This document shows, piece by piece, positions 1 through 64,000 of a stretch of DNA of 64,000 nt. Source of the stretch: Cupriavidus necator N-1 (lineage in GTDB: Bacteria > Pseudomonadota > Gammaproteobacteria > Burkholderiales > Burkholderiaceae); NCBI RefSeq assembly GCF_000219215.1, contig NC_015723.1, positions 1 to 64,000 of the forward strand, read 5' to 3'. The notes beneath the pieces were generated by a model. The model did not search any database, was not told where the DNA came from, and saw only the letters and a list, made by a program, of their open reading frames with translations. Position 1 is the first letter of the stretch, and every line of letters starts with the position of its first letter. Position numbers and translations under genes: made by a program.

Positions 1-84
1 CAGAAAACAGGCGAGCAGGGCAAAGGCTTTGCGTACCTGTTTCTGCGTGACAACCTTTGCGGCTTCGAGTACAAAGGCGGGTAA
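1..84 (+). CDS. Possible C-terminal end of an upstream gene (partial)
   Basis: Frame 1 is open from the window edge to a TAA at 82-84 and reads 27 residues ending in CGFEYKGG. Codon choice looks like real coding DNA. The competing frame, which runs into the rep gene, gives an atypical Cys-rich peptide. The stop lies 16 bp before the proposed rep start, so the genes could be coupled. I do not recognise the protein and cannot see its start. Confidence 0.35.
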   Translation, partial: QKTGEQGKGFAYLFLRDNLCGFEYKGG

Positions 85-100
85 TCTGAAGCTCGCCAAT

Positions 101-1195
101 ATGCCCATCAAACGCTCCCCGGCCACCACGGGGGATCGACGCGTCCTCGACCTGGACGCCGAACCCTCCCGCATCATTGTTCCCGGCAACGAGAACAACC
201 TGGTTCCGTCCGAGAAATTCCAGCGTCTGTTCGACGAAGCGCAGGCCATGGAGCGTGAAGACGCCTGGCAAAGCGGCGAAGTCGGCTTCCTGAGCCGCGC
301 CAGCGTTCAGGTGACGCTGCCCTACCGCGCGCCCAAGGGCGCGCCGCCGGTATGGACCCGCACCAGCGGCAATATCTCGCTGATGATCCAGCCTGGCTAC
401 TTCACGCAGCAACGCTCCGAGCGTGCCGCCAACGGCCGCCAGAAGCTGGTGTCCGAGACCGTTTCGCTGGGCTACCCCTATGGCTCCTATCCGCGGCTGA
501 TGCTGGCCTGGATCGGCAAGGAGATCATGGCGAAGAAAAAGCGCGGCGAATTCACCGGCACGGTAGAGGACCGGCGCATTTCGCTGGGCAATTCGCTGTC
601 CGAGTTCATGTACAACCTCGGTATTCCGATGGCCACCGGCGGCAAGCGCGGCACCATGACGCTGGTGCGACAGCAGATGATCCGCCTGTTCTCGGCCACC
701 ATTGCCATCGTGCAGAACAAGTCGACGCCGAGCCAGAACCAGAACCCCAACCACGAGCCGCTGTCGATCGACCGGGTGGGCTACCTGCTGGCCGACCAAC
801 TGTCGACCTGGTGGGACCCGATGCAGCCCGGCCAGGGGTCCATGTTCGAGAGCTTCGTGGTGCTGTCCGAGCCGTTCTTCAACGAGCTGGTCAACCGTCC
901 GGTGCCGGTGGACATGCGCGCCCTGAAAGCGCTGAAGCAGTCGCCGTTCGCGCTGGACGTGTATTCGTGGCTGACCTATCGCTTCTTTACGATCCAGCGC
1001 CGCACGGAAATCCCGTGGGAAGCACTGCAGATGCAGTTCGGCACCGAGACCGAAAGCGAGCGCAAGTTCCGCGCGCTGTTCCGCAAAGCCCTGAAGGATG
1101 TGCTGGTGGTGTACCCCGGTGCCAAGGTCGATGCGGATTCGTCCAAGGCACTGATCCTGCAGCCCTCCCGGACCAGCGTACGCAAGCTGGGCTGA
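101..1195 (+). CDS. Replication initiator protein, RepA_C-type
   Basis: Predicted replicon initiator of 364 residues, of the plasmid-encoded RepA family (Pfam RepA_C). The family signature is in the last third, in the segment around ALKALKQSPFALDVYSWLTYR (about residue 270), followed by a winged-helix-like region with QMQFG. The ORF stays open to the window edge, but homologous proteins would begin near MPIKRS, so the ATG at 101 is chosen; its ribosome-binding site is weak. Identification rests on this C-terminal motif and on parA and parB following at 1955. Together these mark the maintenance region of a secondary chromosome or megaplasmid. An origin with iterons would be expected upstream of the window; I see no DnaA box inside it. 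Confidence 0.85.
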   Translation: MPIKRSPATTGDRRVLDLDAEPSRIIVPGNENNLVPSEKFQRLFDEAQAMEREDAWQSGEVGFLSRASVQVTLPYRAPKGAPPVWTRTSGNISLMIQPGYFTQQRSERAANGRQKLVSETVSLGYPYGSYPRLMLAWIGKEIMAKKKRGEFTGTVEDRRISLGNSLSEFMYNLGIPMATGGKRGTMTLVRQQMIRLFSATIAIVQNKSTPSQNQNPNHEPLSIDRVGYLLADQLSTWWDPMQPGQGSMFESFVVLSEPFFNELVNRPVPVDMRALKALKQSPFALDVYSWLTYRFFTIQRRTEIPWEALQMQFGTETESERKFRALFRKALKDVLVVYPGAKVDADSSKALILQPSRTSVRKLG

Positions 1196-1292
1196 TCTCC
1201 TGACTACCGGCCCGGGCCGCGCCCGCCATTGCGCGCGCTCTCGGGACGGCAGCAGCGGAAGGCGTCCACCATGCCCGCCCCCCTGAATGCAG

Positions 1293-1323
1293 AAAAGGCA
1301 AGCATTGAACGCTTGCCTTTTTT
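1293..1323. terminator. Bidirectional terminator between rep and csp
   Basis: The 11-bp arms AAAAGGCAAGC (1293-1303) and GCTTGCCTTTT (1311-1321) flank a 7-nt loop. The plus strand ends in a T run and the minus strand in the complement of the A run. It lies between the convergent rep (ends 1195) and cold-shock gene (ends 1374), so it can serve both. Confidence 0.85.
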
Positions 1324-1373
1324 GGTTTGCCCGCCGCGGACGGGTCCGCAACGGGCGGGTCAGCCGAGGCTGG

Positions 1374-1577
1374 TCAGGCCGGCTTGATTGCCGAAGCCTG
1401 CAGGCCCTTCGGGCCTTGCTTGACTTCAAACGTCACGCGCTGCCCATCCTTCAGGGTCTTGAAGCCCGAGCCCTGGATTTCCGAGAAGTGCGCGAACAGG
1501 TCTGCACCACCGTCGTCCGGGGTAATGAAGCCAAAGCCCTTGGTCTCGTTGAACCACTTGACCGTACCGGTTGCCAT
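1374..1577 (-). CDS. cspA: Cold-shock domain protein (CspA family)
   Basis: A 67-residue single cold-shock domain, the usual CspA length. It binds single-stranded nucleic acid and acts as an RNA chaperone. Both RNA-binding motifs are visible: RNP1 as KGFGFI near residue 13 and RNP2 as LFAHFS near residue 27, with the usual KWFNETKG start. The ATG at 1577 is preceded by AAGGAAA at good spacing. The frame stays open about 100 bp further upstream, but that stretch reads as 5' untranslated leader, which is normal for csp genes. It sits as a single gene between rep and parAB, on the opposite strand. The exact paralog name is not certain. Confidence 0.93.
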
Positions 1578-1877
1578 AGGAATTTCCTTTTCGAAGCAAG
1601 TTCTTGTACACAACGCAAACAACCGTTCAAGCACGTTGAGTTCTCGTAGATACCGAACGGAAGCCGACGAGGTTGACACGACTTGACTCGACTGTAGCGC
1701 GCATCATAACCACTTTGGATTGCGGTGTCATGTGCGGCGTAATGCGCACTACAGATACTTTAGGCACATTCCGACCTGCTTTTCAAGCAATTTTACGGTC
1801 CGGCCTGATTCCGGCTGCCAAATGGCGGCCGGTGCTCCCAGTGGCGGTAACATATATTTTGTAAATTTGAAAAACGG

Positions 1878-1906
1878 TTGAAGCATCACCTGGTTTTGGC
1901 TACAGT
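1878..1906 (+). promoter_or_regulatory. Candidate sigma-70 promoter of parAB
   Basis: TTGAAG (1878-1883) and TACAGT (1901-1906) are separated by 17 nt. Transcription would begin near 1913, upstream of the palindrome at 1929-1944 and the GTG start of parA at 1955. Assigned by eye from hexamers and spacing only. Confidence 0.45.
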
Positions 1907-1928
1907 TGCGCCTTAAGAATCAACCGCG

Positions 1929-1944
1929 CTTTCAGCGCTGAAAG
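1929..1944. promoter_or_regulatory. Candidate parS centromere site 1
   Basis: A perfect 16-bp palindrome, CTTTCAGCGCTGAAAG, just before the parA ribosome-binding site. Its 14-bp core recurs exactly inside parB at 2778-2791. The layout, with TTT and AAA ends around a central GCGC, resembles parS sites described for secondary replicons in Burkholderiales. This copy could also serve autoregulation of parAB by ParB. Confidence 0.75.
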
Positions 1945-1954
1945 AGAGGTCGCA

Positions 1955-2614
1955 GTGCCAGCCAAAATCATCACAGTCTTTAACCAGAAAGGCGGTTGCG
2001 GCAAGACCACGGTCAGCATGCACCTTGCCGGCACGCTCGGCCTGCGCGGCGCCCGCTCGATGCTGGTCGACATGGACGAGCAAGGCACCGCCACCCGATG
2101 GGCGGCGCAGGCCAGCGACGAGCGGCCTTTCCCGGCTTCCGTGATCGGCCTGGCGCCCTCGGGCGGCGCCATGCACCGCGAGGTCCGCAAGTTCGTCCAG
2201 GATTATGACTATATCGTCGTGGATTGCCCGCCGGCGGTGCATTCGGCAGCGCCATCGAGCGCGCTGCTGATTTCCGATCTTGCCATTATCCCGGTGGTGC
2301 CTTCGCCGCCGGATCTGTGGGCGGCGGTAGCGGCCAAGACGCTGGCGCAACACGCCCAGGTCCAGAATGAATCCTTGCTGATCCGCGTGATGGCCAATAT
2401 GGTCCAGCGCCGCGTCTCGATCGCGCGCCAGGCTATTGAAATCCTTGGCGACGACGGCGACGTACCGTTGTTGAATTCGATGATTGGGTCGCGCTCGGCA
2501 TTCCGGGAATGCCAGGCGATCGGCTGCACCGTGCATGGCGTTGCCGGCGCACGTGAGGCGGTGCAGGAGGTCGACATGATGGTCGACGAAATACTGTCTT
2601 TGATTGAGCACTAG
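1955..2614 (+). CDS. parA: Chromosome-partition ATPase ParA
   Basis: A 219-residue ParA/MinD-family ATPase that drives segregation of the replicon together with ParB. The deviant Walker A is KGGCGKTT near residue 11. The A' segment is LVDMDEQG near residue 39, and Walker B is VVDCPP near residue 87. There is no N-terminal helix-turn-helix extension, so it is the short ParA type and any repression of its own promoter would need ParB. The start is GTG at 1955 with AGAGAGGT upstream. parB begins 2 bp after the stop, so the two are translated together. A parS-like palindrome lies directly upstream. Confidence 0.95.
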   Translation: MPAKIITVFNQKGGCGKTTVSMHLAGTLGLRGARSMLVDMDEQGTATRWAAQASDERPFPASVIGLAPSGGAMHREVRKFVQDYDYIVVDCPPAVHSAAPSSALLISDLAIIPVVPSPPDLWAAVAAKTLAQHAQVQNESLLIRVMANMVQRRVSIARQAIEILGDDGDVPLLNSMIGSRSAFRECQAIGCTVHGVAGAREAVQEVDMMVDEILSLIEH

Positions 2615-2616
2615 GC

Positions 2617-3630
2617 ATGGCTACCAAACTGAAGAGCCTTAAGGCTGGCATGCTGGCCGGCATGGCGGCCGAAAAGAACCGCAACGAAACGCTGGACCGC
2701 TTCGCACGCGCGGAAGCGGCCATTTCCCAGCATCCGAACGGCTTGCTGCAGGGCAGGGGAGCCGATGGCACGCCCGTTTTCAGCGCTGAAAGTCTCGGCG
2801 AAGCCGCCAAGGGCCGGCAGCTGATCAGAATCCCGCTGGCGCAACTGCACGACAATCCCCTCAACGCTCGGCGCCTCTACGATCCGGCCGTGGTGCAGGA
2901 GCGGGCGGCATCCATCGCCACGCACGGCCAGAAGACACCCGGCCTGGCCGCGCCCGACCCGGCGCGCTCCGGCCATTACATCCTGATCGACGGTCATTAC
3001 CGCAAGCGAGCCCTGGCCTCCGCCGGCAAGCTCGAGATGGAATGTTTTGTCGAAGACGACCTGAGCGACCTGGACTTCTACCGGCTGTCGTTCATGCTCA
3101 ACGAGCAACGCTCGGACCAGTCGGCGCTGGACAATGCGATCGCCTGGCGCCAGCTGCTGGACGAGGGCAAGGTCCAGAAGGAAGAGGAAATTTGCGAGCT
3201 GACCGGCATCTCGGCCGGCACCGTGAACAAGACGCTGGCGCTGCTGCGCCTGCCCGAGTCCGTGCTGGGCGTGATGCGCGAGCGCCCGAGCGCGATCGGC
3301 ATCGCCGCGGGCTATGAGCTGACGCTCTACTGCAAGCTGGCGGGCGAGGAGCGCACGCGCGACCTGGCGGCGCGCATCATCAATGACGGCCTGTCGAGCC
3401 GCGAGGTTGAAGCCATCCGCAAGCATGCGCAGGAGGGCAAGGCGCGTAAGGTCAAGGAAATCAGCCGGCAATACAAGATCCGGACCGACAGCGGCCAGTT
3501 GCTGGGCACCATCAAGGAATGGGACTCGGGACGCGTGATGCTGGACGTGCAGCTGAGCGACCGCAGTGCCCGCGAGGCGCTGGTCGAGGCCCTGAAGGCC
3601 CGCTTCGGGCTGGACAAGACGCTGCTCTGA
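2617..3630 (+). CDS. parB: Centromere-binding protein ParB
   Basis: A 337-residue ParB/Spo0J-family protein. The N-terminal ParB domain includes LIRIPLAQLHDNPLNARR near residue 68. The CTPase/arginine box appears as DGHYRKRAL near residue 127, a variant of the usual GERRxRA. The central helix-turn-helix is ICELTGISAGTVNKTLALL near residue 190, and the C-terminus supplies dimerisation. It binds parS and loads ParA. The ATG is 2 bp from the parA stop. A second parS-like palindrome lies inside this gene at codons 54-58. The changed arginine box is a difference from chromosome-1-type ParB and fits a replicon-specific system. Confidence 0.94.
   Translation: MATKLKSLKAGMLAGMAAEKNRNETLDRFARAEAAISQHPNGLLQGRGADGTPVFSAESLGEAAKGRQLIRIPLAQLHDNPLNARRLYDPAVVQERAASIATHGQKTPGLAAPDPARSGHYILIDGHYRKRALASAGKLEMECFVEDDLSDLDFYRLSFMLNEQRSDQSALDNAIAWRQLLDEGKVQKEEEICELTGISAGTVNKTLALLRLPESVLGVMRERPSAIGIAAGYELTLYCKLAGEERTRDLAARIINDGLSSREVEAIRKHAQEGKARKVKEISRQYKIRTDSGQLLGTIKEWDSGRVMLDVQLSDRSAREALVEALKARFGLDKTLL
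2778..2791. promoter_or_regulatory. Candidate parS centromere site 2 (inside parB)
   Basis: TTTCAGCGCTGAAA, an exact second copy of the 14-bp palindromic core found at 1930-1943. Two chance copies of a perfect 14-mer within 850 bp of a par operon are very unlikely. Confidence 0.75.
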
Positions 3631-3652
3631 GCCGGACAGGCAAGTCATGATG

Positions 3653-3678
3653 CTGCGGCGGCAGTACTGCCGCCGCAG
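3653..3678. terminator. GC-rich palindrome between parB and the recombinase-like gene
   Basis: A perfect 26-bp palindrome made of CTGCGGCGGCAG, TA and CTGCCGCCGCAG. It lies between the convergent parB (ends 3630) and the gene at 3682, so a bidirectional terminator is the simplest reading. No T run follows. Confidence 0.6.
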
Positions 3679-3681
3679 AGC

Positions 3682-5271
3682 TCAGGCCAGCAGGTCGCGC
3701 GGCGACCGCGCTCCAAACTCCGGATCACAGGTCTTGCGGTAGCGCTCAAGCATGCTGGACAGCAGGGCGTGAAGGCCGCGCACCGAGTAGCCGGCCTGGG
3801 GCAATGCCGCCAGCTTGCGCTGCGCGCGCCGGGTCGGCGGCGCGGCGGGTGGAGCGATCAGCGAGGCGTCTTCGGTGCCCGCGCCATCCCACTGGAGATT
3901 GCGGTCACGCCAATGCCGGGCCAGTGCGTGCTGCGTGGCCGGGCCAAAGCCAGGCGTTCCGTCTGGCGCAGCGCTTCCCATACCGTCTTCCCGGCTCCGC
4001 ACAGGCGGCTGCTTCGGGGCCAGTGAACGCCGCGTGACCGAGGTCAGCCGGTCCAGGCTGAGCCGGTGTTCCCGCAACAGCAGGATTGCCGCATGGGCCG
4101 TCCGGTAGCGCTGGCCATCGCCGTCGCCTCCCCGGCGTTCCAGCCATGACAGGAAGGGGGCCAGGCTGGCTGCGGGAACCTGCGTGGCGTCCGGCCGCGC
4201 CGCCGCAGTTGCCGCCATTGCTTCGGTACCGTCCGAGACCTGCGCTGGCCAGAGCGCTGCGCCGGGGTACCCGTTGGCATGCATCCAGCGGAAGAGGGCG
4301 GCCAGCACCCGCATGCTGTGCCGCACGCTTGCCGGACTAAGCGGGCCGGTGAACGGACGCCATGCGGCCAGGTGGCGCGGTGCGCGCGGTCCGCACCAGC
4401 GGCTGGCCGGTTCGGGCTGTGCCAGGAAGCCCAGGTAGGCCCGGCGGTCGTCCAGATCGAGCTGGGACAGGCCCTTGCGACGCTCCAGCGCTGCCCAGAG
4501 CAGCAAGCGTTCCGCCTCCTTGCGGTAGGCCGAAAACGTGCTGCCGCTGTCGCCGGCGGCATCGCGCAGCCAGGCCTGGACCACGTCCAGGCCCTGGCTG
4601 TACGGGCAACTGGCGTCAAGGTCCAACGCGGGCGACGCGGTCATCCATTCGAGCGGCAACGGCTGGCGCATCCCTGGCCCCAGCCCGCCTTGCTCGACCA
4701 AAGTGCGGTTGCCGATATGCGCGCCCAGCAGCGGCTTGCCGTCCGGGTCCCGGAAGGCGGCGCGGTTCTCGCTGAGCCAGCGGTTGACGGCCGCGCCGGC
4801 CAGCGCGCCAATGCGCGGGACGGCTCGCCACCAAGCGCCGCCGCGTTGGTTCGCGAGCGCTAAAAGAGTATTAAGCGTCACAATTTCGGCTTTGCGCAGG
4901 CGCCGGGCCAAAGCCGGAGCAAACCACAACTCTACGCCATGCTGGGGGCGCGGCGCCGCCGTGCCCAGCCGTTCGAGCTCGGCCAGCGCGTCCACCCGGC
5001 GGTCCATGCCGCGGTTGGAGCGGCCGGGGCCGGCCAGCAGCAGTTCGGCCAGGTCTCCCCGGCCATGCAGGTGCGCAAGCTGGACCATCCGGTCGCGCAG
5101 GGCAAGCAGGATCCGCAGTGAAGACTCGGCCCCGTCTTCGTCGTCATCGGTTTCGTCGGCCAGGTAGCGGGGCACCACCATGGCCGCCGGCATGCCCTGG
5201 ACATAGGCGCGCACCGCCGCAAATTCGCTGCGGGTGAGGCTGACCGTCATCATTCCAGGAATCATGGGCAT
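3682..5271 (-). CDS. Tyrosine-recombinase-like protein, catalytic residues apparently lost
   Basis: A 529-residue protein resembling the large integrase-family proteins with an N-terminal DUF3701-type region (residues about 12-165, with LRILLALRDRMVQLAHLHGR). A core-binding SAM-like segment (FSAYRKEAERLLLWA, then RRAYLGFLAQPEP) follows in the middle. The C-terminal third should hold the R-H-x-x-R-Y catalytic set. I find no GLRxSE-type arginine box, no H-x-L-R-H and no late active-site tyrosine; the end reads YSVRGLHALLSSMLERYRK. It may therefore bind DNA without recombining. The start is uncertain: ATG at 5271, or 5253/5250 with a weak GGAA upstream. It is convergent with parB. Confidence 0.75.
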   Translation of the reverse strand: MPMIPGMMTVSLTRSEFAAVRAYVQGMPAAMVVPRYLADETDDDEDGAESSLRILLALRDRMVQLAHLHGRGDLAELLLAGPGRSNRGMDRRVDALAELERLGTAAPRPQHGVELWFAPALARRLRKAEIVTLNTLLALANQRGGAWWRAVPRIGALAGAAVNRWLSENRAAFRDPDGKPLLGAHIGNRTLVEQGGLGPGMRQPLPLEWMTASPALDLDASCPYSQGLDVVQAWLRDAAGDSGSTFSAYRKEAERLLLWAALERRKGLSQLDLDDRRAYLGFLAQPEPASRWCGPRAPRHLAAWRPFTGPLSPASVRHSMRVLAALFRWMHANGYPGAALWPAQVSDGTEAMAATAAARPDATQVPAASLAPFLSWLERRGGDGDGQRYRTAHAAILLLREHRLSLDRLTSVTRRSLAPKQPPVRSREDGMGSAAPDGTPGFGPATQHALARHWRDRNLQWDGAGTEDASLIAPPAAPPTRRAQRKLAALPQAGYSVRGLHALLSSMLERYRKTCDPEFGARSPRDLLA

Positions 5272-5523
5272 GTATGCGCTGAATGGCTAACTTCTTGATT
5301 TATAAGGCACTTGAAGCGAGCGAGAATTCATCCGCCCCAAAATGCATAGCGAAATACAATGCCGATAATTTTATGCGTGTTTTCACTGGAAAGTCATCCC
5401 CGCTGGCCTTGTGCGATCCGTATGCTGGCGTCAGGCAGTGCTCGGGGAAAACCCGCCGCAGCGCACCATCACCTTGCATTCGCCCTACGCGTTTCATATG
5501 CTGCAGGTCAGGAGTTATAAATA

Positions 5524-5551
5524 CTTAGATCAGACTTCAGTCGCATCTAAG
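5524..5551. promoter_or_regulatory. Nested dyad, candidate operator
   Basis: CTTAGAT (5524-5530) pairs with ATCTAAG (5545-5551), and inside them GACT-TC-AGTC (5533-5542) is also self-complementary. It lies about 215 bp upstream of the LuxR-type gene at 5765. It could be an operator or an RNA hairpin in the leader. Confidence 0.4.
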
Positions 5552-5566
5552 ACTGTTTCTACATAA

Positions 5567-5580
5567 GCGTGTTAACACGC
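5567..5580. promoter_or_regulatory. Perfect 14-bp palindrome, candidate operator
   Basis: GCGTGTTAACACGC at 5567-5580, 185 bp upstream of the LuxR-type regulator start. Perfect symmetry and position suggest a regulator-binding site. The protein that binds is unknown; autoregulation is possible. Confidence 0.4.
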
Positions 5581-5764
5581 AAAACGGGGCGATCCGGTAT
5601 CTCCACGGGAAGGACGGACCTGCAGCCAGACGGGAAGGCTGCAAGGCGGTCTGGAGCGATGGCGGATCGTATGGAACTGCAACCGCAAGATAGCGGAGCA
5701 TTTCCGACAAGCAAGCGCGGATTGTCGCAGGGTCCGTACTTGCCGCAATAATAAGAGAGCGGCC

Positions 5765-6622
5765 ATGGCCACCATCCTCTTGATCGAGCCTCACCCCCTC
5801 CTGCGCCTGGGTCTGCGCCATCTGCTGGCCCAAGCACACATTCCTGGTGACCTGATCGATATCGATCCCCTCGCCCCTGTCGATTCGGATTTGTGGCTGT
5901 ACGATGCCGACCTGCTGATCTATGGTCTGCCTGCCGACCACGCCGGCGGCTGGACCATGCTGGAGGACCTGTGCCAGCGGCTACGCCCGCAGCGCGTGCT
6001 GGTCCTGAGCGATCAGGCGGCACCATCGCTGCCGGATGCGGGCTTGCCTGACCCGGTGCGCGGTTGCGTGGCCAAGAGCTGCAGCGCGGATGCGCTCGAT
6101 GCGGCGGTGCGGCTGGTGCTGGCCGGCGGCGAGTGTTTCCCGGCGCGTGCCCAGGGCAGCCACGCCTGGCAACCGGAACTCGAAGCCGGCCATGCCCCGG
6201 TGGCAGGCAGCGCAGGGCAGGGCGAGGCCCGGGTTGTGGCGCTGCGCGCAGGCATCGGCGAAGCCGTGCTCGACCACGCGGTGCCCGCGCCCCAGCGCCA
6301 TTTCCAGGCGCATGCGACGTACCACGAAACCCCGTCGGCCGGCGCGCACCTGCTGAACATCACCGAACGTCAGTATGAAGTGCTTGCGCTGCTGGCGCGG
6401 GGCTATCCCATCAAGACGGTCAGCCGCATGCTGAATATCTCGGTGGCCACCGCGAAGACGCATGCCTGCACGCTGTACCAGCGCCTGCACGTGCGCAACA
6501 AAGGCGAAGCCGTCTACGTTGCCCTGCAGAAGGGTGCCACGCTCAACTGGGCCGGGCCCGCCACGCCCGCCAATCCGGTGACCCGCGTGCCGGCGCCCGA
6601 CCACACCTGCCAGGCTGCATGA
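5765..6622 (+). CDS. LuxR-family regulator with atypical receiver domain
   Basis: A 285-residue regulator. Residues 1-125 fold like a CheY receiver (LLIEPHPLLRLGLRHLL), and residues about 198-265 are a LuxR helix-turn-helix (ITERQYEVLALLARGYPIK). At the phospho-acceptor position the Asp is replaced by Gly: the strand reads ADLLIYGLP. The N-terminal acidic pair is E-P. Phosphorylation is therefore unlikely, and control may be through protein level or a ligand. Its DNA-binding domain matches the regulator at 44604-45560 in 56 of 64 residues, so both probably act on related sites. The two genes bracket the polysaccharide locus, which is their likely target. Confidence 0.88.
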   Translation: MATILLIEPHPLLRLGLRHLLAQAHIPGDLIDIDPLAPVDSDLWLYDADLLIYGLPADHAGGWTMLEDLCQRLRPQRVLVLSDQAAPSLPDAGLPDPVRGCVAKSCSADALDAAVRLVLAGGECFPARAQGSHAWQPELEAGHAPVAGSAGQGEARVVALRAGIGEAVLDHAVPAPQRHFQAHATYHETPSAGAHLLNITERQYEVLALLARGYPIKTVSRMLNISVATAKTHACTLYQRLHVRNKGEAVYVALQKGATLNWAGPATPANPVTRVPAPDHTCQAA

Positions 6623-6905
6623 CTGGTGGCGGCGCGGGGTTCCAAGGGGGGCAGGCGCGGATCAGCGCGTGGCGCCAGAGCGCTCCGGGCCGGCCGCGCC
6701 TCATCCATATTGCGCGCGGCTCTCGGCCAAAAGCATGAGGCAATGGCGGCGGCGGCTTGCTACCTTGTGATGAAAGGCATCTGCAGACACTTTTGCCGGC
6801 GGCCGGCGCTGCTCTGATGCCCTGCAAGGCGGGCCGCGCCGCGGCCCGGATCCCGACCGGGTGGCAAGCGCATCTGCGGCCCGGGTCCGCTGCCAGACCG
6901 AGTCA

Positions 6906-7364
6906 ATGCCGACCTACCTCATCGCCAGCAATGAAATGATGTGCCGTGTCCTGGCGCGTCGCCTGAACGCACTGGACGTGCCACAGCCGATCACGTGGCG
7001 CACGCCGCAGTGGCTGCATGAATCCATGAGCGCATCGACGCAGGCCTCGTCATCGGAGCCGTCGCCGGACCCGGCCGATATTGCGCTGATCGACTGCAGC
7101 GCGCTGGAGGGCGACCCGCGTGCGTTGCTGGACCAGCTGCAGGCACGCCTGGCGCCACGGCGCTGGCTGGTGCTGTCCGATCGCCTCGATGCCACGCTGA
7201 TGCTGCATGCCGCGCTGCTCGGTGCCAGCGGGTGTCTCCTGCTGCCGGCTCCGCTCGAACTGGTCTGCGCAGCCACCGCGCTGGTCTGGGCCGGCGGCCA
7301 GTGCTTTCCGCGCATGGCGCTGTCACTGACGGGCGCCAACGGGACGACCGCCTCCCTCCTTTGA
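6906..7364 (+). CDS. Receiver-like domain protein without output domain
   Basis: 152 residues with a CheY-like pattern: strand DIALIDCSAL near residue 58 keeps an Asp at the acceptor position, then LAPRRWLVLSDRLDATLMLHAALLGASGCLLLPAP and the AATALVWAGGQCFP helix. The last part resembles the equivalent region (VLAGGECFPA) of the upstream regulator at 5765, so it may be a truncated paralog that lost its helix-turn-helix. The ATG at 6906 (MPTYLI) was chosen because the upstream in-frame part is non-homologous; its ribosome-binding site is poor. It may modulate the neighbouring regulator. Confidence 0.6.
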   Translation: MPTYLIASNEMMCRVLARRLNALDVPQPITWRTPQWLHESMSASTQASSSEPSPDPADIALIDCSALEGDPRALLDQLQARLAPRRWLVLSDRLDATLMLHAALLGASGCLLLPAPLELVCAATALVWAGGQCFPRMALSLTGANGTTASLL

Positions 7365-7487
7365 GCGAGCAGACCTACATCCACCGGAGGAGTGCGCATC
7401 GCACCCGATTGCCTATGCTTGATTCGCCCGGAGGCAGAAGCCAGCCCAGTTTGCAGGCAGGCCGCCCCGGGGAAGTAAGGGGGTCAT

Positions 7488-7802
7488 ATGGAGGCCGGAC
7501 TGGAATTCCTCGTCGTTCGCGGCTTTGCTGTGCGCGAAGGCAGAGGCAAGTGGGCGTGCTGCTTTGAGATCAGGCTGGCTGCCAGCCTGGACGATGGTTG
7601 CCACGCGGGTGCCAATGAGGGCAGCGATGAGCCGCTGCTCTACCGCGGTGAGCTGCACGGGCGTCAGTTTGACTGCGAGCTGGCCGCCGCCGACGCGGCC
7701 CGCGCGGCCGGCGAGCGCGAAGCGCGTCTGCGTGTGGAAAGCCTGAGGGCGCTGATCATTGCTCAGCATCGGCATCGCGTGCCGCCGCCACTCGTAGCCT
7801 GA
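7488..7802 (+). CDS. Small hypothetical protein
   Basis: 104 residues, soluble and acidic in the middle, rich in Ala, Arg and Glu, with a likely helical second half (AAADAARAAGEREARLRVESLRALI). A strong AAGGGGG lies just before the ATG, and a strong hairpin terminator follows 30 bp after the stop. Both support a real single-gene unit over the overlapping reverse ORF at 7413-7871. I do not recognise a family. Confidence 0.55.
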   Translation: MEAGLEFLVVRGFAVREGRGKWACCFEIRLAASLDDGCHAGANEGSDEPLLYRGELHGRQFDCELAAADAARAAGEREARLRVESLRALIIAQHRHRVPPPLVA

Positions 7803-7830
7803 GCCTGCAGGCATCCCGCGAGCATCATGC

Positions 7831-7866
7831 ACAGTGGCACCCGGCGGCCTCGCCGGGTGCCACTGT
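7831..7866 (+). terminator. Strong hairpin after the 7488 gene
   Basis: A perfect 16-bp stem (7831-7846 with 7851-7866) around the loop GCCT. Only a weak T-containing tail follows. It lies 28 bp after the stop codon at 7802. Confidence 0.75.
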
Positions 7867-7890
7867 GCCATTCCCTTCGTGATCGCGCAG

Positions 7891-8056
7891 CTAGTGTCCT
7901 GTTCCGTAGATCGCTTACCAAAATGAAATCGTCCAGTTGGCCGTCAGGCTAGGCGCGAGGAGGCGCCATAGCCGTAGCCATGGCAACGACGAGCAACGAC
8001 GCATGGCGGGCAACTGGGCGATTTCATGGCAAGGTATTTGCGGAACAGGACACTAG
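7891..8056. mobile_element. MITE-like element with long terminal inverted repeats
   Basis: A 166-bp element. The outer 16 bp, CTAGTGTCCTGTTCCG (7891-7906) and its exact complement (8041-8056), are identical. Inside, similarity continues to about 53 bp with blocks such as ATGAAATCG and CCAGTTG. It has no coding capacity. Both ends carry CTAG, which could be a target duplication (CTAG of the IS5 kind, or TA of the IS630 kind). The parent transposase is not in the window. Confidence 0.8.
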
Positions 8057-8448
8057 CCGGCGAGCCAAAAAAGAAGCCCGCCGACCGGGGGACCATGCGG
8101 GCTTTGAAGGCGTGCGGGCCATACTGCCCGCCCACACGTCTCCTTGACGATAACCAATCGGCTCGCCCTCCTCCATCAACCAGAAGCACCATGCGCGCAT
8201 ATTTGCGGCTGAGTGCCCCTGAACTGCCTGCCTGTTTGTGCGCCGTCCAACAGACTGGCCTGAACTGCGCGCGCCAAGATCGCCATTACGGCCAATGGCA
8301 GCAAGAATCTGGCTCGGGTTCAGGGGGAGACGGAAATGACTGATGTCAGCGCTCGGCCTGCCGTATCGCACGTGAGGCACGCGCGCGGGCCCGGCATGGG
8401 CCGTCCGTACCCGCTCATGAAACGGCAGGGCAGGCGCGGAGGTCACTA
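8057..8448. other. Intergenic region, possible small minus-strand transcript
   Basis: 392 bp between the MITE and the DUF1839 gene. Apart from the minus-strand terminator at its left end and a GGAGGT ribosome-binding site at 8438-8443 for the next gene, I see no clear feature. A minus-strand reading frame starting near 8212 runs into the MITE and looks spurious. Confidence 0.4.
8067..8104 (-). terminator. Intrinsic terminator facing left, with no obvious gene
   Basis: Read on the minus strand, AAGCCCGC (8104-8097), a 15-nt loop and GCGGGCTT (8081-8074) are followed by C and six T residues (8072-8067). This is a textbook minus-strand terminator. No convincing minus-strand gene lies to the right before 8448, so a small RNA or short peptide gene may end here. 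Confidence 0.65.
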
Positions 8449-9432
8449 GTGCACGGCGACACCAGGATGCGTGGACGGGGCGGACCGGGGTTGCGCGGCG
8501 GCAATCCGGTGTGGTCGCACGTCAACTGCCATATCGACCTTTGGATCGAACTGCTGCACGGGCTGGACCTGCCGCCGGTCGCGGCACTGGCCTGCGCGGT
8601 GCGGCAGGACTTCGAGGCCGACCACTTCACGCAGTGCCGCTTTCCGGATGCCGACCTGGAGCGGCTGTACGGCCTCACCGTGCACGCGCTGGCGTTCTAC
8701 GACTCACTCGAGTCGCACGTCGCGGCACAGACCTCGCGCGGCCATATCGTCGTGATGGAGCTGGACAGCAGCCAGCTGCCGCCACCGCGCGGCGCCGGCT
8801 ACCTGCGCCATTGCACGCCCACCTGCATTGCCATCGATGTGCTGATCCCGGAGGCCGGCGCGGTCGGCTACTACCACTCCGACGGCTACCACACCGCGAC
8901 CGGCGAGGACTACGCCGCCATCATTCGCCTGGCACCGGGCGTGCGCAGTGCCGAGGCGCTCCCCTTCATGCATGCCGACGTGGTCCGCCGCAACGGGCAC
9001 CCGCACGCTGCCGAGACGCTGCTCGAGGCCTCGCTGGCATTGCTGCGCTTTCACCTGAGCAACCGTCCGCGCGAGAACCCCGTCACCCTGTTTCGCGCGG
9101 TGTTTCCCCAGCATCTCGAGCGGCTGATGGCGCGCGGCGAGCCGGGCTTTCACCACTACGCGTCGGGCGTGCTGCGCCAGCTGGGCGCCAATTTCGAGCT
9201 GCTGGCGCGCTACCTGCGCTGGCTGGTGATGCACGGGCAGGAGGTGCCTGAGAAGGCGGCGCAAGCCTGCTACACCATGGCATCGGAGGCGATGGTGATG
9301 CAGTTCCGCCTGATGCGCGCGGTCATCAGCCGCAAGCCGGACCCTTGTGAAGACTGCCTGGACCAGCTCGAAGCCTCATACCTGGCCAGTGTGCCGTTGC
9401 TGGCCGCGCATTTCGGCGAGTTCACGCCATGA
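8449..9432 (+). CDS. DUF1839 family protein
   Basis: A 327-residue protein matching the DUF1839 family. Visible signatures are NCHIDLWIELLHGL near residue 26, the DFEADHFTQCRFP segment, LYGLTVHAL, and GYYHSDGYH near residue 143. Its function is unknown; some family members sit beside amino-acid:carrier-protein ligases, but none is nearby here. The GTG start at 8449 is supported by GGAGGT six bases upstream. Residues 1-22 are rich in Gly and Arg and are not typical, so the conserved part begins near residue 22. It forms a single transcription unit. Confidence 0.85.
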   Translation: MHGDTRMRGRGGPGLRGGNPVWSHVNCHIDLWIELLHGLDLPPVAALACAVRQDFEADHFTQCRFPDADLERLYGLTVHALAFYDSLESHVAAQTSRGHIVVMELDSSQLPPPRGAGYLRHCTPTCIAIDVLIPEAGAVGYYHSDGYHTATGEDYAAIIRLAPGVRSAEALPFMHADVVRRNGHPHAAETLLEASLALLRFHLSNRPRENPVTLFRAVFPQHLERLMARGEPGFHHYASGVLRQLGANFELLARYLRWLVMHGQEVPEKAAQACYTMASEAMVMQFRLMRAVISRKPDPCEDCLDQLEASYLASVPLLAAHFGEFTP

Positions 9433-9942
9433 GCCGGCTGATCGAGCCTGCGGCGGGCAACCGGTGGCCTGCGTGCCGCCTCTGGCGCGCGGCACAGAAC
9501 CGGTTTGATCCGGCGCCGGCGGCAACCCGGTGCATCCGCCTTTTGCACGATAGCCCGCATCTCATGCCGACAGCGGAGGGCATGCCATGTATCGAGCCTT
9601 GCGTGCCTGCCGTGGCTGACTAGCCCGGAACTGCTTCCAGCCGCGGGGCCGCCTCGCCTCGCGCGGCGGCGGCAGACATCGCAGCCGCCGCGGGCGCATG
9701 GTGCCTTTGTCAGCGCCCGCTTCACTCTCGCCTTTCCGTCCAACCTCCCGATGGATGACCGTTTCCCAGCCGTTCGCCTACTGTCGGAGCGCGCTGCCAT
9801 GACGCTAAATAGAGGCACTGGCTTGCAAAGAGCGCCGCATCTGGGTCGGTGGCGCAGCCAGCCGGTTCTCGGATAGCAGTCATGCCGAGCCAGGCCGGCA
9901 GAGCGTTGTTCCCGCACACGGGATTGGACAGGGGGTACGAAA
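9433..9942. other. Intergenic region upstream of the Crp/Fnr-type gene
   Basis: 510 bp. Short frames in both directions are out of keeping with local codon use and have no supporting ribosome-binding sites. An ATGA overlap at 9429 could start a 64-residue peptide, but nothing supports it. I see no repeat or hairpin of note. Confidence 0.4.
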
Positions 9943-10665
9943 ATGATTACGCATCGATCGGATCTGCATGTCAATCACCTGCTCAGCGCACTGCCGCGCG
10001 GCGAGTGGGAGACGCTGGCGCAGCACTTCGAGCTGGTCCGTCTGCGCGCCGGTGAACTCCTGACTGATTCCGGCCAACGCATCGTCCACGTCTATTTCCC
10101 GACCACCGCGGTGGTGTCGCTGCTGTCGCTGCTCGAGGACGGCGCGACGGTCGAGATTGCCGCGGTCGGCAACGAAGGGCTGGTCGGCATCCCCGTGGTC
10201 ACCGGCGGCGACACCATGCCAAGCCGGGTGGAGGTGCGCAGCCCCGGCATGGCCTATCGCATTCCCGCCCGCCTGCTGCGCGGCGAGCTGCCGCGCCTGC
10301 CCACGCTGCAGCGCGTGACGCTGTTGTACGTGCAGGCCATGCTTACGCAGATCGCACAGACCGCGGCCTGCAACCGCCACCACTCCCTGAACAAGCAACT
10401 GTGCCGCTGGCTGCTGCTTGCCATCGACCGGCTCAGCTCCAATGAGCTGGTGATCACCCAGCAGGTCATCGCCAACATGCTCGGCGTGCGCCGCGAAGGC
10501 GTGACCGAAGCAGCCGGCAAGCTGGAAGACCTGGGCCTGATCCACCACAGCCGCGGCCATATCACCGTGCTCGACCGCTGTGGGCTGGAGAAGCATTCTT
10601 GCGAGTGCTACAAGCTCGTCAAGCGCGAGTATGACCGCCTGCTGCCCGCGCTGGCCAGCGCCTGA
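9943..10665 (+). CDS. Crp/Fnr-family transcriptional regulator
   Basis: 240 residues. The N-terminal cyclic-nucleotide-binding-like beta roll spans residues about 15-140 (RLRAGELLTDSGQRIVHVYFP). The C-terminal winged helix-turn-helix is near 165-220 (LVITQQVIANMLGVRREGVTEAAGKLEDLGLIHHSRGHI). The iron-sulphur cysteines of Fnr are not arranged at the N-terminus; two cysteines occur only near the C-terminal end (HSCECYKL). The ligand is unknown. The ATG follows AGGGGGTACGAAA. The gene lies 78 bp before the tyrosine autokinase gene on the same strand, so it may be co-transcribed with, or control, that gene. Confidence 0.88.
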   Translation: MITHRSDLHVNHLLSALPRGEWETLAQHFELVRLRAGELLTDSGQRIVHVYFPTTAVVSLLSLLEDGATVEIAAVGNEGLVGIPVVTGGDTMPSRVEVRSPGMAYRIPARLLRGELPRLPTLQRVTLLYVQAMLTQIAQTAACNRHHSLNKQLCRWLLLAIDRLSSNELVITQQVIANMLGVRREGVTEAAGKLEDLGLIHHSRGHITVLDRCGLEKHSCECYKLVKREYDRLLPALASA

Positions 10666-10743
10666 GCGGCACGCTCCGGCGCGCGTGGCCTGCGAAGCGC
10701 GGCGTGCATACGCCGCGCCGATCCCATTTGAGGAGCTGTACTC

Positions 10744-13179
10744 GTGAGCAGACTGTCATATGCCGGTGGCCCGGCAGAGAGCGCCACCCCGCGCCGTGAT
10801 GCCCAGCCGGGCGTCACGCAGGCGCGCGCGCTGATGGACCACCTCGGCTGGATCGCCGCGGCTGGCGTGGCCGGTGCGGCCGCAGGCTTGCTGGTGGCGC
10901 TGTCGGCGCCGCCGCAGTATCGCGCGCAGGCACTGGTGCAGGTCGAGGGGCGCGATGGCGGCATGCGCAGCGTCGCCCAGATGCAGGGCCCGGCGGCCTT
11001 CGACGCGGGCCTGCTCAAGAGCCGCGCCGTGGTCGGTCCGGTGGTGGAGCGGCTGCGGCTCGATATCACCGCGCAGCCGCTGCGTGCGCCGCTGGTGGGC
11101 GCGCTGGTCCAGCGCTTTTCCACACCCGGCCAGCCGCGCGGCACCTGGCCCGCCAGCCTGGGCTATGCCTGGGGGGGCGAGCGCCTGGTGATCGCCAGCA
11201 TGACCGTGCCCGAGGCGCTGGTAGACCAGCAGCTCACGCTCGAGGTGCGCGGCGAGGGCCGCTACCGCCTGAGCCAGCAGGACACCGTGCTGCTCGAAGG
11301 GCAGGCCGGCGAGACCGCGATGGCCAACGGCATTGTGCTGCGCGTGGACAAGATCGAGGCCGGGCCCGGTACGCGCTTCCAGCTCACGCGGCACGACCTG
11401 GCCCGTACCGCCGAGTCCGTGCGCCGCGGGCTCACGGTGGAAAGCGAACGCAGCGAAACCGTGGCGAGCCTGGGCGGCGCGGCCGACCCCCTGACCGCGC
11501 CGGGCGGCACCGTACGCGTGAGCTGGGAATACCCGGACCGCCAGCTTGCCGCCCAACTCGTCAACGGGGTGACGCGCGCCTATATCGACGGCCAGACCGA
11601 CAAGCGCCGCCAGGACGCGGCCGGCACGCTCGCGTTCCTGTCGGGCGAGCTGCCGCGCGTGCAGAGCGAACTCACGCGCGCCGAAGAGGCGCTCACGCGC
11701 TACCGCGCGCGCACGGGTTCGCTGCAGCCCAGCCGCGACGCGCAGTCGTTCCTCAGCAACAGCATGGAGTACCAGCGCCAGATCGCAGCGCTCAGGCTTG
11801 AGCGCACGCGGCTGCTCCAGCGCTTCACGCCCGAGGCCAACGAGGTCCGCACCGTTGACAGCCAGATCCAGCAGATGACTCGCGAGCGCGCGGAGATCGA
11901 CGCGCGCATGCAGACCCTGTCGGCCTCAGAGCGCGAATCGGTGGCGCTCACGCGCGACGTCAAGGTGGCCGAGGACATGTACATGTCCTTGCGCAGCAAG
12001 GTCGAGCAGCTGTCGCTGATGCTGTCCGACAGCTCCACCCAGATGCGCGTGGTCGATGCCGCAATCGCGCCGGTCACACCGGTCGGTCTCGGCGCGTGGC
12101 CGTTCGCTTCCGCCGGCGCCTTGCTCGGCCTGTGCCTGGGCGTGGCCGCGGTCAACCTGCGCCAGCGCATGCGCCCGTCGGTAGCCAGCGCCGCCGATGC
12201 CGAAGAGCGCCTGGGCATGGCCATGCTGGGCGATATCGCCTTCAGCAACGAGCAGACCGAGCTGGAACGGCTGGTCGATGCCAAGCGCCGCCTGGGCATC
12301 GCCTCCGGCTTTGTGCTGCCGCCCAATGTGCGCCTCGGCTGGCCCGACTCTGTCACCAGCGTGATCGACGCCGCCACGGCGGCCGCCCCCGAGGACGAGC
12401 GCGCGCGCGCCGAACGGCTGCTGCGCCAGGGCCTGCACGACCAGTTCCTGCTGGCGCGGCGCGCCCCGCATTCGCTCGCCGTGGAAGGCCTGCGCACGCT
12501 GCGGGCGGCGCTGCATTTCGCGTTGCGTGATGCGCCCAACTGCGTGGTTGCGGTGACCAGCCCCGCCGCCGCCGCCGGCAAGACTTTCGCCGCGGTCAAC
12601 CTGGCGGTGCTGTTCGCTGAAGCCGGCCAGCGCGTGCTGCTTGTCGACGCGGACCTGCGCCGCGGCCGCGTGGCGGACTGGTTCGACCTGCCTGCCGAAC
12701 CGGGGCTGGCAGAAGTGCTTGCGGGCCGCAGCGCGATCGCCGACGCGGTCAAGCCGAGCGTGGTCAACGGCCTGTTCCTGCTCAGCCGCGGCGCGGTGCC
12801 TGCGAATCCGTCCGAGCTGCTGATGCTGCCCGCGCTGGCTGAATCCCTGCGGCTGTGCGCGGGGCGCTTCGACCTGGTGCTGGTGGACACGCCGCCAGTG
12901 ATGGCGGTGGCCGATGCCACGCTGGTGGCCAACCTGGCCGGTTCCACGCTGGTGGTGGTGCGCGCCGATGTCACGGCGACGGCGCAGGTCGACGAAACAC
13001 TCAAGCGCCTGGCGCATGCCAATGCGCGGCTGGCCGGCGGCATCCTCAACGGTGTTATGCCCCGGCGCAGCAACCGGGCGGACTTCAACACCATCAATCC
13101 CTATCTGGGCATGCCCCTGCCGCCGCCACAGCTCAGGCATCCGGCGCTGGCAAAGTCAGAAGCGCCCGGGCAATCCTGA
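10744..13179 (+). CDS. Wzz/BY-kinase type polysaccharide protein with altered P-loop
   Basis: An 811-residue fusion of a chain-length (Wzz) domain and a bacterial tyrosine kinase domain, located in the inner membrane. Transmembrane segments lie near residues 37-56 and 440-465, with a long periplasmic coiled coil between (about 280-400). The cytoplasmic ATPase has A' LLVDADLRRG and Walker B LVLVDTPP. The P-loop reads SPAAAAGKT, so the usual P-G-E of Wzc proteins is replaced by alanines while GKT stays. The C-terminal tail has a single tyrosine instead of a cluster, so cyclic autophosphorylation may be lost. GTG start with GAGGAG upstream. It stands apart from the wza-wzb-wzc operon. Confidence 0.88.
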   Translation: MSRLSYAGGPAESATPRRDAQPGVTQARALMDHLGWIAAAGVAGAAAGLLVALSAPPQYRAQALVQVEGRDGGMRSVAQMQGPAAFDAGLLKSRAVVGPVVERLRLDITAQPLRAPLVGALVQRFSTPGQPRGTWPASLGYAWGGERLVIASMTVPEALVDQQLTLEVRGEGRYRLSQQDTVLLEGQAGETAMANGIVLRVDKIEAGPGTRFQLTRHDLARTAESVRRGLTVESERSETVASLGGAADPLTAPGGTVRVSWEYPDRQLAAQLVNGVTRAYIDGQTDKRRQDAAGTLAFLSGELPRVQSELTRAEEALTRYRARTGSLQPSRDAQSFLSNSMEYQRQIAALRLERTRLLQRFTPEANEVRTVDSQIQQMTRERAEIDARMQTLSASERESVALTRDVKVAEDMYMSLRSKVEQLSLMLSDSSTQMRVVDAAIAPVTPVGLGAWPFASAGALLGLCLGVAAVNLRQRMRPSVASAADAEERLGMAMLGDIAFSNEQTELERLVDAKRRLGIASGFVLPPNVRLGWPDSVTSVIDAATAAAPEDERARAERLLRQGLHDQFLLARRAPHSLAVEGLRTLRAALHFALRDAPNCVVAVTSPAAAAGKTFAAVNLAVLFAEAGQRVLLVDADLRRGRVADWFDLPAEPGLAEVLAGRSAIADAVKPSVVNGLFLLSRGAVPANPSELLMLPALAESLRLCAGRFDLVLVDTPPVMAVADATLVANLAGSTLVVVRADVTATAQVDETLKRLAHANARLAGGILNGVMPRRSNRADFNTINPYLGMPLPPPQLRHPALAKSEAPGQS

Positions 13180-13196
13180 GCGGCAGGACGTCGGCC

Positions 13197-13211
13197 GTAC
13201 CCATTTCTGCG
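13197..13211 (-). repeat. Dispersed 15-bp repeat, copy a
   Basis: Reverse complement of CGCAGAAATGGGTAC, between the convergent 10744 and 13300 genes. The same 15-mer (C or T at position 9) occurs at 43399, 43559 and 47060, always outside genes. Confidence 0.6.
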
Positions 13212-13299
13212 TGCGGTCCGTTAGTGTCCTGCCGCAGGAATGGGCCGCGGCGGCAACGCGATGGCGTGCAAGTCAGGTCAGCGCGCCGGCGCGAGGCCG

Positions 13300-14922
13300 C
13301 TATGGCGCGAGCAGGATATGGGCACCAACGACGTTGTTTGCAGCATCGGCACCGGCGCCCACCTTGATGGTGTAGTTGCCACCGCTCAGGTCCGTCGTGA
13401 TCGAGTTGTTCATGAACGTGGCTGCCTTGATGATGCCGACCACCGATCTGGAGCCGAAGTTCTTGTGCGGATAGGAAAGCTTGTTGCCTGAGAAGCTGGC
13501 AACCCCGGCCCTGATATTGGGAAAATCGTCGCGGTAGTCAGGCCCGTGCGTGCTGATGAAGGTGTTGTTCTCGATCACGACGCTTGCCCCCGCATCGGCC
13601 GCCTGGAGCCCGACGCCACTGCTCCTGATGGTGTTTCCCCTGACGATCGTATTCACTGCCTTCATGTCGCCAATGCCTTCCGAGAAAGAGGGATAAACAC
13701 CGCCGTCGATGGTATCGATCTGATTGTTTTCAATGACGGCTCCGGGCGCCGACAGGATGATCACGTAAGGGTGCTTGTTCCCGGCCCGGCCGACGAATTC
13801 CGAATTCCGGATGGTGACGTTCTCGGTGTTGCGGCCATTGTCGCCGCCGACGAACTGCGAGCCTTTGTTGTTCACGAAGCGGCAGGCATCGAAGACCATG
13901 TCTCCGGTTCTTGCGGTCACGCCGTCGGCCGGCGTCCCGTCTGGCTCGATATCCACCCCGGCGGCGGGCGCGTGGGTAGGGTAGGCCCCGTCGGTCAGGC
14001 CCGTGTTGCGGAATGAGGAGTTTGTGATGCGGAAGGATCTTGCCTGCATGATGCTCATGCCCTGACGGGCATTGTTGTACGAATCCACCGCGTGGATGGT
14101 GCCATTGAGATCGGCGGTGAAGTCGCCGCCGATGAACAGGCCATCGCAGGCAAAGTGATGGATCTTCAGGTGGCTGAGTTCATAGTTGGAACTCGCGTGC
14201 GTCTGGATGCCGAAGGAAGGCGTTTCACTCAGGGGCTTGCCATTCGCCGAGGGCGGCCGCGACAGCTTGTCGACGTTGCCGTTGAGCTCCAGGCCCGAGA
14301 TCCTGAAGTTGCTGGCGTTCCTGATCTCGAACCCGAGCTGGTGCCTGGCCGAATACCATGATCGGCCAGAGAAGTGGTCGTTGGTGATGGTGAAGTTCCC
14401 CTTGAAGGAAACCACGGACCCGGTGCAGCCGATCAGGCTGAAGTTGCTGGCTTTCAGCAGCCGGATATTCTGGTTATGGTTCGTCCAGGGACCGCGGGTG
14501 ACGGCGTAGCGATCGATGTAGTAGGTGCCCTTGGGGAAATATACGATCTGGCGCCTGGTAAACCGTTGATTGGAAATATCCGCCGCCATCATCTGGAAGG
14601 CCAGATATTCATCCGTGACGCCATCTCCCCTGGCCCCGTAGGAGGTGATGGACCTCACGGTGGCGCCGGGATAAGCCTGTTTCTCGGCGCTCAGGAGGGG
14701 GCAGGGATCCGCGCGTCCGGAAGGCTTCGTGGCCGCGGCGTCTGCCGCGCCTGCGCCCGATGGGTTGCCGGAACCTTGCCGGGTCTCATTCGCACTCCCG
14801 CTTGTCGCCCGGGATCCGGCCTGCGCGTAGCTCGGAAGCAGCAGGAACGAAGAACAGGCGACAGCGGAGACTGACGGCCAGAGGCGCTTCGATTTCTTTC
14901 GCTTGTGCGGAGCAGACATCAT
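13300..14922 (-). CDS. Secreted right-handed beta-helix protein, probable polysaccharide lyase or epimerase
   Basis: 540 residues. A signal peptide covers about residues 1-35 (basic start, then VSAVACSSFLLLPSYAQA), and a Ser/Gly/Ala-rich linker follows to about 70. From residue 90 the pattern is that of a pectate-lyase-like parallel beta helix: it opens with SYGARGDGVTDEYLAFQ and continues with repeated N-x-x-[IV]-x-[NG] turns such as FRITNSSF, VTIRNSEF and IENNQIDT. Such proteins cut or epimerise acidic polysaccharides. Its place beside wzc, in a cluster predicted to make uronic acid sugars, suggests it acts on the local polymer. The ATG pair at 14922/14919 follows AGGGGG. Confidence 0.82.
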   Translation of the reverse strand: MMSAPHKRKKSKRLWPSVSAVACSSFLLLPSYAQAGSRATSGSANETRQGSGNPSGAGAADAAATKPSGRADPCPLLSAEKQAYPGATVRSITSYGARGDGVTDEYLAFQMMAADISNQRFTRRQIVYFPKGTYYIDRYAVTRGPWTNHNQNIRLLKASNFSLIGCTGSVVSFKGNFTITNDHFSGRSWYSARHQLGFEIRNASNFRISGLELNGNVDKLSRPPSANGKPLSETPSFGIQTHASSNYELSHLKIHHFACDGLFIGGDFTADLNGTIHAVDSYNNARQGMSIMQARSFRITNSSFRNTGLTDGAYPTHAPAAGVDIEPDGTPADGVTARTGDMVFDACRFVNNKGSQFVGGDNGRNTENVTIRNSEFVGRAGNKHPYVIILSAPGAVIENNQIDTIDGGVYPSFSEGIGDMKAVNTIVRGNTIRSSGVGLQAADAGASVVIENNTFISTHGPDYRDDFPNIRAGVASFSGNKLSYPHKNFGSRSVVGIIKAATFMNNSITTDLSGGNYTIKVGAGADAANNVVGAHILLAP

Positions 14923-14986
14923 GTCCCCCTGAATGACCGCTGGCTGACCCGGCGGTATTTGCCAGTAGCTGTCACGACTTCACATG

Positions 14987-15023
14987 GCAAGCCCTCCGGT
15001 CCGGTAGCGGACGGAGGGCTTGC
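14987..15023. terminator. Hairpin between wzc and the beta-helix gene
   Basis: GCAAGCCCTCCG (14987-14998) pairs with CGGAGGGCTTGC (15012-15023), and the stem extends inwards with one bulged base. It lies 71 bp after the wzc stop. There is no T run on either strand, so it may attenuate rather than stop transcription into the beta-helix gene. Confidence 0.5.
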
Positions 15024-15093
15024 ATGCCGGCGATAGTCCGGAGTCCTACGTATTTCTACTTCCTTGGTCGTGGTCAATGCCGGCTGAGCTTCC

Positions 15094-17325
15094 TCAGGCC
15101 CGCTTTGGCGGCTTGGCGCTGTACTCGCCAAGGTAACGGTATTTGCCGAAGTAGTAATGCGCCCGGTACCAGCGCCCCTCGATGCGCAGGCCGTTGAGCA
15201 GCACACCCTTGACGTCCGCCCCGCTCTGTTTGAGGGCCCGATACGATGCCTGCAGTTCGTTCACGGTGGTCTTCTCGGCGAGCGCCACCAGGAAGACCGC
15301 CGCGGCCTTGCCCGCCAGGATGCCGGCGTCGGTGGCGGCCAGGATGGGCGGGGTGTCGATCAGGACCAGGTCGTAGCGCTTGGTGAGTGTGTCGAGCAAG
15401 TTCTCCATGGCGGGGCTGAGCAGGACATCCGCCGCATGCGGCGGCTCGCTCCCGGTCGAGATGAAGTCCAGGCCGGGCGCGACCTCTCTCTGCACGACCT
15501 GTTCGAACGGCGCGCCCAGCAACAGTTCAGTGAGCCCGGGCGTGCGCTGGGCGCCAAAGCGGCGATGCAGCGATCCGCGCCGCAGGTCGGCGTCAATCAG
15601 CAGCACACGCCGGCCGCTGGCGGCGATCGCCGAGAAGTTCGCGCAGATAAAGGACTTGCCGACGCCGGGCGCCGGACCCGTGATGACCACGGTCCGGTTC
15701 TTGTTGCCGGCCAGCGCGAACTGCAGGGCGGTGCGGAAACTGCGCAGCGTCTCCACGGCGGGATCGTCCGGCTGCTCGCGTACCAGCAAGCCGCCACCGC
15801 TTGCGGCGTCCCGCGTCTGCGCTTCCTGCGGGGCGAAGGGGATCGTGGTGTAGACCACCAGGCCCGTCCTGCGCTCGATCTCGTCGGCGTCCGCGACGCC
15901 GCCGTTGAAGGCATGGCGCAGCACCACCGCAGCGAGGCCGGCGATCAGGCCGAGCACGACCGCCAGCGTGGCAATCACCTCGCGGTTCGGGCGGATCGGG
16001 CCGAGCGGCACTTCCGCCGCGTCGACCAGGCGCGAGTTGCCCACCTTGCTGGCCTTCATCAGCCTGAGCTGCTGCACATCGTTCAGCAGGGACTGCAGCA
16101 TTTCGGTGCTGACCTTTACGTCGCGCATCAGGCGCAGCACGTTCTGCTCGACGTCAGGCAGCTTCTGGATGCGGCCCGCCAGGCCGTTGATCTGGGCGTT
16201 GACGCTGGCGATCTGGGCGTCGATCAGGGAAATGACAGGGTGGTTGGGCATGAAGCGCGCGTCCAGCTCCTGCCGCTTCTGCCGAAGCTCTTGCAGCTTG
16301 GTCTGGAGCTGGACCGACTGGTTCAGCATCAGTTTGGATTCCTCGGGCAGGTCAACCGTGCCGCGCTGGTTGCGCATGGCGTTGTAGCGGTTCTCTGAGG
16401 TCTCGACCTGCTGCTTGAGCTGAGGCATTTGCTGTTCCAGGAAGGCCAGCGACTTCTCCGCTTCGGCAGCCTTGCGCAGCACGTTCTGTTCGACATAGGC
16501 GTTGCCGATCTCGTTGAGCGTGGCCGCCACCATCGCAGGGTCGTCGCCTTCCAGCGAGATGCCGATCACGCCGCTTTGCCTGCCGCGCTCGGTGATCACG
16601 AGCTTGCCCTGCAGGCGTGCGATGGCGGTGCTGCGTGGCAGCCGGCGCAGTTCGAACCTGGCGCCGGGGCGTGCGTCGAGCTGGCTCACCAGCAGGCGGA
16701 CGGCGCCGGCCGGCGTGGCGATCGACAGGGGCGCGCCGACCTTGCCGCTGGCCCTGGCGTCGCCGCCATTGAACGACACCGAATAACCGCCGTTGCCGGT
16801 CGCGGTCAGGTCGATCCTGCGGTCTTCCATCGATTCCGGCACCTCCAGCTCCTTGACCGCAATCGATTCGCTGCCCCAGGCATAGCCACCCCAGCCGAAC
16901 AGGCCCGGGTTGGACAGTTCGCGCTTGAAGTGCGCGATGGTCTGCCCGATCAACGGAAAGTAGCGCGGCTGCGCCTCGACATCCAGATGCAGGGATGCCA
17001 CGGCCTTGCCCACCACCATGCGCGAACGCAGCAGCTCCATTTCCGCCGTAGCCGCCGGCTTGATGTCCAGCACCGGCGATATCGACGTGGCCAGCTTGCT
17101 GGCACCTCCGCCATTGCTCTCTTCCACCTGGACCACGATGTCGGTGCGGTAGACCGGCGAGGCCACCATGGCGTAGAGCAGGCCCAGCGTGACGACGAAG
17201 ATGGCGACGCCGCAGAACGTCCAACGGTAGCGGACCAGAATGTCGAGGTAGGCGGTCAGGTCGACAGACTTGTCCTGGTCTGCGGCTTCTTCGATCGCGT
17301 CATCTCGGTTGGTTATCGTTCTCAT
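15094..17325 (-). CDS. wzc: Polysaccharide co-polymerase and tyrosine autokinase Wzc
   Basis: 743 residues. The N-terminal Wzz domain has its first transmembrane segment near 36-55. The periplasmic coiled coil spans about 270-400, and the second transmembrane segment is near 440-460. The BY-kinase domain has P-loop GPAPGVGKS near 555, A' LLIDADLRRGS and Walker B LVLIDTPP. The C-terminal tail has a tyrosine cluster (WYRAHYYFGKYRYLGEY) that is phosphorylated in this family to control chain length and export. The start overlaps the wzb stop by ATGA, with GGGAGG upstream. It is the third gene of the wza-wzb-wzc operon. Confidence 0.95.
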   Translation of the reverse strand: MRTITNRDDAIEEAADQDKSVDLTAYLDILVRYRWTFCGVAIFVVTLGLLYAMVASPVYRTDIVVQVEESNGGGASKLATSISPVLDIKPAATAEMELLRSRMVVGKAVASLHLDVEAQPRYFPLIGQTIAHFKRELSNPGLFGWGGYAWGSESIAVKELEVPESMEDRRIDLTATGNGGYSVSFNGGDARASGKVGAPLSIATPAGAVRLLVSQLDARPGARFELRRLPRSTAIARLQGKLVITERGRQSGVIGISLEGDDPAMVAATLNEIGNAYVEQNVLRKAAEAEKSLAFLEQQMPQLKQQVETSENRYNAMRNQRGTVDLPEESKLMLNQSVQLQTKLQELRQKRQELDARFMPNHPVISLIDAQIASVNAQINGLAGRIQKLPDVEQNVLRLMRDVKVSTEMLQSLLNDVQQLRLMKASKVGNSRLVDAAEVPLGPIRPNREVIATLAVVLGLIAGLAAVVLRHAFNGGVADADEIERRTGLVVYTTIPFAPQEAQTRDAASGGGLLVREQPDDPAVETLRSFRTALQFALAGNKNRTVVITGPAPGVGKSFICANFSAIAASGRRVLLIDADLRRGSLHRRFGAQRTPGLTELLLGAPFEQVVQREVAPGLDFISTGSEPPHAADVLLSPAMENLLDTLTKRYDLVLIDTPPILAATDAGILAGKAAAVFLVALAEKTTVNELQASYRALKQSGADVKGVLLNGLRIEGRWYRAHYYFGKYRYLGEYSAKPPKRA

Positions 17326-17810
17326 GTCGCCTCCCTGTGGCTGTCAATCGACGCAATGGCGTGTTCCTGTTCCAGTTGCGACGACCAGGACAAGATTCCC
17401 TGCTTGATCATCTCCAGGACAATGCTGAACATCTGCTGCGAACTGCCGTACGGGTCGGGCACGTCGAGATCCATGCCTTCGCAAAGCCGGAACGTCTTGC
17501 CGCGCGACTGCGGGAAGCGCTGTTCGAGCGCTTCCCGCTGGAGGCTCTCCATGACCAGTACCAGGTCGGCGGATTCCACCAGGACGCTATCGACCGCGCG
17601 TGCCCGGTGGCCGGCGAGGTCGCAGCCCTCGTGGGCCAGCAAGCGCACGGCGCGCGGATCGGCCGCGGCGCCGACAGGCGGCGCGAGTCCGGCCGACGTC
17701 ACGTCGAAACCGGGCAGGGCGCGGTTGAGCAGCACTGCCGCCATCGGGCTGCGGCAGATATTGCCGAGGCAGACAACGAGGATGGTTCTGGGCATGCCTG
17801 TTTCACTCAC
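17322..17810 (-). CDS. wzb: Low-molecular-weight protein tyrosine phosphatase Wzb
   Basis: 162 residues. The P-loop CLGNICRSP (C-x5-R-S) sits near residue 14 and the catalytic Asp in DPYG near residue 117. It removes phosphate from the Wzc tyrosine cluster. The GTG start at 17810 overlaps the wza stop by 4 bp and has AGGGAT upstream, which is better placed than the ribosome-binding site of the internal ATG at 17795; the latter remains possible and would remove five residues. The C-terminal tail after residue 140 is longer than in most Wzb proteins. Confidence 0.94.
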   Translation of the reverse strand: MSETGMPRTILVVCLGNICRSPMAAVLLNRALPGFDVTSAGLAPPVGAAADPRAVRLLAHEGCDLAGHRARAVDSVLVESADLVLVMESLQREALEQRFPQSRGKTFRLCEGMDLDVPDPYGSSQQMFSIVLEMIKQGILSWSSQLEQEHAIASIDSHREAT

Positions 17811-18973
17811 TTGATCCCTGCCGCAGTGCCGATCAGCGACGTGGACGGCAGCAGCAGGCTCATCACGCGGCTCCAGCGAACCAGGTCGCGGGCGTCGACA
17901 TAGACCACGTCTTTCGGCTCCAGCTCAAAGCCTTCGGCAATGGCCAGCGCCGCCGGCGAAGTGCCGTCCAGGTGGAACACCGAGGGTTCGCCGTTGGGCG
18001 CTTTGCGGATGACGAAGATCTGCTCCGCGTTGGCCGTGCCCGGGTTCACGCCACCGGCGTCACCGAGCGCCTCGTTCAGCGTCATGCGGCCATTGCGCAT
18101 CAGCAGCGATGTCGGTTTCCCCACCTCGCCGGTCACGAAGATCTTGTTGTCCTCGCGCTGCTCCACGCGCACGATGTCACCGGAGCGCAGCATGATGCGG
18201 GCCGGATCGGTGCCCCTTGCCAGCAAGGCCGGGATATTGACGTACCAGCTGCGCTCGCCGCGCGTCACGCGTATGCGGCTGTTGTCGCCGGTCAGGTTCA
18301 GCACGCCGCCGGCACGGTTGAGCGCCTCGACCAGCGTCATCGGCGCATCGTCGATGGCGAGCATGCCGGGCGTACGCACTTCGCCGTCGACATAGACGCG
18401 CTGGCTGCGGAAGCCCAGCACGCGCACGGTCATTTGTGGATTGCGCACCACGCGGGAGAGGATGCGGGCGGTTTCGTCGCGCACCTGGTTGGCGGTCTTG
18501 CCAGCGACCTTGAGCGAGCCGGCATAGGGAAACTGGATGTCTCCCTGTGCGCTCACCACGTAGCCGGGCAGGTTGGAGCCACCGGTCGATGCGGGAATTT
18601 CGAAGCTCGCGCCGGGGCTGTAGGTCTGGGTCGGGAAGACCAGTTCGGGGTGGTCCCAGACCACCACTGAAATGATGTCGCCCGGGCCGATCCGGTAAGG
18701 CTGCGCCGGGGCATACAGCTCTTCGACGCGCTCATTGGCGGGCTTGATCTTGTGGCGCAGTTGGCGCACCAGATCGAGCGTGATCGGCGTCACGGTGGTG
18801 GTCGCGTTGGGCCCGACCGCCTTGACCGGTGCGTTGCTGTCGAAAACCATGCCGGGGGAGGCGGCGCATGCCGTCAGCAGTGCACTGGCCAGGAGAGGCA
18901 GCAGCGACGCCGCAGGGCCGCGGCGCCGCGGCTGGTTGGAGCGCTGGATGGCACAGCTGTAGATTGATCTCAC
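17807..18973 (-). CDS. wza: Outer-membrane polysaccharide export lipoprotein Wza
   Basis: 388 residues. A signal peptide with lipobox LLTAC puts the acylated Cys near residue 36. The Poly_export domain starts at YRIGPGDIISVVVWDHPEL (about 92-110), and SLBB repeats follow (VYVDGEVRTPGML near 193 and IFVTGEVGKP near 275). It forms the octameric export channel with Wzc. The C-terminal helix (SRVMSLLLPSTSLIGTAAG) would cross the outer membrane. GTG start with GAGGAG 8-9 bases upstream. First gene of wza-wzb-wzc, read leftwards from the 650-bp divergent region. Confidence 0.94.
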   Translation of the reverse strand: MRSIYSCAIQRSNQPRRRGPAASLLPLLASALLTACAASPGMVFDSNAPVKAVGPNATTTVTPITLDLVRQLRHKIKPANERVEELYAPAQPYRIGPGDIISVVVWDHPELVFPTQTYSPGASFEIPASTGGSNLPGYVVSAQGDIQFPYAGSLKVAGKTANQVRDETARILSRVVRNPQMTVRVLGFRSQRVYVDGEVRTPGMLAIDDAPMTLVEALNRAGGVLNLTGDNSRIRVTRGERSWYVNIPALLARGTDPARIMLRSGDIVRVEQREDNKIFVTGEVGKPTSLLMRNGRMTLNEALGDAGGVNPGTANAEQIFVIRKAPNGEPSVFHLDGTSPAALAIAEGFELEPKDVVYVDARDLVRWSRVMSLLLPSTSLIGTAAGIK

Positions 18974-19624
18974 GGCGATCTCCTCGCGAAGCGGGCAGGC
19001 AACCAGGCCGGTACTTCACCCACGATGCATTAATCGTAGGAATGCCGGCTGAAAGTCTCGGTGCGCTGACACACATTGCTTTCAAGCGAGAGCTCCGACT
19101 ACGGCACGACCGAAAGCAGCACGGCACGGACGGCGGTTCCCCTCCTCCATCAGGAGGAGACGGCCATCTGGATGATGGTGCCGCCACGGCCAGGCTGTAG
19201 TCTGCGGGAACACACAGCCGGCACGGCTGCATGTCTGGTCAGCGAATGGAGCATAGGCCACGGCCATGGGGGCAGCCCTGACGGGGCGCCCCGCAGTGTG
19301 CGGGGGGCAACAGTGAGCGCGGTTGCTGGGGGGCAGAATACTTAGAATCGGTGCAAGCGCCCGGTCAACCGGGTGGCAGCGCCAGGCGCAGCCGCGGCGA
19401 CTGAGGTTCAGTGCCGGGAGGCGTCATCAGAACGAAGCGGAGACGGTCCTGGCAAGGCGCGCGGCCCCGGACAGCAACAGTTGTACGGCAGGATCGCGCA
19501 ACGAAGCCAGCGTGTTTTTGATAGGGGTTCCAACGAAGACCGGCAAGACTGGCAGGTGCGCGCGGCACATCCGGCGGCCCTGCCGGCAACGACTTTTCCG
19601 ATCTTCTTTCCGGAGAGACCTGGC
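18974..19624. other. Divergent regulatory region between wza and the flippase gene
   Basis: 651 bp with no supported gene. A short dyad CTCCTCC-ATCA-GGAGGAG lies at 19142-19159. The wza promoter should be near 19020-19060 (minus strand) but no convincing hexamer pair is visible. Its length and divergent setting suggest this is the main switch of the polysaccharide locus. Confidence 0.5.
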
Positions 19625-20878
19625 ATGCAAATGCAGATCGCCCGCAATGTATTCTGGCTGGTCTTCGAGCGTGGCCTGCAGGTGGTGTTCGGCATCGTGA
19701 GCGTGGCCATGATCGCACGCGCCGTCGGCCCCGAAGGCTTTGCCGAGTTCCAGTACGCTCAGTCGCTGGTGCTGATTGCATCGGCGGTCGCCCTGATCTG
19801 TGGCAATGAAGTGGTCATCCCGCGCCTGGTTGCGGACCAGGCGCCGGCCGCGCAACACCGGCTGCTGGCCCATGTATTCGGGCTGCGCGAGATTGCCGCC
19901 GTGGTGGGCTACCTGCTGCTTGTGGTGGTCGTGGCAATGACGGAAGACGACGAGGTCATTGTCGTGATCGTTTTCATCACCGGCATCCCCATGCTGTTCC
20001 GCGAACCCTTCGGCGCGGTCCGGACCTGGCTGCAGGCGCGTACCGACAGCCGCCCTGCCGTGATCTTCAGCATGGTCGGCCTCGCCTTCCGGATGATTGC
20101 GGTCTCCGGGCTCTACCTGGCAGGCACGGACTCCGCGCCGGTCTTTGCCTGGGTGGTGGCGGTGGAGTCGCTGTTGTTTGCCGTGCTGCACGCCCGCTAC
20201 TACCGCAAGCGCAGCCCCCGCGTGGCGGTCGAGCTTGACTGGTCTCTTGCCAGGAAGCTGTTGCGCGACGGCACGGTGTTCTGGGCGAGCATGATCCTGA
20301 TGCTCTGCGCCAAGCGCATCGATCAACTCCTGCTCAAGCCGCACATTTCCCTGTTCGAGCTTGGTGGCTATGCCGCCTCCATGCAGGTCCTGGACAACTT
20401 CATGATGCTCAGCGCGATCGTCGCGAGCTCGGTGGCGCCGTTGATGATCTACGCGCAGCCGACCTTGACGCTGGTACGGCGCAATGTGCTGTACGTCGTC
20501 GCCGGCATGGTCTTCATGGGGGTCGCGGGAGGCGCAGTGTTGGCTTACTGCGCGCCCTGGATCATCGCCCTGATCTACGGCGATCACTATGATGCCGCGG
20601 CCAGCCTGCTGCGGCTTTCCGCGATGGCATCCGGGCTGGTGTTCGCTGATGCGGCCCTGTCGCTGCTGGTGATCTACCTGCGCAAGCCGAACTGGCTGGT
20701 GGAGAAATGGCTGCTGGTGCTGGGCACCATGATCCTGGTGGATCTGATCGCGATCCCCATCCACGGTGCCCGGGGCGCCGTCTATGGCTATATCGCAGGC
20801 AATTTGGTAGCGGTGATTGCCGGCATCGGCTTCTTCATCCGCTCCCGTGAGCCGGTCGCAATGGAGCAGGCGGTGTGA
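19625..20878 (+). CDS. wzx: Polysaccharide flippase, Wzx type
   Basis: 417 residues with about 12 predicted membrane segments, belonging to the MOP/Polysacc_synt exporter superfamily. The N-terminus (IARNVFWLVFERGLQVVFG followed by AMIARAVGPEGFAEFQYAQS) is typical of O-antigen and exopolysaccharide flippases. It moves the lipid-linked repeat unit across the inner membrane. The ATG at 19625 (MQMQIARN) is chosen because the signature begins there and GGAGAG precedes it; the open frame upstream to 19373 is not homologous. It is followed 47 bp later by the polymerase candidate. Confidence 0.88.
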   Translation: MQMQIARNVFWLVFERGLQVVFGIVSVAMIARAVGPEGFAEFQYAQSLVLIASAVALICGNEVVIPRLVADQAPAAQHRLLAHVFGLREIAAVVGYLLLVVVVAMTEDDEVIVVIVFITGIPMLFREPFGAVRTWLQARTDSRPAVIFSMVGLAFRMIAVSGLYLAGTDSAPVFAWVVAVESLLFAVLHARYYRKRSPRVAVELDWSLARKLLRDGTVFWASMILMLCAKRIDQLLLKPHISLFELGGYAASMQVLDNFMMLSAIVASSVAPLMIYAQPTLTLVRRNVLYVVAGMVFMGVAGGAVLAYCAPWIIALIYGDHYDAAASLLRLSAMASGLVFADAALSLLVIYLRKPNWLVEKWLLVLGTMILVDLIAIPIHGARGAVYGYIAGNLVAVIAGIGFFIRSREPVAMEQAV

Positions 20879-20925
20879 CCGGCTGGCGCGCCTGAGGCGG
20901 CCAACTCTTGCTTGGGGTTTCGACC

Positions 20926-22107
20926 ATGGAATACGCATCTTCCGCGTGGCATGTCATCAGCGCGACGCTCGTGCTGATGCTGGGCGCACCCGTGGCGGTG
21001 AGCATGGGCCGCAAGTTCGGCACCCGGCCGAAATGGGGGCTGTTTCTCTATGTCTGGCACACCATTTTCTGCATCTTCTACGCCAAGCTGGTGATGGAGA
21101 GCGGCGGAGACGCCGCGGACTACTTCGAGGCGTCGCTGGCACCGTCACCCGAGTTTGGCATCGGCACGCGCGGCGTGAGCTACTTCACGCATATCTTTTC
21201 CATCTACCTCGGCTTCTCGTACGTGGGGGTGTTCTTTGTCTTCAACATCTTCGGGACGATCGGCCTGCTGGCGTTTGACGCGGTGCTGCGCACGGTGACA
21301 CAGGACAGGAGCCGATTCCTGCGCAGGCTGGCCGTGGTGATCGTGCTGCTGCCGTCGATCAGCTTCTGGAGCGCCGCCATCGGCAAGGATTCGGTCGCCT
21401 TCATGGCCACCAGCCTTGCGCTATGGGCAAGCATGTCCATGCCGCGCCGCAGCTGGCTCATGATCATCGCCATCGCCTGCATGTTCCTGATGCGGCCGCA
21501 CATCGCGGCGATCATGATCCTGTCGCTCGCTGCCTCAATGGTGTTCTCGGCGAAGGTCCCCTGGAAGTGGCGGGCCGCGCTGGTCAGCGTGGCATTGGCC
21601 GCCTCCGCGGCTATCGTGCCGTTCACCATCCAGTACGCCGGCCTGGAGATGCCGGCGGACGGCGATTCCATCGAGACCTATGTCGAAAAACGCCAGGGCT
21701 ACAACCAGCATGGCGGGGGCGGCATCGACATCGGCAGCATGTCGCTGCCGATGCAGCTCTTCACCTATGTCTTCCGGCCCCTGCCGTACGAGGCAAACGG
21801 CATCTTCGGCCTGGCGGCGTCGCTGGACAACGTGGTGCTGCTGGTGCTCGCGGTGCTCGGTGTGTGGGGGATGATTCGCCGGCGAGGCGATCGCGTGGTA
21901 CTGAGGAACGCGGCGTTTCTCTGGATCTACAGCGCCGGCACCTGGCTGATCCTGGCGCCGATGACGGCGAACCTGGGCATCTCCGTGCGGCAGAAGTGGA
22001 TGTTCGTGCCGATGCTGGTCTGCCTGCTGATCTGCAATGTCAGGGAAAGGCAGGTCAGGCGCCGGGCTTCGGCCGCTGAGTACCAGCCGCTCGGTACCAG
22101 CCGCTGA
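20926..22107 (+). CDS. Multispanning membrane protein, polymerase (Wzy) candidate
   Basis: 393 residues with about nine or ten hydrophobic segments and a larger periplasmic loop near residues 235-275 (DGDSIETYVEKRQGYNQHGG). Size, topology and place directly after wzx fit a Wzy-type polymerase, which are rarely recognisable by sequence. Segments FWSAAIGKDSVAFMATSL and FLMRPHIAAI resemble a group of uncharacterised EPS-locus membrane proteins. ATG at 20926 with GGGG upstream; TTG at 20908 is an alternative. The 3' end runs into a tandem 14-bp repeat. Confidence 0.6.
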   Translation: MEYASSAWHVISATLVLMLGAPVAVSMGRKFGTRPKWGLFLYVWHTIFCIFYAKLVMESGGDAADYFEASLAPSPEFGIGTRGVSYFTHIFSIYLGFSYVGVFFVFNIFGTIGLLAFDAVLRTVTQDRSRFLRRLAVVIVLLPSISFWSAAIGKDSVAFMATSLALWASMSMPRRSWLMIIAIACMFLMRPHIAAIMILSLAASMVFSAKVPWKWRAALVSVALAASAAIVPFTIQYAGLEMPADGDSIETYVEKRQGYNQHGGGGIDIGSMSLPMQLFTYVFRPLPYEANGIFGLAASLDNVVLLVLAVLGVWGMIRRRGDRVVLRNAAFLWIYSAGTWLILAPMTANLGISVRQKWMFVPMLVCLLICNVRERQVRRRASAAEYQPLGTSR

Positions 22108-22161
22108 GTTTCAGCCGCTGAGTTTCAGCCGCTGAGTTTCAGCCGCTGAGTTTCAGCCGCT
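22099..22161. repeat. Tandem repeat of a 14-bp unit
   Basis: Four perfect copies of AGCCGCTGAGTTTC (22099-22154) and a 7-bp partial fifth copy, preceded by two diverged units from about 22071. Each unit contains GCTGA-GTT-TCAGC, so the array can fold into several alternative hairpins. It overlaps the last codons and stop of the 20926 gene, and every unit carries the same TGA. Confidence 0.85.
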
Positions 22162-22242
22162 TGCCGCCACGTCGGCCCGCCTGGCCATCACCATCATCCG
22201 CCGCCCACGCAACAATCCGCGCAGATGGGCGGCGTTGCCCCC

Positions 22243-23406
22243 TTACCCAGCCCTTGATCCAGTGCTCCGTGCGCGCCTGCCTTGCTGATCTGAGGCGGCT
22301 GCGTACTCCCTGTCTCGCGAATCAGTGGGTCGCTCTGATACCTCCACCGGCTTTGCCCTGGCACCAAAGCGGCGATTGATATAAATCCGCATCGGCTTCT
22401 CGACGACGAAATGCAGCAGGATGGCGATGCCGACCGTCAACGCCAGCAGCAACGCTGCCTGCGCTACCCCCGGCAGGGCGGCAAGGCTCGCCATCTTGCC
22501 CCGCGCGAAGGCGAACATGTATTGCGGAATGCGCTGCACGATATAAATGCAGTAGGAGACCTCGCCGAGGAAGACGAGGCTGCGCAGCGACAGCACGCGG
22601 GTAAGAGCATCCTTTTCGTAGGAGAGGAAGAACACCAGCCCGGCCGCGCCGGCGACGAACAGGACATCCAGCCCCAGTCCGACGCCGAGCACGCAGACAG
22701 CCAGCGACAGCATGCCGCCAGCGGCGAAACCGTTGTGGCGCGGCATCGCTTCGCGCAGCCGGCAGAGCAGCACCCCCAGCAGGAATTCCGGAACCAGCCG
22801 TGCCACGCCGCCGCTCAGCGACAGATGGTCGGGCGCGGTGGCTTCCACTGCCGCGAGGGCCGCCAGGGCCAGGCAGCCGGCCATGGCGATGCGGGCCTTG
22901 TTCAGGCGTGGCGCTGCCAGCAGGAACAGCGGGAAGAAGACATAGGCAAACCATTCGGCGCTGACCGACCAGCCGACGTCATTCCACCCGCTCGGCCCGG
23001 CGTACTGCCACGCGCCCAGCATCAGCGCTTCCGGCACGAAGCTGGACAAGGTGTAGTTGCCCGTGCCGACGGTGTGCGTATGCAGGCCCAGGTCGCGGAC
23101 GATCACAGCAAGCGCGAAGGCGAGCAGGCAGAAGAGGTAGACCGGGTAGATGCGGGCGATCCGCGCCACGATGAACTTTTTCCACTGCAGCTGCTGCCCC
23201 GGCGCCGGATCGTAGTTGTAGGCGAGGATGAAGCCGCTCAGGATAAAGAAGCCGTCGACGCCCAGGTAGCCATGATCGAAGTACGTGCTGGTGAAGCCGA
23301 TGTTGAAGAGCATGGCGTCCTGCTCGTAGACATGGAAATAGTGCCTGCACAATACCCATAGGGCCAGGAACAGCCGCAGGCTGGTGAGTGGCTTGAATTG
23401 TTGCAT
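22243..23406 (-). CDS. Acyltransferase 3 family membrane protein (EPS O-acylation)
   Basis: 387 residues with about ten transmembrane segments, of the AT3/OafA family. It opens with LTSLRLFLALWVLCRHYFHV, whose Arg and His match the family's conserved R/H, and continues with GYLGVDGFFILSGFIL. It probably transfers acetyl or another acyl group to a sugar of the exopolysaccharide or its lipid-linked unit. ATG with GGGAG upstream. The C-terminal 30 residues are polar and charged. It is downstream of the FAD enzyme gene (134 bp gap) on the same strand, and convergent with the polymerase candidate. Confidence 0.88.
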   Translation of the reverse strand: MQQFKPLTSLRLFLALWVLCRHYFHVYEQDAMLFNIGFTSTYFDHGYLGVDGFFILSGFILAYNYDPAPGQQLQWKKFIVARIARIYPVYLFCLLAFALAVIVRDLGLHTHTVGTGNYTLSSFVPEALMLGAWQYAGPSGWNDVGWSVSAEWFAYVFFPLFLLAAPRLNKARIAMAGCLALAALAAVEATAPDHLSLSGGVARLVPEFLLGVLLCRLREAMPRHNGFAAGGMLSLAVCVLGVGLGLDVLFVAGAAGLVFFLSYEKDALTRVLSLRSLVFLGEVSYCIYIVQRIPQYMFAFARGKMASLAALPGVAQAALLLALTVGIAILLHFVVEKPMRIYINRRFGARAKPVEVSERPTDSRDREYAAASDQQGRRARSTGSRAG

Positions 23407-23539
23407 CGAACGCTCCCGTTTCTGTCAATGCCGAAGCCGGCTGGTGGCCGGTCTGATAGTCGTGGGTCTGCGCCTGTTGCTTCCGTCACCGCCGCACGCC
23501 GGCCTCGGCTGGCGATGTACCGCCTGCAGGCGCAGAGTG

Positions 23540-24856
23540 CTAATCGGCGGGGCTTTTCGCCTCCTGGAACGCCGCCGCCGGAGGATGCGGCAAGACCCCG
23601 GTGCGGCTCTCGGCCAGGGGCTGCGGCACGGCGGGCGCATCGAAGGCACGGCTGCCGCCTTCCGCGGCGTGGCACCGGCTGATATGCCGCGCGATGCGGG
23701 GCGCGGCATACTTGGCGCCATAGACAAAGCGCAGTACCGGCCCAAAGCTCAGCGCCGACGCCGGTCCGGTGATATAGAGTCCCGGCATGGCGGATTCGAA
23801 GTTGCGCGACACGTCCGACCAGCCATCGACGAGCGACAGCGCGCTGACGATTTCCGGCGACAGGAAGGCATGCCTGGCCAGGTCGACCTTGAACCCGGTG
23901 GCGGCGACGACGTGGTCGCCGGTGATGGTTGCCGGTCCGTTCTCACCGCTTACCTCCAGCACCACCTCGTCGTTGCGGATCGCGACGTGCCGGACCGTGG
24001 TGTTCATCCGGAGCTCGATCTTGCCGGCCACCCGGTCACGCAGCCACCACGCCCCGGAGGGGCCGAACGAGGCCTCGGCGATGCGCTTGCGCGTTCGCTG
24101 CCCGACACCCCGGAACAGGTACGGGAACTCAGACAGGACATAGGGATACCAGCCCTGGGCCAGCCCGCCCTCGGGACGCAGCATGCGCGACAGCAGGCTG
24201 CGTCCGACCTCCGGATCTTCGTTCCAGGAAATGATGCCGCCCCGGACCAGCACACGGACATGGGCGCCCAGTTCGTTGAACAGTGCCGCCAGGCCAAGCG
24301 CCGACTGCCCGCCGCCGACGATCACGATGCGCTTGCCCCGGGCCCATGCCAGGTTGCCGATCTCACCTGAGTGCAGCACATGCGGCCTGGGCAGCCCCTG
24401 CAGCACCTTCGGCGTCTGCTCGAACCCCTTGAGCCCGAGGGCGACCACCACGCGCCGTGCGGCCAGGGCGCTCCCGTCGCTCAGGGACAGGAGGAAGCCG
24501 TCGTCCTGGCGGCGCAACTCCGTGACGTCCACCGGGCGGACGTGGCCAACGAGCTGCGACTGGAACCAGAGCCCGTACTCGACAAACCGTTCAAGCGGCA
24601 GGCGCATGCCGATGGGGGCATAGGGCAGGTGCATGAGGCGGCAGTAATCCTCCAGCCGGTAGCCGGCGTGGGGCGCGTACAAGTCGGAGGCGAAGGCCTC
24701 CGATCGCATCAGCATCCCGGGCGGCATGAAATTGCGCCAGGCCAGCATGGGTTCCCCCAGCACCTGGTGGGGCACGCCGGCGTCGCTGAGGTGGGCCGAG
24801 ATCGACAGTCCATACGGGCCAGCCCCGATAATCGCAGTGTCTGTGGTCGAGATCAT
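23540..24856 (-). CDS. FAD/NAD(P)-dependent monooxygenase-like oxidoreductase
   Basis: 438 residues with a two-dinucleotide-fold flavoprotein layout. The FAD site is IIGAGPYGLS near residue 9 and the NAD(P) site IVGGGQSALGLA near residue 183. ATGFK near 310 is the late FAD motif of flavin monooxygenases and lysine/ornithine N-hydroxylase-like enzymes. The substrate is unknown. Its start overlaps the stop of the ATP-grasp gene by ATGA, so the two are coupled. Such a pair inside a polysaccharide locus suggests synthesis or oxidation of an unusual substituent, for example an N-hydroxylated amino acid. This is inference. Confidence 0.8.
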   Translation of the reverse strand: MISTTDTAIIGAGPYGLSISAHLSDAGVPHQVLGEPMLAWRNFMPPGMLMRSEAFASDLYAPHAGYRLEDYCRLMHLPYAPIGMRLPLERFVEYGLWFQSQLVGHVRPVDVTELRRQDDGFLLSLSDGSALAARRVVVALGLKGFEQTPKVLQGLPRPHVLHSGEIGNLAWARGKRIVIVGGGQSALGLAALFNELGAHVRVLVRGGIISWNEDPEVGRSLLSRMLRPEGGLAQGWYPYVLSEFPYLFRGVGQRTRKRIAEASFGPSGAWWLRDRVAGKIELRMNTTVRHVAIRNDEVVLEVSGENGPATITGDHVVAATGFKVDLARHAFLSPEIVSALSLVDGWSDVSRNFESAMPGLYITGPASALSFGPVLRFVYGAKYAAPRIARHISRCHAAEGGSRAFDAPAVPQPLAESRTGVLPHPPAAAFQEAKSPAD

Positions 24857-26064
24857 TGCTGTTCCTGTTGGACCTGGTCGCGGCGCGTGGAAGGAAACCA
24901 GCCGCTCCAGTGCAGCAGGAAGCGGTCGAGCGGCATGCTCAGGCAGTAGTGTTGGATGGCAGGCAGCGGGTCATCCCAACGGAAATAACCGTCGAAAATT
25001 CGCGCGCCGTGGGGCATCAGGCTGCGCGGCGCGGAACGGAGGAAGGTCGCGCGCCAGACCGCGCCGCCGGGCGGGGGCGTGGCCGCCGGCAGGTCGGGCA
25101 GGCCCAGTTCATGCCGGTAGGCCGCCAGCGGGATATTGACCCCGCACAGCGTGGCGATCTCCTCCTGCCAGTCGATCCGCCCGACGGTCGGCTCGATCAT
25201 CACGAAGCGCCGGTGGATCTCGTCCCACTTGTATTCCATGCTGCCCATGCCGTAGAAGCTGGCGCGCTCGGCGAAGGCCAGCGTGATCGGCTCCAGTTCC
25301 TCGCTGGCTTCGGGGGCCGCAACGCAGACGGCGGTGCTGCCGATTTCCGGCGGCCAGCAGGCGAGCTTCCTGCCCGTGAACACCGCCGCGGCCTTGCCAT
25401 CCATGCCGCGGTAGAAGAGCGTGAAATGGATATTGCTCTGCGGGCCTTCGATCCATTCCTGCGCTACGATGCCGCCAGGGGTGCGCAGCATGGCGCGGGC
25501 GTGGGCTTGTCCCTCGGCAAGCGATTGCACGCGGATTGCGCGCTCCTTGTCCCCGGTCAGGGCCTGGCGCTTGTCGTCGGGCTTGATCACGGCGGGATAG
25601 CGCAGGCCGGACAGCAGGGGCACGTCGAGTTGTCCGTTCATGATGACCGTGCGCGGCACCGGGAAGCCGTTCTCTTCGGCAAAGCAATGGAAGGCCGACT
25701 TGCTGCTGAGCATGCGCACGCCTTGCGCCGGCGGCACGCAGAACCGGAACCATTCCGACAGCTCATCCCGGTTTTCCGAGACGCTGTGCACGGCATCCTC
25801 GTCGGTCAGGAACAGGACGGGCCGCTGGCCGAGACGCCGGGCCAGCGCAATCAGGTCTTCGGTGAATTCGCGCCCGACCAGGCTTCGAATGATGTGCCGG
25901 CGCGCATGGCGGGACCAGGACGCCGGCGTGGTGTGCCCGGTGTCTGCCAGGAGGACGGGAATCCCCTTGCCCGCCAATGACCGCACTAATCCAAGCCCGC
26001 CGAGTTCGCCGCCGACGACTACCGCCGCGGTTGTCTCTGCCGGATCCAGCGTGCTTTTCATCAT
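24853..26064 (-). CDS. ATP-grasp domain protein (probable carboxylate-amine ligase)
   Basis: 403 residues. The N-terminal Rossmann-like part (VVVGGELGGLGLVRSL) is followed by an ATP-grasp fold from about residue 115 to 330: YPAVIKPDDKRQ holds the nucleotide-binding Lys, IVAQEWIEGP the hinge, and FVMIEPTVGRIDWQ the acidic metal-binding end. It probably joins an acyl phosphate to an amine, such as an amino acid to a sugar or carrier. Coupled by ATGA to the FAD enzyme downstream. It is the first gene of a leftward operon starting from the region with the 120-bp duplication. ATG pair at 26064/26061 with a weak ribosome-binding site. Confidence 0.78.
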   Translation of the reverse strand: MMKSTLDPAETTAAVVVGGELGGLGLVRSLAGKGIPVLLADTGHTTPASWSRHARRHIIRSLVGREFTEDLIALARRLGQRPVLFLTDEDAVHSVSENRDELSEWFRFCVPPAQGVRMLSSKSAFHCFAEENGFPVPRTVIMNGQLDVPLLSGLRYPAVIKPDDKRQALTGDKERAIRVQSLAEGQAHARAMLRTPGGIVAQEWIEGPQSNIHFTLFYRGMDGKAAAVFTGRKLACWPPEIGSTAVCVAAPEASEELEPITLAFAERASFYGMGSMEYKWDEIHRRFVMIEPTVGRIDWQEEIATLCGVNIPLAAYRHELGLPDLPAATPPPGGAVWRATFLRSAPRSLMPHGARIFDGYFRWDDPLPAIQHYCLSMPLDRFLLHWSGWFPSTRRDQVQQEQQ

Positions 26065-26529
26065 GATTTCCGGGAAGTGTTAGGCGCTGCACTGAGGCCG
26101 GAAGGGGCCAGAAAAAGGGCAGGAAGGGGGTGCCTGGCGAGGTCCGCACGGTCTGCCCGTCGCGTCGATACCGGTGCCCGGCATGCGCACAAGTCGACGA
26201 ATGCAATCTAGATCGATGCACATGGCTTATCCGTACGAGGACACACACACCGTTTGAAACATCCAGCACGGTCCTGCCGTCCTGTCGACACGGGTGCCGG
26301 CAATGCGCACCGGGTCGGCACTGGCAAGCTACCGCGACGCAAACGGGTGATCCGTACGGGGGCACACACATGCCGGCTTTTCCAACACTCGCGCACGGCA
26401 GCCGGCGTCACCACAGGCCGGCTACCTACCGAAGGATGATTGCGGCTCCGCCCTAAGGCTAATGTCGGGGCGCTGCATCCCGGCGCCAAATACCAGGAGC
26501 CATTGCACCCGATCGCCAGGGAGGAAGAC
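26065..26529. other. Divergent promoter region of the decoration genes
   Basis: 465 bp between the leftward ATP-grasp gene and the rightward GINT1-like gene, largely filled by the 120-bp duplication. A ribosome-binding site, AGGGAGGA, lies at 26518-26525. Reading frames across the duplication repeat the same pattern in a poor coding style and are not real genes. Confidence 0.6.
26146..26390. repeat. Diverged tandem duplication, 120-bp period, in a divergent promoter region
   Basis: Unit A starts at 26146 (GCACGGTCTGCCCGT) and unit B at 26266 (GCACGGTCCTGCCGT), exactly 120 bp apart. Matching blocks recur in order: GTCGA, GGTGCC, ATGCGCAC, then ATCCGTACG followed by a run of CA/AC. A third partial start (GCACGGCAGCCGG) is at 26393. 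The units hold the inverted CCGTACGG-like core and may be duplicated operators or promoters. Confidence 0.75.
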
Positions 26530-28080
26530 ATGTCCTGTCTGTTGCCAGAGACCGCCGCGCGGGAGAGCCTGGTCATCATGGTCACTACAACCGAGCCCGC
26601 AGGCTGGGAGCGGTTGGTGGTGCAGCGTCTGCAAGCCTCGGGCACGTGCCGAGTGGTCGAGCGCGCGCTTGGCGCCATGAACGCGCTGGAGGAAGCGAGC
26701 GGCACTGCCGATCGGGCGAAGGCGCTGCAGGCGGGCGGGCCGGTGACCGCCATCGTCGACCTGACCGGCAGGCTCGATACCGGCTGGAGCCGCCACGCCG
26801 CAGAGGGCGTGTGGCGCCTGTGCGACGCGCGCGGCCTTGCCCCGGGCGACCCGCACCACGGCCTGGAGACCCACGCCAGCGGTGCCGGCATCCGCCTGCA
26901 CCTGGTGGCCTGGACGCCCTCGCATGCGGTCATGGTCGATACCGCGTCCGGCTATGCCGAACCCTGCGAGAAGGTTCGCCCCGAACGGCTTGCCGTCATG
27001 GGTGCGTCGCTGCTTGACGGCGCCCTGCGCGAGATCCGCGCCCTGGGTGGACTGTCGGGGCGCCAGGCGTGGACGGGGTGCCATGGCCGCGTGCCGGCAT
27101 GGCGGCGCCTGCTCTGGCGCCTGCGCGCCCTCGGCAGTCACGCCATCATCCAGCTCAAGGGATTCGTGCTGGTGGAGGAATGGATGGTGGGCATCGTCGA
27201 GATGGCGTTTGCCGACGCCGTGCGCGCGCAGCGCCTGCCGGTGCGCTGGCTCGGCACTCGCATGCCGTCGTACTGCTGGGCCGATCCTTTCGGCGTGCCC
27301 GGCAGTCCGGACGAGATCTATTGCGAGGAAGTCGACTTGCGGCAGAACATTGGCCGCATCGTCAGGCTCAAGCTGGACGCGCACGAGGCGCCGTCCAGCG
27401 CGGGACAGGTCGATCTCGGGCTGCCGGGGCACCTGTCGTTCCCGTATCTGTTTCGCCATGACGGGGCGCTGTACTGCGTGGCGGAGTCTTCGCAGAGCCG
27501 GCGCTGCGTGCTGAACCGGCAGGAGGAAGGCGGGCGCTGGCAGCAGGTCGCGGTGCTGCTGGAGGACGTGGCCGCGGTCGACCCGACCATCTTCGCGCAT
27601 GAAGGCCGTTTCTGGCTGTTGTACACCGACGTCGCGATGGGGCAGTTCGACAACGTATGCCTGTGCTATGCGGATAACCTGCTCGGCCCCTGGCAGCCGC
27701 ACCCGCAGAACCCGGTCAAGTTCGACCACGGCTCGGCGCGCGCGGCCGGCTCGGTCATGCGGGAAGCAGACGGGCTGCTGCGCGTGGCGCAGGTCTGCAA
27801 GACCGCCTACGGGCAGGCCATCGCCGTCAACCGCATCGTGCACTGCACGCCCGAGTTCTATCGGGAGGAGACGGTGGGGGTCATCAGCCCGGCGGGGGAT
27901 CGTGTCAACCCGCACGGCTTGCACACCTTGTCGGCGTGGGGCGGGCGCGTCGTGGTGGACGGCAAGCGCCATGGTTTCAATGGCGGCGTGCTGTGGCACA
28001 GGATCGTGTCGCGCGCCGCCCGCGCCTTGCGCCTGCCGCTGCCTACTCGAAACCCATCTCGCGCAGCATCACGGCGTTGA
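26530..28080 (+). CDS. GINT1-like protein with C-terminal beta-propeller, sugar transferase or hydrolase-like
   Basis: 516 residues. The C-terminal half (about 245-500) matches the five-bladed propeller region of glucosamine inositolphosphorylceramide transferase-like proteins: WADPFGV, YCEEVDLRQNIGRIV, LPGHLSFPYLFRHDGALYCVAES and VDPTIFAHEGRFWLLYT. The N-terminal half resembles the formyltransferase-like or unknown region found in bacterial members. Its role in EPS loci is not established; transfer of a sugar or removal of a linkage is possible. ATG at 26530 with AGGGAGGA. Its end overlaps the convergent glycosyltransferase gene by 38 bp. Confidence 0.7.
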   Translation: MSCLLPETAARESLVIMVTTTEPAGWERLVVQRLQASGTCRVVERALGAMNALEEASGTADRAKALQAGGPVTAIVDLTGRLDTGWSRHAAEGVWRLCDARGLAPGDPHHGLETHASGAGIRLHLVAWTPSHAVMVDTASGYAEPCEKVRPERLAVMGASLLDGALREIRALGGLSGRQAWTGCHGRVPAWRRLLWRLRALGSHAIIQLKGFVLVEEWMVGIVEMAFADAVRAQRLPVRWLGTRMPSYCWADPFGVPGSPDEIYCEEVDLRQNIGRIVRLKLDAHEAPSSAGQVDLGLPGHLSFPYLFRHDGALYCVAESSQSRRCVLNRQEEGGRWQQVAVLLEDVAAVDPTIFAHEGRFWLLYTDVAMGQFDNVCLCYADNLLGPWQPHPQNPVKFDHGSARAAGSVMREADGLLRVAQVCKTAYGQAIAVNRIVHCTPEFYREETVGVISPAGDRVNPHGLHTLSAWGGRVVVDGKRHGFNGGVLWHRIVSRAARALRLPLPTRNPSRAASRR

Positions 28081-29161
28081 CCTTGCGCACGTCGTACTTG
28101 GACTCGGCGATCTGGCGCGAGCGCTGGCCCATGCGCACGACTTGCTCCCAGTCCTCGATCAGCTGCATCATGGCCTGCTCCAGCGCGCCCACGGACTTGA
28201 CCGGCACCAGCAGGCCGTTGTCGCCGTCAACCACCGTCTCGCGGCAGCCTGGCGCATCGGTGGTGATGATGGGACGGCCCATCGCCATGGCTTCCAGCAC
28301 AGAGCGCGGCGTGCCTTCACCGTAGGAAGGCAGCACGTAGACGTTGCAGCCGGCAATGGCGGGGCGCACGTCGGACAGGCGGCCGAGGAAGTCGACGGTT
28401 CCGTCCGCGACCCATGCGTCCAGCTCGTCCTGGGCGATGGCGTCGGGGCTGGCATCGATCCAGCCCACCAGGCTGAAGCGCGCACCGGCGCCCCGCGCCC
28501 GGATTCTTCGCGCGGCCTCGGCATACTCGCGCACGCCCTTGTCGCCCAGCAGGCGGGCGATCAGCAGGAAGCGCGGGCCGTCGTCGGGCAGGGGCGCGAC
28601 CTCGAAGCTCGCCACGTCCACGCCGGAACCATTGACAATGCACGAACGCTTGCCGGCCGGCAGGATTTCCGCGCGGCGGAACAGCGCCTCGTCATCGGGA
28701 TTCTGGAAAAAGGTCGTATGGGCGCGGCTGAGCGCCAGCGCGTAGAGCCGCTGCACCACCGCGCGCAGCCGGCTTCTGCCGCTGTCCTCGCGAAAGGCAT
28801 AGCCCAGCCCGGTGATCAGCGCGAAGCGGCGCGGCACGCGCGCCAGCCAGCCCGCCAGCATGCCGTAGATCACCGGCTTGATGGTGTAGCTCATCACGCA
28901 GGCGGGCCTGACCCGCCGCATCAGCCGATGCAGGGCGAGCAGCGTGCGCGCGTCGGCCAGCGGGTTCATCCCGGTACGCTGGAGCGGGACGTGATGCACG
29001 ACCACGCCACGCGATTCCAGCGCGGCGCGCACCTGGTGCCCCGCTGGCAGGTCGGGCGCGGCGATATGCACCTCCAGGCCCTTTTGCTGCAGCGCTGCGA
29101 TGAGCGGGCCGCGAAACGCGATCAGTGACTCGGCATAGCTGGCGATCATCAGGAAACGCAT
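28043..29161 (-). CDS. Glycosyltransferase family 4
   Basis: 372 residues with a GT-B fold. The N-terminal acceptor domain begins MRFLMIASYAESLIAFRGPL. The donor domain has LLIARLLGDKGVREYAEA near residue 200 and the conserved E-x7-E in SYGEGTPRSVLEAMAMGRP near 290. The overall pattern is close to WbpH/PglA-type enzymes that add amino sugars to lipid-linked oligosaccharides. The ATG at 29161 has AAGGAG upstream. The start lies inside the end of asnB (13-bp overlap), so it is the last gene of the leftward operon running from 36052. Confidence 0.9.
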   Translation of the reverse strand: MRFLMIASYAESLIAFRGPLIAALQQKGLEVHIAAPDLPAGHQVRAALESRGVVVHHVPLQRTGMNPLADARTLLALHRLMRRVRPACVMSYTIKPVIYGMLAGWLARVPRRFALITGLGYAFREDSGRSRLRAVVQRLYALALSRAHTTFFQNPDDEALFRRAEILPAGKRSCIVNGSGVDVASFEVAPLPDDGPRFLLIARLLGDKGVREYAEAARRIRARGAGARFSLVGWIDASPDAIAQDELDAWVADGTVDFLGRLSDVRPAIAGCNVYVLPSYGEGTPRSVLEAMAMGRPIITTDAPGCRETVVDGDNGLLVPVKSVGALEQAMMQLIEDWEQVVRMGQRSRQIAESKYDVRKVNAVMLREMGFE

Positions 29162-31143
29162 GCGGGACTCCTTTCCTGTGCGGTCTGGTGCGCGAGCCAT
29201 GCCTGGAACATCAGCACGCACCAGAGCTGATGCTGCCAGTTGCGCCGCCCGGAAAGATGCTCGGCCCAGCGCTTGCGTATCGGCTCCGGGTTCAGGTAGC
29301 CCTCGCGCCGCAGGCGCCGGGGATCGATCAGGTCCTCGGCCCAGTCGCGCAGCGGCCCGCGCAGCCACGCGTCGATCGGAATGCCGAAGCCCATCTTGGG
29401 CCGCTCGATCAGCGTGCGCGGCACATAGCGGTCCAGCACCTGGCGCAGCACCCATTTGGTGGTATAGCCCCGTGCTTCCCTGCGCAACTTGTACGCCAGC
29501 GGCAGGCGCCACGCGAATTCGACCACGCGGTGGTCGAGGAACGGTATGCGGGTCTCAAGGCTGTGATGCATGGCTGCGCGGTCGACCTTGGCCAGGATGT
29601 CGTTGGGCAGGTAGCTCAGCATGTCCAGCGCCATCATCCGCTCCACGTCGGTCAAGGCGCTGAAGGCCTGCGCGCTGCCGTCCAGCACCGTGGCCGCCTC
29701 CGCGCCGCCGACGACGAGCATCTCCGGGTGGGGCCAGTGGGACACCATGCCGCGGTACAGCTCGGCCGACGAGCGCGCCGCCATGACGCCGGCGCCCTTG
29801 TGGATCTTCTCGCCCACATTGGCCCAGCGCGAGGCGACGGGGAACGCAGCTGCGATCCGGTTGATGCGGTCTGGCGGGCATCGTGTCAGGCTCCATGCCG
29901 CAGCTGCCCGTAGCGGGGCGGGAATGCGCGAGAGCCGGGGCCACAACTCGGCCGTGATCTGGTAGCGGTTATAGCCGCCGAACAGTTCGTCGCCCGCGTC
30001 GCCGGAAAGCGAAACGGTGACATGCCGCCGCGCCAGCTCGCTGACCAGCAGCGTCGGAATCTGCGAAGAGTCGGCGAATGGTTCGTCGTAGATCCGGGGC
30101 AGGCCGGGGATGACCGCCATCGCATGTTCGGGCGTGACGTACAGCTCGGTATGGCTCGTGCCAAGATGCCGCGCCACCGCCTTCGCGTGTGGGGCTTCGC
30201 TGTAGTCGGAATTATGAAAGCCAATGGAGAAGGTGCGGATAGGCTGCGACGATTGCGACTGCATCAATGCCACCACCGTCGAGGAATCGATCCCGCCGGA
30301 CAGGAAGGCACCGAGCGGGACGTCCGCCATCATCTGGCGGCTTACCGCATCACGCAACAGCATCTCCAGCTGGTCCACGGCTTCGTCCGGGCTCCCGGCG
30401 AAAGGATGCTGAACGCCGTCAAGCGCGGCCTCGGCACCGGACCAGTAGGGCCGCAGCACGGGCTCAGGCGCCCCCAGCGAGACCGTCAGCAGATGCGCCG
30501 GCGGCAGCTTGGCGACATTGTGGTAGATCGAATGGCTGCCGCTCACATTGTTGTGGCGCATATACAGGCACAGCGCGTCGCGGTTGATGCGGCCCTCGAA
30601 CGCCGGGTGCGGGCGCAGCGCCTTGAGTTCCGACCCGAACAGGAAGGCACGGCCCCTGCCGGTTGCCTGCCAGCCGTAGTAGAGCGGCTTTTCGCCGAGC
30701 CGGTCGCGCGCCAGTGTCAGCGTGCAGGTCCGCCGGTCCCACAGCGCAAACGCAAACATGCCCACGGCGCGCCGGACCGTGGCCTCGGCGCCCCAGGCGT
30801 CGATGCCGGCAAGCAGCGTTTCGGTGTCGGAGTGGCCGCGCCACCGGGGCGCGACGCCGGCACGCTCCAGCTCGGCGCGGATGTCCAGGTGGTTGTAGAT
30901 CTCGCCGTTGAAGGCAATGACATGGCGGCCGCTGGCGGCGGTCATGGGCTGGTGTCCGGCCGCGGACAGATCGACGATCGCCAGGCGGCGGTGGGCCAGC
31001 CCGAACGGCTGGTCCGGATCGCACCAGGTGTCGCCATGGTCCGGTCCGCGGTGGCGGATCTGGTTGGCCATGTCGGCGAGCAAGTCCGCCCGGTCGGCGA
31101 GGGTGGCGGGCAAGCCGCCAAGAAATCCTGCAAATCCGCACAT
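29149..31143 (-). CDS. asnB: Glutamine-hydrolysing asparagine synthase-like amidotransferase
   Basis: 664 residues. The N-terminal class II glutamine amidotransferase domain has the catalytic Cys at position 2 (MCGFAGFLGG) and RGPDHGDTW near 35. The C-terminal AsnB synthase domain has the PPi loop LSGGIDSSTVVALM near 260. In polysaccharide loci such proteins (WbpS type) amidate uronic acids, turning a GalNAcA-type sugar into its uronamide. That fits the adjacent WbpP- and WbpO-like genes, which would make the uronic acid. It overlaps the next glycosyltransferase by 13 bp and starts 19 bp after the epimerase stop. Confidence 0.93.
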   Translation of the reverse strand: MCGFAGFLGGLPATLADRADLLADMANQIRHRGPDHGDTWCDPDQPFGLAHRRLAIVDLSAAGHQPMTAASGRHVIAFNGEIYNHLDIRAELERAGVAPRWRGHSDTETLLAGIDAWGAEATVRRAVGMFAFALWDRRTCTLTLARDRLGEKPLYYGWQATGRGRAFLFGSELKALRPHPAFEGRINRDALCLYMRHNNVSGSHSIYHNVAKLPPAHLLTVSLGAPEPVLRPYWSGAEAALDGVQHPFAGSPDEAVDQLEMLLRDAVSRQMMADVPLGAFLSGGIDSSTVVALMQSQSSQPIRTFSIGFHNSDYSEAPHAKAVARHLGTSHTELYVTPEHAMAVIPGLPRIYDEPFADSSQIPTLLVSELARRHVTVSLSGDAGDELFGGYNRYQITAELWPRLSRIPAPLRAAAAWSLTRCPPDRINRIAAAFPVASRWANVGEKIHKGAGVMAARSSAELYRGMVSHWPHPEMLVVGGAEAATVLDGSAQAFSALTDVERMMALDMLSYLPNDILAKVDRAAMHHSLETRIPFLDHRVVEFAWRLPLAYKLRREARGYTTKWVLRQVLDRYVPRTLIERPKMGFGIPIDAWLRGPLRDWAEDLIDPRRLRREGYLNPEPIRKRWAEHLSGRRNWQHQLWCVLMFQAWLAHQTAQERSPACVS

Positions 31144-31162
31144 GGCTATGTCCCGGTTGTGC

Positions 31163-32248
31163 TCAGGCGTTCAGTGCCTGCTGCATCTGCACGTACCAAG
31201 GCATCGCCTCAGCCAGCCCGTCGCGGACGCGGTGGGTGGGCAGGTATCCCAGCAGGCGTTGTGCCTTGCCGATGTCGGCCTGGCTGTGGCGCACGTCTCC
31301 GGCCCGGAAGCCGCGATAGACCGGCTCGGTGCCGGCGGCGACGCCGTAGGGCCGCAGCCCGTCGCGAAGCAGCTCGAACAATGTGGCCAACGTGGTGCGG
31401 TCGCCGACCGCCACGTTGTAGACCTGGCTGTCCCCCTCGCAGTGGTCGCTGGCGGCGGCGAGCAGGTTGGCCTGCACGGCGTTCGCGACGTAGCAGAAAT
31501 CGCGGCTGGTTTCTCCGTCGCCGTTGATGTAGACGGCCTCGTGCCGTAGCAGGGCTGCGATCCATTTGGGAATCACCGCCGCATAGGCACCATTGGGATC
31601 CTGGCGCGGCCCGAACACGTTGAAGTAGCGCAGCCCAGTGGCATGCACGCCGTAGCATCGGTGGAAGACGTCGGCATACAGCTCGTTGGCGTACTTGGTG
31701 ACCGCGTAGGGGCTCAGCGGCTTGCCGATGCGGTCTTCCACTTTCGGCAGGCCCGGGTGGTCGCCGTAGGTGCTGCTGCTCGCCGCATAGACGAAGGTAC
31801 TGACCTGCGCGTCGCGGGCGGCGACCAGCAGGTTCAGGAATCCGCTGATATTGACGCTGTGAGTCGCGATTGGGTCTTCCAGGCTGCGCGGCACGGAGCC
31901 GAGTGCCGCCTGGTGCAGCACGAAGTCCACCGGGTACAGGCCGTTGGCTGCGCCCTCGCGCCCGGGCGCGCAAAAGCGCATGGCGCTGCGGCAGTGCTCG
32001 AGGTTGCGGATATCGCCTTCGATAAAGCGGAAATTGGCCCACTGCCGCGGCGACACCAGCGCCTCGACCTCGATGAGGTTGCGGCGGTGCCCGGTGGAGA
32101 AGTTGTCCAGGCCGACCACGCGCTGGTCGAGGCGCAACAGCGTTTCCAGCAGGTTGCTGCCGATGAATCCGGCGACGCCGGTGACAAGCCACGTGCGCGG
32201 CGTGGCGGCCAGGCGGGCCTTGAGGTGCGCGTAGGCGTTCTCTTGCAT
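31163..32248 (-). CDS. wbpP: UDP-N-acetylglucosamine C4-epimerase, WbpP/TviC type
   Basis: 361 residues, extended SDR. The NAD site is [15 protein letters not shown] near residue 24. The catalytic set is SSSTYG and YAVTK (Tyr-x3-Lys near 186). The N-terminal extension ([22 protein letters not shown]) and the [21 protein letters not shown] segment are typical of the UDP-GlcNAc/GlcNAcA 4-epimerases WbpP and TviC. With the WbpO-like dehydrogenase it should make UDP-GalNAcA. Substrate specificity is inferred from this pairing. Confidence 0.9.
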
Positions 32249-32308
32249 GGGGACGGTGGTTCCGTTGCGCCGCTTCCGGCGGGTTTTCCGTGCGTGACCG
32301 CAAGGCGG

Positions 32309-33586
32309 CTACAGGCGTGCGTCGATTTCGCTCCTCGGCAGGATGCCCTTGACGTCGAACAGCACCGCATGCGCCTTGCCGAGGGCCTTGATCGCCCGCA
32401 CGCCCATGGTGACGAACTGGTGGTGCGCGACCGCCAGCACGATGGCGTCGTACTGGTCGTTGCGCGGGGCCTCGCGCAGGCAGGACAGGCCGTATTCGTG
32501 CTCGGCGTCTTCGATATTGATCCACGGGTCGTAGACATCGACCTGAGCGTTGTAGCTGCGCAGCGTGGTCACGATGTCCACGGCCTTGGTGTTGCGCACG
32601 TCCGGGCAGTTCTCCTTGAACGTCAGGCCGAGCACCAGCACGCGGCTGTCGAGCACCGGAATGCCCCGGCGCAGCATCAGCTTCACCACCTCGTCGGCAA
32701 CGTGGATCGCCATCTTGTCGTTGATGCGCCGGCCTGCCAGGATGACCTGCGGGTGATAGCCGACCTCCTGCGCCTTGTGCGTCAGATAGTAGGGATCGAC
32801 CCCGATGCAGTGCCCGCCGACCAGGCCCGGGCGGAACGGCAGGAAATTCCACTTGGTGCCGGCGGCCCGCAGCACTTCGAGCGTGTCGATGCCCAGCTTG
32901 TGGAACAGCAGGCTGAGTTCGTTCATCAGCGCGATGTTGACATCGCGCTGGGTGTTCTCGATGACCTTGGCCGCCTCCGCCACGCGGATGCTGCTGGCGC
33001 GGTGCGTGCCGGCCACGATGATCCTGCCGTAGAGCTTGTCGATGGCCTCGCTCGCCTCGGGCGTGCTGCCGCTGGTGACCTTGCGGATATCCGGCAGCCG
33101 GTGCTCCTTGTCGCCGGGGTTGATGCGCTCCGGGCTGTAGCCGCAGAAGAAGTCCACGTTGAACTTCAGGCCGCTGTGCCTCTCCAGCACCGGCACGCAG
33201 ATTTCCTCGGTGGCGCCCGGGTAGACGGTCGATTCGTAGATCACCACGGCGCCCGGCGCCATCGCCCTGCCCACGGTCTCGCTCGCCAGGATCAGCGGCG
33301 TCAGGTCGGGGCGCTTGGCCCGGTCCACCGGTGTGGGCACGGTCACGATAAAGACCTGGCAGTCCCTCAGCGCTTCGGGATCGTTGCTGTAGCGCAGGTG
33401 GTGCGCGCTGCGCAGCTCGTCCGGGCTGACCTCCAGCGTGGCGTCGTGGCCGGCGCGCAGTGCTTCGATGCGTGCGGCATTGACGTCGAAGCCCAGCACG
33501 GGCTGCTGCTTGCCGAACTCCACCGCGAGCGGCAGGCCGACATAGCCCAGCCCTATGATGGCGACTTGTGCGTGACTGAGTTCCAT
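32309..33586 (-). CDS. wbpO: Nucleotide-sugar 6-dehydrogenase, WbpO/TviB type
   Basis: 425 residues of the UDP-glucose/GDP-mannose dehydrogenase family. The NAD site is IIGLGYVGLPLAVEFGK near residue 10, and the catalytic Cys lies in GGHCIGVDPYYLTHKAQE near 262. The C-terminal domain has LGLTFKENCPDVRNTK. The closest pattern is WbpO/TviB, which oxidises UDP-GalNAc or UDP-GlcNAc to the uronic acid. ATG at 33586 with GGAAG nine bases upstream; the open frame continues to 33628 without support. A 60-bp gap separates it from the epimerase. Confidence 0.92.
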   Translation of the reverse strand: MELSHAQVAIIGLGYVGLPLAVEFGKQQPVLGFDVNAARIEALRAGHDATLEVSPDELRSAHHLRYSNDPEALRDCQVFIVTVPTPVDRAKRPDLTPLILASETVGRAMAPGAVVIYESTVYPGATEEICVPVLERHSGLKFNVDFFCGYSPERINPGDKEHRLPDIRKVTSGSTPEASEAIDKLYGRIIVAGTHRASSIRVAEAAKVIENTQRDVNIALMNELSLLFHKLGIDTLEVLRAAGTKWNFLPFRPGLVGGHCIGVDPYYLTHKAQEVGYHPQVILAGRRINDKMAIHVADEVVKLMLRRGIPVLDSRVLVLGLTFKENCPDVRNTKAVDIVTTLRSYNAQVDVYDPWINIEDAEHEYGLSCLREAPRNDQYDAIVLAVAHHQFVTMGVRAIKALGKAHAVLFDVKGILPRSEIDARL

Positions 33587-33735
33587 GACCGTGATCTTCC
33601 GAGTAGTCGAGCCTGTCGTCGTCGGCATGGAAAGGCAGACTCGTTGAAATTATCGTGCGCGGGCGGCGTGCCGTGCGCGGCGGTTCGTGTCTTGACGTAC
33701 ACAAGCCCGCAGCCGTGCGGCAGTGGTGGCCCGCG

Positions 33736-34899
33736 TCATGCCATGCCGATTTCGCTGGTGGTGGTTTCTCCGGATGTGCCGGACAGCAGGCGTTCCCAGT
33801 GCGTGCCGATTTCGCCCGGCGTGAACCTTTGTGCGTGACGGCGGCCCGCTTCGGACAGGCGGGCCGCCAGTTCGGGACTGGTGATGACCGCCGCGATCCC
33901 ACGCGCCAGCGCGGCGGGGTCGTCGACCGGACTGAGCTGGGCGTTTTCTCCGTGAGTGAGCATGGCCTTCACCCCGGTCTCGCAGTTGGTGGCGACCACC
34001 GGCAGGCCATATGCCATCGCCTCCAGCAACACCAGCGAAAAGCCTTCAAAGCGGGAACTGAGGCACAAGAGAGAGGCGTCGCGGTACACCGACTCGATAT
34101 CGCTGCGTGCCGGTTCGATGTGTACGCAGTCCTGCAGGCAGAGCCGGTCGCGCAGCTGTGTCAGGGATTCGAGCAACTCGCCGTTGCCCACGATCCGCAG
34201 CCGCCAGTCCGGAAACGTCGTGGCGATGGGCACCCACGCTTGCAGCAGCACGTCGAAGCCTTTGACGTCGGCCAGGCGCCCCACGGCAACAGCGGTGCGG
34301 GACGTGCGCGCAGCCGGCTCGGCGGGGATGGGGAAGGTCAGGATATTGGGGATGACGTCGATATTGGTGCAATGCAGGCTGCGTACCCATTTCTCGCGGT
34401 CCAGCTCGGTCAGCACCACGATCCGCTCGCAGGTGCGTGCGGCGAGGCGGCGCGCGATGCTGCGCAGCGGCAGGCCCAGGTCCTGGTCGAAGTTGCAATG
34501 CTCCCAGGCAATGCGGCGCATGCCCAGCCCCAGGCATGCCGGCAGGGTGAACAGCGTCAGCAAGGGGTCGACTTCCACCAGCACCGCAATCTTGTGCTGC
34601 CGGAGGTAGCGCCGCAGGCGCGCGATGGTGGGCAGGAATTGCGAACGGAAGGAAGGGCGCCGATCGAACAGGGCGTCGTGCCGGACCGCCGGATCGAGCC
34701 GGAAGCAGCTGCGGGGATCGCACAGGCTGAGGATGTGGATGTCGTGGCCGCGCCGCGCCAGCTCGTTCGCCACCGTGGCGGCCATGCGCTCGGCCCCGCC
34801 GAATACGTTCAGCGTGCCGGTCAGGAAGCAGATCGCCGGCGCCTCCGTCGCGTCGGCGTCCTGGTGCCGGCCCGGGCTACTGGTAGCGCGCGGCCGCAT
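33736..34899 (-). CDS. Glycosyltransferase family 4
   Basis: 387 residues, GT-B fold. The N-terminal domain starts ICFLTGTLNVFGGAERMAATVANELARRG near residue 20. The donor-binding end has AVGRLADVKGFDVLLQAW near 205 and SSRFEGFSLVLLEAMAYGLPVVATN near 285 with the E-x7-E motif. The start at 34899 (MRPRAT) has GGAGG six bases upstream and overlaps the previous gene by 23 bp; the longer open frame to 35142 is a shadow of that gene. It probably adds one sugar of the repeat unit. Confidence 0.9.
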   Translation of the reverse strand: MRPRATSSPGRHQDADATEAPAICFLTGTLNVFGGAERMAATVANELARRGHDIHILSLCDPRSCFRLDPAVRHDALFDRRPSFRSQFLPTIARLRRYLRQHKIAVLVEVDPLLTLFTLPACLGLGMRRIAWEHCNFDQDLGLPLRSIARRLAARTCERIVVLTELDREKWVRSLHCTNIDVIPNILTFPIPAEPAARTSRTAVAVGRLADVKGFDVLLQAWVPIATTFPDWRLRIVGNGELLESLTQLRDRLCLQDCVHIEPARSDIESVYRDASLLCLSSRFEGFSLVLLEAMAYGLPVVATNCETGVKAMLTHGENAQLSPVDDPAALARGIAAVITSPELAARLSEAGRRHAQRFTPGEIGTHWERLLSGTSGETTTSEIGMA

Positions 34900-36052
34900 C
34901 GGTGGCCTCCACGTGTGGCGCCGCGCCGGCGCTGGCGAGCCTTGCATACAGGCGCAGCCACTCGCGGGCAATGACCTCGATGTTGAATGCCGCCGCGATA
35001 TGCTGGTGCCGCGCCGCTTCGTCGACAGGCTCACCGCGCCCGTGCGCGACCGCGTCGCGAATGGCGCGCGCCAATGCCGCGGTATCGCCACGAGGGACCA
35101 GGGTGCCGATGGTGCCGAGCATGGCCGGGACGCCCGAGGCATCCGTGGCGACCACCGGGCATCCGCACGCCAGCGCTTCGCCCACGACCAGCGGCATCCC
35201 TTCGATCAGGGACGACAGCACGAACAGATCCGCCGCATTCAGCAGCGCCGGCACGTCCGCCCGCTGGCCCAGCAGACGCACGCGCCCGCTCAGCCCGTGC
35301 TGTGCGATGCGCTGCGCCAGGGCATCGCGCAGCGGCCCGTCGCCAGCGATCATCAGCACCGTGCCGGGCCCGGGGCACGCCTGCGCGAAGGCATCGATGA
35401 GGTCGGCCTGGGCCTTGTCCGGCACCAGCCGGCCAACGTTGAGGACGAACCGGTCGCCCGGGCCCAGGCCGAGCCCGGCACGGGTGGCGGCGCGCTGTTC
35501 AGCGCTGGGCCGGTAGCGGGTGGTATCGAAGCCGTTGGGCATGTAGATGATGCGCGTCTCGGGGGCCGCCCGCACCTCGATCATGCGCTGCCGGCCTTCG
35601 TTGCTGACCTGGGTGGTGAGATCGGCCCAGCGGTCGGTGAGGCGGTACGCCAGCATGCGCCAGGTGCCGCCCTCCATGTAGTTGTGCGCCGTGCAGATCG
35701 TGGCGGGGACCGGGCACACGCGTGTCAGCAGGCGCGCGACCAGGTTGGCGTGAACCAAGTGGGCATGGATGACGTCGGGGCGCCAGCGCAGCACGAACCG
35801 CCGGACCTGCATGAGGGTGGCCAGCAATGCCAGCGGGGTCTTGCGTATCGCCAGCATCAGGGTCTCGACGCCTTCCGGAAGCTTCACCTCGCAGCCCGGC
35901 ATCAGGCTGATCACTGAGACCGCGTGTCCCAGCGACAGGTACTGGCGCGCGAGCGCGGCCACCTGCTGTTCCGCGCCCCCCATCTGCAGGCAGGTGATGA
36001 GCAGGGTGATCCGCATTGGCCCGGCTGGCTTTCCGGATTGGCTCTGGTCCAT
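34877..36052 (-). CDS. Glycosyltransferase family 4
   Basis: 391 residues, GT-B fold. It starts MDQSQSGKPAGPMRITLLI and has ITCLQMGGAEQQVAALAR near residue 18. The donor site includes FVLNVGRLVPDKAQADLIDAFA near 205 and SSLIEGMPLVVGEALACGCPVVATD near 285. The ATG at 36052 has GAGGAG upstream. It is the first gene of the leftward operon: two glycosyltransferases, wbpO, wbpP, asnB and a third glycosyltransferase. It is divergent from the initiating transferase, with about 218 bp between the starts. Confidence 0.9.
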   Translation of the reverse strand: MDQSQSGKPAGPMRITLLITCLQMGGAEQQVAALARQYLSLGHAVSVISLMPGCEVKLPEGVETLMLAIRKTPLALLATLMQVRRFVLRWRPDVIHAHLVHANLVARLLTRVCPVPATICTAHNYMEGGTWRMLAYRLTDRWADLTTQVSNEGRQRMIEVRAAPETRIIYMPNGFDTTRYRPSAEQRAATRAGLGLGPGDRFVLNVGRLVPDKAQADLIDAFAQACPGPGTVLMIAGDGPLRDALAQRIAQHGLSGRVRLLGQRADVPALLNAADLFVLSSLIEGMPLVVGEALACGCPVVATDASGVPAMLGTIGTLVPRGDTAALARAIRDAVAHGRGEPVDEAARHQHIAAAFNIEVIAREWLRLYARLASAGAAPHVEATDAAARYQ

Positions 36053-36270
36053 CCTGTCTCCTCGGCATGGTTGATGCGGTCCCAGGCACGCTACCGCTGC
36101 CGGAGCGCGGCATCTGTTCGGCGTCGAACGCAGGCGCTTGCCCCCTGCGCCATGACGGCCGGCGAGGTTCTGTGGTGTACGACACGTTCCCGCGCGCTCG
36201 GGTGGTTCACAGGGGCGGGCGAATCGGATTTCATATCTCCTGTACATGGCACAGGCGGCGGGAATCGATC

Positions 36271-36870
36271 ATGAAGCGCGTTCTGGATGTTGTCCTCACG
36301 TCGGTGGCGCTGGTGGTGCTGGCGCTGCCCTTGCTGGTCGTGATGGGGCTGGTTCGCTGGAAGCTTGGCGGTCCGGTCTTCTTCCGGCAGACGCGGGCAG
36401 GCCTCGATGGCAAGCCCTTCGAAGTCATCAAGTTCCGCACCATGACGGATGAGCGCGGTCCCGATGGCGAACTGCTGCCCGACGCGCAACGGATCACGCC
36501 GTTCGGCTGGATGATCCGGCGCACCAGCATCGACGAACTGCCGGAGCTCTGGTGCGTCCTGAAGGGCGAGATGAGCCTGGTCGGGCCGCGCCCGCTGCCC
36601 ACGTTCTACCTGCCCCTCTACTCGCCAGAACAGGCGCGGCGGCTGCTGGTCCTGCCGGGCATCACGGGCTGGGCGCAGGTCAACGGGCGCAATTCGCTGA
36701 GCTGGGAGGAGAAGTTCCGGCTGGACGTCTGGTACGTGGATCACCAGTCGTTCTGGCTCGATCTCAGGATCCTGTGGCGAACCATCGGCACGGTGCTGGC
36801 CAAGGAAGACATCAGTGCCGCCGGCGAAGTCTCGGCGACCCGCTTCTGCGGGAGCAAGGAGGCGCCATAG
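36271..36870 (+). CDS. Initiating sugar-1-phosphate transferase (short, PglC-like)
   Basis: 199 residues, Bacterial sugar transferase family (PF02397), the monotopic short form without the multispanning N-terminal half of WcaJ. One membrane helix is near residues 7-30. Conserved pieces are FEVIKFRTM, the D-E active-site segment TSIDELPELWCVLKGEMSLVGPRPL and LPGITGWAQVNGRNSL. It moves a sugar phosphate from a UDP-sugar to undecaprenyl phosphate to start the repeat unit. WbpM in this locus makes a suitable donor of the bacillosamine or QuiNAc/FucNAc kind. The ATG follows GGGA. Confidence 0.92.
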   Translation: MKRVLDVVLTSVALVVLALPLLVVMGLVRWKLGGPVFFRQTRAGLDGKPFEVIKFRTMTDERGPDGELLPDAQRITPFGWMIRRTSIDELPELWCVLKGEMSLVGPRPLPTFYLPLYSPEQARRLLVLPGITGWAQVNGRNSLSWEEKFRLDVWYVDHQSFWLDLRILWRTIGTVLAKEDISAAGEVSATRFCGSKEAP

Positions 36871-36917
36871 ACGCCATGGGCGCCGTGGCCCGCACCGCAA
36901 CCCTTGGGGAATTGCCA

Positions 36918-38102
36918 ATGCTCGATACCGGATTCTCGCCCTGGCCCAGCTTCAGCCGCGAAGAGGCGCAGGCAGTGCAGCGCGTGCTGCTCTCGAACCG
37001 TGTCAACTACTGGACCGGCACCGAGTGCCGCGACTTCGAAAAGGAGTTCGCGGCATGGTGCGGCGCCGAGTACGCCGTCACCCTGGCGAACGGAACGCTG
37101 GCGCTCGATGTGGCGCTGCATGCGCTGGACATCGGGCCGGGCGACGAGGTGGTCGTCGCGCCCCGCACCTTCCTGGCCAGCGTTTCGTGCGTCGTCAATG
37201 CGGGGGCGAAGCCGGTGTTCGCGGACGTCGATCCGGACAGCGGCAACCTCAGCGCCCACACCATCGCGGCCGCGCTGACGCCGCGCACGCGCGCCGTCAT
37301 CTGCGTGCACCTGGCCGGTATGCCGTGCGACATGGACCCCATCATGGCGCTGGCGCGCGAGCACGGCTTCAAGGTGATCGAGGACTGCGCGCAGGCGCAC
37401 GGCGCCGTCTACAAGGGACGCATGGTCGGCACCATCGGCCATATCGGGGCCTGGTCCTTCTGCCAGGACAAGATCATGACCACAGGGGGCGAGGGAGGCA
37501 TGGTCACCACCGACGATCGCGAGCTGTGGTCGCACATGTGGTCATACAAGGATCACGGCAAGAGCTGGGAGGCCATGCATGGCCGCGCGCATCCACCAGG
37601 CTTCCGCTGGGTCCACGACGCCTTCGGCACCAACTGGCGCATGACCGAGATGCAGGCCGCGATCGGCCGCATCCAGTTGCGGCGCATGGCTGACTGGCAC
37701 GAACGGCGCACCGCCAACGCCATGGCGCTGGCAGATGCGCTTGGTGCTTGCGATGCCCTGCACGTGCCGCTGCCGCCCGCCGGGATCGAGCATGCCTGGT
37801 ACAAGTTCTATGCGTTCGTGCAGCCCAGGGGCCTCGCCGAGGGCTGGAGCCGCGACAGCATCATGGCTGCCATCAATGCCGCCGGCGTGCCCTGTTATGC
37901 GGGCATCTGTGCCGAGGTCTACCTCGAGAAGGCCTTCGACGGCACCGGATTGCGCCCGCCTGCACGGCTGCCGGCAGCGCGCGCGCTGGGCGAGACCAGC
38001 CTGATGTTCCTTGTGCATCCCACGCTCACGGATGATGAAGTGCGCATGACCGGGCAGGTGGTGCGCAGCGTGATGCAACAGGCAACGCGCGTGGCGGCTT
38101 GA
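36918..38102 (+). CDS. DegT/DnrJ/EryC1-type sugar aminotransferase
   Basis: 394 residues, PLP enzyme that aminates a nucleotide keto-sugar. It begins LDTGFSPWPSFSREEAQAV with the NYWTGTECRDFEKEFA segment. The substrate/PLP turn is ANGTLALDVALHAL, the PLP Asp lies in VIEDCAQAHGA and the Schiff-base Lys in FCQDKIMTTGGEGGM near residue 187. The ATG at 36918 has GGGGA at good spacing; ATG at 36876 would add 14 residues but its ribosome-binding site is too far away. It probably acts on the 4-keto sugar made by WbpM. Confidence 0.9.
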   Translation: MLDTGFSPWPSFSREEAQAVQRVLLSNRVNYWTGTECRDFEKEFAAWCGAEYAVTLANGTLALDVALHALDIGPGDEVVVAPRTFLASVSCVVNAGAKPVFADVDPDSGNLSAHTIAAALTPRTRAVICVHLAGMPCDMDPIMALAREHGFKVIEDCAQAHGAVYKGRMVGTIGHIGAWSFCQDKIMTTGGEGGMVTTDDRELWSHMWSYKDHGKSWEAMHGRAHPPGFRWVHDAFGTNWRMTEMQAAIGRIQLRRMADWHERRTANAMALADALGACDALHVPLPPAGIEHAWYKFYAFVQPRGLAEGWSRDSIMAAINAAGVPCYAGICAEVYLEKAFDGTGLRPPARLPAARALGETSLMFLVHPTLTDDEVRMTGQVVRSVMQQATRVAA

Positions 38103-38854
38103 TGGCGACTTTCCTGTGGAACCACTACCTCTATTTCGGCGAAAGCCGCGTGGCATTGCCGCTGGTGGCCTGGGTCGCGGTCTGCTTCGTCGTGGCCGGG
38201 CAAGGCTGGCGCGCGCTGCGCTGGGCGGTATCGTTCGGCGTCGGCGGCGCATTGCTGATAGCGGCCAAGTCCGCGTTCAGCTACGCCGGCTGGTCCCTTC
38301 CGACCATCGGCGTCTACAGCGTCAGCGGGCACGCCATGCTGACCGCAGCGGTATACCCGGTGCTGCTGATGCTGCTGGGTTCCGTGCTGGGCAGGCAGAT
38401 GGCATGGCTCGGACTGGCGACTGGGGTGGGGCTGGCCTTGTTCATGCCCGTGGTGCTGGTGACGGATTTTCACCATACGATCGGTGAGTCGCTCATCGGG
38501 CTGGGGGTCGGGTTTGCCGTTGCCGGGGTGACCCTGTGGCGCTGGCGGCCGGTTGGCTTTCTGCACGTCGGCGCGGCCGTTGCATTGCTGGTGCCGGTGG
38601 CGCTGCTGTTCGACCCGCGCGACGCCGTCGAAGACTTGCAGGGCGCGTTGCGAAGCCGCGTCATGCTCTGGACGGGAGCGACCGGCGAATACTGGCGCAG
38701 CATCGACCCGGATCCGGCAACGGGAAGGCGGGTCATCTCCGTCGGGTTTTGGAGTGAGAGAGACACGTCAGGGCAGGTCCCCCATCGGCGCCGGCATCAC
38801 AGCGCATGGCCGTCGTATGAAGTTCTCATTGAGCGCGCTGGACGGCACCCATGA
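38102..38854 (+). CDS. PAP2-like membrane phosphatase
   Basis: 250 residues with about six hydrophobic segments. The phosphatase motifs are recognisable: a Lys in AAKSAFSYAG, then SVSGHAML (the P-S-G-H motif) and a later DFHHTIGES, where the usual H-x3-D ends in Glu. It may recycle undecaprenyl pyrophosphate or remove phosphate from a decorating group. ATG overlaps the previous stop (TGATG). The charged C-terminal 50 residues after the last helix are not typical. Confidence in the family is moderate because the first motif is weak. Confidence 0.65.
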   Translation: MATFLWNHYLYFGESRVALPLVAWVAVCFVVAGQGWRALRWAVSFGVGGALLIAAKSAFSYAGWSLPTIGVYSVSGHAMLTAAVYPVLLMLLGSVLGRQMAWLGLATGVGLALFMPVVLVTDFHHTIGESLIGLGVGFAVAGVTLWRWRPVGFLHVGAAVALLVPVALLFDPRDAVEDLQGALRSRVMLWTGATGEYWRSIDPDPATGRRVISVGFWSERDTSGQVPHRRRHHSAWPSYEVLIERAGRHP

Positions 38855-39918
38855 AATCTGCCACGGAATTCGGCTCATTCTTCCCGCTCGACCCCGCCGT
38901 CCCCCTGGGCGGTGAGGCCTGGCTGCGCCCGGGCGACCTGCTGACCGGCACCGGCCGCGATGCGCTGCGCGCGATGGTGGCGCACGGGCGCTCGCACGGA
39001 TGGCGGCGGCTCTATGCGCCCAGCTACTACTGCCATGCGGTGCTGGACGACATCGCCCGCGACATCGACGTGCGCATGTATCTGCATGCTCCGTTCGGCG
39101 GCCCGGCGCAGCTTGCGCTGGGCGACGACGAGGCCGCGATCGTTCCGGAATACTTTGGCCTGCAGGCCGAGGTGGAGGTGCAGGGCGGCAGCGTCCTGCT
39201 CGACCGCTCCCACGACCTGCTCGCCACCTGGTCCTACGCGCGGGCGCCGGACTATGTGTTTGCGTCGCTGCGCAAGACCCTGCCGGTGCCCGACGGGGGA
39301 CTGGTGCGGCCGCCGCCCGGGCAGCCGTTTGCACGTTCGCTTGCGCCCACGCCGGCACATGTGCGCGCCGCCGCCAGCATGGCCGCAGCCATGGCGATGA
39401 AGGCGGCGTACCTGGCCGGCGCGCAGGTCGCCAAGGCGGCCTACCTGGCGCTGGCCGCCGAGGCCGAGGGCAATCTGCGCAGCGATGCCGAAATCTCCGG
39501 GCCATCGGCGCTGACGCGCGTGCTGGCGCCGGCCGTCGATCTTGGCTGGATGCGGCAGCGGCGGCAGGAGAACCTGGCGCTGCTGGCCCGCTGTTTCGCC
39601 GGCCCGCACGCCGCCCTGCCCGCCGGCATGCAATGGCGGGAAACGCCGGCCTTTGGCATCCTGCTGTGCGCCGATGCGCCGCAGCGCGAGCGCGTCCGGC
39701 AACGGCTGATCGGCGCGGATGTCTATCCGGCGGTGCTCTGGCCCATGACCTGGCCCGGCGTCCCCGAGGACAACCACCGCCTGTGCGGGCGCATACTGGT
39801 CCTTCATGCCGACTACCGCTACGGCCTGCACGACATCGGGCGCCTCGGCGAGATCATCTTGCAGATCGCCGCCAGCATTGCCGCAAATCCCGATACTTCC
39901 GACGAGGACCGACGATGA
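38851..39918 (+). CDS. Degenerate DegT-like PLP-fold protein
   Basis: 355 residues. It has the general plan of DegT/AHBA-synthase-like proteins but with little conservation. SHDLLATWSY stands where the PLP Asp is expected, and FASLRKTLPVPDGGLV near residue 131 resembles the Schiff-base Lys segment (S-x-x-K-T-x-x-x-x-x-G-G). The turn for the phosphate is not clear. It lies in an operon between a PAP2-like gene and a FemAB/GNAT gene, overlapping both by about 4 bp. It may have a non-catalytic or altered role in attaching an amino group. Confidence 0.6.
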   Translation: MKSATEFGSFFPLDPAVPLGGEAWLRPGDLLTGTGRDALRAMVAHGRSHGWRRLYAPSYYCHAVLDDIARDIDVRMYLHAPFGGPAQLALGDDEAAIVPEYFGLQAEVEVQGGSVLLDRSHDLLATWSYARAPDYVFASLRKTLPVPDGGLVRPPPGQPFARSLAPTPAHVRAAASMAAAMAMKAAYLAGAQVAKAAYLALAAEAEGNLRSDAEISGPSALTRVLAPAVDLGWMRQRRQENLALLARCFAGPHAALPAGMQWRETPAFGILLCADAPQRERVRQRLIGADVYPAVLWPMTWPGVPEDNHRLCGRILVLHADYRYGLHDIGRLGEIILQIAASIAANPDTSDEDRR

Positions 39919-40940
39919 TGAAGATCAATCTGCTGGAGACCTCCAGCGCCGAGTGGCTCGACGTGCTGCAGCGTTGCCGGCACGACAGCCACCATATGCC
40001 GGGATGGCTGCGGGCGGCGCAACATGAAGGCAGTGGCAAGGCGTTTGCCATCCACGTCATGGATGACGGCCATGAACTGTTCGTGCCGCTGCTGAACCGC
40101 GACATCAACGGCAAGGACTGGGATGCAAGTTCGCCCTACGGGTTTGCCGGCCCGCTCGTCAGCGACGACGCGCCGGACGCGTTCATTGACACCGCCTTGT
40201 CCGAGGCCCTGGAACTGCTGCGCGGGCGCGGCTGTGTTTCATGCTTCATCCGGCTGAATCCGATTGTCAACGCGCCATGGCGCAGCGCCGTCGGCACGCT
40301 GATCGATCATGGCATGACGATCTCGATCGACCTCTCCAAGAGCGAGGCCGAGCATTGGCACGACACCTCGCACGGGCACAGGCTGGAGATCTCCAAGGCC
40401 ATGCGCGCGGGGGTCACGGTGCGGCTGGACGAGACGCTGGAAACGCTGCCGCATTTCATCCGTCTCTACAACGCGTCGATGGACCGGCTGCGTGCTTCCG
40501 ACTACTACTTCTTCGACGACGCTTACCACTACACCCTGGCCCGGGAGCTCGGCGACCGGCTGCGGCTGTTCGTGGCGGAGGAGGATGGCGTCATCATCGG
40601 CGGGGCGACCGTCACGGTGTCTGACGGCACCGGCATTCTGCAGGGCCACTTGATGGGTATCGACGCACGCTACCGGCACCGTCAGCCCAGCAAGATCATG
40701 CTGCACGCTATCCGGCAGTGGGGACGGGAGCAGGGCCACCGCTATTACCACCTCGGCGGTGGCCTCGGCGGCTCGGCCGAGGATTCGCTGTTCCGCTTCA
40801 AGCGCGGGTTTTCGCCGGACACCCATGTATTCCGCACGCAGCGGGTGGTAGTGGATCCCGGCAAGTACCTGGCGCTGTGCGACGGCACGCCCTCGGTGCT
40901 TGAGGATCTGAGCGGATACTTCCCTGCCTATCGACGGTAG
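39915..40940 (+). CDS. FemAB/GNAT-type acyltransferase
   Basis: 341 residues with the double-GNAT plan of the Acetyltransf_6 (BioF2/CelD, FemAB-like) family. The C-terminal half holds LFVAEEDGVIIGGATVTVSD, a short LMGIDARYRHRQPSKIMLHAIRQWGREQG helix region and YYHLGGGLGGSAEDSLFRFKRGFSP. Relatives transfer amino acids from aminoacyl-tRNA or acyl groups from CoA. With an ATP-grasp enzyme in the same locus, an aminoacyl decoration of the polysaccharide is a reasonable guess. The start ATGATG overlaps the previous stop. Last gene of the rightward operon; a terminator follows. Confidence 0.82.
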   Translation: MMKINLLETSSAEWLDVLQRCRHDSHHMPGWLRAAQHEGSGKAFAIHVMDDGHELFVPLLNRDINGKDWDASSPYGFAGPLVSDDAPDAFIDTALSEALELLRGRGCVSCFIRLNPIVNAPWRSAVGTLIDHGMTISIDLSKSEAEHWHDTSHGHRLEISKAMRAGVTVRLDETLETLPHFIRLYNASMDRLRASDYYFFDDAYHYTLARELGDRLRLFVAEEDGVIIGGATVTVSDGTGILQGHLMGIDARYRHRQPSKIMLHAIRQWGREQGHRYYHLGGGLGGSAEDSLFRFKRGFSPDTHVFRTQRVVVDPGKYLALCDGTPSVLEDLSGYFPAYRR

Positions 40941-40969
40941 GCCCGGCAGGGCCGGGGCACGGATGACGA

Positions 40970-40999
40970 ACGACAGCCGCCCTTTGAGGCGGCTGTCGT
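40970..40999. terminator. Hairpin between convergent transcripts
   Basis: ACGACAGCCGCC (40970-40981) and GGCGGCTGTCGT (40988-40999) form a perfect 12-bp stem with a 6-nt loop. It lies between the acyltransferase gene (ends 40940) and wbpM (ends 41031), so it can serve both directions. Confidence 0.8.
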
Positions 41000-41030
41000 G
41001 TCTGGCAAGCAGCGCTCGGGGGATGGCGAA

Positions 41031-43100
<2,070 letters not shown>

Positions 43101-43398
43101 GCCCGGAACTCCTGCAACACCACCGCTGCCATTGTCACTGCTACCCGCATGGCCCACAGGCTCTGGCTGGCGGGAACCGCTCGATGCATCCATATCGGTG
43201 TGTCCATTGCACGGCTCTTCTGCCCGGAAGGCGCCGGCGTCAGCCTGCGACTGGCTGTGATGCCATGGGTCGCCGTGGGTTCACGCATCACCGTGTGCCG
43301 GCGTGAATCCGCTTTCCTGCAAAGCTATCGTTTCTGCGTGGTGTGGCGCAATCGGGCTACGTGCGCTGCCGAACGTGGAATGGCGATGGGCCAGGGCA

Positions 43399-43413
43399 CG
43401 CAGAAACGGGTAC
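43399..43413 (+). repeat. Dispersed 15-bp repeat, copy b
   Basis: CGCAGAAACGGGTAC. It forms the right end of a possible stem-loop element beginning at 43329. Confidence 0.6.
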
Positions 43414-43558
43414 GCATGCCATTGCCGCCAGCTGGTGTCGTCATCGATCGCGCCATGGCAGGCTGGCGCAGAGGGAGCACGGGGAAAGGGCGTTATTGCC
43501 GCGGCGCAGGCGCTGCAATGCGGGTACGTGCGTTGCAGCACAGGCGCTGGCGAGGGAG

Positions 43559-43573
43559 CGCAGAAATGGGTAC
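43559..43573 (+). repeat. Dispersed 15-bp repeat, copy c
   Basis: CGCAGAAATGGGTAC, 160 bp after copy b in the same orientation. Upstream similarity to copies b and d extends over GCGTTGCA- and GGC-rich blocks. Confidence 0.6.
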
Positions 43574-43595
43574 GCTCCCCGGGCCTGCGTGGCGG

Positions 43596-44525
43596 TCAGT
43601 CGCGCGGCAGTGGCGCGCTGAGGCCGGTCCCTGACCCCTGGCGCCCGGCTGGTCGCGGGCCGCGTAGCAGCTGCCACAGGCAAGTCGCCGTGTCATAGAA
43701 GGTGCCGGCGCCGCGCAGGCCGGCTGCGCGCAGGTGGTGCGCAAGGTCGTGCGGCAGGGCCAACAGCAGGAACAATGCCGTCTTCAGCGGGTGCTCCGGG
43801 CCATGGTCATAGCGCCGGCAGGCCACATACAGCCGTGAGGCGTCGCTGGCGGGGCACGGCCGGTCGGCCGACACCGATGGCAGGCGCTGGTTGACTGCGC
43901 TCGGGACCATCTCAATGCGGTAGCCGAATTCCTGCACCGCGCGTGCGGCCAGTTCCAGGTCGTCGTAGCCGACGGCAAGGTGCTCGTCGAACGACAGGTT
44001 CTCGAACAGCTCGCGCGGGAACACCGCGCTGTGCAACAGCACCGAGCACAGGCGCTCGCCGCGGCGGTAGTCCAGTGTCGGGTAGCCCAGGAACGCCGGC
44101 TTGCGCGGAGCGCCGCGCCGCCCCTGGCAGACCTCGGTCCCGGTCAGGATGAGCGGCGTCGCGCAGCCGGCGGTGGCCCGCCGGAGATGGTCGTCGGCTA
44201 CGGACTCGGTCATCTGCTGCAGGAAGGTTGCGCCCAGCAGGGTCTGGTCATCCAGGAACAGTACGTGCGAGCCGGTGGCCGCGCGCAGGGCGCGGTTGCG
44301 GTTGGCGGCCCTGGAGCGGCGCGGGCCTTCCAGGTAGGTGATGTCCGGATAGTCCCGGCGCATCATCTCGCGCGTGTCGTAGCCGCTGCTGTCGTCGGTG
44401 ACGATGAGCTGGTGCGGCGGCATGGTGGAATCAGCGACCGATTGCAGCGTGTGCCGCAGCTGCTCGGGATGGTCGCACGTGGAGATGCACACCGAAACGG
44501 TGGGCAGGAAAGAGCTTGCCGGCAT
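43596..44525 (-). CDS. Glycosyltransferase family 2
   Basis: 309 residues, GT-A fold. It begins VSVCISTCDHPEQLRHTLQSV, has the nucleotide-binding VTDDSSGYDT near residue 44, and a FLDDQTL segment near 90 in place of the D-x-D. The late part includes LAVGYDDLELAARAVQEFGYRIEMVPSA, typical of GT2 enzymes. It probably adds a sugar to the repeat unit or to the cell surface. ATG with GGAGGGG upstream. It lies 78 bp downstream of the LuxR-type regulator on the same strand and may share its transcript. Confidence 0.88.
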   Translation of the reverse strand: MPASSFLPTVSVCISTCDHPEQLRHTLQSVADSTMPPHQLIVTDDSSGYDTREMMRRDYPDITYLEGPRRSRAANRNRALRAATGSHVLFLDDQTLLGATFLQQMTESVADDHLRRATAGCATPLILTGTEVCQGRRGAPRKPAFLGYPTLDYRRGERLCSVLLHSAVFPRELFENLSFDEHLAVGYDDLELAARAVQEFGYRIEMVPSAVNQRLPSVSADRPCPASDASRLYVACRRYDHGPEHPLKTALFLLLALPHDLAHHLRAAGLRGAGTFYDTATCLWQLLRGPRPAGRQGSGTGLSAPLPRD

Positions 44526-44603
44526 GGTGACCCCTCCAATGTTCGGCAGATGGCAGACGCCTGCGCCGGCCCGTCTGGTGCGGGCGCGGCGCAGGGTCCT
44601 GAA

Positions 44604-45560
44604 TTACAGCACCGGGCTGGCGGCCTGGAACGCGGCGTCGCTGGTGCGGGATGCAACCACCGGGCGCGCGTTGCTGCCGCGCGTGAGGCGTTCATCGCCG
44701 CTGACCCACTCGAGCGTCGCGCCACGCTGCAGGGCGGCATAGACGGCCTCGCCCTTGTTGCGTACCTTCAGGCGCTGGTACAGCGTGCAGGCGTGGCTCT
44801 TGACCGTGGCCACCGAGATATTGAGCATGCGGCTGACGGTCTTGATCGGGTAGCCGCGTGCCAGCAGCACCAGCACCTCGTACTGGCGCGGCGTGATCTT
44901 CAGCATTTCGGCTTCGTCGTAGCTGGGCTCTTCCTCGACCAGCGGCGCTGGGCTGGTGGAAGCCGGGGCCGACAGCGGCTGCCCCGGCCGCAGGCAGGTG
45001 AGGTCGCGCACCGCCACGGTGGTGCGCGCGGCTCCGGGCGTGCCGGCGCATGCCACCAGCGACAGTTGCTCGCCTGTGAGCGCGTGCGCAGGGTTCAGCG
45101 GCAGCGGCGCGGCCGAGGCCAGCGACTGCACCGCCGGCATGGCCGAGCGCGACGCCGACGGCATGGAGCCGGTCTCGGCCGAGAACAGCAGCCCCTGCAC
45201 GCCTGACACCGCCAGCCGGATGGCCGCCTCGATCACCGCAAGCGAAGCGGATTTCGGCAGGCAGCCGCATACGCCGCGTGCGCTGTCCGCGTTGGGCACA
45301 TGCAATGGCAAGATGTCCGCCAGGATCAGGATGCGGTGCGGCGACAGGGCTTCGCGGGCCTGTTCGAGTTGCGGCCAGCCAGACCCCACATCGGCGGGCA
45401 TGCCGAATACCAGCAGGTCGGCATTGTGGTGCCGGGAATCCAGCCTGGCGATGTCCGCAGGCGCAATGGCGGCAACCTGGGCGGACTCCTGGATGTTCTC
45501 GAGCATCTGCAGCAGCCCGAGCCGGAGCAGTGGATGCTCCTCGATCAGCAACGCATTCAT
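44604..45560 (-). CDS. LuxR-family regulator with atypical receiver, paralog of the 5765 gene
   Basis: 318 residues. The receiver-like N-terminus is ALLIEEHPLLRLGLLQML, and the acceptor strand ADLLVFGMP has Gly where Asp is expected. A low-complexity linker rich in Ala, Ser and Pro spans about 125-230, and a LuxR helix-turn-helix follows near 230-295. The helix-turn-helix is identical to that of the 5765 regulator in 56 of 64 aligned residues. The ATG at 45560 has GGGGAG 8 bases upstream; GTG at 45569 would overlap that site. A leader region of more than 500 bp with several dyads lies upstream. Likely regulator of the polysaccharide locus. Confidence 0.88.
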   Translation of the reverse strand: MNALLIEEHPLLRLGLLQMLENIQESAQVAAIAPADIARLDSRHHNADLLVFGMPADVGSGWPQLEQAREALSPHRILILADILPLHVPNADSARGVCGCLPKSASLAVIEAAIRLAVSGVQGLLFSAETGSMPSASRSAMPAVQSLASAAPLPLNPAHALTGEQLSLVACAGTPGAARTTVAVRDLTCLRPGQPLSAPASTSPAPLVEEEPSYDEAEMLKITPRQYEVLVLLARGYPIKTVSRMLNISVATVKSHACTLYQRLKVRNKGEAVYAALQRGATLEWVSGDERLTRGSNARPVVASRTSDAAFQAASPVL

Positions 45561-45839
45561 TGTCTTCACTCCCCGTTACTCGGGAGCGGACTGCGGGGCG
45601 CTTTGCGTATGGAGGGGCATTGCAGGACAGCAGTCACCCGCGGCGACTGGCTGCTTGTCTGACCCCCATGCTTCCATGCTCCCGCAGTCCCGTTCTTCTG
45701 GATGGAACTTGTCGGCGGCTGGAAGGTTGACCCGAACCCGGACCCGAAAGATTCTCGCTCCTAAATCGGCTTAAATTCATCTTATGGGCTGGTTGAATGG
45801 AATGCAAGCAGGCCGGTCTGGGACGAGTAGGGGTGGGAA

Positions 45840-45864
45840 TGAAAGGACATACATAATCCTTTCA
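45840..45864. promoter_or_regulatory. Dyad, candidate operator
   Basis: TGAAAGGA (45840-45847) and TCCTTTCA (45857-45864) with a 9-nt AT-rich centre, about 280 bp upstream of the regulator start. Confidence 0.4.
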
Positions 45865-45933
45865 AAAATCACCCAAATGCGCCGGTCCAGGTTCCGCAAA
45901 CGCCGCGCTGGCGCGGGGTCCAGGAGGTTTCAT

Positions 45934-45946
45934 GGATGTGACATCC
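45934..45946. promoter_or_regulatory. Perfect dyad GGATGT-G-ACATCC, candidate operator
   Basis: 13-bp perfect dyad. Its core GATGTGACAT recurs inside the dyad at 56131-56140 upstream of the fibre operon, and ATGTGAC recurs at 46974-46980. Confidence 0.45.
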
Positions 45947-46013
45947 GGATTTAATTTGGTTGCAGCACTGAAACAGATAGCATTATTGACACCCCTCGTA
46001 AGTAGTGTTCTTA

Positions 46014-46028
46014 ACCCCATCGTGGGGT
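46014..46028. promoter_or_regulatory. Dyad ACCCCA-TCG-TGGGGT, candidate operator
   Basis: 15-bp dyad with 6-bp arms in the AT-rich part of the region, close to the possible -35 element at 45986. Confidence 0.35.
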
Positions 46029-46098
46029 ATCGGTAATATATCTGCGGCGGATTGCTCCAATCATGAAACGCCGCTTTCATATGTGTTTTCGAAATAGG

Positions 46099-46119
46099 CC
46101 TGCCTGATTTTCAGGCAGG
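46099..46119 (-). terminator. Hairpin, probable terminator of the leftward small genes
   Basis: CCTGCCTGA (46099-46107), TTT and TCAGGCAGG (46111-46119). Read leftwards it is followed by a short T-containing stretch (CCTATTTC). It lies 160 bp after the stop of the gene at 46279. Confidence 0.55.
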
Positions 46120-46278
46120 TCGGGCGCATGGCCTAATGCTTCTGGATGAGAGACGTCTCCCACCTCGGGATGAGCCCTGCGGCGTCGGCTGCACCGGCCT
46201 GCACCGGGCTTGCCACCGCCTGCCGGGAGGGCAGGGCGGCGGGCCCGGGGCCGGCCGGCAGGTCCGCCCGCGGAGGCG

Positions 46279-46596
46279 TCAGCGGGCCCAGTGGCCGGGG
46301 CGCATGACCCAGCCGTGCGGGCCGCGCACCCAGCGCTCGGGCACATAGCGGTAGCCTGGACGCTGCGCCTGCCAGTAGCCGCCACGCCAGTCGTAGCGCC
46401 CGCCGGTGGCGGCCCAGTGGCCCGGCACCCAGACCTGGCCGCGGCGCGCGGCGGGGTGCGGTTCATAGCGCGGCGGCGGGGGCGGATGGCCATAGCCGTG
46501 GGCGACCACCACCGGCTGGGCCTCGGCGGGGGCGGTCAGTCCGAAGACGCCGCTCGTGGCGAGGACGGCTGCGGCAAGCAGGAGCTGGCGTTTCAT
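46279..46596 (-). CDS. Exported YXWGXW-repeat protein
   Basis: 105 residues. A clear signal peptide (MKRQLLLAAAVLATSGVFGLTAPAEA, cut near 26) is followed by a Pro/Gly/Tyr/Trp-rich mature part. Repeats such as VWVPGHWA, YDWRGGYW and HGWVMRPGHWA match the YXWGXW-repeat family. It is probably periplasmic or surface-exposed; the function is unknown. ATG with AAGGAG upstream. A small lipoprotein gene lies 39 bp upstream on the same strand. Confidence 0.85.
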   Translation of the reverse strand: MKRQLLLAAAVLATSGVFGLTAPAEAQPVVVAHGYGHPPPPPRYEPHPAARRGQVWVPGHWAATGGRYDWRGGYWQAQRPGYRYVPERWVRGPHGWVMRPGHWAR

Positions 46597-46635
46597 GTGG
46601 ATTCTCCTTGGGGCGGTTGGAAGTGGCTGGATCGA

Positions 46636-46758
46636 TCAATAGCGGTCGTAGTGGTGGTAGCGCGGCGGCGGCCCGCCGCGCGGTGGCACTACGATGCAGG
46701 CGGACAGCAGTGCGGCCGTGGTGGACAGCAGCACCACCAGCGAGAGGGCGCGTTTCAT
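46636..46758 (-). CDS. Very small lipoprotein
   Basis: 40 residues. It begins MKRALSLVVLLSTTAAL with lipobox LLSAC, giving a lipid-anchored peptide of about 20 residues rich in Pro, Arg, His and Tyr. AGGAG lies 7 bases before the ATG. Many Burkholderiales carry similar small Pro/Tyr-rich lipoproteins; no function is known. It is probably co-transcribed with the YXWGXW gene. Confidence 0.7.
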   Translation of the reverse strand: MKRALSLVVLLSTTAALLSACIVVPPRGGPPPRYHHYDRY

Positions 46759-47255
46759 ATGGACTCCTGGCGGGTTCGCGTTGGACACGGCTTCAATGTA
46801 GCGAGCCGGCCCCGCACTGCGCGCTTGCACTTGTAAGGCTGTCTCACATGGGCTTGTCCCGCTGGCGCAGGCCTGCGCCGAGCGCGCGGCATCCCGGAAG
46901 CCCTTGCGTATCAAGGCATTGCGCGCATGGCGGCAGGCCCATGGCGTGGTGTTCGCGTGCCGGGTCGGAGGTAATGTGACGTTACACCGGAAATAATTCT
47001 CGCAAGGCAATGGGCCCCGGCGCGGGCGTTGCACGCTTTGTGGGCGGCCTGGCTGGGCACGCAGAAACGGGTACGCCGCGATGGTGCGCGATGCCTCGGC
47101 ATGGCCCGGTGAAGGGCGTACTGGTAGCGTCACGGCGCCATCGTGGTGCCGTCACGGGACTTCAGGCGCGCATTTCAGTGGGGCGGAAATGGCATGAAGC
47201 TTGCGCCATGGGCTATACCAGTCGGAAGTGGCCTCGTGTGCTTGAAGGAGGCGTC
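46759..47255. other. Intergenic region with one dispersed repeat
   Basis: 497 bp with no supported gene. It holds dispersed repeat copy d and an ATGTGAC element at 46974-46980 inside the imperfect dyad GTAATGTGACGTTAC. It is upstream of both the leftward small lipoprotein gene and the rightward small ORF. Confidence 0.5.
47060..47074 (+). repeat. Dispersed 15-bp repeat, copy d
   Basis: CGCAGAAACGGGTAC, identical to copy b, with shared upstream blocks (GCGTTGCA, GGC-rich). Confidence 0.6.
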
Positions 47256-47393
47256 ATGCCGGTCATGCTCATCGTGCTTGCCCTGCAATGGCTGCAGGGG
47301 TTGTCGCCGCCCGCCGCGGCGTTGTTCGCGCTGCCTCAGGAGATGGCGCCCGTGGACGCCGCGGCCATCATCGAACCCGCGCTGACACGCTGA
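47256..47393 (+). CDS. Possible small hydrophobic protein
   Basis: 45 residues (starts MPVMLIVLALQWLQGL, ends IIEPALTR) with a hydrophobic N-terminal third that could be a signal anchor. The ATG has an excellent AAGGAGG site 5 bases upstream, which is the main support. It lies 88 bp before cynS on the same strand. I do not recognise it. Confidence 0.4.
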   Translation: MPVMLIVLALQWLQGLSPPAAALFALPQEMAPVDAAAIIEPALTR

Positions 47394-47481
47394 CATGGGC
47401 TGACGCCGGGGTGGTATGACCACCCTGCCGCCGTGGCAGTCCGAGTGGTTCCATCCAACCTACCACTGTCATGGAGTCAGC

Positions 47482-47925
47482 ATGAACCGCAGCGACGTCA
47501 CCGACCTCATCATCGAAGCCAAGGTCACCCGCGGCATTACCTGGGCGCAGGTGGCCGAGCGCGTCGGCCGCAGCAAGGAATGGACAACCGCGGCGTGCCT
47601 GGGCCAGATGGCATTCGACGCCGCCGGCGCGCGCGCGGTGATGGAGGCGTTCGGGCTGCCGCCCGAGGCCGAGCCCTGGCTGCGCGAGGTGCCGTACAAG
47701 GGCTCGCTGCCGACGCAGGTGCCGGCCGATCCGCTGATCTACCGCTTCTACGAACTCATCAGCGTGTACGGCACCACGTTCAAGGCGCTGATCCATGAAG
47801 AGTTTGGCGACGGCATCATGAGCGCGATCGACTTCCGCATGGACCTGCAGCGCGAGCCCGATCCCAACGGGGACCGGGTGCGCATCGAGATGTCGGGCAA
47901 GTTCCTGCCCTACAAGACTTACTGA
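47482..47925 (+). CDS. cynS: Cyanate hydratase (cyanase)
   Basis: 147 residues. It converts cyanate and bicarbonate to ammonia and carbon dioxide as a decamer. The N-terminal helix-turn-helix-like part includes ITWAQVAERVGRSKEWTTAACLGQM. The C-terminal catalytic part has LIYRFYELISVYG (active Arg and Glu near 96 and 99) and DGIMSAIDF with the active Ser near 122. All three catalytic residues are present. ATG at 47482 with GGAG upstream. The stop overlaps the convergent CynX-like transporter gene by 7 bp. Confidence 0.96.
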   Translation: MNRSDVTDLIIEAKVTRGITWAQVAERVGRSKEWTTAACLGQMAFDAAGARAVMEAFGLPPEAEPWLREVPYKGSLPTQVPADPLIYRFYELISVYGTTFKALIHEEFGDGIMSAIDFRMDLQREPDPNGDRVRIEMSGKFLPYKTY

Positions 47926-49181
47926 GGGGCGACTGCGCGCACGGGCGGCAGCGCAAAGGACACGTCATAGCGCGCCGGGTCCAGGCGCATGGTCAGCACG
48001 CCCACCAGCGCGGCGCAGGCCAGGTGGTACCACCAGCCGGCGGCGAAGTCGCCGGTGCGTTCGTGCAGCATGGCGGTGATCCAGGGCGCCAGCGACGCCA
48101 GCAGGAAGCCGCCGCCCTGCATCAGGGCGCTCAGCGCGCCGGCGCTGTCGGGGTCCGGCAGGTGGTCCAGCGCCACCACCAGGTACAAGGCAAAGCAGCC
48201 GCCCAGGCCGGCGCCGCCGATCACGGCCCACGCGTGCGGCGCGGCGTCGGGCCACAGCGCCAGTCCGCCGAAGCCCGCCACCTGCATGGCCAGCGCCAGC
48301 GCCATCCAGGCGCGGCGGTCCAGGCTGCGTGCGGCCAGCACCGGCAGCAGCAGTGCCGCGGCGGCCTGCGCCACCGCCATCAGCGCCACCAGCGACCCGC
48401 TCGCCGAAGCGCTCCAGCCGTGGTCCTGGTAGAACGGCGCAAGCCACGCCACCAGCGACGCATAGCCGCCGTTCATGACGCCAAAGCAAGCCATCAGCAG
48501 CCAGGTGCGCGGACGCCGCAACAGCGCGCGAGTTGCCCCCGCCGGGCGGCTTGCCGGTACCCCGGGGCCGCGCGCCGCGGCGCGCGGCAGCGCCACCCAG
48601 GCCAGCGCCAAGGCTGCCAGCGCGGGCATGGCCCACAGCGCCAGCGCATCGCGCCAGCTGCCGGCCAGCGCCGTCACGTAGGGCGACAGCTGCGCGCCGA
48701 GCGCGCCGCCGCCCATCAGTGCGGCGGAGTACAGCCCCATCACCGGCGCCACGCGCCCCGGGAATTCCTGCTTGACCAGGCCCGGGCAGGCGGCCTGCAC
48801 CACGGCCACGCCCAGCCCGCACAGCGCGGCCGAGGCGATCAGCCAGGTGCCGTCCGCCACGCCCAGCCGCAGCGCACAGCCGGCACCCAGCAAGGCCAGC
48901 GCGCCCAGCACCGCAGCGCGCGCACCCAGCCGTTCGCGGATGGCCGGCCCGAAGAAGGCGCCCACGCCCATCAGCAGCATCGGCAGCAAGGTCAGCCAGG
49001 CCATGCCCTGGTAGCTGAGGCCGGTGCCGGTGCGGATGGCCGGGGCCAGCGGCCCCACCGCGGTCAGGAACGGCCGCAGGTTCAGGCCGATGCCGGCGAC
49101 CGCGGCCAGCACCAGCCAGCGCGGGGTGGTGCGGATGTTGCGGACCGCGCTGCCGTTGGCGCCGCGCGCGCCCTCAGCCAC
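47919..49181 (-). CDS. MFS transporter, CynX/NimT family
   Basis: 420 residues with 12 predicted transmembrane helices. The early GIGLNLRPFLTAVGPLAPAI segment is the signature of the CynX/2-nitroimidazole (NimT/YeaN) transporter family. Convergence with cynS supports a role in cyanate movement, but family members carry various small compounds. GTG start overlapping the deaminase stop by 8 bp; the two are therefore coupled. The first 18 residues are polar and Gly/Ala-rich. Confidence 0.85.
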   Translation of the reverse strand: MAEGARGANGSAVRNIRTTPRWLVLAAVAGIGLNLRPFLTAVGPLAPAIRTGTGLSYQGMAWLTLLPMLLMGVGAFFGPAIRERLGARAAVLGALALLGAGCALRLGVADGTWLIASAALCGLGVAVVQAACPGLVKQEFPGRVAPVMGLYSAALMGGGALGAQLSPYVTALAGSWRDALALWAMPALAALALAWVALPRAAARGPGVPASRPAGATRALLRRPRTWLLMACFGVMNGGYASLVAWLAPFYQDHGWSASASGSLVALMAVAQAAAALLLPVLAARSLDRRAWMALALAMQVAGFGGLALWPDAAPHAWAVIGGAGLGGCFALYLVVALDHLPDPDSAGALSALMQGGGFLLASLAPWITAMLHERTGDFAAGWWYHLACAALVGVLTMRLDPARYDVSFALPPVRAVAPQ

Positions 49182-49632
49182 GGGGCGCGCGCGGGCCGTA
49201 GAGCTGCGCCGCAGAGAGATCGACCGGCACCCGCGTGAGCGGCAGTGGCGGCGAGTTCAGCGACAGGCGCAGCGCCTGGTAGGCGGCGTCGCTCGACATG
49301 CCGTAGGGCGCCGCATCTTGGTTGTCGAAGGCGTAGTAGACCGCCTGCACGCCGGCCATGGTCATCGCCGCCAGACACATCGGGCAGGGGTGGCCGCTGG
49401 CGTAGATCACGCTGCCGCGCAGGTCGGGACGGCCCAGCTTGCGTGCGGCGGCGCGCACCGCCTCCATCTCGGCATGGGTGGTGGGGTCGTGGCTGTGGAC
49501 GATGTCGTTGACGCCGGTGGCGACGGCCTCGCCGTCGAGCACCAGCACCGCGCCGAAGGGGCGCGCGCCACGGTCACGGTTGGCCGCTGCAAGGCGAATC
49601 GCCTCGCGCATGAATTCCTGGTGAGTGGTCAT
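49174..49632 (-). CDS. Nucleoside/guanine deaminase (CMP/dCMP deaminase fold)
   Basis: 152 residues. The zinc site is complete: HAEMEAV near residue 52 (His and the proton-shuttle Glu) and HPCPMCLAAM near 80 (two Cys). FDNQDAAPYGMSSDA is typical of guanine deaminase-like members, which turn guanine into xanthine. ATG at 49632; a TTG three codons upstream is less likely. The gene is coupled to the transporter, so that transporter could alternatively carry a purine or related base. Confidence 0.88.
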   Translation of the reverse strand: MTTHQEFMREAIRLAAANRDRGARPFGAVLVLDGEAVATGVNDIVHSHDPTTHAEMEAVRAAARKLGRPDLRGSVIYASGHPCPMCLAAMTMAGVQAVYYAFDNQDAAPYGMSSDAAYQALRLSLNSPPLPLTRVPVDLSAAQLYGPRAPRG

Positions 49633-49765
49633 GGTTGGCAAAGAAGTGAGTGCATGCTCTCGAACAGGGCGGCATGGGTCTTTGAGGGGCGTTCCCGGCG
49701 GCTGCAGGGCGCGGGCCGGGGCAGCGTGCCAACTGTACGCGGGGGCTTGGTAATTGGGAAATTAA

Positions 49766-50713
49766 ATGATGAAATCGCCGGCAGTGGAAAAATCAATGGA
49801 TAAACCGGCCATGCACGACCCTCGCCTCGATCCCGTGCTGCTGCAGAGCTTTGTCGCGGTGGCGGAAAGCGGCAGTTTTACCCGCGCCGCGCAGCGCGTG
49901 CACCTGACCCAGTCTACGGTCAGCCAGCAGGTGCGCCGGCTGGAAGACCAGCTCGGCTGCGTGCTGCTGGACCGCGGCGGCCGCTATGTCACCACCACGC
50001 CCGAGGGCGAGCGCCTGCTGGGCTACGCGCGCCGCCTCCAGCAGCTGATGGCCGAGGCGGTGGGGCAGCTGCGCCAGAGCGCTGGCCAGGGCGAGATCCG
50101 CATCGGCGTGCCCGAGGACTTTGCTGCGCGGCCGCTGACGCCGGTGCTGGCCGGGTTTGCCGATGACTGGCCGGGCATGCGGCTGGAGGTGACCAGCGGC
50201 ATGAGCCATGAGCTGTGGCAGCGCTTCCAGGACCGGGAACTGGACTTGGTGCTGGTCAAGCAGCGGGTTGGGCAGGCGCCGGGGCTGGCCAGCTGGCCCG
50301 AGCCCCTGTGCTGGTTCGACAGCCGCGGCCGCCCGGCGGTGGCGCGCGACCCGGTACCGCTGGTGGCGTTTCCGGTGGGCGGGCTGTACCGCGGCGAGAT
50401 GACGCACGCGCTCGACGCCGGCGGACGGCGCTGGCGCGTGGCTTTTGTCAGTGCCAGCCTGGCCAGCATCCTGGCCGCGGTGGCCGACGGCCTGGGCGTG
50501 ACGCTGCTGCCGCGGCGCCTGGCCACGGCCCAGCACCAGGTGCTGGAGGACGACGGCTGGCCCGCCGCGGTGCCCGACGTCGAGCTCAGCCTGCACGCGC
50601 AGCCGGATCTGCCGGCTGCGGCGCGCGACATGGCCGCACGGCTGGCCGCGCTATGCGAGACCGTGATGGGACCGGGCGAGCCGCCCGCGGATCAGCCGAA
50701 GAACTCGTTGTAG
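49766..50713 (+). CDS. LysR-family transcriptional regulator
   Basis: 315 residues. The N-terminal winged helix-turn-helix (LLQSFVAVAESGSFTRAAQRVHLTQSTVSQQVRRLE) spans about 25-80, and the substrate-binding domain lies at 105-300. It is divergent from the deaminase-transporter pair, 133 bp away, and probably regulates it. Three starts are possible (49766, 49796, 49811); the conserved part begins after all of them. The 49766 ATG has GGGAAA and the 49796 ATG has GGAAAA upstream. Confidence 0.9.
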   Translation: MMKSPAVEKSMDKPAMHDPRLDPVLLQSFVAVAESGSFTRAAQRVHLTQSTVSQQVRRLEDQLGCVLLDRGGRYVTTTPEGERLLGYARRLQQLMAEAVGQLRQSAGQGEIRIGVPEDFAARPLTPVLAGFADDWPGMRLEVTSGMSHELWQRFQDRELDLVLVKQRVGQAPGLASWPEPLCWFDSRGRPAVARDPVPLVAFPVGGLYRGEMTHALDAGGRRWRVAFVSASLASILAAVADGLGVTLLPRRLATAQHQVLEDDGWPAAVPDVELSLHAQPDLPAAARDMAARLAALCETVMGPGEPPADQPKNSL

Positions 50714-50880
50714 TAGCGGGTGCAGGTGCCGGCCGGGCGGAAGGTGTAGGGCAGCTCGGCCATTGCCGCGGCTTCCAGCGAGCCGAACGGGATGTCGGGC
50801 GCGGCCAGGGGGCCGGCTTCGGGGGCGGATTGGTGGTCGGGGCGCGCAAGCTGGGCGCGGGGGTTGGATGGCGAAGTCAT
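50692..50880 (-). CDS. Small hypothetical protein
   Basis: 62 residues with a Pro/Ala-rich first half and a distinct C-terminal end, FRPAGTCTRYYNEFFG. It has no signal peptide or membrane segment. Its 3' end overlaps the convergent LysR gene by 22 bp. The ribosome-binding site is weak. The aromatic, Cys-containing tail could be a conserved peptide, but I do not recognise it. Confidence 0.4.
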   Translation of the reverse strand: MTSPSNPRAQLARPDHQSAPEAGPLAAPDIPFGSLEAAAMAELPYTFRPAGTCTRYYNEFFG

Positions 50881-51176
50881 GTCAGGCTCATTCTCAAGGG
50901 CCGGGCACTGCACCCGGAAATTGCGGATCGGCGTTGTCAACGCGTGCAGCCATCCTAATGCTGCAGCGCGGCGCAGTCAGCCACCCCAGCCTGAACACAC
51001 TGTTGCGCAATCGGGCCCAATCGGGGCGACTTGCCCGGCGTTGCCCGCGCCTGGGTGCCGCCGGCGACTTGTGCCAACGCCTTGCGCGGCAGGGTCTATA
51101 TTTGGCTGAGGGTTGCCTGCGCCGCTTGCCTTGCGGCCAGCGCGGCCCGAGTGCCGCCGACCTTTCGGAGCGTGCC

Positions 51177-51872
51177 ATGTCGATGCCACCATGCTTTGCC
51201 GATCGCCGCGAGGCTGGCCTGTACCTGGGCCGCCGCCTGGCTGAGCTGGGTTTCGGCGCCGCACAACTGGGCCAGCCCGCGCTGGTGCTGGCGCTGCCGC
51301 GCGGCGGGGTGCCGGTCGCGTTCGAGGTGGTGCGCGCGCTCGACGCGCAGCTGGATGTGCTGCTGGTGCGCAAGATCGGCGCTGCCGGCTATCCCGAGCT
51401 GGCGCTGGGCGCGGTGGTGGAGGGCGATGCCGGCGGCGGCGGCCCGCACACGGTGGTCAATAACGATCCCTGGGCGCGGCGCGCCGTGGAAAGCGGCAGC
51501 TTCGATGCCGAGCGCGGCCGCCAGCTCGACGAGATCGCGCGGCGCCAGCAGCGCTATCGCGGCGGTGCGCCGGTGCCGGCGCGCGCCGGGCGCACGGTGA
51601 TCGTGGTCGATGACGGCGTGGCCACCGGCGCCACCATGCGCGCCGCGCTTGAAAGCGTGCGCATGGCCGGGGCGGCGCGCGTGGTGGCGGCCACGCCGGT
51701 GGGGTCGGGGGAGGGGCTGGCTAGCCTGTCGGCCGCGGCCGACGAGGTGATCTGCCTGAACACGCCACCCAGTTTCGGCGCGGTTGGCGCGTTCTACCTG
51801 GATTTCTCCCAGACCAGCGACGAAGAGGCGCTGGCCCTGCTGCGCGCGGCGGCGGCGCCGCCTGCGCGCTGA
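51177..51872 (+). CDS. Phosphoribosyltransferase-fold protein
   Basis: 231 residues. The type I PRT core is visible: LALPRGGVPVAFEVVRAL near residue 38 and the PRPP-binding loop VIVVDDGVATGATMRAAL near 142. The N-terminal FADRREAGLYLGRRLAEL is shared with a group of PRTases often found beside stress or phosphate-metabolism genes. The substrate base is unknown. ATG at 51177 with CGGAG seven bases upstream; the frame stays open upstream but is not homologous. Single gene. Confidence 0.88.
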   Translation: MSMPPCFADRREAGLYLGRRLAELGFGAAQLGQPALVLALPRGGVPVAFEVVRALDAQLDVLLVRKIGAAGYPELALGAVVEGDAGGGGPHTVVNNDPWARRAVESGSFDAERGRQLDEIARRQQRYRGGAPVPARAGRTVIVVDDGVATGATMRAALESVRMAGAARVVAATPVGSGEGLASLSAAADEVICLNTPPSFGAVGAFYLDFSQTSDEEALALLRAAAAPPAR

Positions 51873-51879
51873 GGTTCGC

Positions 51880-52401
51880 TCAGCCCTGGTCCGCCTGGCC
51901 CTTGCCCAGGCGCGCCTTCAGGTGCGGCACCAGCCCGCCGGCGGCCAGGATCGCGCGCAGGAAGTCAGGGATGGGCTCGCACGCGACCAGGCTGCCGTCG
52001 TCCAGGCGCAGTTGTGCCGACGCCAGGTCCAGCACCGCGTGCGCGCCGTCGGCCAGGCGGCTGGTGTCGGCGCAGACCAGCACCGGCAGGCCCAGGTTGA
52101 TGGCATTGCGATAGAACAGCCCGCCGAAGGACTGCGCCACCACGGCGCCCACGCCCAGTTCGCGCAGTGCCTGGGGCGCCTGCTCGCGCGAGGAGCCGAT
52201 GCCGAAGTTGGCACCCGCCACCAGCACGTCGCCGGCGCGCACGCTGCCGGGAAACTCCGGGCGCAGCGAGGCCAGGCAATGCCGGGCCAGCACCGGCAGT
52301 GGCGATTTCATCAGCACGGCGGGGGCCATGGCATCGGTGTCGATGTTGTCGCCGAAGCGCCAGAGGCGGCCAGCGGGGGCGGGGGCGATAGCAGAGGTCA
52401 T
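51880..52401 (-). CDS. LeuD-like aconitase-family small subunit
   Basis: 173 residues, swivel domain of the isopropylmalate isomerase/homoaconitase family. It opens with WRFGDNIDTDAMAP, and the conserved GANFGIGSSREQAPQALRELG near 64 holds the substrate-binding Ser-Ser-Arg. With the large subunit at 52449 it forms a hydro-lyase/isomerase. Genes for the leucine pathway are normally elsewhere; the GntR and Bug neighbours suggest a catabolic role on another hydroxy-acid. Confidence 0.88.
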   Translation of the reverse strand: MTSAIAPAPAGRLWRFGDNIDTDAMAPAVLMKSPLPVLARHCLASLRPEFPGSVRAGDVLVAGANFGIGSSREQAPQALRELGVGAVVAQSFGGLFYRNAINLGLPVLVCADTSRLADGAHAVLDLASAQLRLDDGSLVACEPIPDFLRAILAAGGLVPHLKARLGKGQADQG

Positions 52402-52448
52402 GCAAGAAGTCTGTCCCGCCAGGCGGGCACGAAGTCAGGCCCGCAGCG

Positions 52449-53735
52449 TTACTCCAGCAGGGTGCGGGGATCGGTAATGCGGCCGGTGACGGCGCTGGCG
52501 GCCACGGTCATCGGCGAGCCCAGCCACACGGCGCTGCCGACGTCGCCCATGCGCCCGGAGAAATTGCGCGCCGTCGACGCAATCGCGCGGCTGCCCGCCG
52601 GGAAGCGCGCCGCGCCATAGCCGGCGCAGGCGCCGCAGGCGTTGGGAAGCAACGTGGCGCCGGCGTCAGTCAGGATGCCAAGCGTGCCCTCCTGCTCGGC
52701 CAGCAGCTGGTCGCGGCGCGAGGCCGGCGCCACCTGCAGGGTCACGCCCGCGGCCACGTGGCGCCCGCGCAGCACGCGCGCGGCCATGCGCAGGTCTTCC
52801 AGTTTGGCGCCGGTGCAGGCACCCAGGTAGGCGATCTGCACGGGCTCGCCGGCGGCCTGGCCTACCGGCGCGCTGTTGGCCGGGGAGTGCGGCGCCGCCA
52901 CCTGCGGCACCAGTGCCGCGGCGTCGAAGCGGTGGGTGGCCAGCACCGGCGCGTCGGGGTCGGTGCGCCAGTGGGCCAGGTCGATCGCGGCCAGCGTCTG
53001 TGCCGGCACGCCGGCCTCGGCCAGCCAGCCGAGCGTGACCGCATCGGGGGCCACCAGGCCGGTCTGCGCGCCGAGCTCGGCGCTCATATTGGCCAGCGTC
53101 ATGCGCTCCTGCATCGGCAGCGCGGCGACGGCGCTGCCGGTGTACTCCAGCGCCTCGTAGCGGCCGCCGCCCATGCCGAGCGTGGCGCACAGGAACAGCA
53201 TCATGTCCTTGGCGCAGACGCCCGGTGCAAGCTGGCCGTCCCATTGCAGCCGGATGGTATGGGGCACGCGCAGCCAGATCTCGCCGGTGGCCAGCACGCC
53301 GGCCATCTCGGTCGCGCCCACGCCGAACATATAGGCGCCGAAGGCGCCGCCGGTGGGGCTGTGGCTGTCGCCGCCAACAATCAGGCGGCCCGGCAGCACA
53401 TGGCCGCGCTCGGGCAGCACCACATGGCAGATGCCTTCGGCGTCGATGAAGTGGGCGCCGGACTGGCGCGTCCAGTCGCGCGTGAACCGCAGGATCGACT
53501 CGGCCTGGGCATCGCCGCCCGGCACGAAATGGTCGGTCACCACCACGTAGCGCGACGGGTCCCACACGCCGGTGCCAAGCTCCTGCAATAGCGGCGCCAC
53601 GCGGCGCGGGCCGCTGGAGTCGTGCGACATCGCCAGGTCGACCCGGCAGATCACCACCGTGCCGATCTCTGCATGCGCCAGCCCGGCGGCGCGCGCCACC
53701 AGCTTCTGCGCCAGCGTGGCGGGGGTGTGGCTCAT
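52449..53735 (-). CDS. LeuC-like aconitase-family large subunit
   Basis: 428 residues, the separate large-subunit type. Conserved are GDSHSPTGGAFGAYMFGVGATEMA near 120 and the three [4Fe-4S] cysteines, in AYLGACTGAK near 310 and NACGACAGYG near 370. It probably dehydrates or isomerises a methyl-substituted malate-like acid. The start overlaps the stop of the binding-protein gene by ATGA. I would not call it leucine biosynthesis: the length and context fit (R)-2-methylmalate or dimethylmaleate type enzymes equally well. Confidence 0.88.
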   Translation of the reverse strand: MSHTPATLAQKLVARAAGLAHAEIGTVVICRVDLAMSHDSSGPRRVAPLLQELGTGVWDPSRYVVVTDHFVPGGDAQAESILRFTRDWTRQSGAHFIDAEGICHVVLPERGHVLPGRLIVGGDSHSPTGGAFGAYMFGVGATEMAGVLATGEIWLRVPHTIRLQWDGQLAPGVCAKDMMLFLCATLGMGGGRYEALEYTGSAVAALPMQERMTLANMSAELGAQTGLVAPDAVTLGWLAEAGVPAQTLAAIDLAHWRTDPDAPVLATHRFDAAALVPQVAAPHSPANSAPVGQAAGEPVQIAYLGACTGAKLEDLRMAARVLRGRHVAAGVTLQVAPASRRDQLLAEQEGTLGILTDAGATLLPNACGACAGYGAARFPAGSRAIASTARNFSGRMGDVGSAVWLGSPMTVAASAVTGRITDPRTLLE

Positions 53736-54772
53736 TCCGGCGAGGCTCCCGAGTACTTGACCACGGCGGCCCAGCGCTTGACGTCCTGCTTCACGAATGC
53801 GGCGAAGGCTTCGGGCGTCGTGCCCATCGGCTGCGCGCCGTCGTTCTCCAGGCGCTTGCGCACCGCAGGTGTTTCCAGCCCCTTGCGCGCGGCCTGGTAC
53901 AGCGCCTGGGTGACGTCGTGCGGCATGCCGGCCGGACCGAACAGGCCGAACCATGCGCTCGACTCGAATCCCTTCACGGTGGCGCCGATCGGCGCCGCGC
54001 CCGGGAACTGCGGCAGCGGCGCGGGGCTGGTCACCCCCAGCACCTTGAGCTTGCCCGCGCGCACGTGCGGCAGCACGTTGATGGTGCTGGCGAACATCAG
54101 GTCGCACTGGCCCGCCAGCACGTCGGTGAGCGCGGGCGCGGTGCCCTTGTACGGAATATTGACGATGTAGGTGCCGGTCATCATCTTGAACATGTCGCCA
54201 GCCATGTGCAGCGACGAGCCCACCGAGCCGATGGCAAAGTTCAGCTTGCCCGGTTCGGAACGCGCCAGGCGGATCAGCTCGGGCACGTTGCTGGCCGCCA
54301 GCTTCGGCGTGGCCACCAGCACGCTCGGCACGGTGGCCACCAGCGTGATCGGGGTGAAGTCCTGCACCGGGTCGAACGGCAGCTTCTTGTACAGCGTGGC
54401 GTTGATGGTGTGGCTGGTGAAGCTCATCAGCAGTGTGCTGCCGTCCGGCGCGCTCTTGGCGACCAGGTCGGCGGCGATATTGCCGCCGGCGCCGGGGCGG
54501 TTCTCGACCACCACCGGCTGGCCCAGCTCCTGGGACATTTCCTGGGCGATGGTGCGCGCCAGCGTGTCGGTGGTGCCGCCGGCGGGCGCGCCCACCAGGA
54601 TCCGGATCGGCTTGCCGCCTGCCACCTGAGGATGCCCCTGGGCGGCGGCGGACAGCGGCAGGGCCAGCGCGCACGCTGCCAGGCTGGCCATGGCCAGGCG
54701 CTGCACCGCGGCGCGGCGGGGGATCGAAGGCGAACGGGTCGGGCTGGACGGGACCAGGCGGAACACTGGCAT
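53732..54772 (-). CDS. Bug/TctC-family tripartite tricarboxylate transporter binding protein
   Basis: 346 residues, periplasmic solute-binding protein. The signal peptide ends near residue 45 (LAACALALPLSAAAQ) after an unusually long basic N-region; a start nearer the hydrophobic core is possible. The mature part has the Bug signature KPIRILVGAPAGGTTDTLARTIAQEM and VVVENRPGAGGNIAADLVAKSAPDG. It binds a carboxylate such as that used by the LeuC/LeuD-like enzyme. No TctA or TctB membrane genes are nearby, as is common for Bug proteins. ATG at 54772 with GAGGAG. Confidence 0.92.
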   Translation of the reverse strand: MPVFRLVPSSPTRSPSIPRRAAVQRLAMASLAACALALPLSAAAQGHPQVAGGKPIRILVGAPAGGTTDTLARTIAQEMSQELGQPVVVENRPGAGGNIAADLVAKSAPDGSTLLMSFTSHTINATLYKKLPFDPVQDFTPITLVATVPSVLVATPKLAASNVPELIRLARSEPGKLNFAIGSVGSSLHMAGDMFKMMTGTYIVNIPYKGTAPALTDVLAGQCDLMFASTINVLPHVRAGKLKVLGVTSPAPLPQFPGAAPIGATVKGFESSAWFGLFGPAGMPHDVTQALYQAARKGLETPAVRKRLENDGAQPMGTTPEAFAAFVKQDVKRWAAVVKYSGASPE

Positions 54773-54882
54773 GGCAACGGCTCCTCGCTTGATGTGATCA
54801 GAGATGCGCAGTATCGCCCGGAACGTTACGTGGCGCATCCCTGGCAGCGCCGCCCGCGGGAAATCGGCGGCGGTCCGCGGGG

Positions 54883-55668
54883 TCAGTCGCGCAGGCCCGG
54901 GCGGGTTTCGCTTTCCACCCAGACGTTGGCGCTGTCCACGCCGGCCGGCGACAACTCCATCCGGTATTCATAGCGGTCCGGGCGGTACTGGCCGAGCAGC
55001 AGTTGCACCGGGCGCCCGGCCGCGTCCTTGACCACGCGGCGCACCGCCAGCAGCGCGCCGCCTACGGGCACGTCAAGCAGCGGCGCCACCACCACGTCGG
55101 CCAGGCGCGCTGACAGCACCTGGGTGGCACGGCCCAGCTTCACGCCGCCGGCCTCCAGCAGGCGCAGCACCGGCCGCTCTTCCAGGGACTGGCGCGTGAT
55201 CGGCCGGCCCAGGTCGGCGGGCAGGTAGACCGTGATATGCGACAGCGGCCGGTTGCGGTAGTGGCGCACGCGCACGATCTTCACCACCGGATCGCCCGGC
55301 TCGATCTGCAGCGATTCGGCCACATCGGGCGTGGCATGGACTTCGTCGATCGAGATCACCTTCACCGACGTCTTCTGGCCCATGTCGATGATGTTGTCGA
55401 GCAGGCTGGTGCCGCGTTCCTCGCCGGCCGCCGCCGCCGGGCGTACCGGATGCGGATTGACGAAGGTGCCAAGCCCGCGGTGGCGGCGCACCAGTCCCTC
55501 CTGCACCAGGCGGTCGAACACGCGCCGCATGGTCACGCGCGAGGCGTGGAACTGCTTGGCCAGGTCGATCTCGCCCGGCAAGGGGCCCTGGCCGAAGCGG
55601 CCTTCCACGATCTGCTGGCGCAATACGACGTAAATCTGGTGATACAGGGGAACGACGGCTTCACTCAT
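54883..55668 (-). CDS. GntR-family regulator (HutC/UTRA type)
   Basis: 261 residues. The N-terminal winged helix (PLYHQIYVVLRQQIVEGRFGQGP, then FHASRVTMRRVFDRLVQEGLV) spans residues 8-72. A C-terminal UTRA ligand domain follows (VKIVRVRHYRNRPLSHITVYLPADLG). It is the first gene of the gntR-bug-leuC-leuD-like unit and probably represses it until its carboxylate ligand is present. An AT-rich stretch at 55695-55735 just upstream may hold its operator. Confidence 0.92.
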   Translation of the reverse strand: MSEAVVPLYHQIYVVLRQQIVEGRFGQGPLPGEIDLAKQFHASRVTMRRVFDRLVQEGLVRRHRGLGTFVNPHPVRPAAAAGEERGTSLLDNIIDMGQKTSVKVISIDEVHATPDVAESLQIEPGDPVVKIVRVRHYRNRPLSHITVYLPADLGRPITRQSLEERPVLRLLEAGGVKLGRATQVLSARLADVVVAPLLDVPVGGALLAVRRVVKDAAGRPVQLLLGQYRPDRYEYRMELSPAGVDSANVWVESETRPGLRD

Positions 55669-56121
55669 GGTTTCCCTTGCGGAGAGATGACAAGTCTGTA
55701 ATGCCTCTAATGTACTTTAAATCAGACATAGAGCCTAGCATGGATAGCCGCAGTGGCGCTTGCGGAACAACGTCGCCGGCGCAGTGTTGCGGCGATGCAT
55801 CCCGTCTCCGCCAAGGCCCCTTGGCTGATTGCGCCAGTGCGGGTGAAGTCGGTTCGGCGCCGCTGCATGCGTTGCAGGGCGGACCAGGCCGGCGCGGCGG
55901 ACCGGGCTTGTGCCGGGCGGCGAGAACATGACATCGGGGCGGCGCTGCTGCAATGTGGGATGCCTGACACGGGCGGCGGTGACGGCACCCTCGGTGTCGT
56001 GTTTCAGTCCCGATACGTACGGTCGCGCCTCGGGCAAATCCTGACTGCCTGCATAAGGCACTGAAAAATAAGGCGTTTTCCTACCACTCCGGACCCCCTC
56101 CAGGCGGGCTGGGAGTGGCCG

Positions 56122-56139
56122 TGTCACAGCGATGTGACA
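56122..56139. promoter_or_regulatory. 18-bp dyad TGTCACA-GCGA-TGTGACA, candidate operator
   Basis: Perfect 7-bp arms with a 4-bp centre, 242 bp upstream of the glycine-rich protein start. It shares GATGTGACAT with the dyad at 45934 upstream of the LuxR-type regulator gene. Confidence 0.5.
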
Positions 56140-56219
56140 TGTCGGCTGCCGTGCACAGCAGCGAGGGCGATGGCGATCGCGCAAAGCAGCGGAAAGTTCC
56201 CGCCAGGGTGCCGGGCAGG

Positions 56220-56234
56220 CCTTGTAATACAAGG
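56220..56234. promoter_or_regulatory. 15-bp dyad CCTTGTA-A-TACAAGG, candidate operator
   Basis: Perfect 7-bp arms around one central base, 147 bp upstream of the glycine-rich gene and 81 bp after the dyad at 56122. Confidence 0.5.
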
Positions 56235-56380
56235 AGTTGGCGCCTCAGGTGGCGCAGCTGGCACCGATTATGCGCAGGGGGAGTCTGGTTTGGCAGGGTG
56301 CCGGACCTAACCTCCAGCCGTCGTTCGGCACGAGCGCCGGCCGGAGGCTGAGCCGCTGTACATCTTCCTGGGAGCTTCGT

Positions 56381-57808
56381 ATGAATAAGACCTTACTGGC
56401 ATCGGCGATTGCGCTGGCATTTGGCGCTGGCCAAGCCTTGGCGAACCCGACCAACAACGCCGACGATAGCGGGACCACTAATACCCAAAACGCGACCGCG
56501 ACTTCCACGCAGAGCGGCAGTGGCGCCGCAGCCAACGAAAACTCGACTGCTGTGCAGGCCAATGACAGCAGCACCACCACGAAAACCAGTACCCGGACCT
56601 CAACCCGGACCAGCACAAATACCAACTCCAAGAACCGCACAGATCAGGATATGCGCGGTTATGGCAATGCGGCCGCAGCCAATGGCAGCACGGCTACCGC
56701 CAACTTCTCCAACGCGTTCAACACCAGCAAGGCGCTGGCGATCAGCAAGCTGGAGGGCTATGTATCCGGTAACACCATCGCAGCGATGGGCAACCGTGCC
56801 GGCAACTGGGGTGACGCCAATGGCGGCCTCGGTGGCAAGGGCGGCAGGGGCATTGGCGGCGTAGGCAACGGCGGCAACGGCGGCAACGGCGGCAACGGCG
56901 GCAACGGCGGTAGCGGCGGCAGCGCCACCAACGGCAGCGCCACCAACGGCGCAGCCACCAACTATGGCGCACGCGCGGGTAGCGGCGGCGACGGCGGCAA
57001 GGCGGTTGGCTGGGCTGGCGATGGCGGAAACGCCAAGTCGTATGGCGGCGACGCGCTCAGCGCGGCGGCCACCCGGGGCGGCAGCGGCGGCGACGCTATT
57101 GGCGCGGGCGGACGCGCACTGAGCGCTTCACTTGGCGCCGGCGGTCGCGGCGGCAGCGCACTCGGTGCCAGCCTTGGCCTGGGCGGCGCTGCGGGCTCGG
57201 CAGGTGGGTCCAGCGGCAACGGTGGCGCGGGTAACGACACGGTCGGCGCGGGCGGCGCAGCCGGTGCGGCGACTGCCGCCGGTTCTGCTGGCGCGGGCAC
57301 GGGGACTGGCGGTGCGGGCGGCGCCGGAACGTCGTCGGCTAGCGCAACCGGCGGTGCCGGCTCCGGTACCGGCGGCGCGGGTGGCGCAGGCGGCACAGGG
57401 ACCTCGACGGCCGCGGGTGGCGCATCCACCAGCACGGGCGGCGCTGGCGGCACGCAAGCGAGCGTTGGCGGTGCGGGCGGCGCAGGTGGTGCGGCCACGA
57501 ACGGCAGCGCTTCGAGCTCGGCGACCAACGGTAGCGCCACGGCTGGCAATGGTGCGACGGGTGCTGTCGGTGCAACCGGTGGCGCTGGCGGCGTTGGCAA
57601 CGGCGGCACCGGCAACGGTGCAGTCGGCGGCGCTGGCGGCGCAGGCGGAACTGTCGCGGTTTCTGCCGGCTCGTTCAGCCTGTCCAACGTGATGACCAGC
57701 GTCGGCCAGACCGCCGCGGGCATCATGGTCGCCAACCAGAATCTTGGTGCAGCTTCGCTGGTTCAACAGAGCGTCAACGTCCAGGCCAACCTGAGCGTCG
57801 GCCGCTAA
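56381..57808 (+). CDS. Exported glycine-rich fibre-like protein
   Basis: 475 residues. Signal peptide MNKTLLASAIALAFGAGQALA (about 1-21). A Thr/Ser/Asn/Gln-rich segment spans about 22-90 (TKTSTRTSTRTSTNTN), then a Gly/Ala/Ser/Asn domain (about 150-425) of G-G-x repeats including GNGGNGG. A different C-terminal end follows with SLSNVMTSVGQTAAGIMV and an Asn/Gln-rich VQQSVNVQANL. The segment SKLEGYVSG near 125 resembles the K-L-[DE]-x-x-x-G motif of the two following exported proteins. It is probably the main subunit of a surface fibre or amyloid. ATG with GGGAG upstream. First gene of the operon ending at 61501. Confidence 0.8.
   Translation: MNKTLLASAIALAFGAGQALANPTNNADDSGTTNTQNATATSTQSGSGAAANENSTAVQANDSSTTTKTSTRTSTRTSTNTNSKNRTDQDMRGYGNAAAANGSTATANFSNAFNTSKALAISKLEGYVSGNTIAAMGNRAGNWGDANGGLGGKGGRGIGGVGNGGNGGNGGNGGNGGSGGSATNGSATNGAATNYGARAGSGGDGGKAVGWAGDGGNAKSYGGDALSAAATRGGSGGDAIGAGGRALSASLGAGGRGGSALGASLGLGGAAGSAGGSSGNGGAGNDTVGAGGAAGAATAAGSAGAGTGTGGAGGAGTSSASATGGAGSGTGGAGGAGGTGTSTAAGGASTSTGGAGGTQASVGGAGGAGGAATNGSASSSATNGSATAGNGATGAVGATGGAGGVGNGGTGNGAVGGAGGAGGTVAVSAGSFSLSNVMTSVGQTAAGIMVANQNLGAASLVQQSVNVQANLSVGR
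56864..56908 (+). repeat. Five tandem copies of GGCAACGGC inside the glycine-rich gene
   Basis: Perfect 9-bp units encoding G-N-G, followed by one variant unit (GGTAGCGGC). In-frame copy changes would lengthen or shorten the glycine-rich domain without a frameshift. Confidence 0.9.
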
Positions 57809-58008
57809 GACGTGAGCCGGGCCGGCCGGCCAGCCATATCCAGCCTCTGGCGGATGGGCGGGCCGGTCGGTGCCGGTGCAAGTCTTCAAGCCGACGGGGG
57901 GCATCCCGGCGAGCGATTCGCGCTGGGATGCCTGCCTGGCACAACCTGTAAGTTCCGCTGCGGCTGGCTGGATGGGGCTGGGCGCGGCGGGCATGGAGGA
58001 GACGCATC

Positions 58009-58404
58009 ATGCAACCGATCCACACTGCTGTCACGGCGCTGACGGCAGCATTTCTGGCCTGGCCGTTCATGCAGGCTCAGGCAGGACCGCTGGCGGGCGA
58101 TGCCGCCGTGCCAGCGCCTGTCGCTGCGGTGGCCCCAGCGGCGAGCAATCCTTTTGGCACGGCCGCGGTAGCTGTCGCGAGCGACAAGCTTGATGACGTG
58201 CGCGGTGGTGCGGAAGTGGTTGTCAACGACATGCGGCTGCATGGCACGGTGGCGGACAACGCCGCGGTCCATACGCTGTCCGGCACCAACATGATCACGG
58301 AGGGCGCCTTCGCGAATGCTGCGGGCATCCCGACGGCCATCCAGAACTCGGGCAACAACGTGTTGATCCAGAACGCCACCATAGTCAACGTCCAGTTCAA
58401 GTGA
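58009..58404 (+). CDS. Exported small protein with D-K-L-D-D-V-R-G-G motif
   Basis: 131 residues. Signal peptide ends near 25 (FLAWPFMQAQA). A Pro/Ala/Val linker leads to SDKLDDVRGG (Gly-Gly at 66-67), then a 64-residue C-terminal part with Asn/Gln motifs (IQNSGNNVLIQN and IVNVQF). The same motif, as SEDKLDEMRGG, is in the exported protein at 59113. It resembles a double-glycine leader in a Sec-exported protein. It may be a nucleator or minor fibre subunit processed by the C39 peptidase encoded next. GGAGGAG upstream of the ATG; the stop overlaps the next start (TGATG). Confidence 0.75.
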   Translation: MQPIHTAVTALTAAFLAWPFMQAQAGPLAGDAAVPAPVAAVAPAASNPFGTAAVAVASDKLDDVRGGAEVVVNDMRLHGTVADNAAVHTLSGTNMITEGAFANAAGIPTAIQNSGNNVLIQNATIVNVQFK

Positions 58405-59102
58405 TGAAGATGCTTCAAAGACTGCTGCGGGCGCTGCCCTTTGTCCTGGCCCTGGGTGGTACCCCGCCGGCACTGGCTGACCGGATCAGCATCTACGGGC
58501 CTGTCGGCGAGTACTACAGCGTGCCGGTGACCAGCCTGCGCGAAGCACGCTTCAAGACAACGATCCGTCAGCAATACGATTTCAGCTGCGGCTCGGCCGC
58601 GGTGGCAACCCTGCTGACCTACCAGTACGGCCAACCGGTCAGCGAGGAACTGGTCTTTGCCAACATGTTCGTCAATGGCGACCAGGCCAAGATCCGGCAG
58701 GAGGGATTCTCCCTGCTGGATATGAAGCGCTATCTGGCGTCGCAGGGGTTCCTGGCCGACGGGTATGAACTGCCCCTGTCGAAGCTCGAGGAAACAAAGA
58801 TACCCGCGATCGTGCTGATCGCCGAGAACGGCTACCACCATTTCGTGGTGGTGAAAGGGGTCCGCGGCGATCGCGTGCTGATCGGCGATCCGGCGCGCGG
58901 CACGCGCTCCATCTCGCGCGAACACTTCGAGAGCATCTGGGAAAGCCAGTTGCTGTTCGTGATCCATAACCGGACCGAGCAGGCCCGGTTCAACCTGGCG
59001 GCCGACTGGCGCGTAGCGCCATCGGGCCCTTACTGGATGGGAGTCAACCGGGACAGCCTGTTCTTCACCGTCATGCCAAAGCATGGCGCCAGCGATTTCT
59101 GA
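58404..59102 (+). CDS. Periplasmic C39-family cysteine peptidase (FapD-like)
   Basis: 232 residues. A signal peptide runs to about residue 25 (PALA). The C39 fold has the oxyanion Gln and catalytic Cys in RQQYDFSCGSAAVATLL near 53-68, the catalytic His in YHHFVVVKG near 148 and the Asp in LIGDPARGTRSI near 161, so the triad is complete. It lacks the ABC transporter domains of bacteriocin exporters and so resembles FapD of the Fap amyloid system. In C39 enzymes the cut is after Gly-Gly, and both neighbouring exported proteins contain R-G-G. ATG at 58404 overlaps the previous stop; GTG at 58401 is an alternative. Confidence 0.88.
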   Translation: MKMLQRLLRALPFVLALGGTPPALADRISIYGPVGEYYSVPVTSLREARFKTTIRQQYDFSCGSAAVATLLTYQYGQPVSEELVFANMFVNGDQAKIRQEGFSLLDMKRYLASQGFLADGYELPLSKLEETKIPAIVLIAENGYHHFVVVKGVRGDRVLIGDPARGTRSISREHFESIWESQLLFVIHNRTEQARFNLAADWRVAPSGPYWMGVNRDSLFFTVMPKHGASDF

Positions 59103-59112
59103 GGAACACATC

Positions 59113-59976
59113 ATGTTCGAGACATCCGCCCCGAATACCACCGCTTGCCGCAGCAGGGGAGCCGGTACGGCGACTGCAGCGGTCCTGTTCGGCGCCGGCA
59201 TGGCATGTGCCACCGCCGCGCAGGCGAGCGAGCAGCCGCTGCCGGACGCCCTTGACGCGGCCGCGGTTCCTGCACAGACTGTATTGGACACGCAAGAGAA
59301 CAAGCAAGACCAAACACTGGCTGCCGCTACCCAGGGCAGCATGGCCGGCTGGAAACCGGTCTCGGAAGACAAGCTGGATGAAATGCGCGGCGGCTTCGAC
59401 GCCGGCGGACTGCAGGTTTCGTTCGGAATCGAACGCGCGGTGTACGTCAATGGCGCCCTGGTGGTGGCCACCAGCATTAACATACCGGACATTGCGCGCA
59501 TCACCAGCGACCAGGCCGCGAAGCTGGCTTCTGCGCTTGCGCCGGCCATTGTGAGCAATACGTATGCTGACGTGAACAGCGCGATGGCGGGCAACCCGGC
59601 CACGGCGGGCGTTCAGCTAGGCAGCAATGGCAGCAGCAGCGCAGGTGCCGCGGGAACGGCCACGGCGGTGGCATCGAACGGAGCATCGGCAAGCAGCGCC
59701 GGTGCGGCCGGCCTGCCGTCAACCGCGGTGACAACGCCAACCGGCCAGGTCGTTACCAACGGGCTGCTGGCGGTAATCCAGAACGGCGCGGGCAATTCCG
59801 CGGCGGTGGCCAATGGGACGTCGCCGATGACCGTAATCCAGAACACCTTGAACAATCAGAGTATCCGGAGCCTGATGACAATCGACACGAGTGTGAATAC
59901 GCTCCAGGCATTCCGGTCACAGGTCGCCAACGCAACGCTGAACAACGTGCTGCTGCGAGCCGCCAGCATGAGGTAG
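59113..59976 (+). CDS. Exported protein with D-K-L-D-E-M-R-G-G motif (fibre component candidate)
   Basis: 287 residues. Hydrophobic signal segment near 17-36 ending ATAAQA. A polar linker leads to SEDKLDEMRGG (Gly-Gly at 93-94), then LQVSFGIERAVYVNGALVVATSINIP. A Ala/Ser/Gly/Asn low-complexity stretch (about 170-205) follows. The Asn/Gln-containing end (VIQNGAGNSAAVANG, then VIQNTLNNQSI) matches the style of the C-terminus of the 58009 protein. It stands where FapE stands in Fap operons. Likely peptidase substrate and minor fibre subunit. GAGGAAC precedes the ATG. Confidence 0.75.
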   Translation: MFETSAPNTTACRSRGAGTATAAVLFGAGMACATAAQASEQPLPDALDAAAVPAQTVLDTQENKQDQTLAAATQGSMAGWKPVSEDKLDEMRGGFDAGGLQVSFGIERAVYVNGALVVATSINIPDIARITSDQAAKLASALAPAIVSNTYADVNSAMAGNPATAGVQLGSNGSSSAGAAGTATAVASNGASASSAGAAGLPSTAVTTPTGQVVTNGLLAVIQNGAGNSAAVANGTSPMTVIQNTLNNQSIRSLMTIDTSVNTLQAFRSQVANATLNNVLLRAASMR

Positions 59977-60061
59977 GAGTAGCCGTAACCGTAGCTTTGA
60001 TGCGCAGGAGGTAGCGCGCGCCTGCAAGGTCCAGTCTGCCGTCCCGGGGGAGGAAGACGTC

Positions 60062-61501
60062 ATGAAGAAGCGGTCGATGCAGGGCATCCGCAGCGCGGGG
60101 TGCTCGACGTTGCTGTTGCTTGGAGGCCTGGCGCACGCCCAGACCACACTCGACGCGGGGCCACCCGCCGCCGGGCTGGAGTCCTTGCAGAACCAGCTGG
60201 CCGAGCAGGCCAGCCAGCTCGACGCCATGAAGCGCGCGCTCGCTGAGCAGGAAGCGTTGATCCGTGAGCTGCGCAGCGTGATCGGGCCGGAGGTGCTGTC
60301 CCGCAAGCGCGGCGGCGCCGGGCCCGGCGTCACGCCGATGGATAACGCCACCAACGCCGCGGCCGCCGCGGCCGGCGCCAGCGCAACGCAGGGCGTGCCC
60401 AACGCGGTCACGTCGCCGCAGGCGACCCAGGGTGACCAGCCGCCGCAGATGGTGGTGCAGCCGGGGCAGCCGCAGCAGGGCGAGTCGACGTACCAGCAGG
60501 TGGTCGCGGACGAGCCCGTGGGCAAGCCGCCCGAGCGCGATACGCGCCCGCCCGAAATCGCGCCGATCACGGAACAGCCGGGCGTGCTGACGGCGCAGGG
60601 CAAGCTCGTGATCGAGCCCGGCTTCCAGTACGGCTATTCGTCGAACAACCGCGTGGCGCTGGTCGGCTATTCGATCATCCCGGCCCTCCTCATCGGCCTG
60701 ATCGATGTGCGTGAGGTCAAGACCTCGACTTACATCCCATCGGTTGCGTTCCGCTACGGCATCACCAAGCGGCTGGAGATCGAAGCCAAGGTACCCTATG
60801 TGCATAGCTCCGGTTCCACCGTCAGCCGCGAAGTGTTCACCGGTACCGCAGTCGACCGCGTGTTCAATGCCAGCGGCAGCGGCATTGGCGATGTCGAGGC
60901 GACGGTGCGCTACCAGCTCAACTATGGCAGCGAGAAGCTCCCCTACTTCATCGGCTGGCTGCGCTACAAGTCGAATACCGGCAAGGACCCGTTTGAAGTC
61001 GTCACCGACTGCGTGACGCGCTGCGTGGGCAATGCCACCGGCACCGGGTTGCCGCTGGGGCTGCCAACCGGCACCGGCTTCCAGGCGATCCAGCCCGGCG
61101 TCACCTGGCTGCTGCCGACCGATCCGGCCGTGTTCTTCGGCACCTTCAGCTATCTGCACAACTTCGCGCGCGACAACGTGAGCCGCACCGTGCTGAACGG
61201 CGAGAAGGAACCGCTGGGCAAGATCGCGCCGGGGGACATCTTCGAGTTCAGTTTCGGCATGGGCCTGGCGCTGAACGAGCGCGCCTCGTTCAGTATTGGC
61301 TATGACCAGAGCATCATCTGGCCCACCAAGCAGAACGGCCAGACCGTGCCGGGTTCGGTGCGCGTGACGCAGGGCACCCTGCTGGTGGGCTACTCGTACC
61401 GCTTCAGCAACCGCTACACTCTGAACCTTTCAGTGGGTGCGGGGCTGACGCGCGACACCCCCGACCTGCAGGTAAATGTGCGCCTGCCGATCACTTTCTG
61501 A
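60062..61501 (+). CDS. Outer-membrane beta-barrel with N-terminal coiled coil (FapF-like exporter)
   Basis: 479 residues. Signal peptide ends near 27 (GGLAHA). A coiled coil of about 40 residues follows (LQNQLAEQASQLDAMKRALAEQEALI), then a Pro/Gln/Ala-rich linker, and from about 185 a beta-barrel with alternating strands that ends in LQVNVRLPITF, with terminal Phe as in outer-membrane proteins. Coiled coil, linker and C-terminal barrel match the layout of FapF, the amyloid secretion channel; the barrel resembles the Phenol_MetA_deg family. Probably exports the glycine-rich and GG-motif proteins. ATG with GGGAGGA. Last gene before a palindromic terminator. Confidence 0.8.
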   Translation: MKKRSMQGIRSAGCSTLLLLGGLAHAQTTLDAGPPAAGLESLQNQLAEQASQLDAMKRALAEQEALIRELRSVIGPEVLSRKRGGAGPGVTPMDNATNAAAAAAGASATQGVPNAVTSPQATQGDQPPQMVVQPGQPQQGESTYQQVVADEPVGKPPERDTRPPEIAPITEQPGVLTAQGKLVIEPGFQYGYSSNNRVALVGYSIIPALLIGLIDVREVKTSTYIPSVAFRYGITKRLEIEAKVPYVHSSGSTVSREVFTGTAVDRVFNASGSGIGDVEATVRYQLNYGSEKLPYFIGWLRYKSNTGKDPFEVVTDCVTRCVGNATGTGLPLGLPTGTGFQAIQPGVTWLLPTDPAVFFGTFSYLHNFARDNVSRTVLNGEKEPLGKIAPGDIFEFSFGMGLALNERASFSIGYDQSIIWPTKQNGQTVPGSVRVTQGTLLVGYSYRFSNRYTLNLSVGAGLTRDTPDLQVNVRLPITF

Positions 61502-61532
61502 CGCGCTTCTCTGCGCATTTCCGCGCGACGTG

Positions 61533-61562
61533 ACGCGTGCCCCGCATATGCGGGGCACGCGT
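61533..61562. terminator. Perfect 30-bp palindrome after the fibre operon
   Basis: ACGCGTGCCCCGCAT followed by its exact complement, 32 bp after the FapF-like stop. Strong hairpin without T run; probable terminator. Confidence 0.65.
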
Positions 61563-61716
61563 GCGCATCACATCCGCGGCCAGGGTGCGCAGGTACGGAA
61601 ACGCGCCTTGCGCTGGCCCCTTGAACGGCGTACAAAGAAATAACCCCGCGCCGCCAGCGGTACTTTCTCACCAGGTTCAAACTCACCGGTGGTGCGGCCT
61701 GAAAAAGGAGAGAGAC

Positions 61717-62229
61717 ATGCGCAAACGCATCTTCTGGTTGTTGCCCGACCTGGCGAGTGCCCGTCGCACCATGGACGACCTGCTACTTGCCCGCCTCGAG
61801 AACAGCCACATCCACTTCGTGGCGCGCGACGGCTCCGACATGACGGGCCTGCATGAAGCCAACCTGTTCCAGACCTCCGACATCGTGCATGCCGCCGAGA
61901 TGGGCCTGATGGTGGGCGGCGGCGTGGGCGTCGTGGCCGGCGTGGTGGTGGCGATGTTCCCGATTGTCAGCGACACCCCGCAGTGGGGCCTCGTCGGCGT
62001 GCTGGCGGTGCTGGGCGCGGTATTTGGCGCATGGGCCTCGAGCATGATTGGCAGCTCGGCACCCAACAGCCGGCTGCGTGCATTCGAGAAGGACATCGAG
62101 GCCGGCAAGATCCTGCTGATGGTCGACGTTCCGCGCAGCCGTGTCGAGGAAATCGAAACCCTGCTCGCGAACGCGCATCCGGAAGCCAGCTTTGCGGGGT
62201 TGGACCCGGCTGTACCGGCTTTCCCCTGA
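61717..62229 (+). CDS. DUF1269-family membrane protein
   Basis: 170 residues. It has RIFWLLPDLASARRTMDDLLLARL at the start, a Gly/Val-rich hydrophobic pair of segments (about 66-115: LMVGGGVGVVAGVVVAMFP, then WGLVGVLAVLGAVFGAWASSMIG) and a polar end with AGKILLMVDVPRSRVEEIE. This matches the DUF1269 family of small membrane proteins of unknown function. AAGGAG precedes the ATG at 61717; the earlier open frame lacks support. Single gene with its own hairpin downstream. Confidence 0.88.
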   Translation: MRKRIFWLLPDLASARRTMDDLLLARLENSHIHFVARDGSDMTGLHEANLFQTSDIVHAAEMGLMVGGGVGVVAGVVVAMFPIVSDTPQWGLVGVLAVLGAVFGAWASSMIGSSAPNSRLRAFEKDIEAGKILLMVDVPRSRVEEIETLLANAHPEASFAGLDPAVPAFP

Positions 62230-62330
62230 GCCATCGGCTTATCGCCGCTGGTTGTTGTTCAGCGCTGTCGCATCTCTTTCCGCGCGCCCTTGTGGCGCGC
62301 CCTGACGCGCATCCTTTCGCGCGCCCCGGC

Positions 62331-62364
62331 TCACACCGGAACTGCCTGCGCGGTTCCGGTGTGA
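62331..62364 (+). terminator. Hairpin after the DUF1269 gene
   Basis: TCACACCGGAAC (62331-62342) pairs perfectly with GTTCCGGTGTGA (62353-62364) around a 10-nt loop, about 100 bp after the stop. No T run. Confidence 0.6.
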
Positions 62365-62502
62365 TGCTGCTGCAACACTCCGATCTTTCCCGGTTTGCCC
62401 CCATGAGACGCATGCGGTAACTTGCGTGACGGCACACGGCCGTGCATGCCGTGCCGCAATAAAACGATGAAGTCAGCCGGACAGGCGCAGGGGGTCGAGA
62501 CA

Positions 62503-63639
62503 ATGAAAGCGAAATGGATCGCGTGCGGCATGCTGGCCGCCACGCTGGGATGGGCCGCGCAGACGGCCCTGGCGGAAACGGGCGTGACCCGCAATACCAT
62601 CCGCATCGGCCAGTCGGCCGGCATCACCGGTCCGGTGGCCGGTTCGGTCAAGGAGCAGATCGCCGGCGCGCAGGTGTACCTGCGCACCATCAACGCCAGC
62701 GGCGGCGTGGCCGGGCGGCGCATCGAGCTGGTGACCCACGATGACGGCTTCGATGCCAAGCGCACGCCCGACAATGTGCGCAAGCTGATCGACGAGGACA
62801 AGGTGTTCGCGCTCTTCATGGTGCGCGGCACGCCGCAGAACGAAAGCATCCTGCCCATCATCGCCGCGCAGAAGGTGCCGCTGGTGGCGCCGCTGACCGG
62901 CGCCATCACGCTGCACCGGCCGGTGAACCGCTACGTGTTCAACGTGCGCGCCAAGTACCAGGACGAGGTGGCGCGTGCGATCAACCACCTGGCCACATCG
63001 GGCATGAGCCGCATCGGCATCTTCTACGCCAACGACGGCTTTGGCCGGGACGTGCTGGAAGGCTACAGTGCCGCGCTGCAGGCGCGCGGCGTGCAGCCGG
63101 CGGCGACGGCAAGCTTTGCCCGGCCCATGGGCGATATCACCCAGAGCGTGGCCGCCATGAACAAGGCCAACCCGCAGGCGGTATTGGTGATCGGCTCGGG
63201 CTCGGAGGCGGCGCGCATCATCCGCGAGCTGCGCCGCGCCGGCAGCGAGGCACAGTTCGTCACGCTGTCCAACAACGCGGCCGATTCCTTTATCCGTGAA
63301 CTGGGCGCCGATGCGCGCGGGCTGATCATCACGCAGGTGGTGCCGGGCACCAACTCCAGCCAGATGACGCTGGCCAGCGAATACCGCAGCCTGGCCAAGC
63401 AGCAGGGCGTGGAGCCGTCGAACGCCGGCATGGAGGGTTTCATGTCGGCCAAGGTGCTGGTCGAAGGGCTGCGCCGCGCCGGCCCCGACCTGACGCGCGA
63501 GCGCCTGGTCACGGCGCTGGAAGGCATGCGCGACTACGACCTTGGCGGCATCCTGATCAGCTACAGCGCCGAGCGCCATACCGGCTCGTCGTTCGTGGAA
63601 ATGTCGATCGTCTCGTCCACCGGCAAGCTGATCCGCTGA
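62503..63639 (+). CDS. ABC transporter periplasmic binding protein, branched-chain amino acid type
   Basis: 378 residues. Signal peptide ends near 24 (QTALA). The mature part is the Periplasmic_binding_6 (LivJ-like) fold: NTIRIGQSAGITGPVAGSVKE, ELVTHDDGFDAKRTPDNVRKLI, IGIFYANDGFGRDVLEGY and PQAVLVIGSGSEAARIIRELRRAG. The ligand is unknown; many such Burkholderiaceae proteins are orphans with no permease nearby, as here. The ATG at 62503 (MKAKW) follows AGGGGG and begins the signal peptide. Confidence 0.9.
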   Translation: MKAKWIACGMLAATLGWAAQTALAETGVTRNTIRIGQSAGITGPVAGSVKEQIAGAQVYLRTINASGGVAGRRIELVTHDDGFDAKRTPDNVRKLIDEDKVFALFMVRGTPQNESILPIIAAQKVPLVAPLTGAITLHRPVNRYVFNVRAKYQDEVARAINHLATSGMSRIGIFYANDGFGRDVLEGYSAALQARGVQPAATASFARPMGDITQSVAAMNKANPQAVLVIGSGSEAARIIRELRRAGSEAQFVTLSNNAADSFIRELGADARGLIITQVVPGTNSSQMTLASEYRSLAKQQGVEPSNAGMEGFMSAKVLVEGLRRAGPDLTRERLVTALEGMRDYDLGGILISYSAERHTGSSFVEMSIVSSTGKLIR

Positions 63640-63675
63640 ATCCCGCAGGCAGGGGGCTGCGGTATAGTCCCCCGC

Positions 63676-64000
63676 ATGGCTACTCCTACCCCCTCCCCCG
63701 ATTCCCGTACCCCGTTCTCGCTGCACGGCCGCGTGGCGCTGGTGACCGGCGGCGCGCAGGGCCTGGGCCTGGCGATTGCCGCCGGGCTGGCCGATGCCGG
63801 TGCCCATGTGCTGGTGGTGGCGCGCAATGCGCAGCGCGTGCAAGCGGCCGTCGCGGCGCTGGCCGCGCGCGGCGGCAGCGCCGAGGCGCTGGTGCTCGAT
63901 ATCACCGATGAAGCCGCCGTGGCGGCCGCGTTCGACCGCATCGACGCCGCCCATGGCCGGCTCGACATCCTCGTCAACAACGCCGGCGCGCGCAACCGCA
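63676..64000 (+). CDS. Short-chain dehydrogenase/reductase (partial, runs off the window)
   Basis: First 108 residues of an SDR. The cofactor site is VALVTGGAQGLGLAIAAGLADAG near residue 20, an Arg at the end of strand 2 (VVARNAQR) suggests NADP use, and LVNNAG is near 100. The catalytic Ser-Tyr-Lys part lies beyond position 64000, so the substrate cannot be guessed. It starts 37 bp after the binding-protein gene on the same strand. Confidence 0.92.
   Translation, partial: MATPTPSPDSRTPFSLHGRVALVTGGAQGLGLAIAAGLADAGAHVLVVARNAQRVQAAVAALAARGGSAEALVLDITDEAAVAAAFDRIDAAHGRLDILVNNAGARNR

Follow-up and report, generated by a model that had tools for sequence, protein, structure and literature searches.

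The window, a stretch of 64,000 nucleotides from Cupriavidus necator N-1, carries five open reading frames on the + strand between positions 56381 and 61501. A check of the open reading frames reproduced the places and the order of the five rightward genes that a sequence-only reading of this DNA had described (Table 1). The genes encode a Gly-rich exported protein, a 131-aa exported protein (e131), a C39 peptidase, a 287-aa exported protein and an outer-membrane barrel protein, with signal peptides and start codons having been set by a simple, crude script and not by a published predictor. Pfam and NCBIfam profile searches revealed no ABC transporter among the five operon proteins. The Gly-rich protein, e131 and the 287-aa protein all lacked Pfam matches above the family cut-off, and at E up to 1 they lacked NCBIfam matches as well. 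As judged from the sequence comparisons described below, the operon is a relative, or sister system, of the Pseudomonas Fap amyloid machinery.

Table 1. Features of the operon and their positions in the window
Feature	Position	Strand	Description
Gly-rich exported protein	56381..57808	+	475 aa; probable major surface/fibre subunit
Intergenic RNA, strongly structured	57806..58008	+	folding z -6.0
e131, exported	58009..58404	+	131 aa: signal peptide, variable spacer, leader site, 64-aa part
e131 leader site VASDKLDDVRGG, double-glycine type	58174..58209	+	residues 56-67
C39 peptidase, periplasmic, FapD sister	58404..59102	+	232 aa; Gln56, Cys62, His146, Asp162
FapE-like exported protein	59113..59976	+	287 aa
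FapE-like leader site VSEDKLDEMRGG, double-glycine type	59359..59394	+	residues 83-94; Trp80 at -15
FapF-like outer-membrane barrel protein	60062..61501	+	479 aa; long N-terminal periplasmic part
FapF-like protein, leader-like site IGPEVLSRKRGG	60281..60316	+	residues 74-85

Homologies of the operon proteins

The peptidase begins with a signal-peptide-like segment, by a crude score, and matches Pfam family PF03412 at 87 bits, with a weaker C70 match and nothing else. Against the NCBIfam FapD model NF058616 it scores 145.8 bits, which is below the equivalog cut-off of 330 bits. This cut-off is evidently strict, because the canonical-type locus of Aeromonas caviae also falls below it, at 249.1 bits. 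In a maximum-likelihood tree of 99 C39 proteins, the window peptidase lies outside the canonical FapD clade, in a clade of 63 rows (clade A; support 100/99) whose sister is the group of 22 canonical Fap rows (100/92), and other free-standing C39 proteins fall outside both. The FapD-like character that had been proposed for this protein is upheld. Likewise, the complete Gln/Cys/His/Asp set noted in the sequence-only reading is conserved, with Gln56, Cys62, His146 and Asp162 being invariant in an alignment of 63/63 clade A and 22/22 canonical sequences. Positions in this alignment that are specific to the clade yielded no mapping to a pocket. Among named C39 homologues, those of Cupriavidus are the closest. 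The organism's own genome (8.48 Mb, four contigs) contains one other peptidase match, a C39 stretch within an open frame of 1045 codons, and its single match to the FapF model is the operon locus.

The barrel protein had been read as an outer-membrane channel, and its relationship to FapF is plain from a match to PDB entry 5o67 over residues 167-478 (E 5.7e-29) and from a profile comparison with FapF at probability 100. It scores 142.9 bits against NF058560, below the cut-off of 700, as does the Aeromonas protein (371.2 bits). The N-terminal part contains a heptad-like stretch at about residues 37-73, delineated by eye, which is followed by a linker.

The 287-aa protein is, on the basis of sequence, the probable counterpart of FapE, since comparison of its family with canonical FapE by profile gives a match of probability 92 (E 7.5e-7) that spans 36 columns, with the leader site discussed below at its centre. 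When restricted to the mature parts, the comparison gives no match (E 0.02). A search with the FapE model NF058559 gave no match to this protein at E up to 1, and an AlphaFold2 model of it offered no useful lead. Many NCBI records of its homologues carry the name 'flagellin'.

The Gly-rich protein consists of a conserved N-terminal part, a Gly/Ala-rich middle and a Fap-repeat-like C-terminus. Profile comparison of the C-terminus with the canonical FapB set yields a weak match (probability 38), and comparison with FapC yields none; the FapB and FapC models themselves matched no window protein at E up to 1. The 64-aa part of e131 that lies beyond its leader site also holds a Fap-repeat-like segment. 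This mature part matches the Gly-rich C-terminus at probability 96 and, more weakly, the canonical FapB set at probability 75, with no match to the FapC set (0.3). Additional e131 homologues in the organism's own genome were limited to weak matches, the best at E 0.008. Downstream of the Gly-rich gene, the intergenic RNA is predicted to fold with z-scores from -2.3 to -6.1 in all 16 loci folded, which were chosen by hand, and possible roles for it are those of an attenuator or an mRNA stabiliser following the subunit gene.

Double-glycine sites in the exported proteins

Two of the exported proteins, e131 and the 287-aa protein, contain a similar short segment, whose last residues are 67 and 94, respectively. 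Flanking reading frames were chosen by position, directly before and directly after each peptidase gene. The downstream frame matches [LM]xxxRGG[F/I/L] at 63/63 clade A loci. Among the best 80 named loci of the matches listed, [LM]xxxRGG occurs within the first downstream frames at 79 (77 found by script, L202 from among the script misses and L206 by a frame scan), and the contig of the one remaining locus ends too early. The clade and named sets share loci and together represent 132 distinct contexts; because these motif counts cover related sequences, they are not independent. A Trp at -15, corresponding to Trp80, is invariant in 42 aligned FapE-like sequences, and the stretch preceding the site measures 39 to 685 aa with scripted start codons.

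Upstream of the peptidase, 62/63 e131-type frames match L-x-x-x-[RS]-[GA], a pattern that the search itself required. Of these 62, 47 in clade A have RGG or RGA and 15 have neither. The e131 sites of the named set finish with GG in 77 of 80 cases, with GA in 2 and with AG in 1, and in 12 of the 77 (from Dyella, Luteibacter and relatives) Ser, Thr or Cys replaces the Arg at -3. The part of e131 after the site spans 63-70 aa in 125/127 sequences, and the part before it spans 39-167 aa with scripted start codons. The e131 and FapE-like proteins may be paralogous.

A third site, absent from the sequence-only reading, ends at residue 85 of the barrel protein, after the heptad-like stretch and before the linker. 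RG is present in the linker region of 50/63 clade A barrel proteins, 47 of these 50 having Leu at -7, and in 55/76 barrels of the named set, 43 with L/M at -7, where the script's tie-break favoured Leu in the clade set and L/M in the named set. Barrels of canonical loci have RG in 14/21. By these locus counts, the site is invariant in the FapE-like proteins and optional in the channel; in e131 it is nearly invariant close to the window and degenerate farther away. Homologues that keep the peptidase and lack the motif would have refuted the sequence-only reading. For the FapE-like protein no such loss was found, and for e131, 15 of the 62 clade A frames lack an exact RGG or RGA.

The Gly-rich protein had been credited with a weak form of the motif, SKLEGYVSG. 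This suggestion is rejected, as the residue at -2 is Ser and not Gly and L[ED]GxVSG is present in only 4/58 listed loci; no double-glycine site was seen in this protein. By eye, SKLEGYVSG is closer to the LHGTVADN segment that comes after the e131 site.

Passages of a published account give the C39 leader code as hydrophobic residues at -12, -7 and -4 with cleavage after GG, GA or GS, to which the ComA code adds Phe at -15 (PMC10885120). From sequence, the sites described here fit this code. Residues -12, -7 and -4 all conform in 117/141 FapE-like sequences, a set selected by motif such that GG (present in all 141) and L/M at -7 are given and -12 and -4 are free. In e131, likewise selected by motif, all three conform in 60/127. 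The background, 342,419 residues from the other signal-peptide-like frames of the collected loci with spurious frames included, contains 8 instances of a hydrophobic residue at -12 combined with L/M at -7 and RGG, so that about 0.01 would be expected in e131 and the 287-aa protein together. Information content rises at the site. This conservation, together with the fit to the leader code, argues for the earlier proposal that R-G-G is a likely processing site used after Sec export.

Because the sister clade retains a readable signal, an altered version can be located in canonical FapE: at the equivalent place, RG[KR] or TGK is found in 23/23 canonical loci (22 tree rows and L099), a set that is free of Pseudomonas FapE sequences. 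A related site is present in 11/12 canonical FapA-like frames.

Distribution and proposed mechanism

By score band, 50 of 200 Burkholderiaceae genomes hold a close homologue, 64 a canonical-band one and 21 both; the tree includes 12 canonical-band loci and, for 6 of these 21 genomes, the loci of both types. A simple replacement of canonical Fap by the sister operon was rejected, since both types coexist in those 21 genomes by score band. When the window genes were used to search 45 loci (L035-L039, L055-L094), all 45 contained matches of the e131, C39, 287-aa and barrel types, whereas the Gly-rich match was missing at threshold in 6 and the barrel gene was inverted in 25. The named loci are mostly from Burkholderiales and Xanthomonadales. 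Similar operons occur on plasmid records from Alphaproteobacteria (Croceicoccus, Polymorphobacter) and Vibrionaceae, outside the tree sample. These named sets are non-random, being the best 80 among the matches listed and hand-picked plasmid matches (5, and 8 more).

Taken as a whole, the observations are probably best explained by a Fap sister system in which the C39 peptidase cuts after GG in the periplasm. All five proteins would pass the inner membrane by Sec, as suggested by their signal-peptide-like N-termini. The free-standing periplasmic peptidase would then recognise a short leader that has hydrophobic residues at (-15), -12, -7 and -4 and GG at its end; in both e131 and the FapE-like protein this leader follows a variable spacer and precedes the mature part. 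Cleavage after GG would yield a 64-residue e131, which includes the Fap-repeat-like segment, and a mature FapE-like protein whose first residue in the window is Phe. We infer both this cleavage and its timing, as well as the fibre: removal of the prodomain would license the two proteins for export through the FapF-like channel or for assembly there, where e131 and the Gly-rich protein would form or anchor a surface fibre. The peptidase may trim the channel too, because many channels of the family carry the same kind of site after the presumed coiled coil.

An unlikely variant is that the sites are real but cleavage is confined to the FapE-like protein, with e131 and the channel carrying inherited remnants or lookalikes. 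It would account for the invariance of the FapE-like site alone, the degenerate e131 site of distant loci and the frequent lack of a channel site, but it sits poorly with the GG ending of 77/80 named e131 sites, in 12 of which the residue at -3 is Ser, Thr or Cys, and the constant length of e131 beyond the site argues for use. Less probable still, the motif could remain uncut and serve to dock or target the protein to the peptidase or the channel, with the C39 domain acting as a chaperone. Inactive C39-like domains are reported to chaperone substrates in certain type I systems (PMC5557850), and the K or R at -1 of canonical FapE in 23/23 loci is unusual for a double-glycine cut. Peptide or bacteriocin maturation unrelated to fibres is very improbable: bacteriocin and lanthipeptide exporters do use the same leader code, but here there is no ABC transporter among the five proteins, the N-termini are of the Sec type, and a FapF-like channel and Fap-repeat-like segments are present.

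Periplasmic cutting after GG might also be part of a general 'second signal' pathway, in which Sec export is followed by C39 removal of a leader and then by a FapF/FilC-type barrel, an extension that we advance tentatively and at slightly less than even expectation. A strict form of the pattern lies just past the signal peptide in 16/70 same-strand signal-peptide-like frames near 15 distant C39 genes, compared with 10/1065 opposite-strand frames across all loci. Examples are LTEAQMDQVSAG and LSDADMDGVTAG from distant loci, and LSNQEMKDTQGA and LSRQEMKDTQGA from Acinetobacter plasmids. Counting against this pathway, 7/15 distant C39 loci have no frame with the strict pattern. With a slightly wider pattern, plausible sites were found in 4 of 8 hand-picked named loci, two of them Fap-like operons, and two further matches looked spurious; in the remaining hand-picked loci, sites were identified by eye only (LSDAELDEVKGE, Deinococcus; LTEEERKNITGA, Tistrella). 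Five leader-bearing small proteins of distant loci matched no NCBIfam or Pfam family over its cut-off.

Comparison with known systems

According to sections of the 2017 study (PMC5557850), FapD works in the periplasm, its activity is needed for FapC secretion in the assay used, and a C38A substitution blocks secretion, with the target described as unclear. FapA-D appear unprocessed from the peptide coverage given there, the Fap proteins are described as being without canonical C39 sequences, and FapE is without N-terminal peptides. Parts of a 2018 review call the FapD substrate undetermined, report that fapD lies together with fapF in five further phyla, and count Fap operons only when a locus has at least 4 fap homologues (PMC6173800). 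FapD and FapF are members of larger families, as stated in an excerpt of PMC3792158. A 2025 review presumes that FapE and FapF are processed (PMC12822426), so the notion of such processing predates this analysis. The literature examined, mainly partial texts, contained neither the exact signal nor its conservation nor the sister operon, and titles and abstract openings on Fil genes or periplasmic double-glycine processing held no definition of a FapD site. The present analysis supplies an exact candidate FapD site for testing in a biofilm system and describes a second, widespread Fap-like operon of a kind that the criterion of at least 4 fap homologues likely omits.

The putative Fil pilus (FilB/FilC, NCBIfam) likewise pairs a C39 peptidase with a barrel protein, but the window C39 reaches 127.3 bits against the FilB cut-off of 475 and the barrel 37.4 against the FilC cut-off of 630, and the other Fil models matched none of the five operon proteins at E up to 1. 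The bacteriocin and lanthipeptide exporters PCAT1, LahT and ComA share the peptidase fold, catalytic residues and leader code. In contrast to these, the window peptidase is free-standing, of the Sec type and periplasmic, without an ABC transporter; it differs from PCAT type I secretion in that its C39 domain (PF03412, in a 232-aa protein) is not fused to one, and the leader comes after a signal peptide and spacer. The closest likeness is to Fap (fapABCDEF, Pseudomonas and relatives), with its periplasmic C39 peptidase, FapE-like protein directly downstream, FapF-like channel, Fap-repeat-like segments and leader site at the equivalent place in FapE. The two differ in that the window C39 belongs to a separate sister clade, no FapA is seen in the window, Gly-rich and 131-aa proteins are found here and no multi-repeat FapB/FapC, and the site is GG as opposed to GK or GR in Fap, and one genome can hold both systems.

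Intergenic RNA structure and neighbouring genes

Folding of the RNA between the gene for the Gly-rich protein, the probable major subunit, and e131, which encodes a 131-aa protein, was extended to 16 intergenic regions of our own choosing, that of the window counted among them, and every one proved unusually stable (z -2.3 to -6.1). This stability suggests that the subunit gene is differentially expressed. In Cupriavidus metallidurans CH34 (L217), a close counterpart of the probable membrane-protein gene that follows the barrel gene is located downstream of the operon.

Features of the window discussed in this section
Feature	Window position	Location	Basis
Very stable hairpins	57806-58008	between Gly-rich gene and e131	RNA folding
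FapE-like protein gene	59113-59976		
Probable membrane-protein gene	61717-62229	downstream of barrel gene	

NCBI records give the name "flagellin" to many homologues of the FapE-like protein. Despite these names, the window protein matched no family in Pfam or NCBIfam; the naming is an apparent misannotation.

Other C39 loci

Sec-type proteins adjoining other free-standing C39 genes (L126, L128, L132 and L134, and L125 and L127) also bear leader-like sites, located directly behind the signal peptide (e.g., LTEAQMDQVSAG, LSDADMDGVTAG and LNDTGLEQATGQ). On Acinetobacter plasmids and one Deinococcus plasmid (L232-L234), a free-standing C39 peptidase is paired with exported proteins containing LSNQEMKDTQGA, LSRQEMKDTQGA and LSDAELDEVKGE, the last recognised by eye. 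The C39 gene is seemingly in two pieces at L220, L236 and L237 (a Vibrio plasmid, Photobacterium GJ3 and an Acidithiobacillus plasmid), possibly reflecting decay or sequencing errors.

Canonical FapA-like ORFs

Among loci of the known Fap type, FapA-like ORFs (L042, L043, L046-L051, L095, L096 and L101) carry a related site, such as LDDQTLSRQRGG, upstream of the V[TI]LWDE segment.
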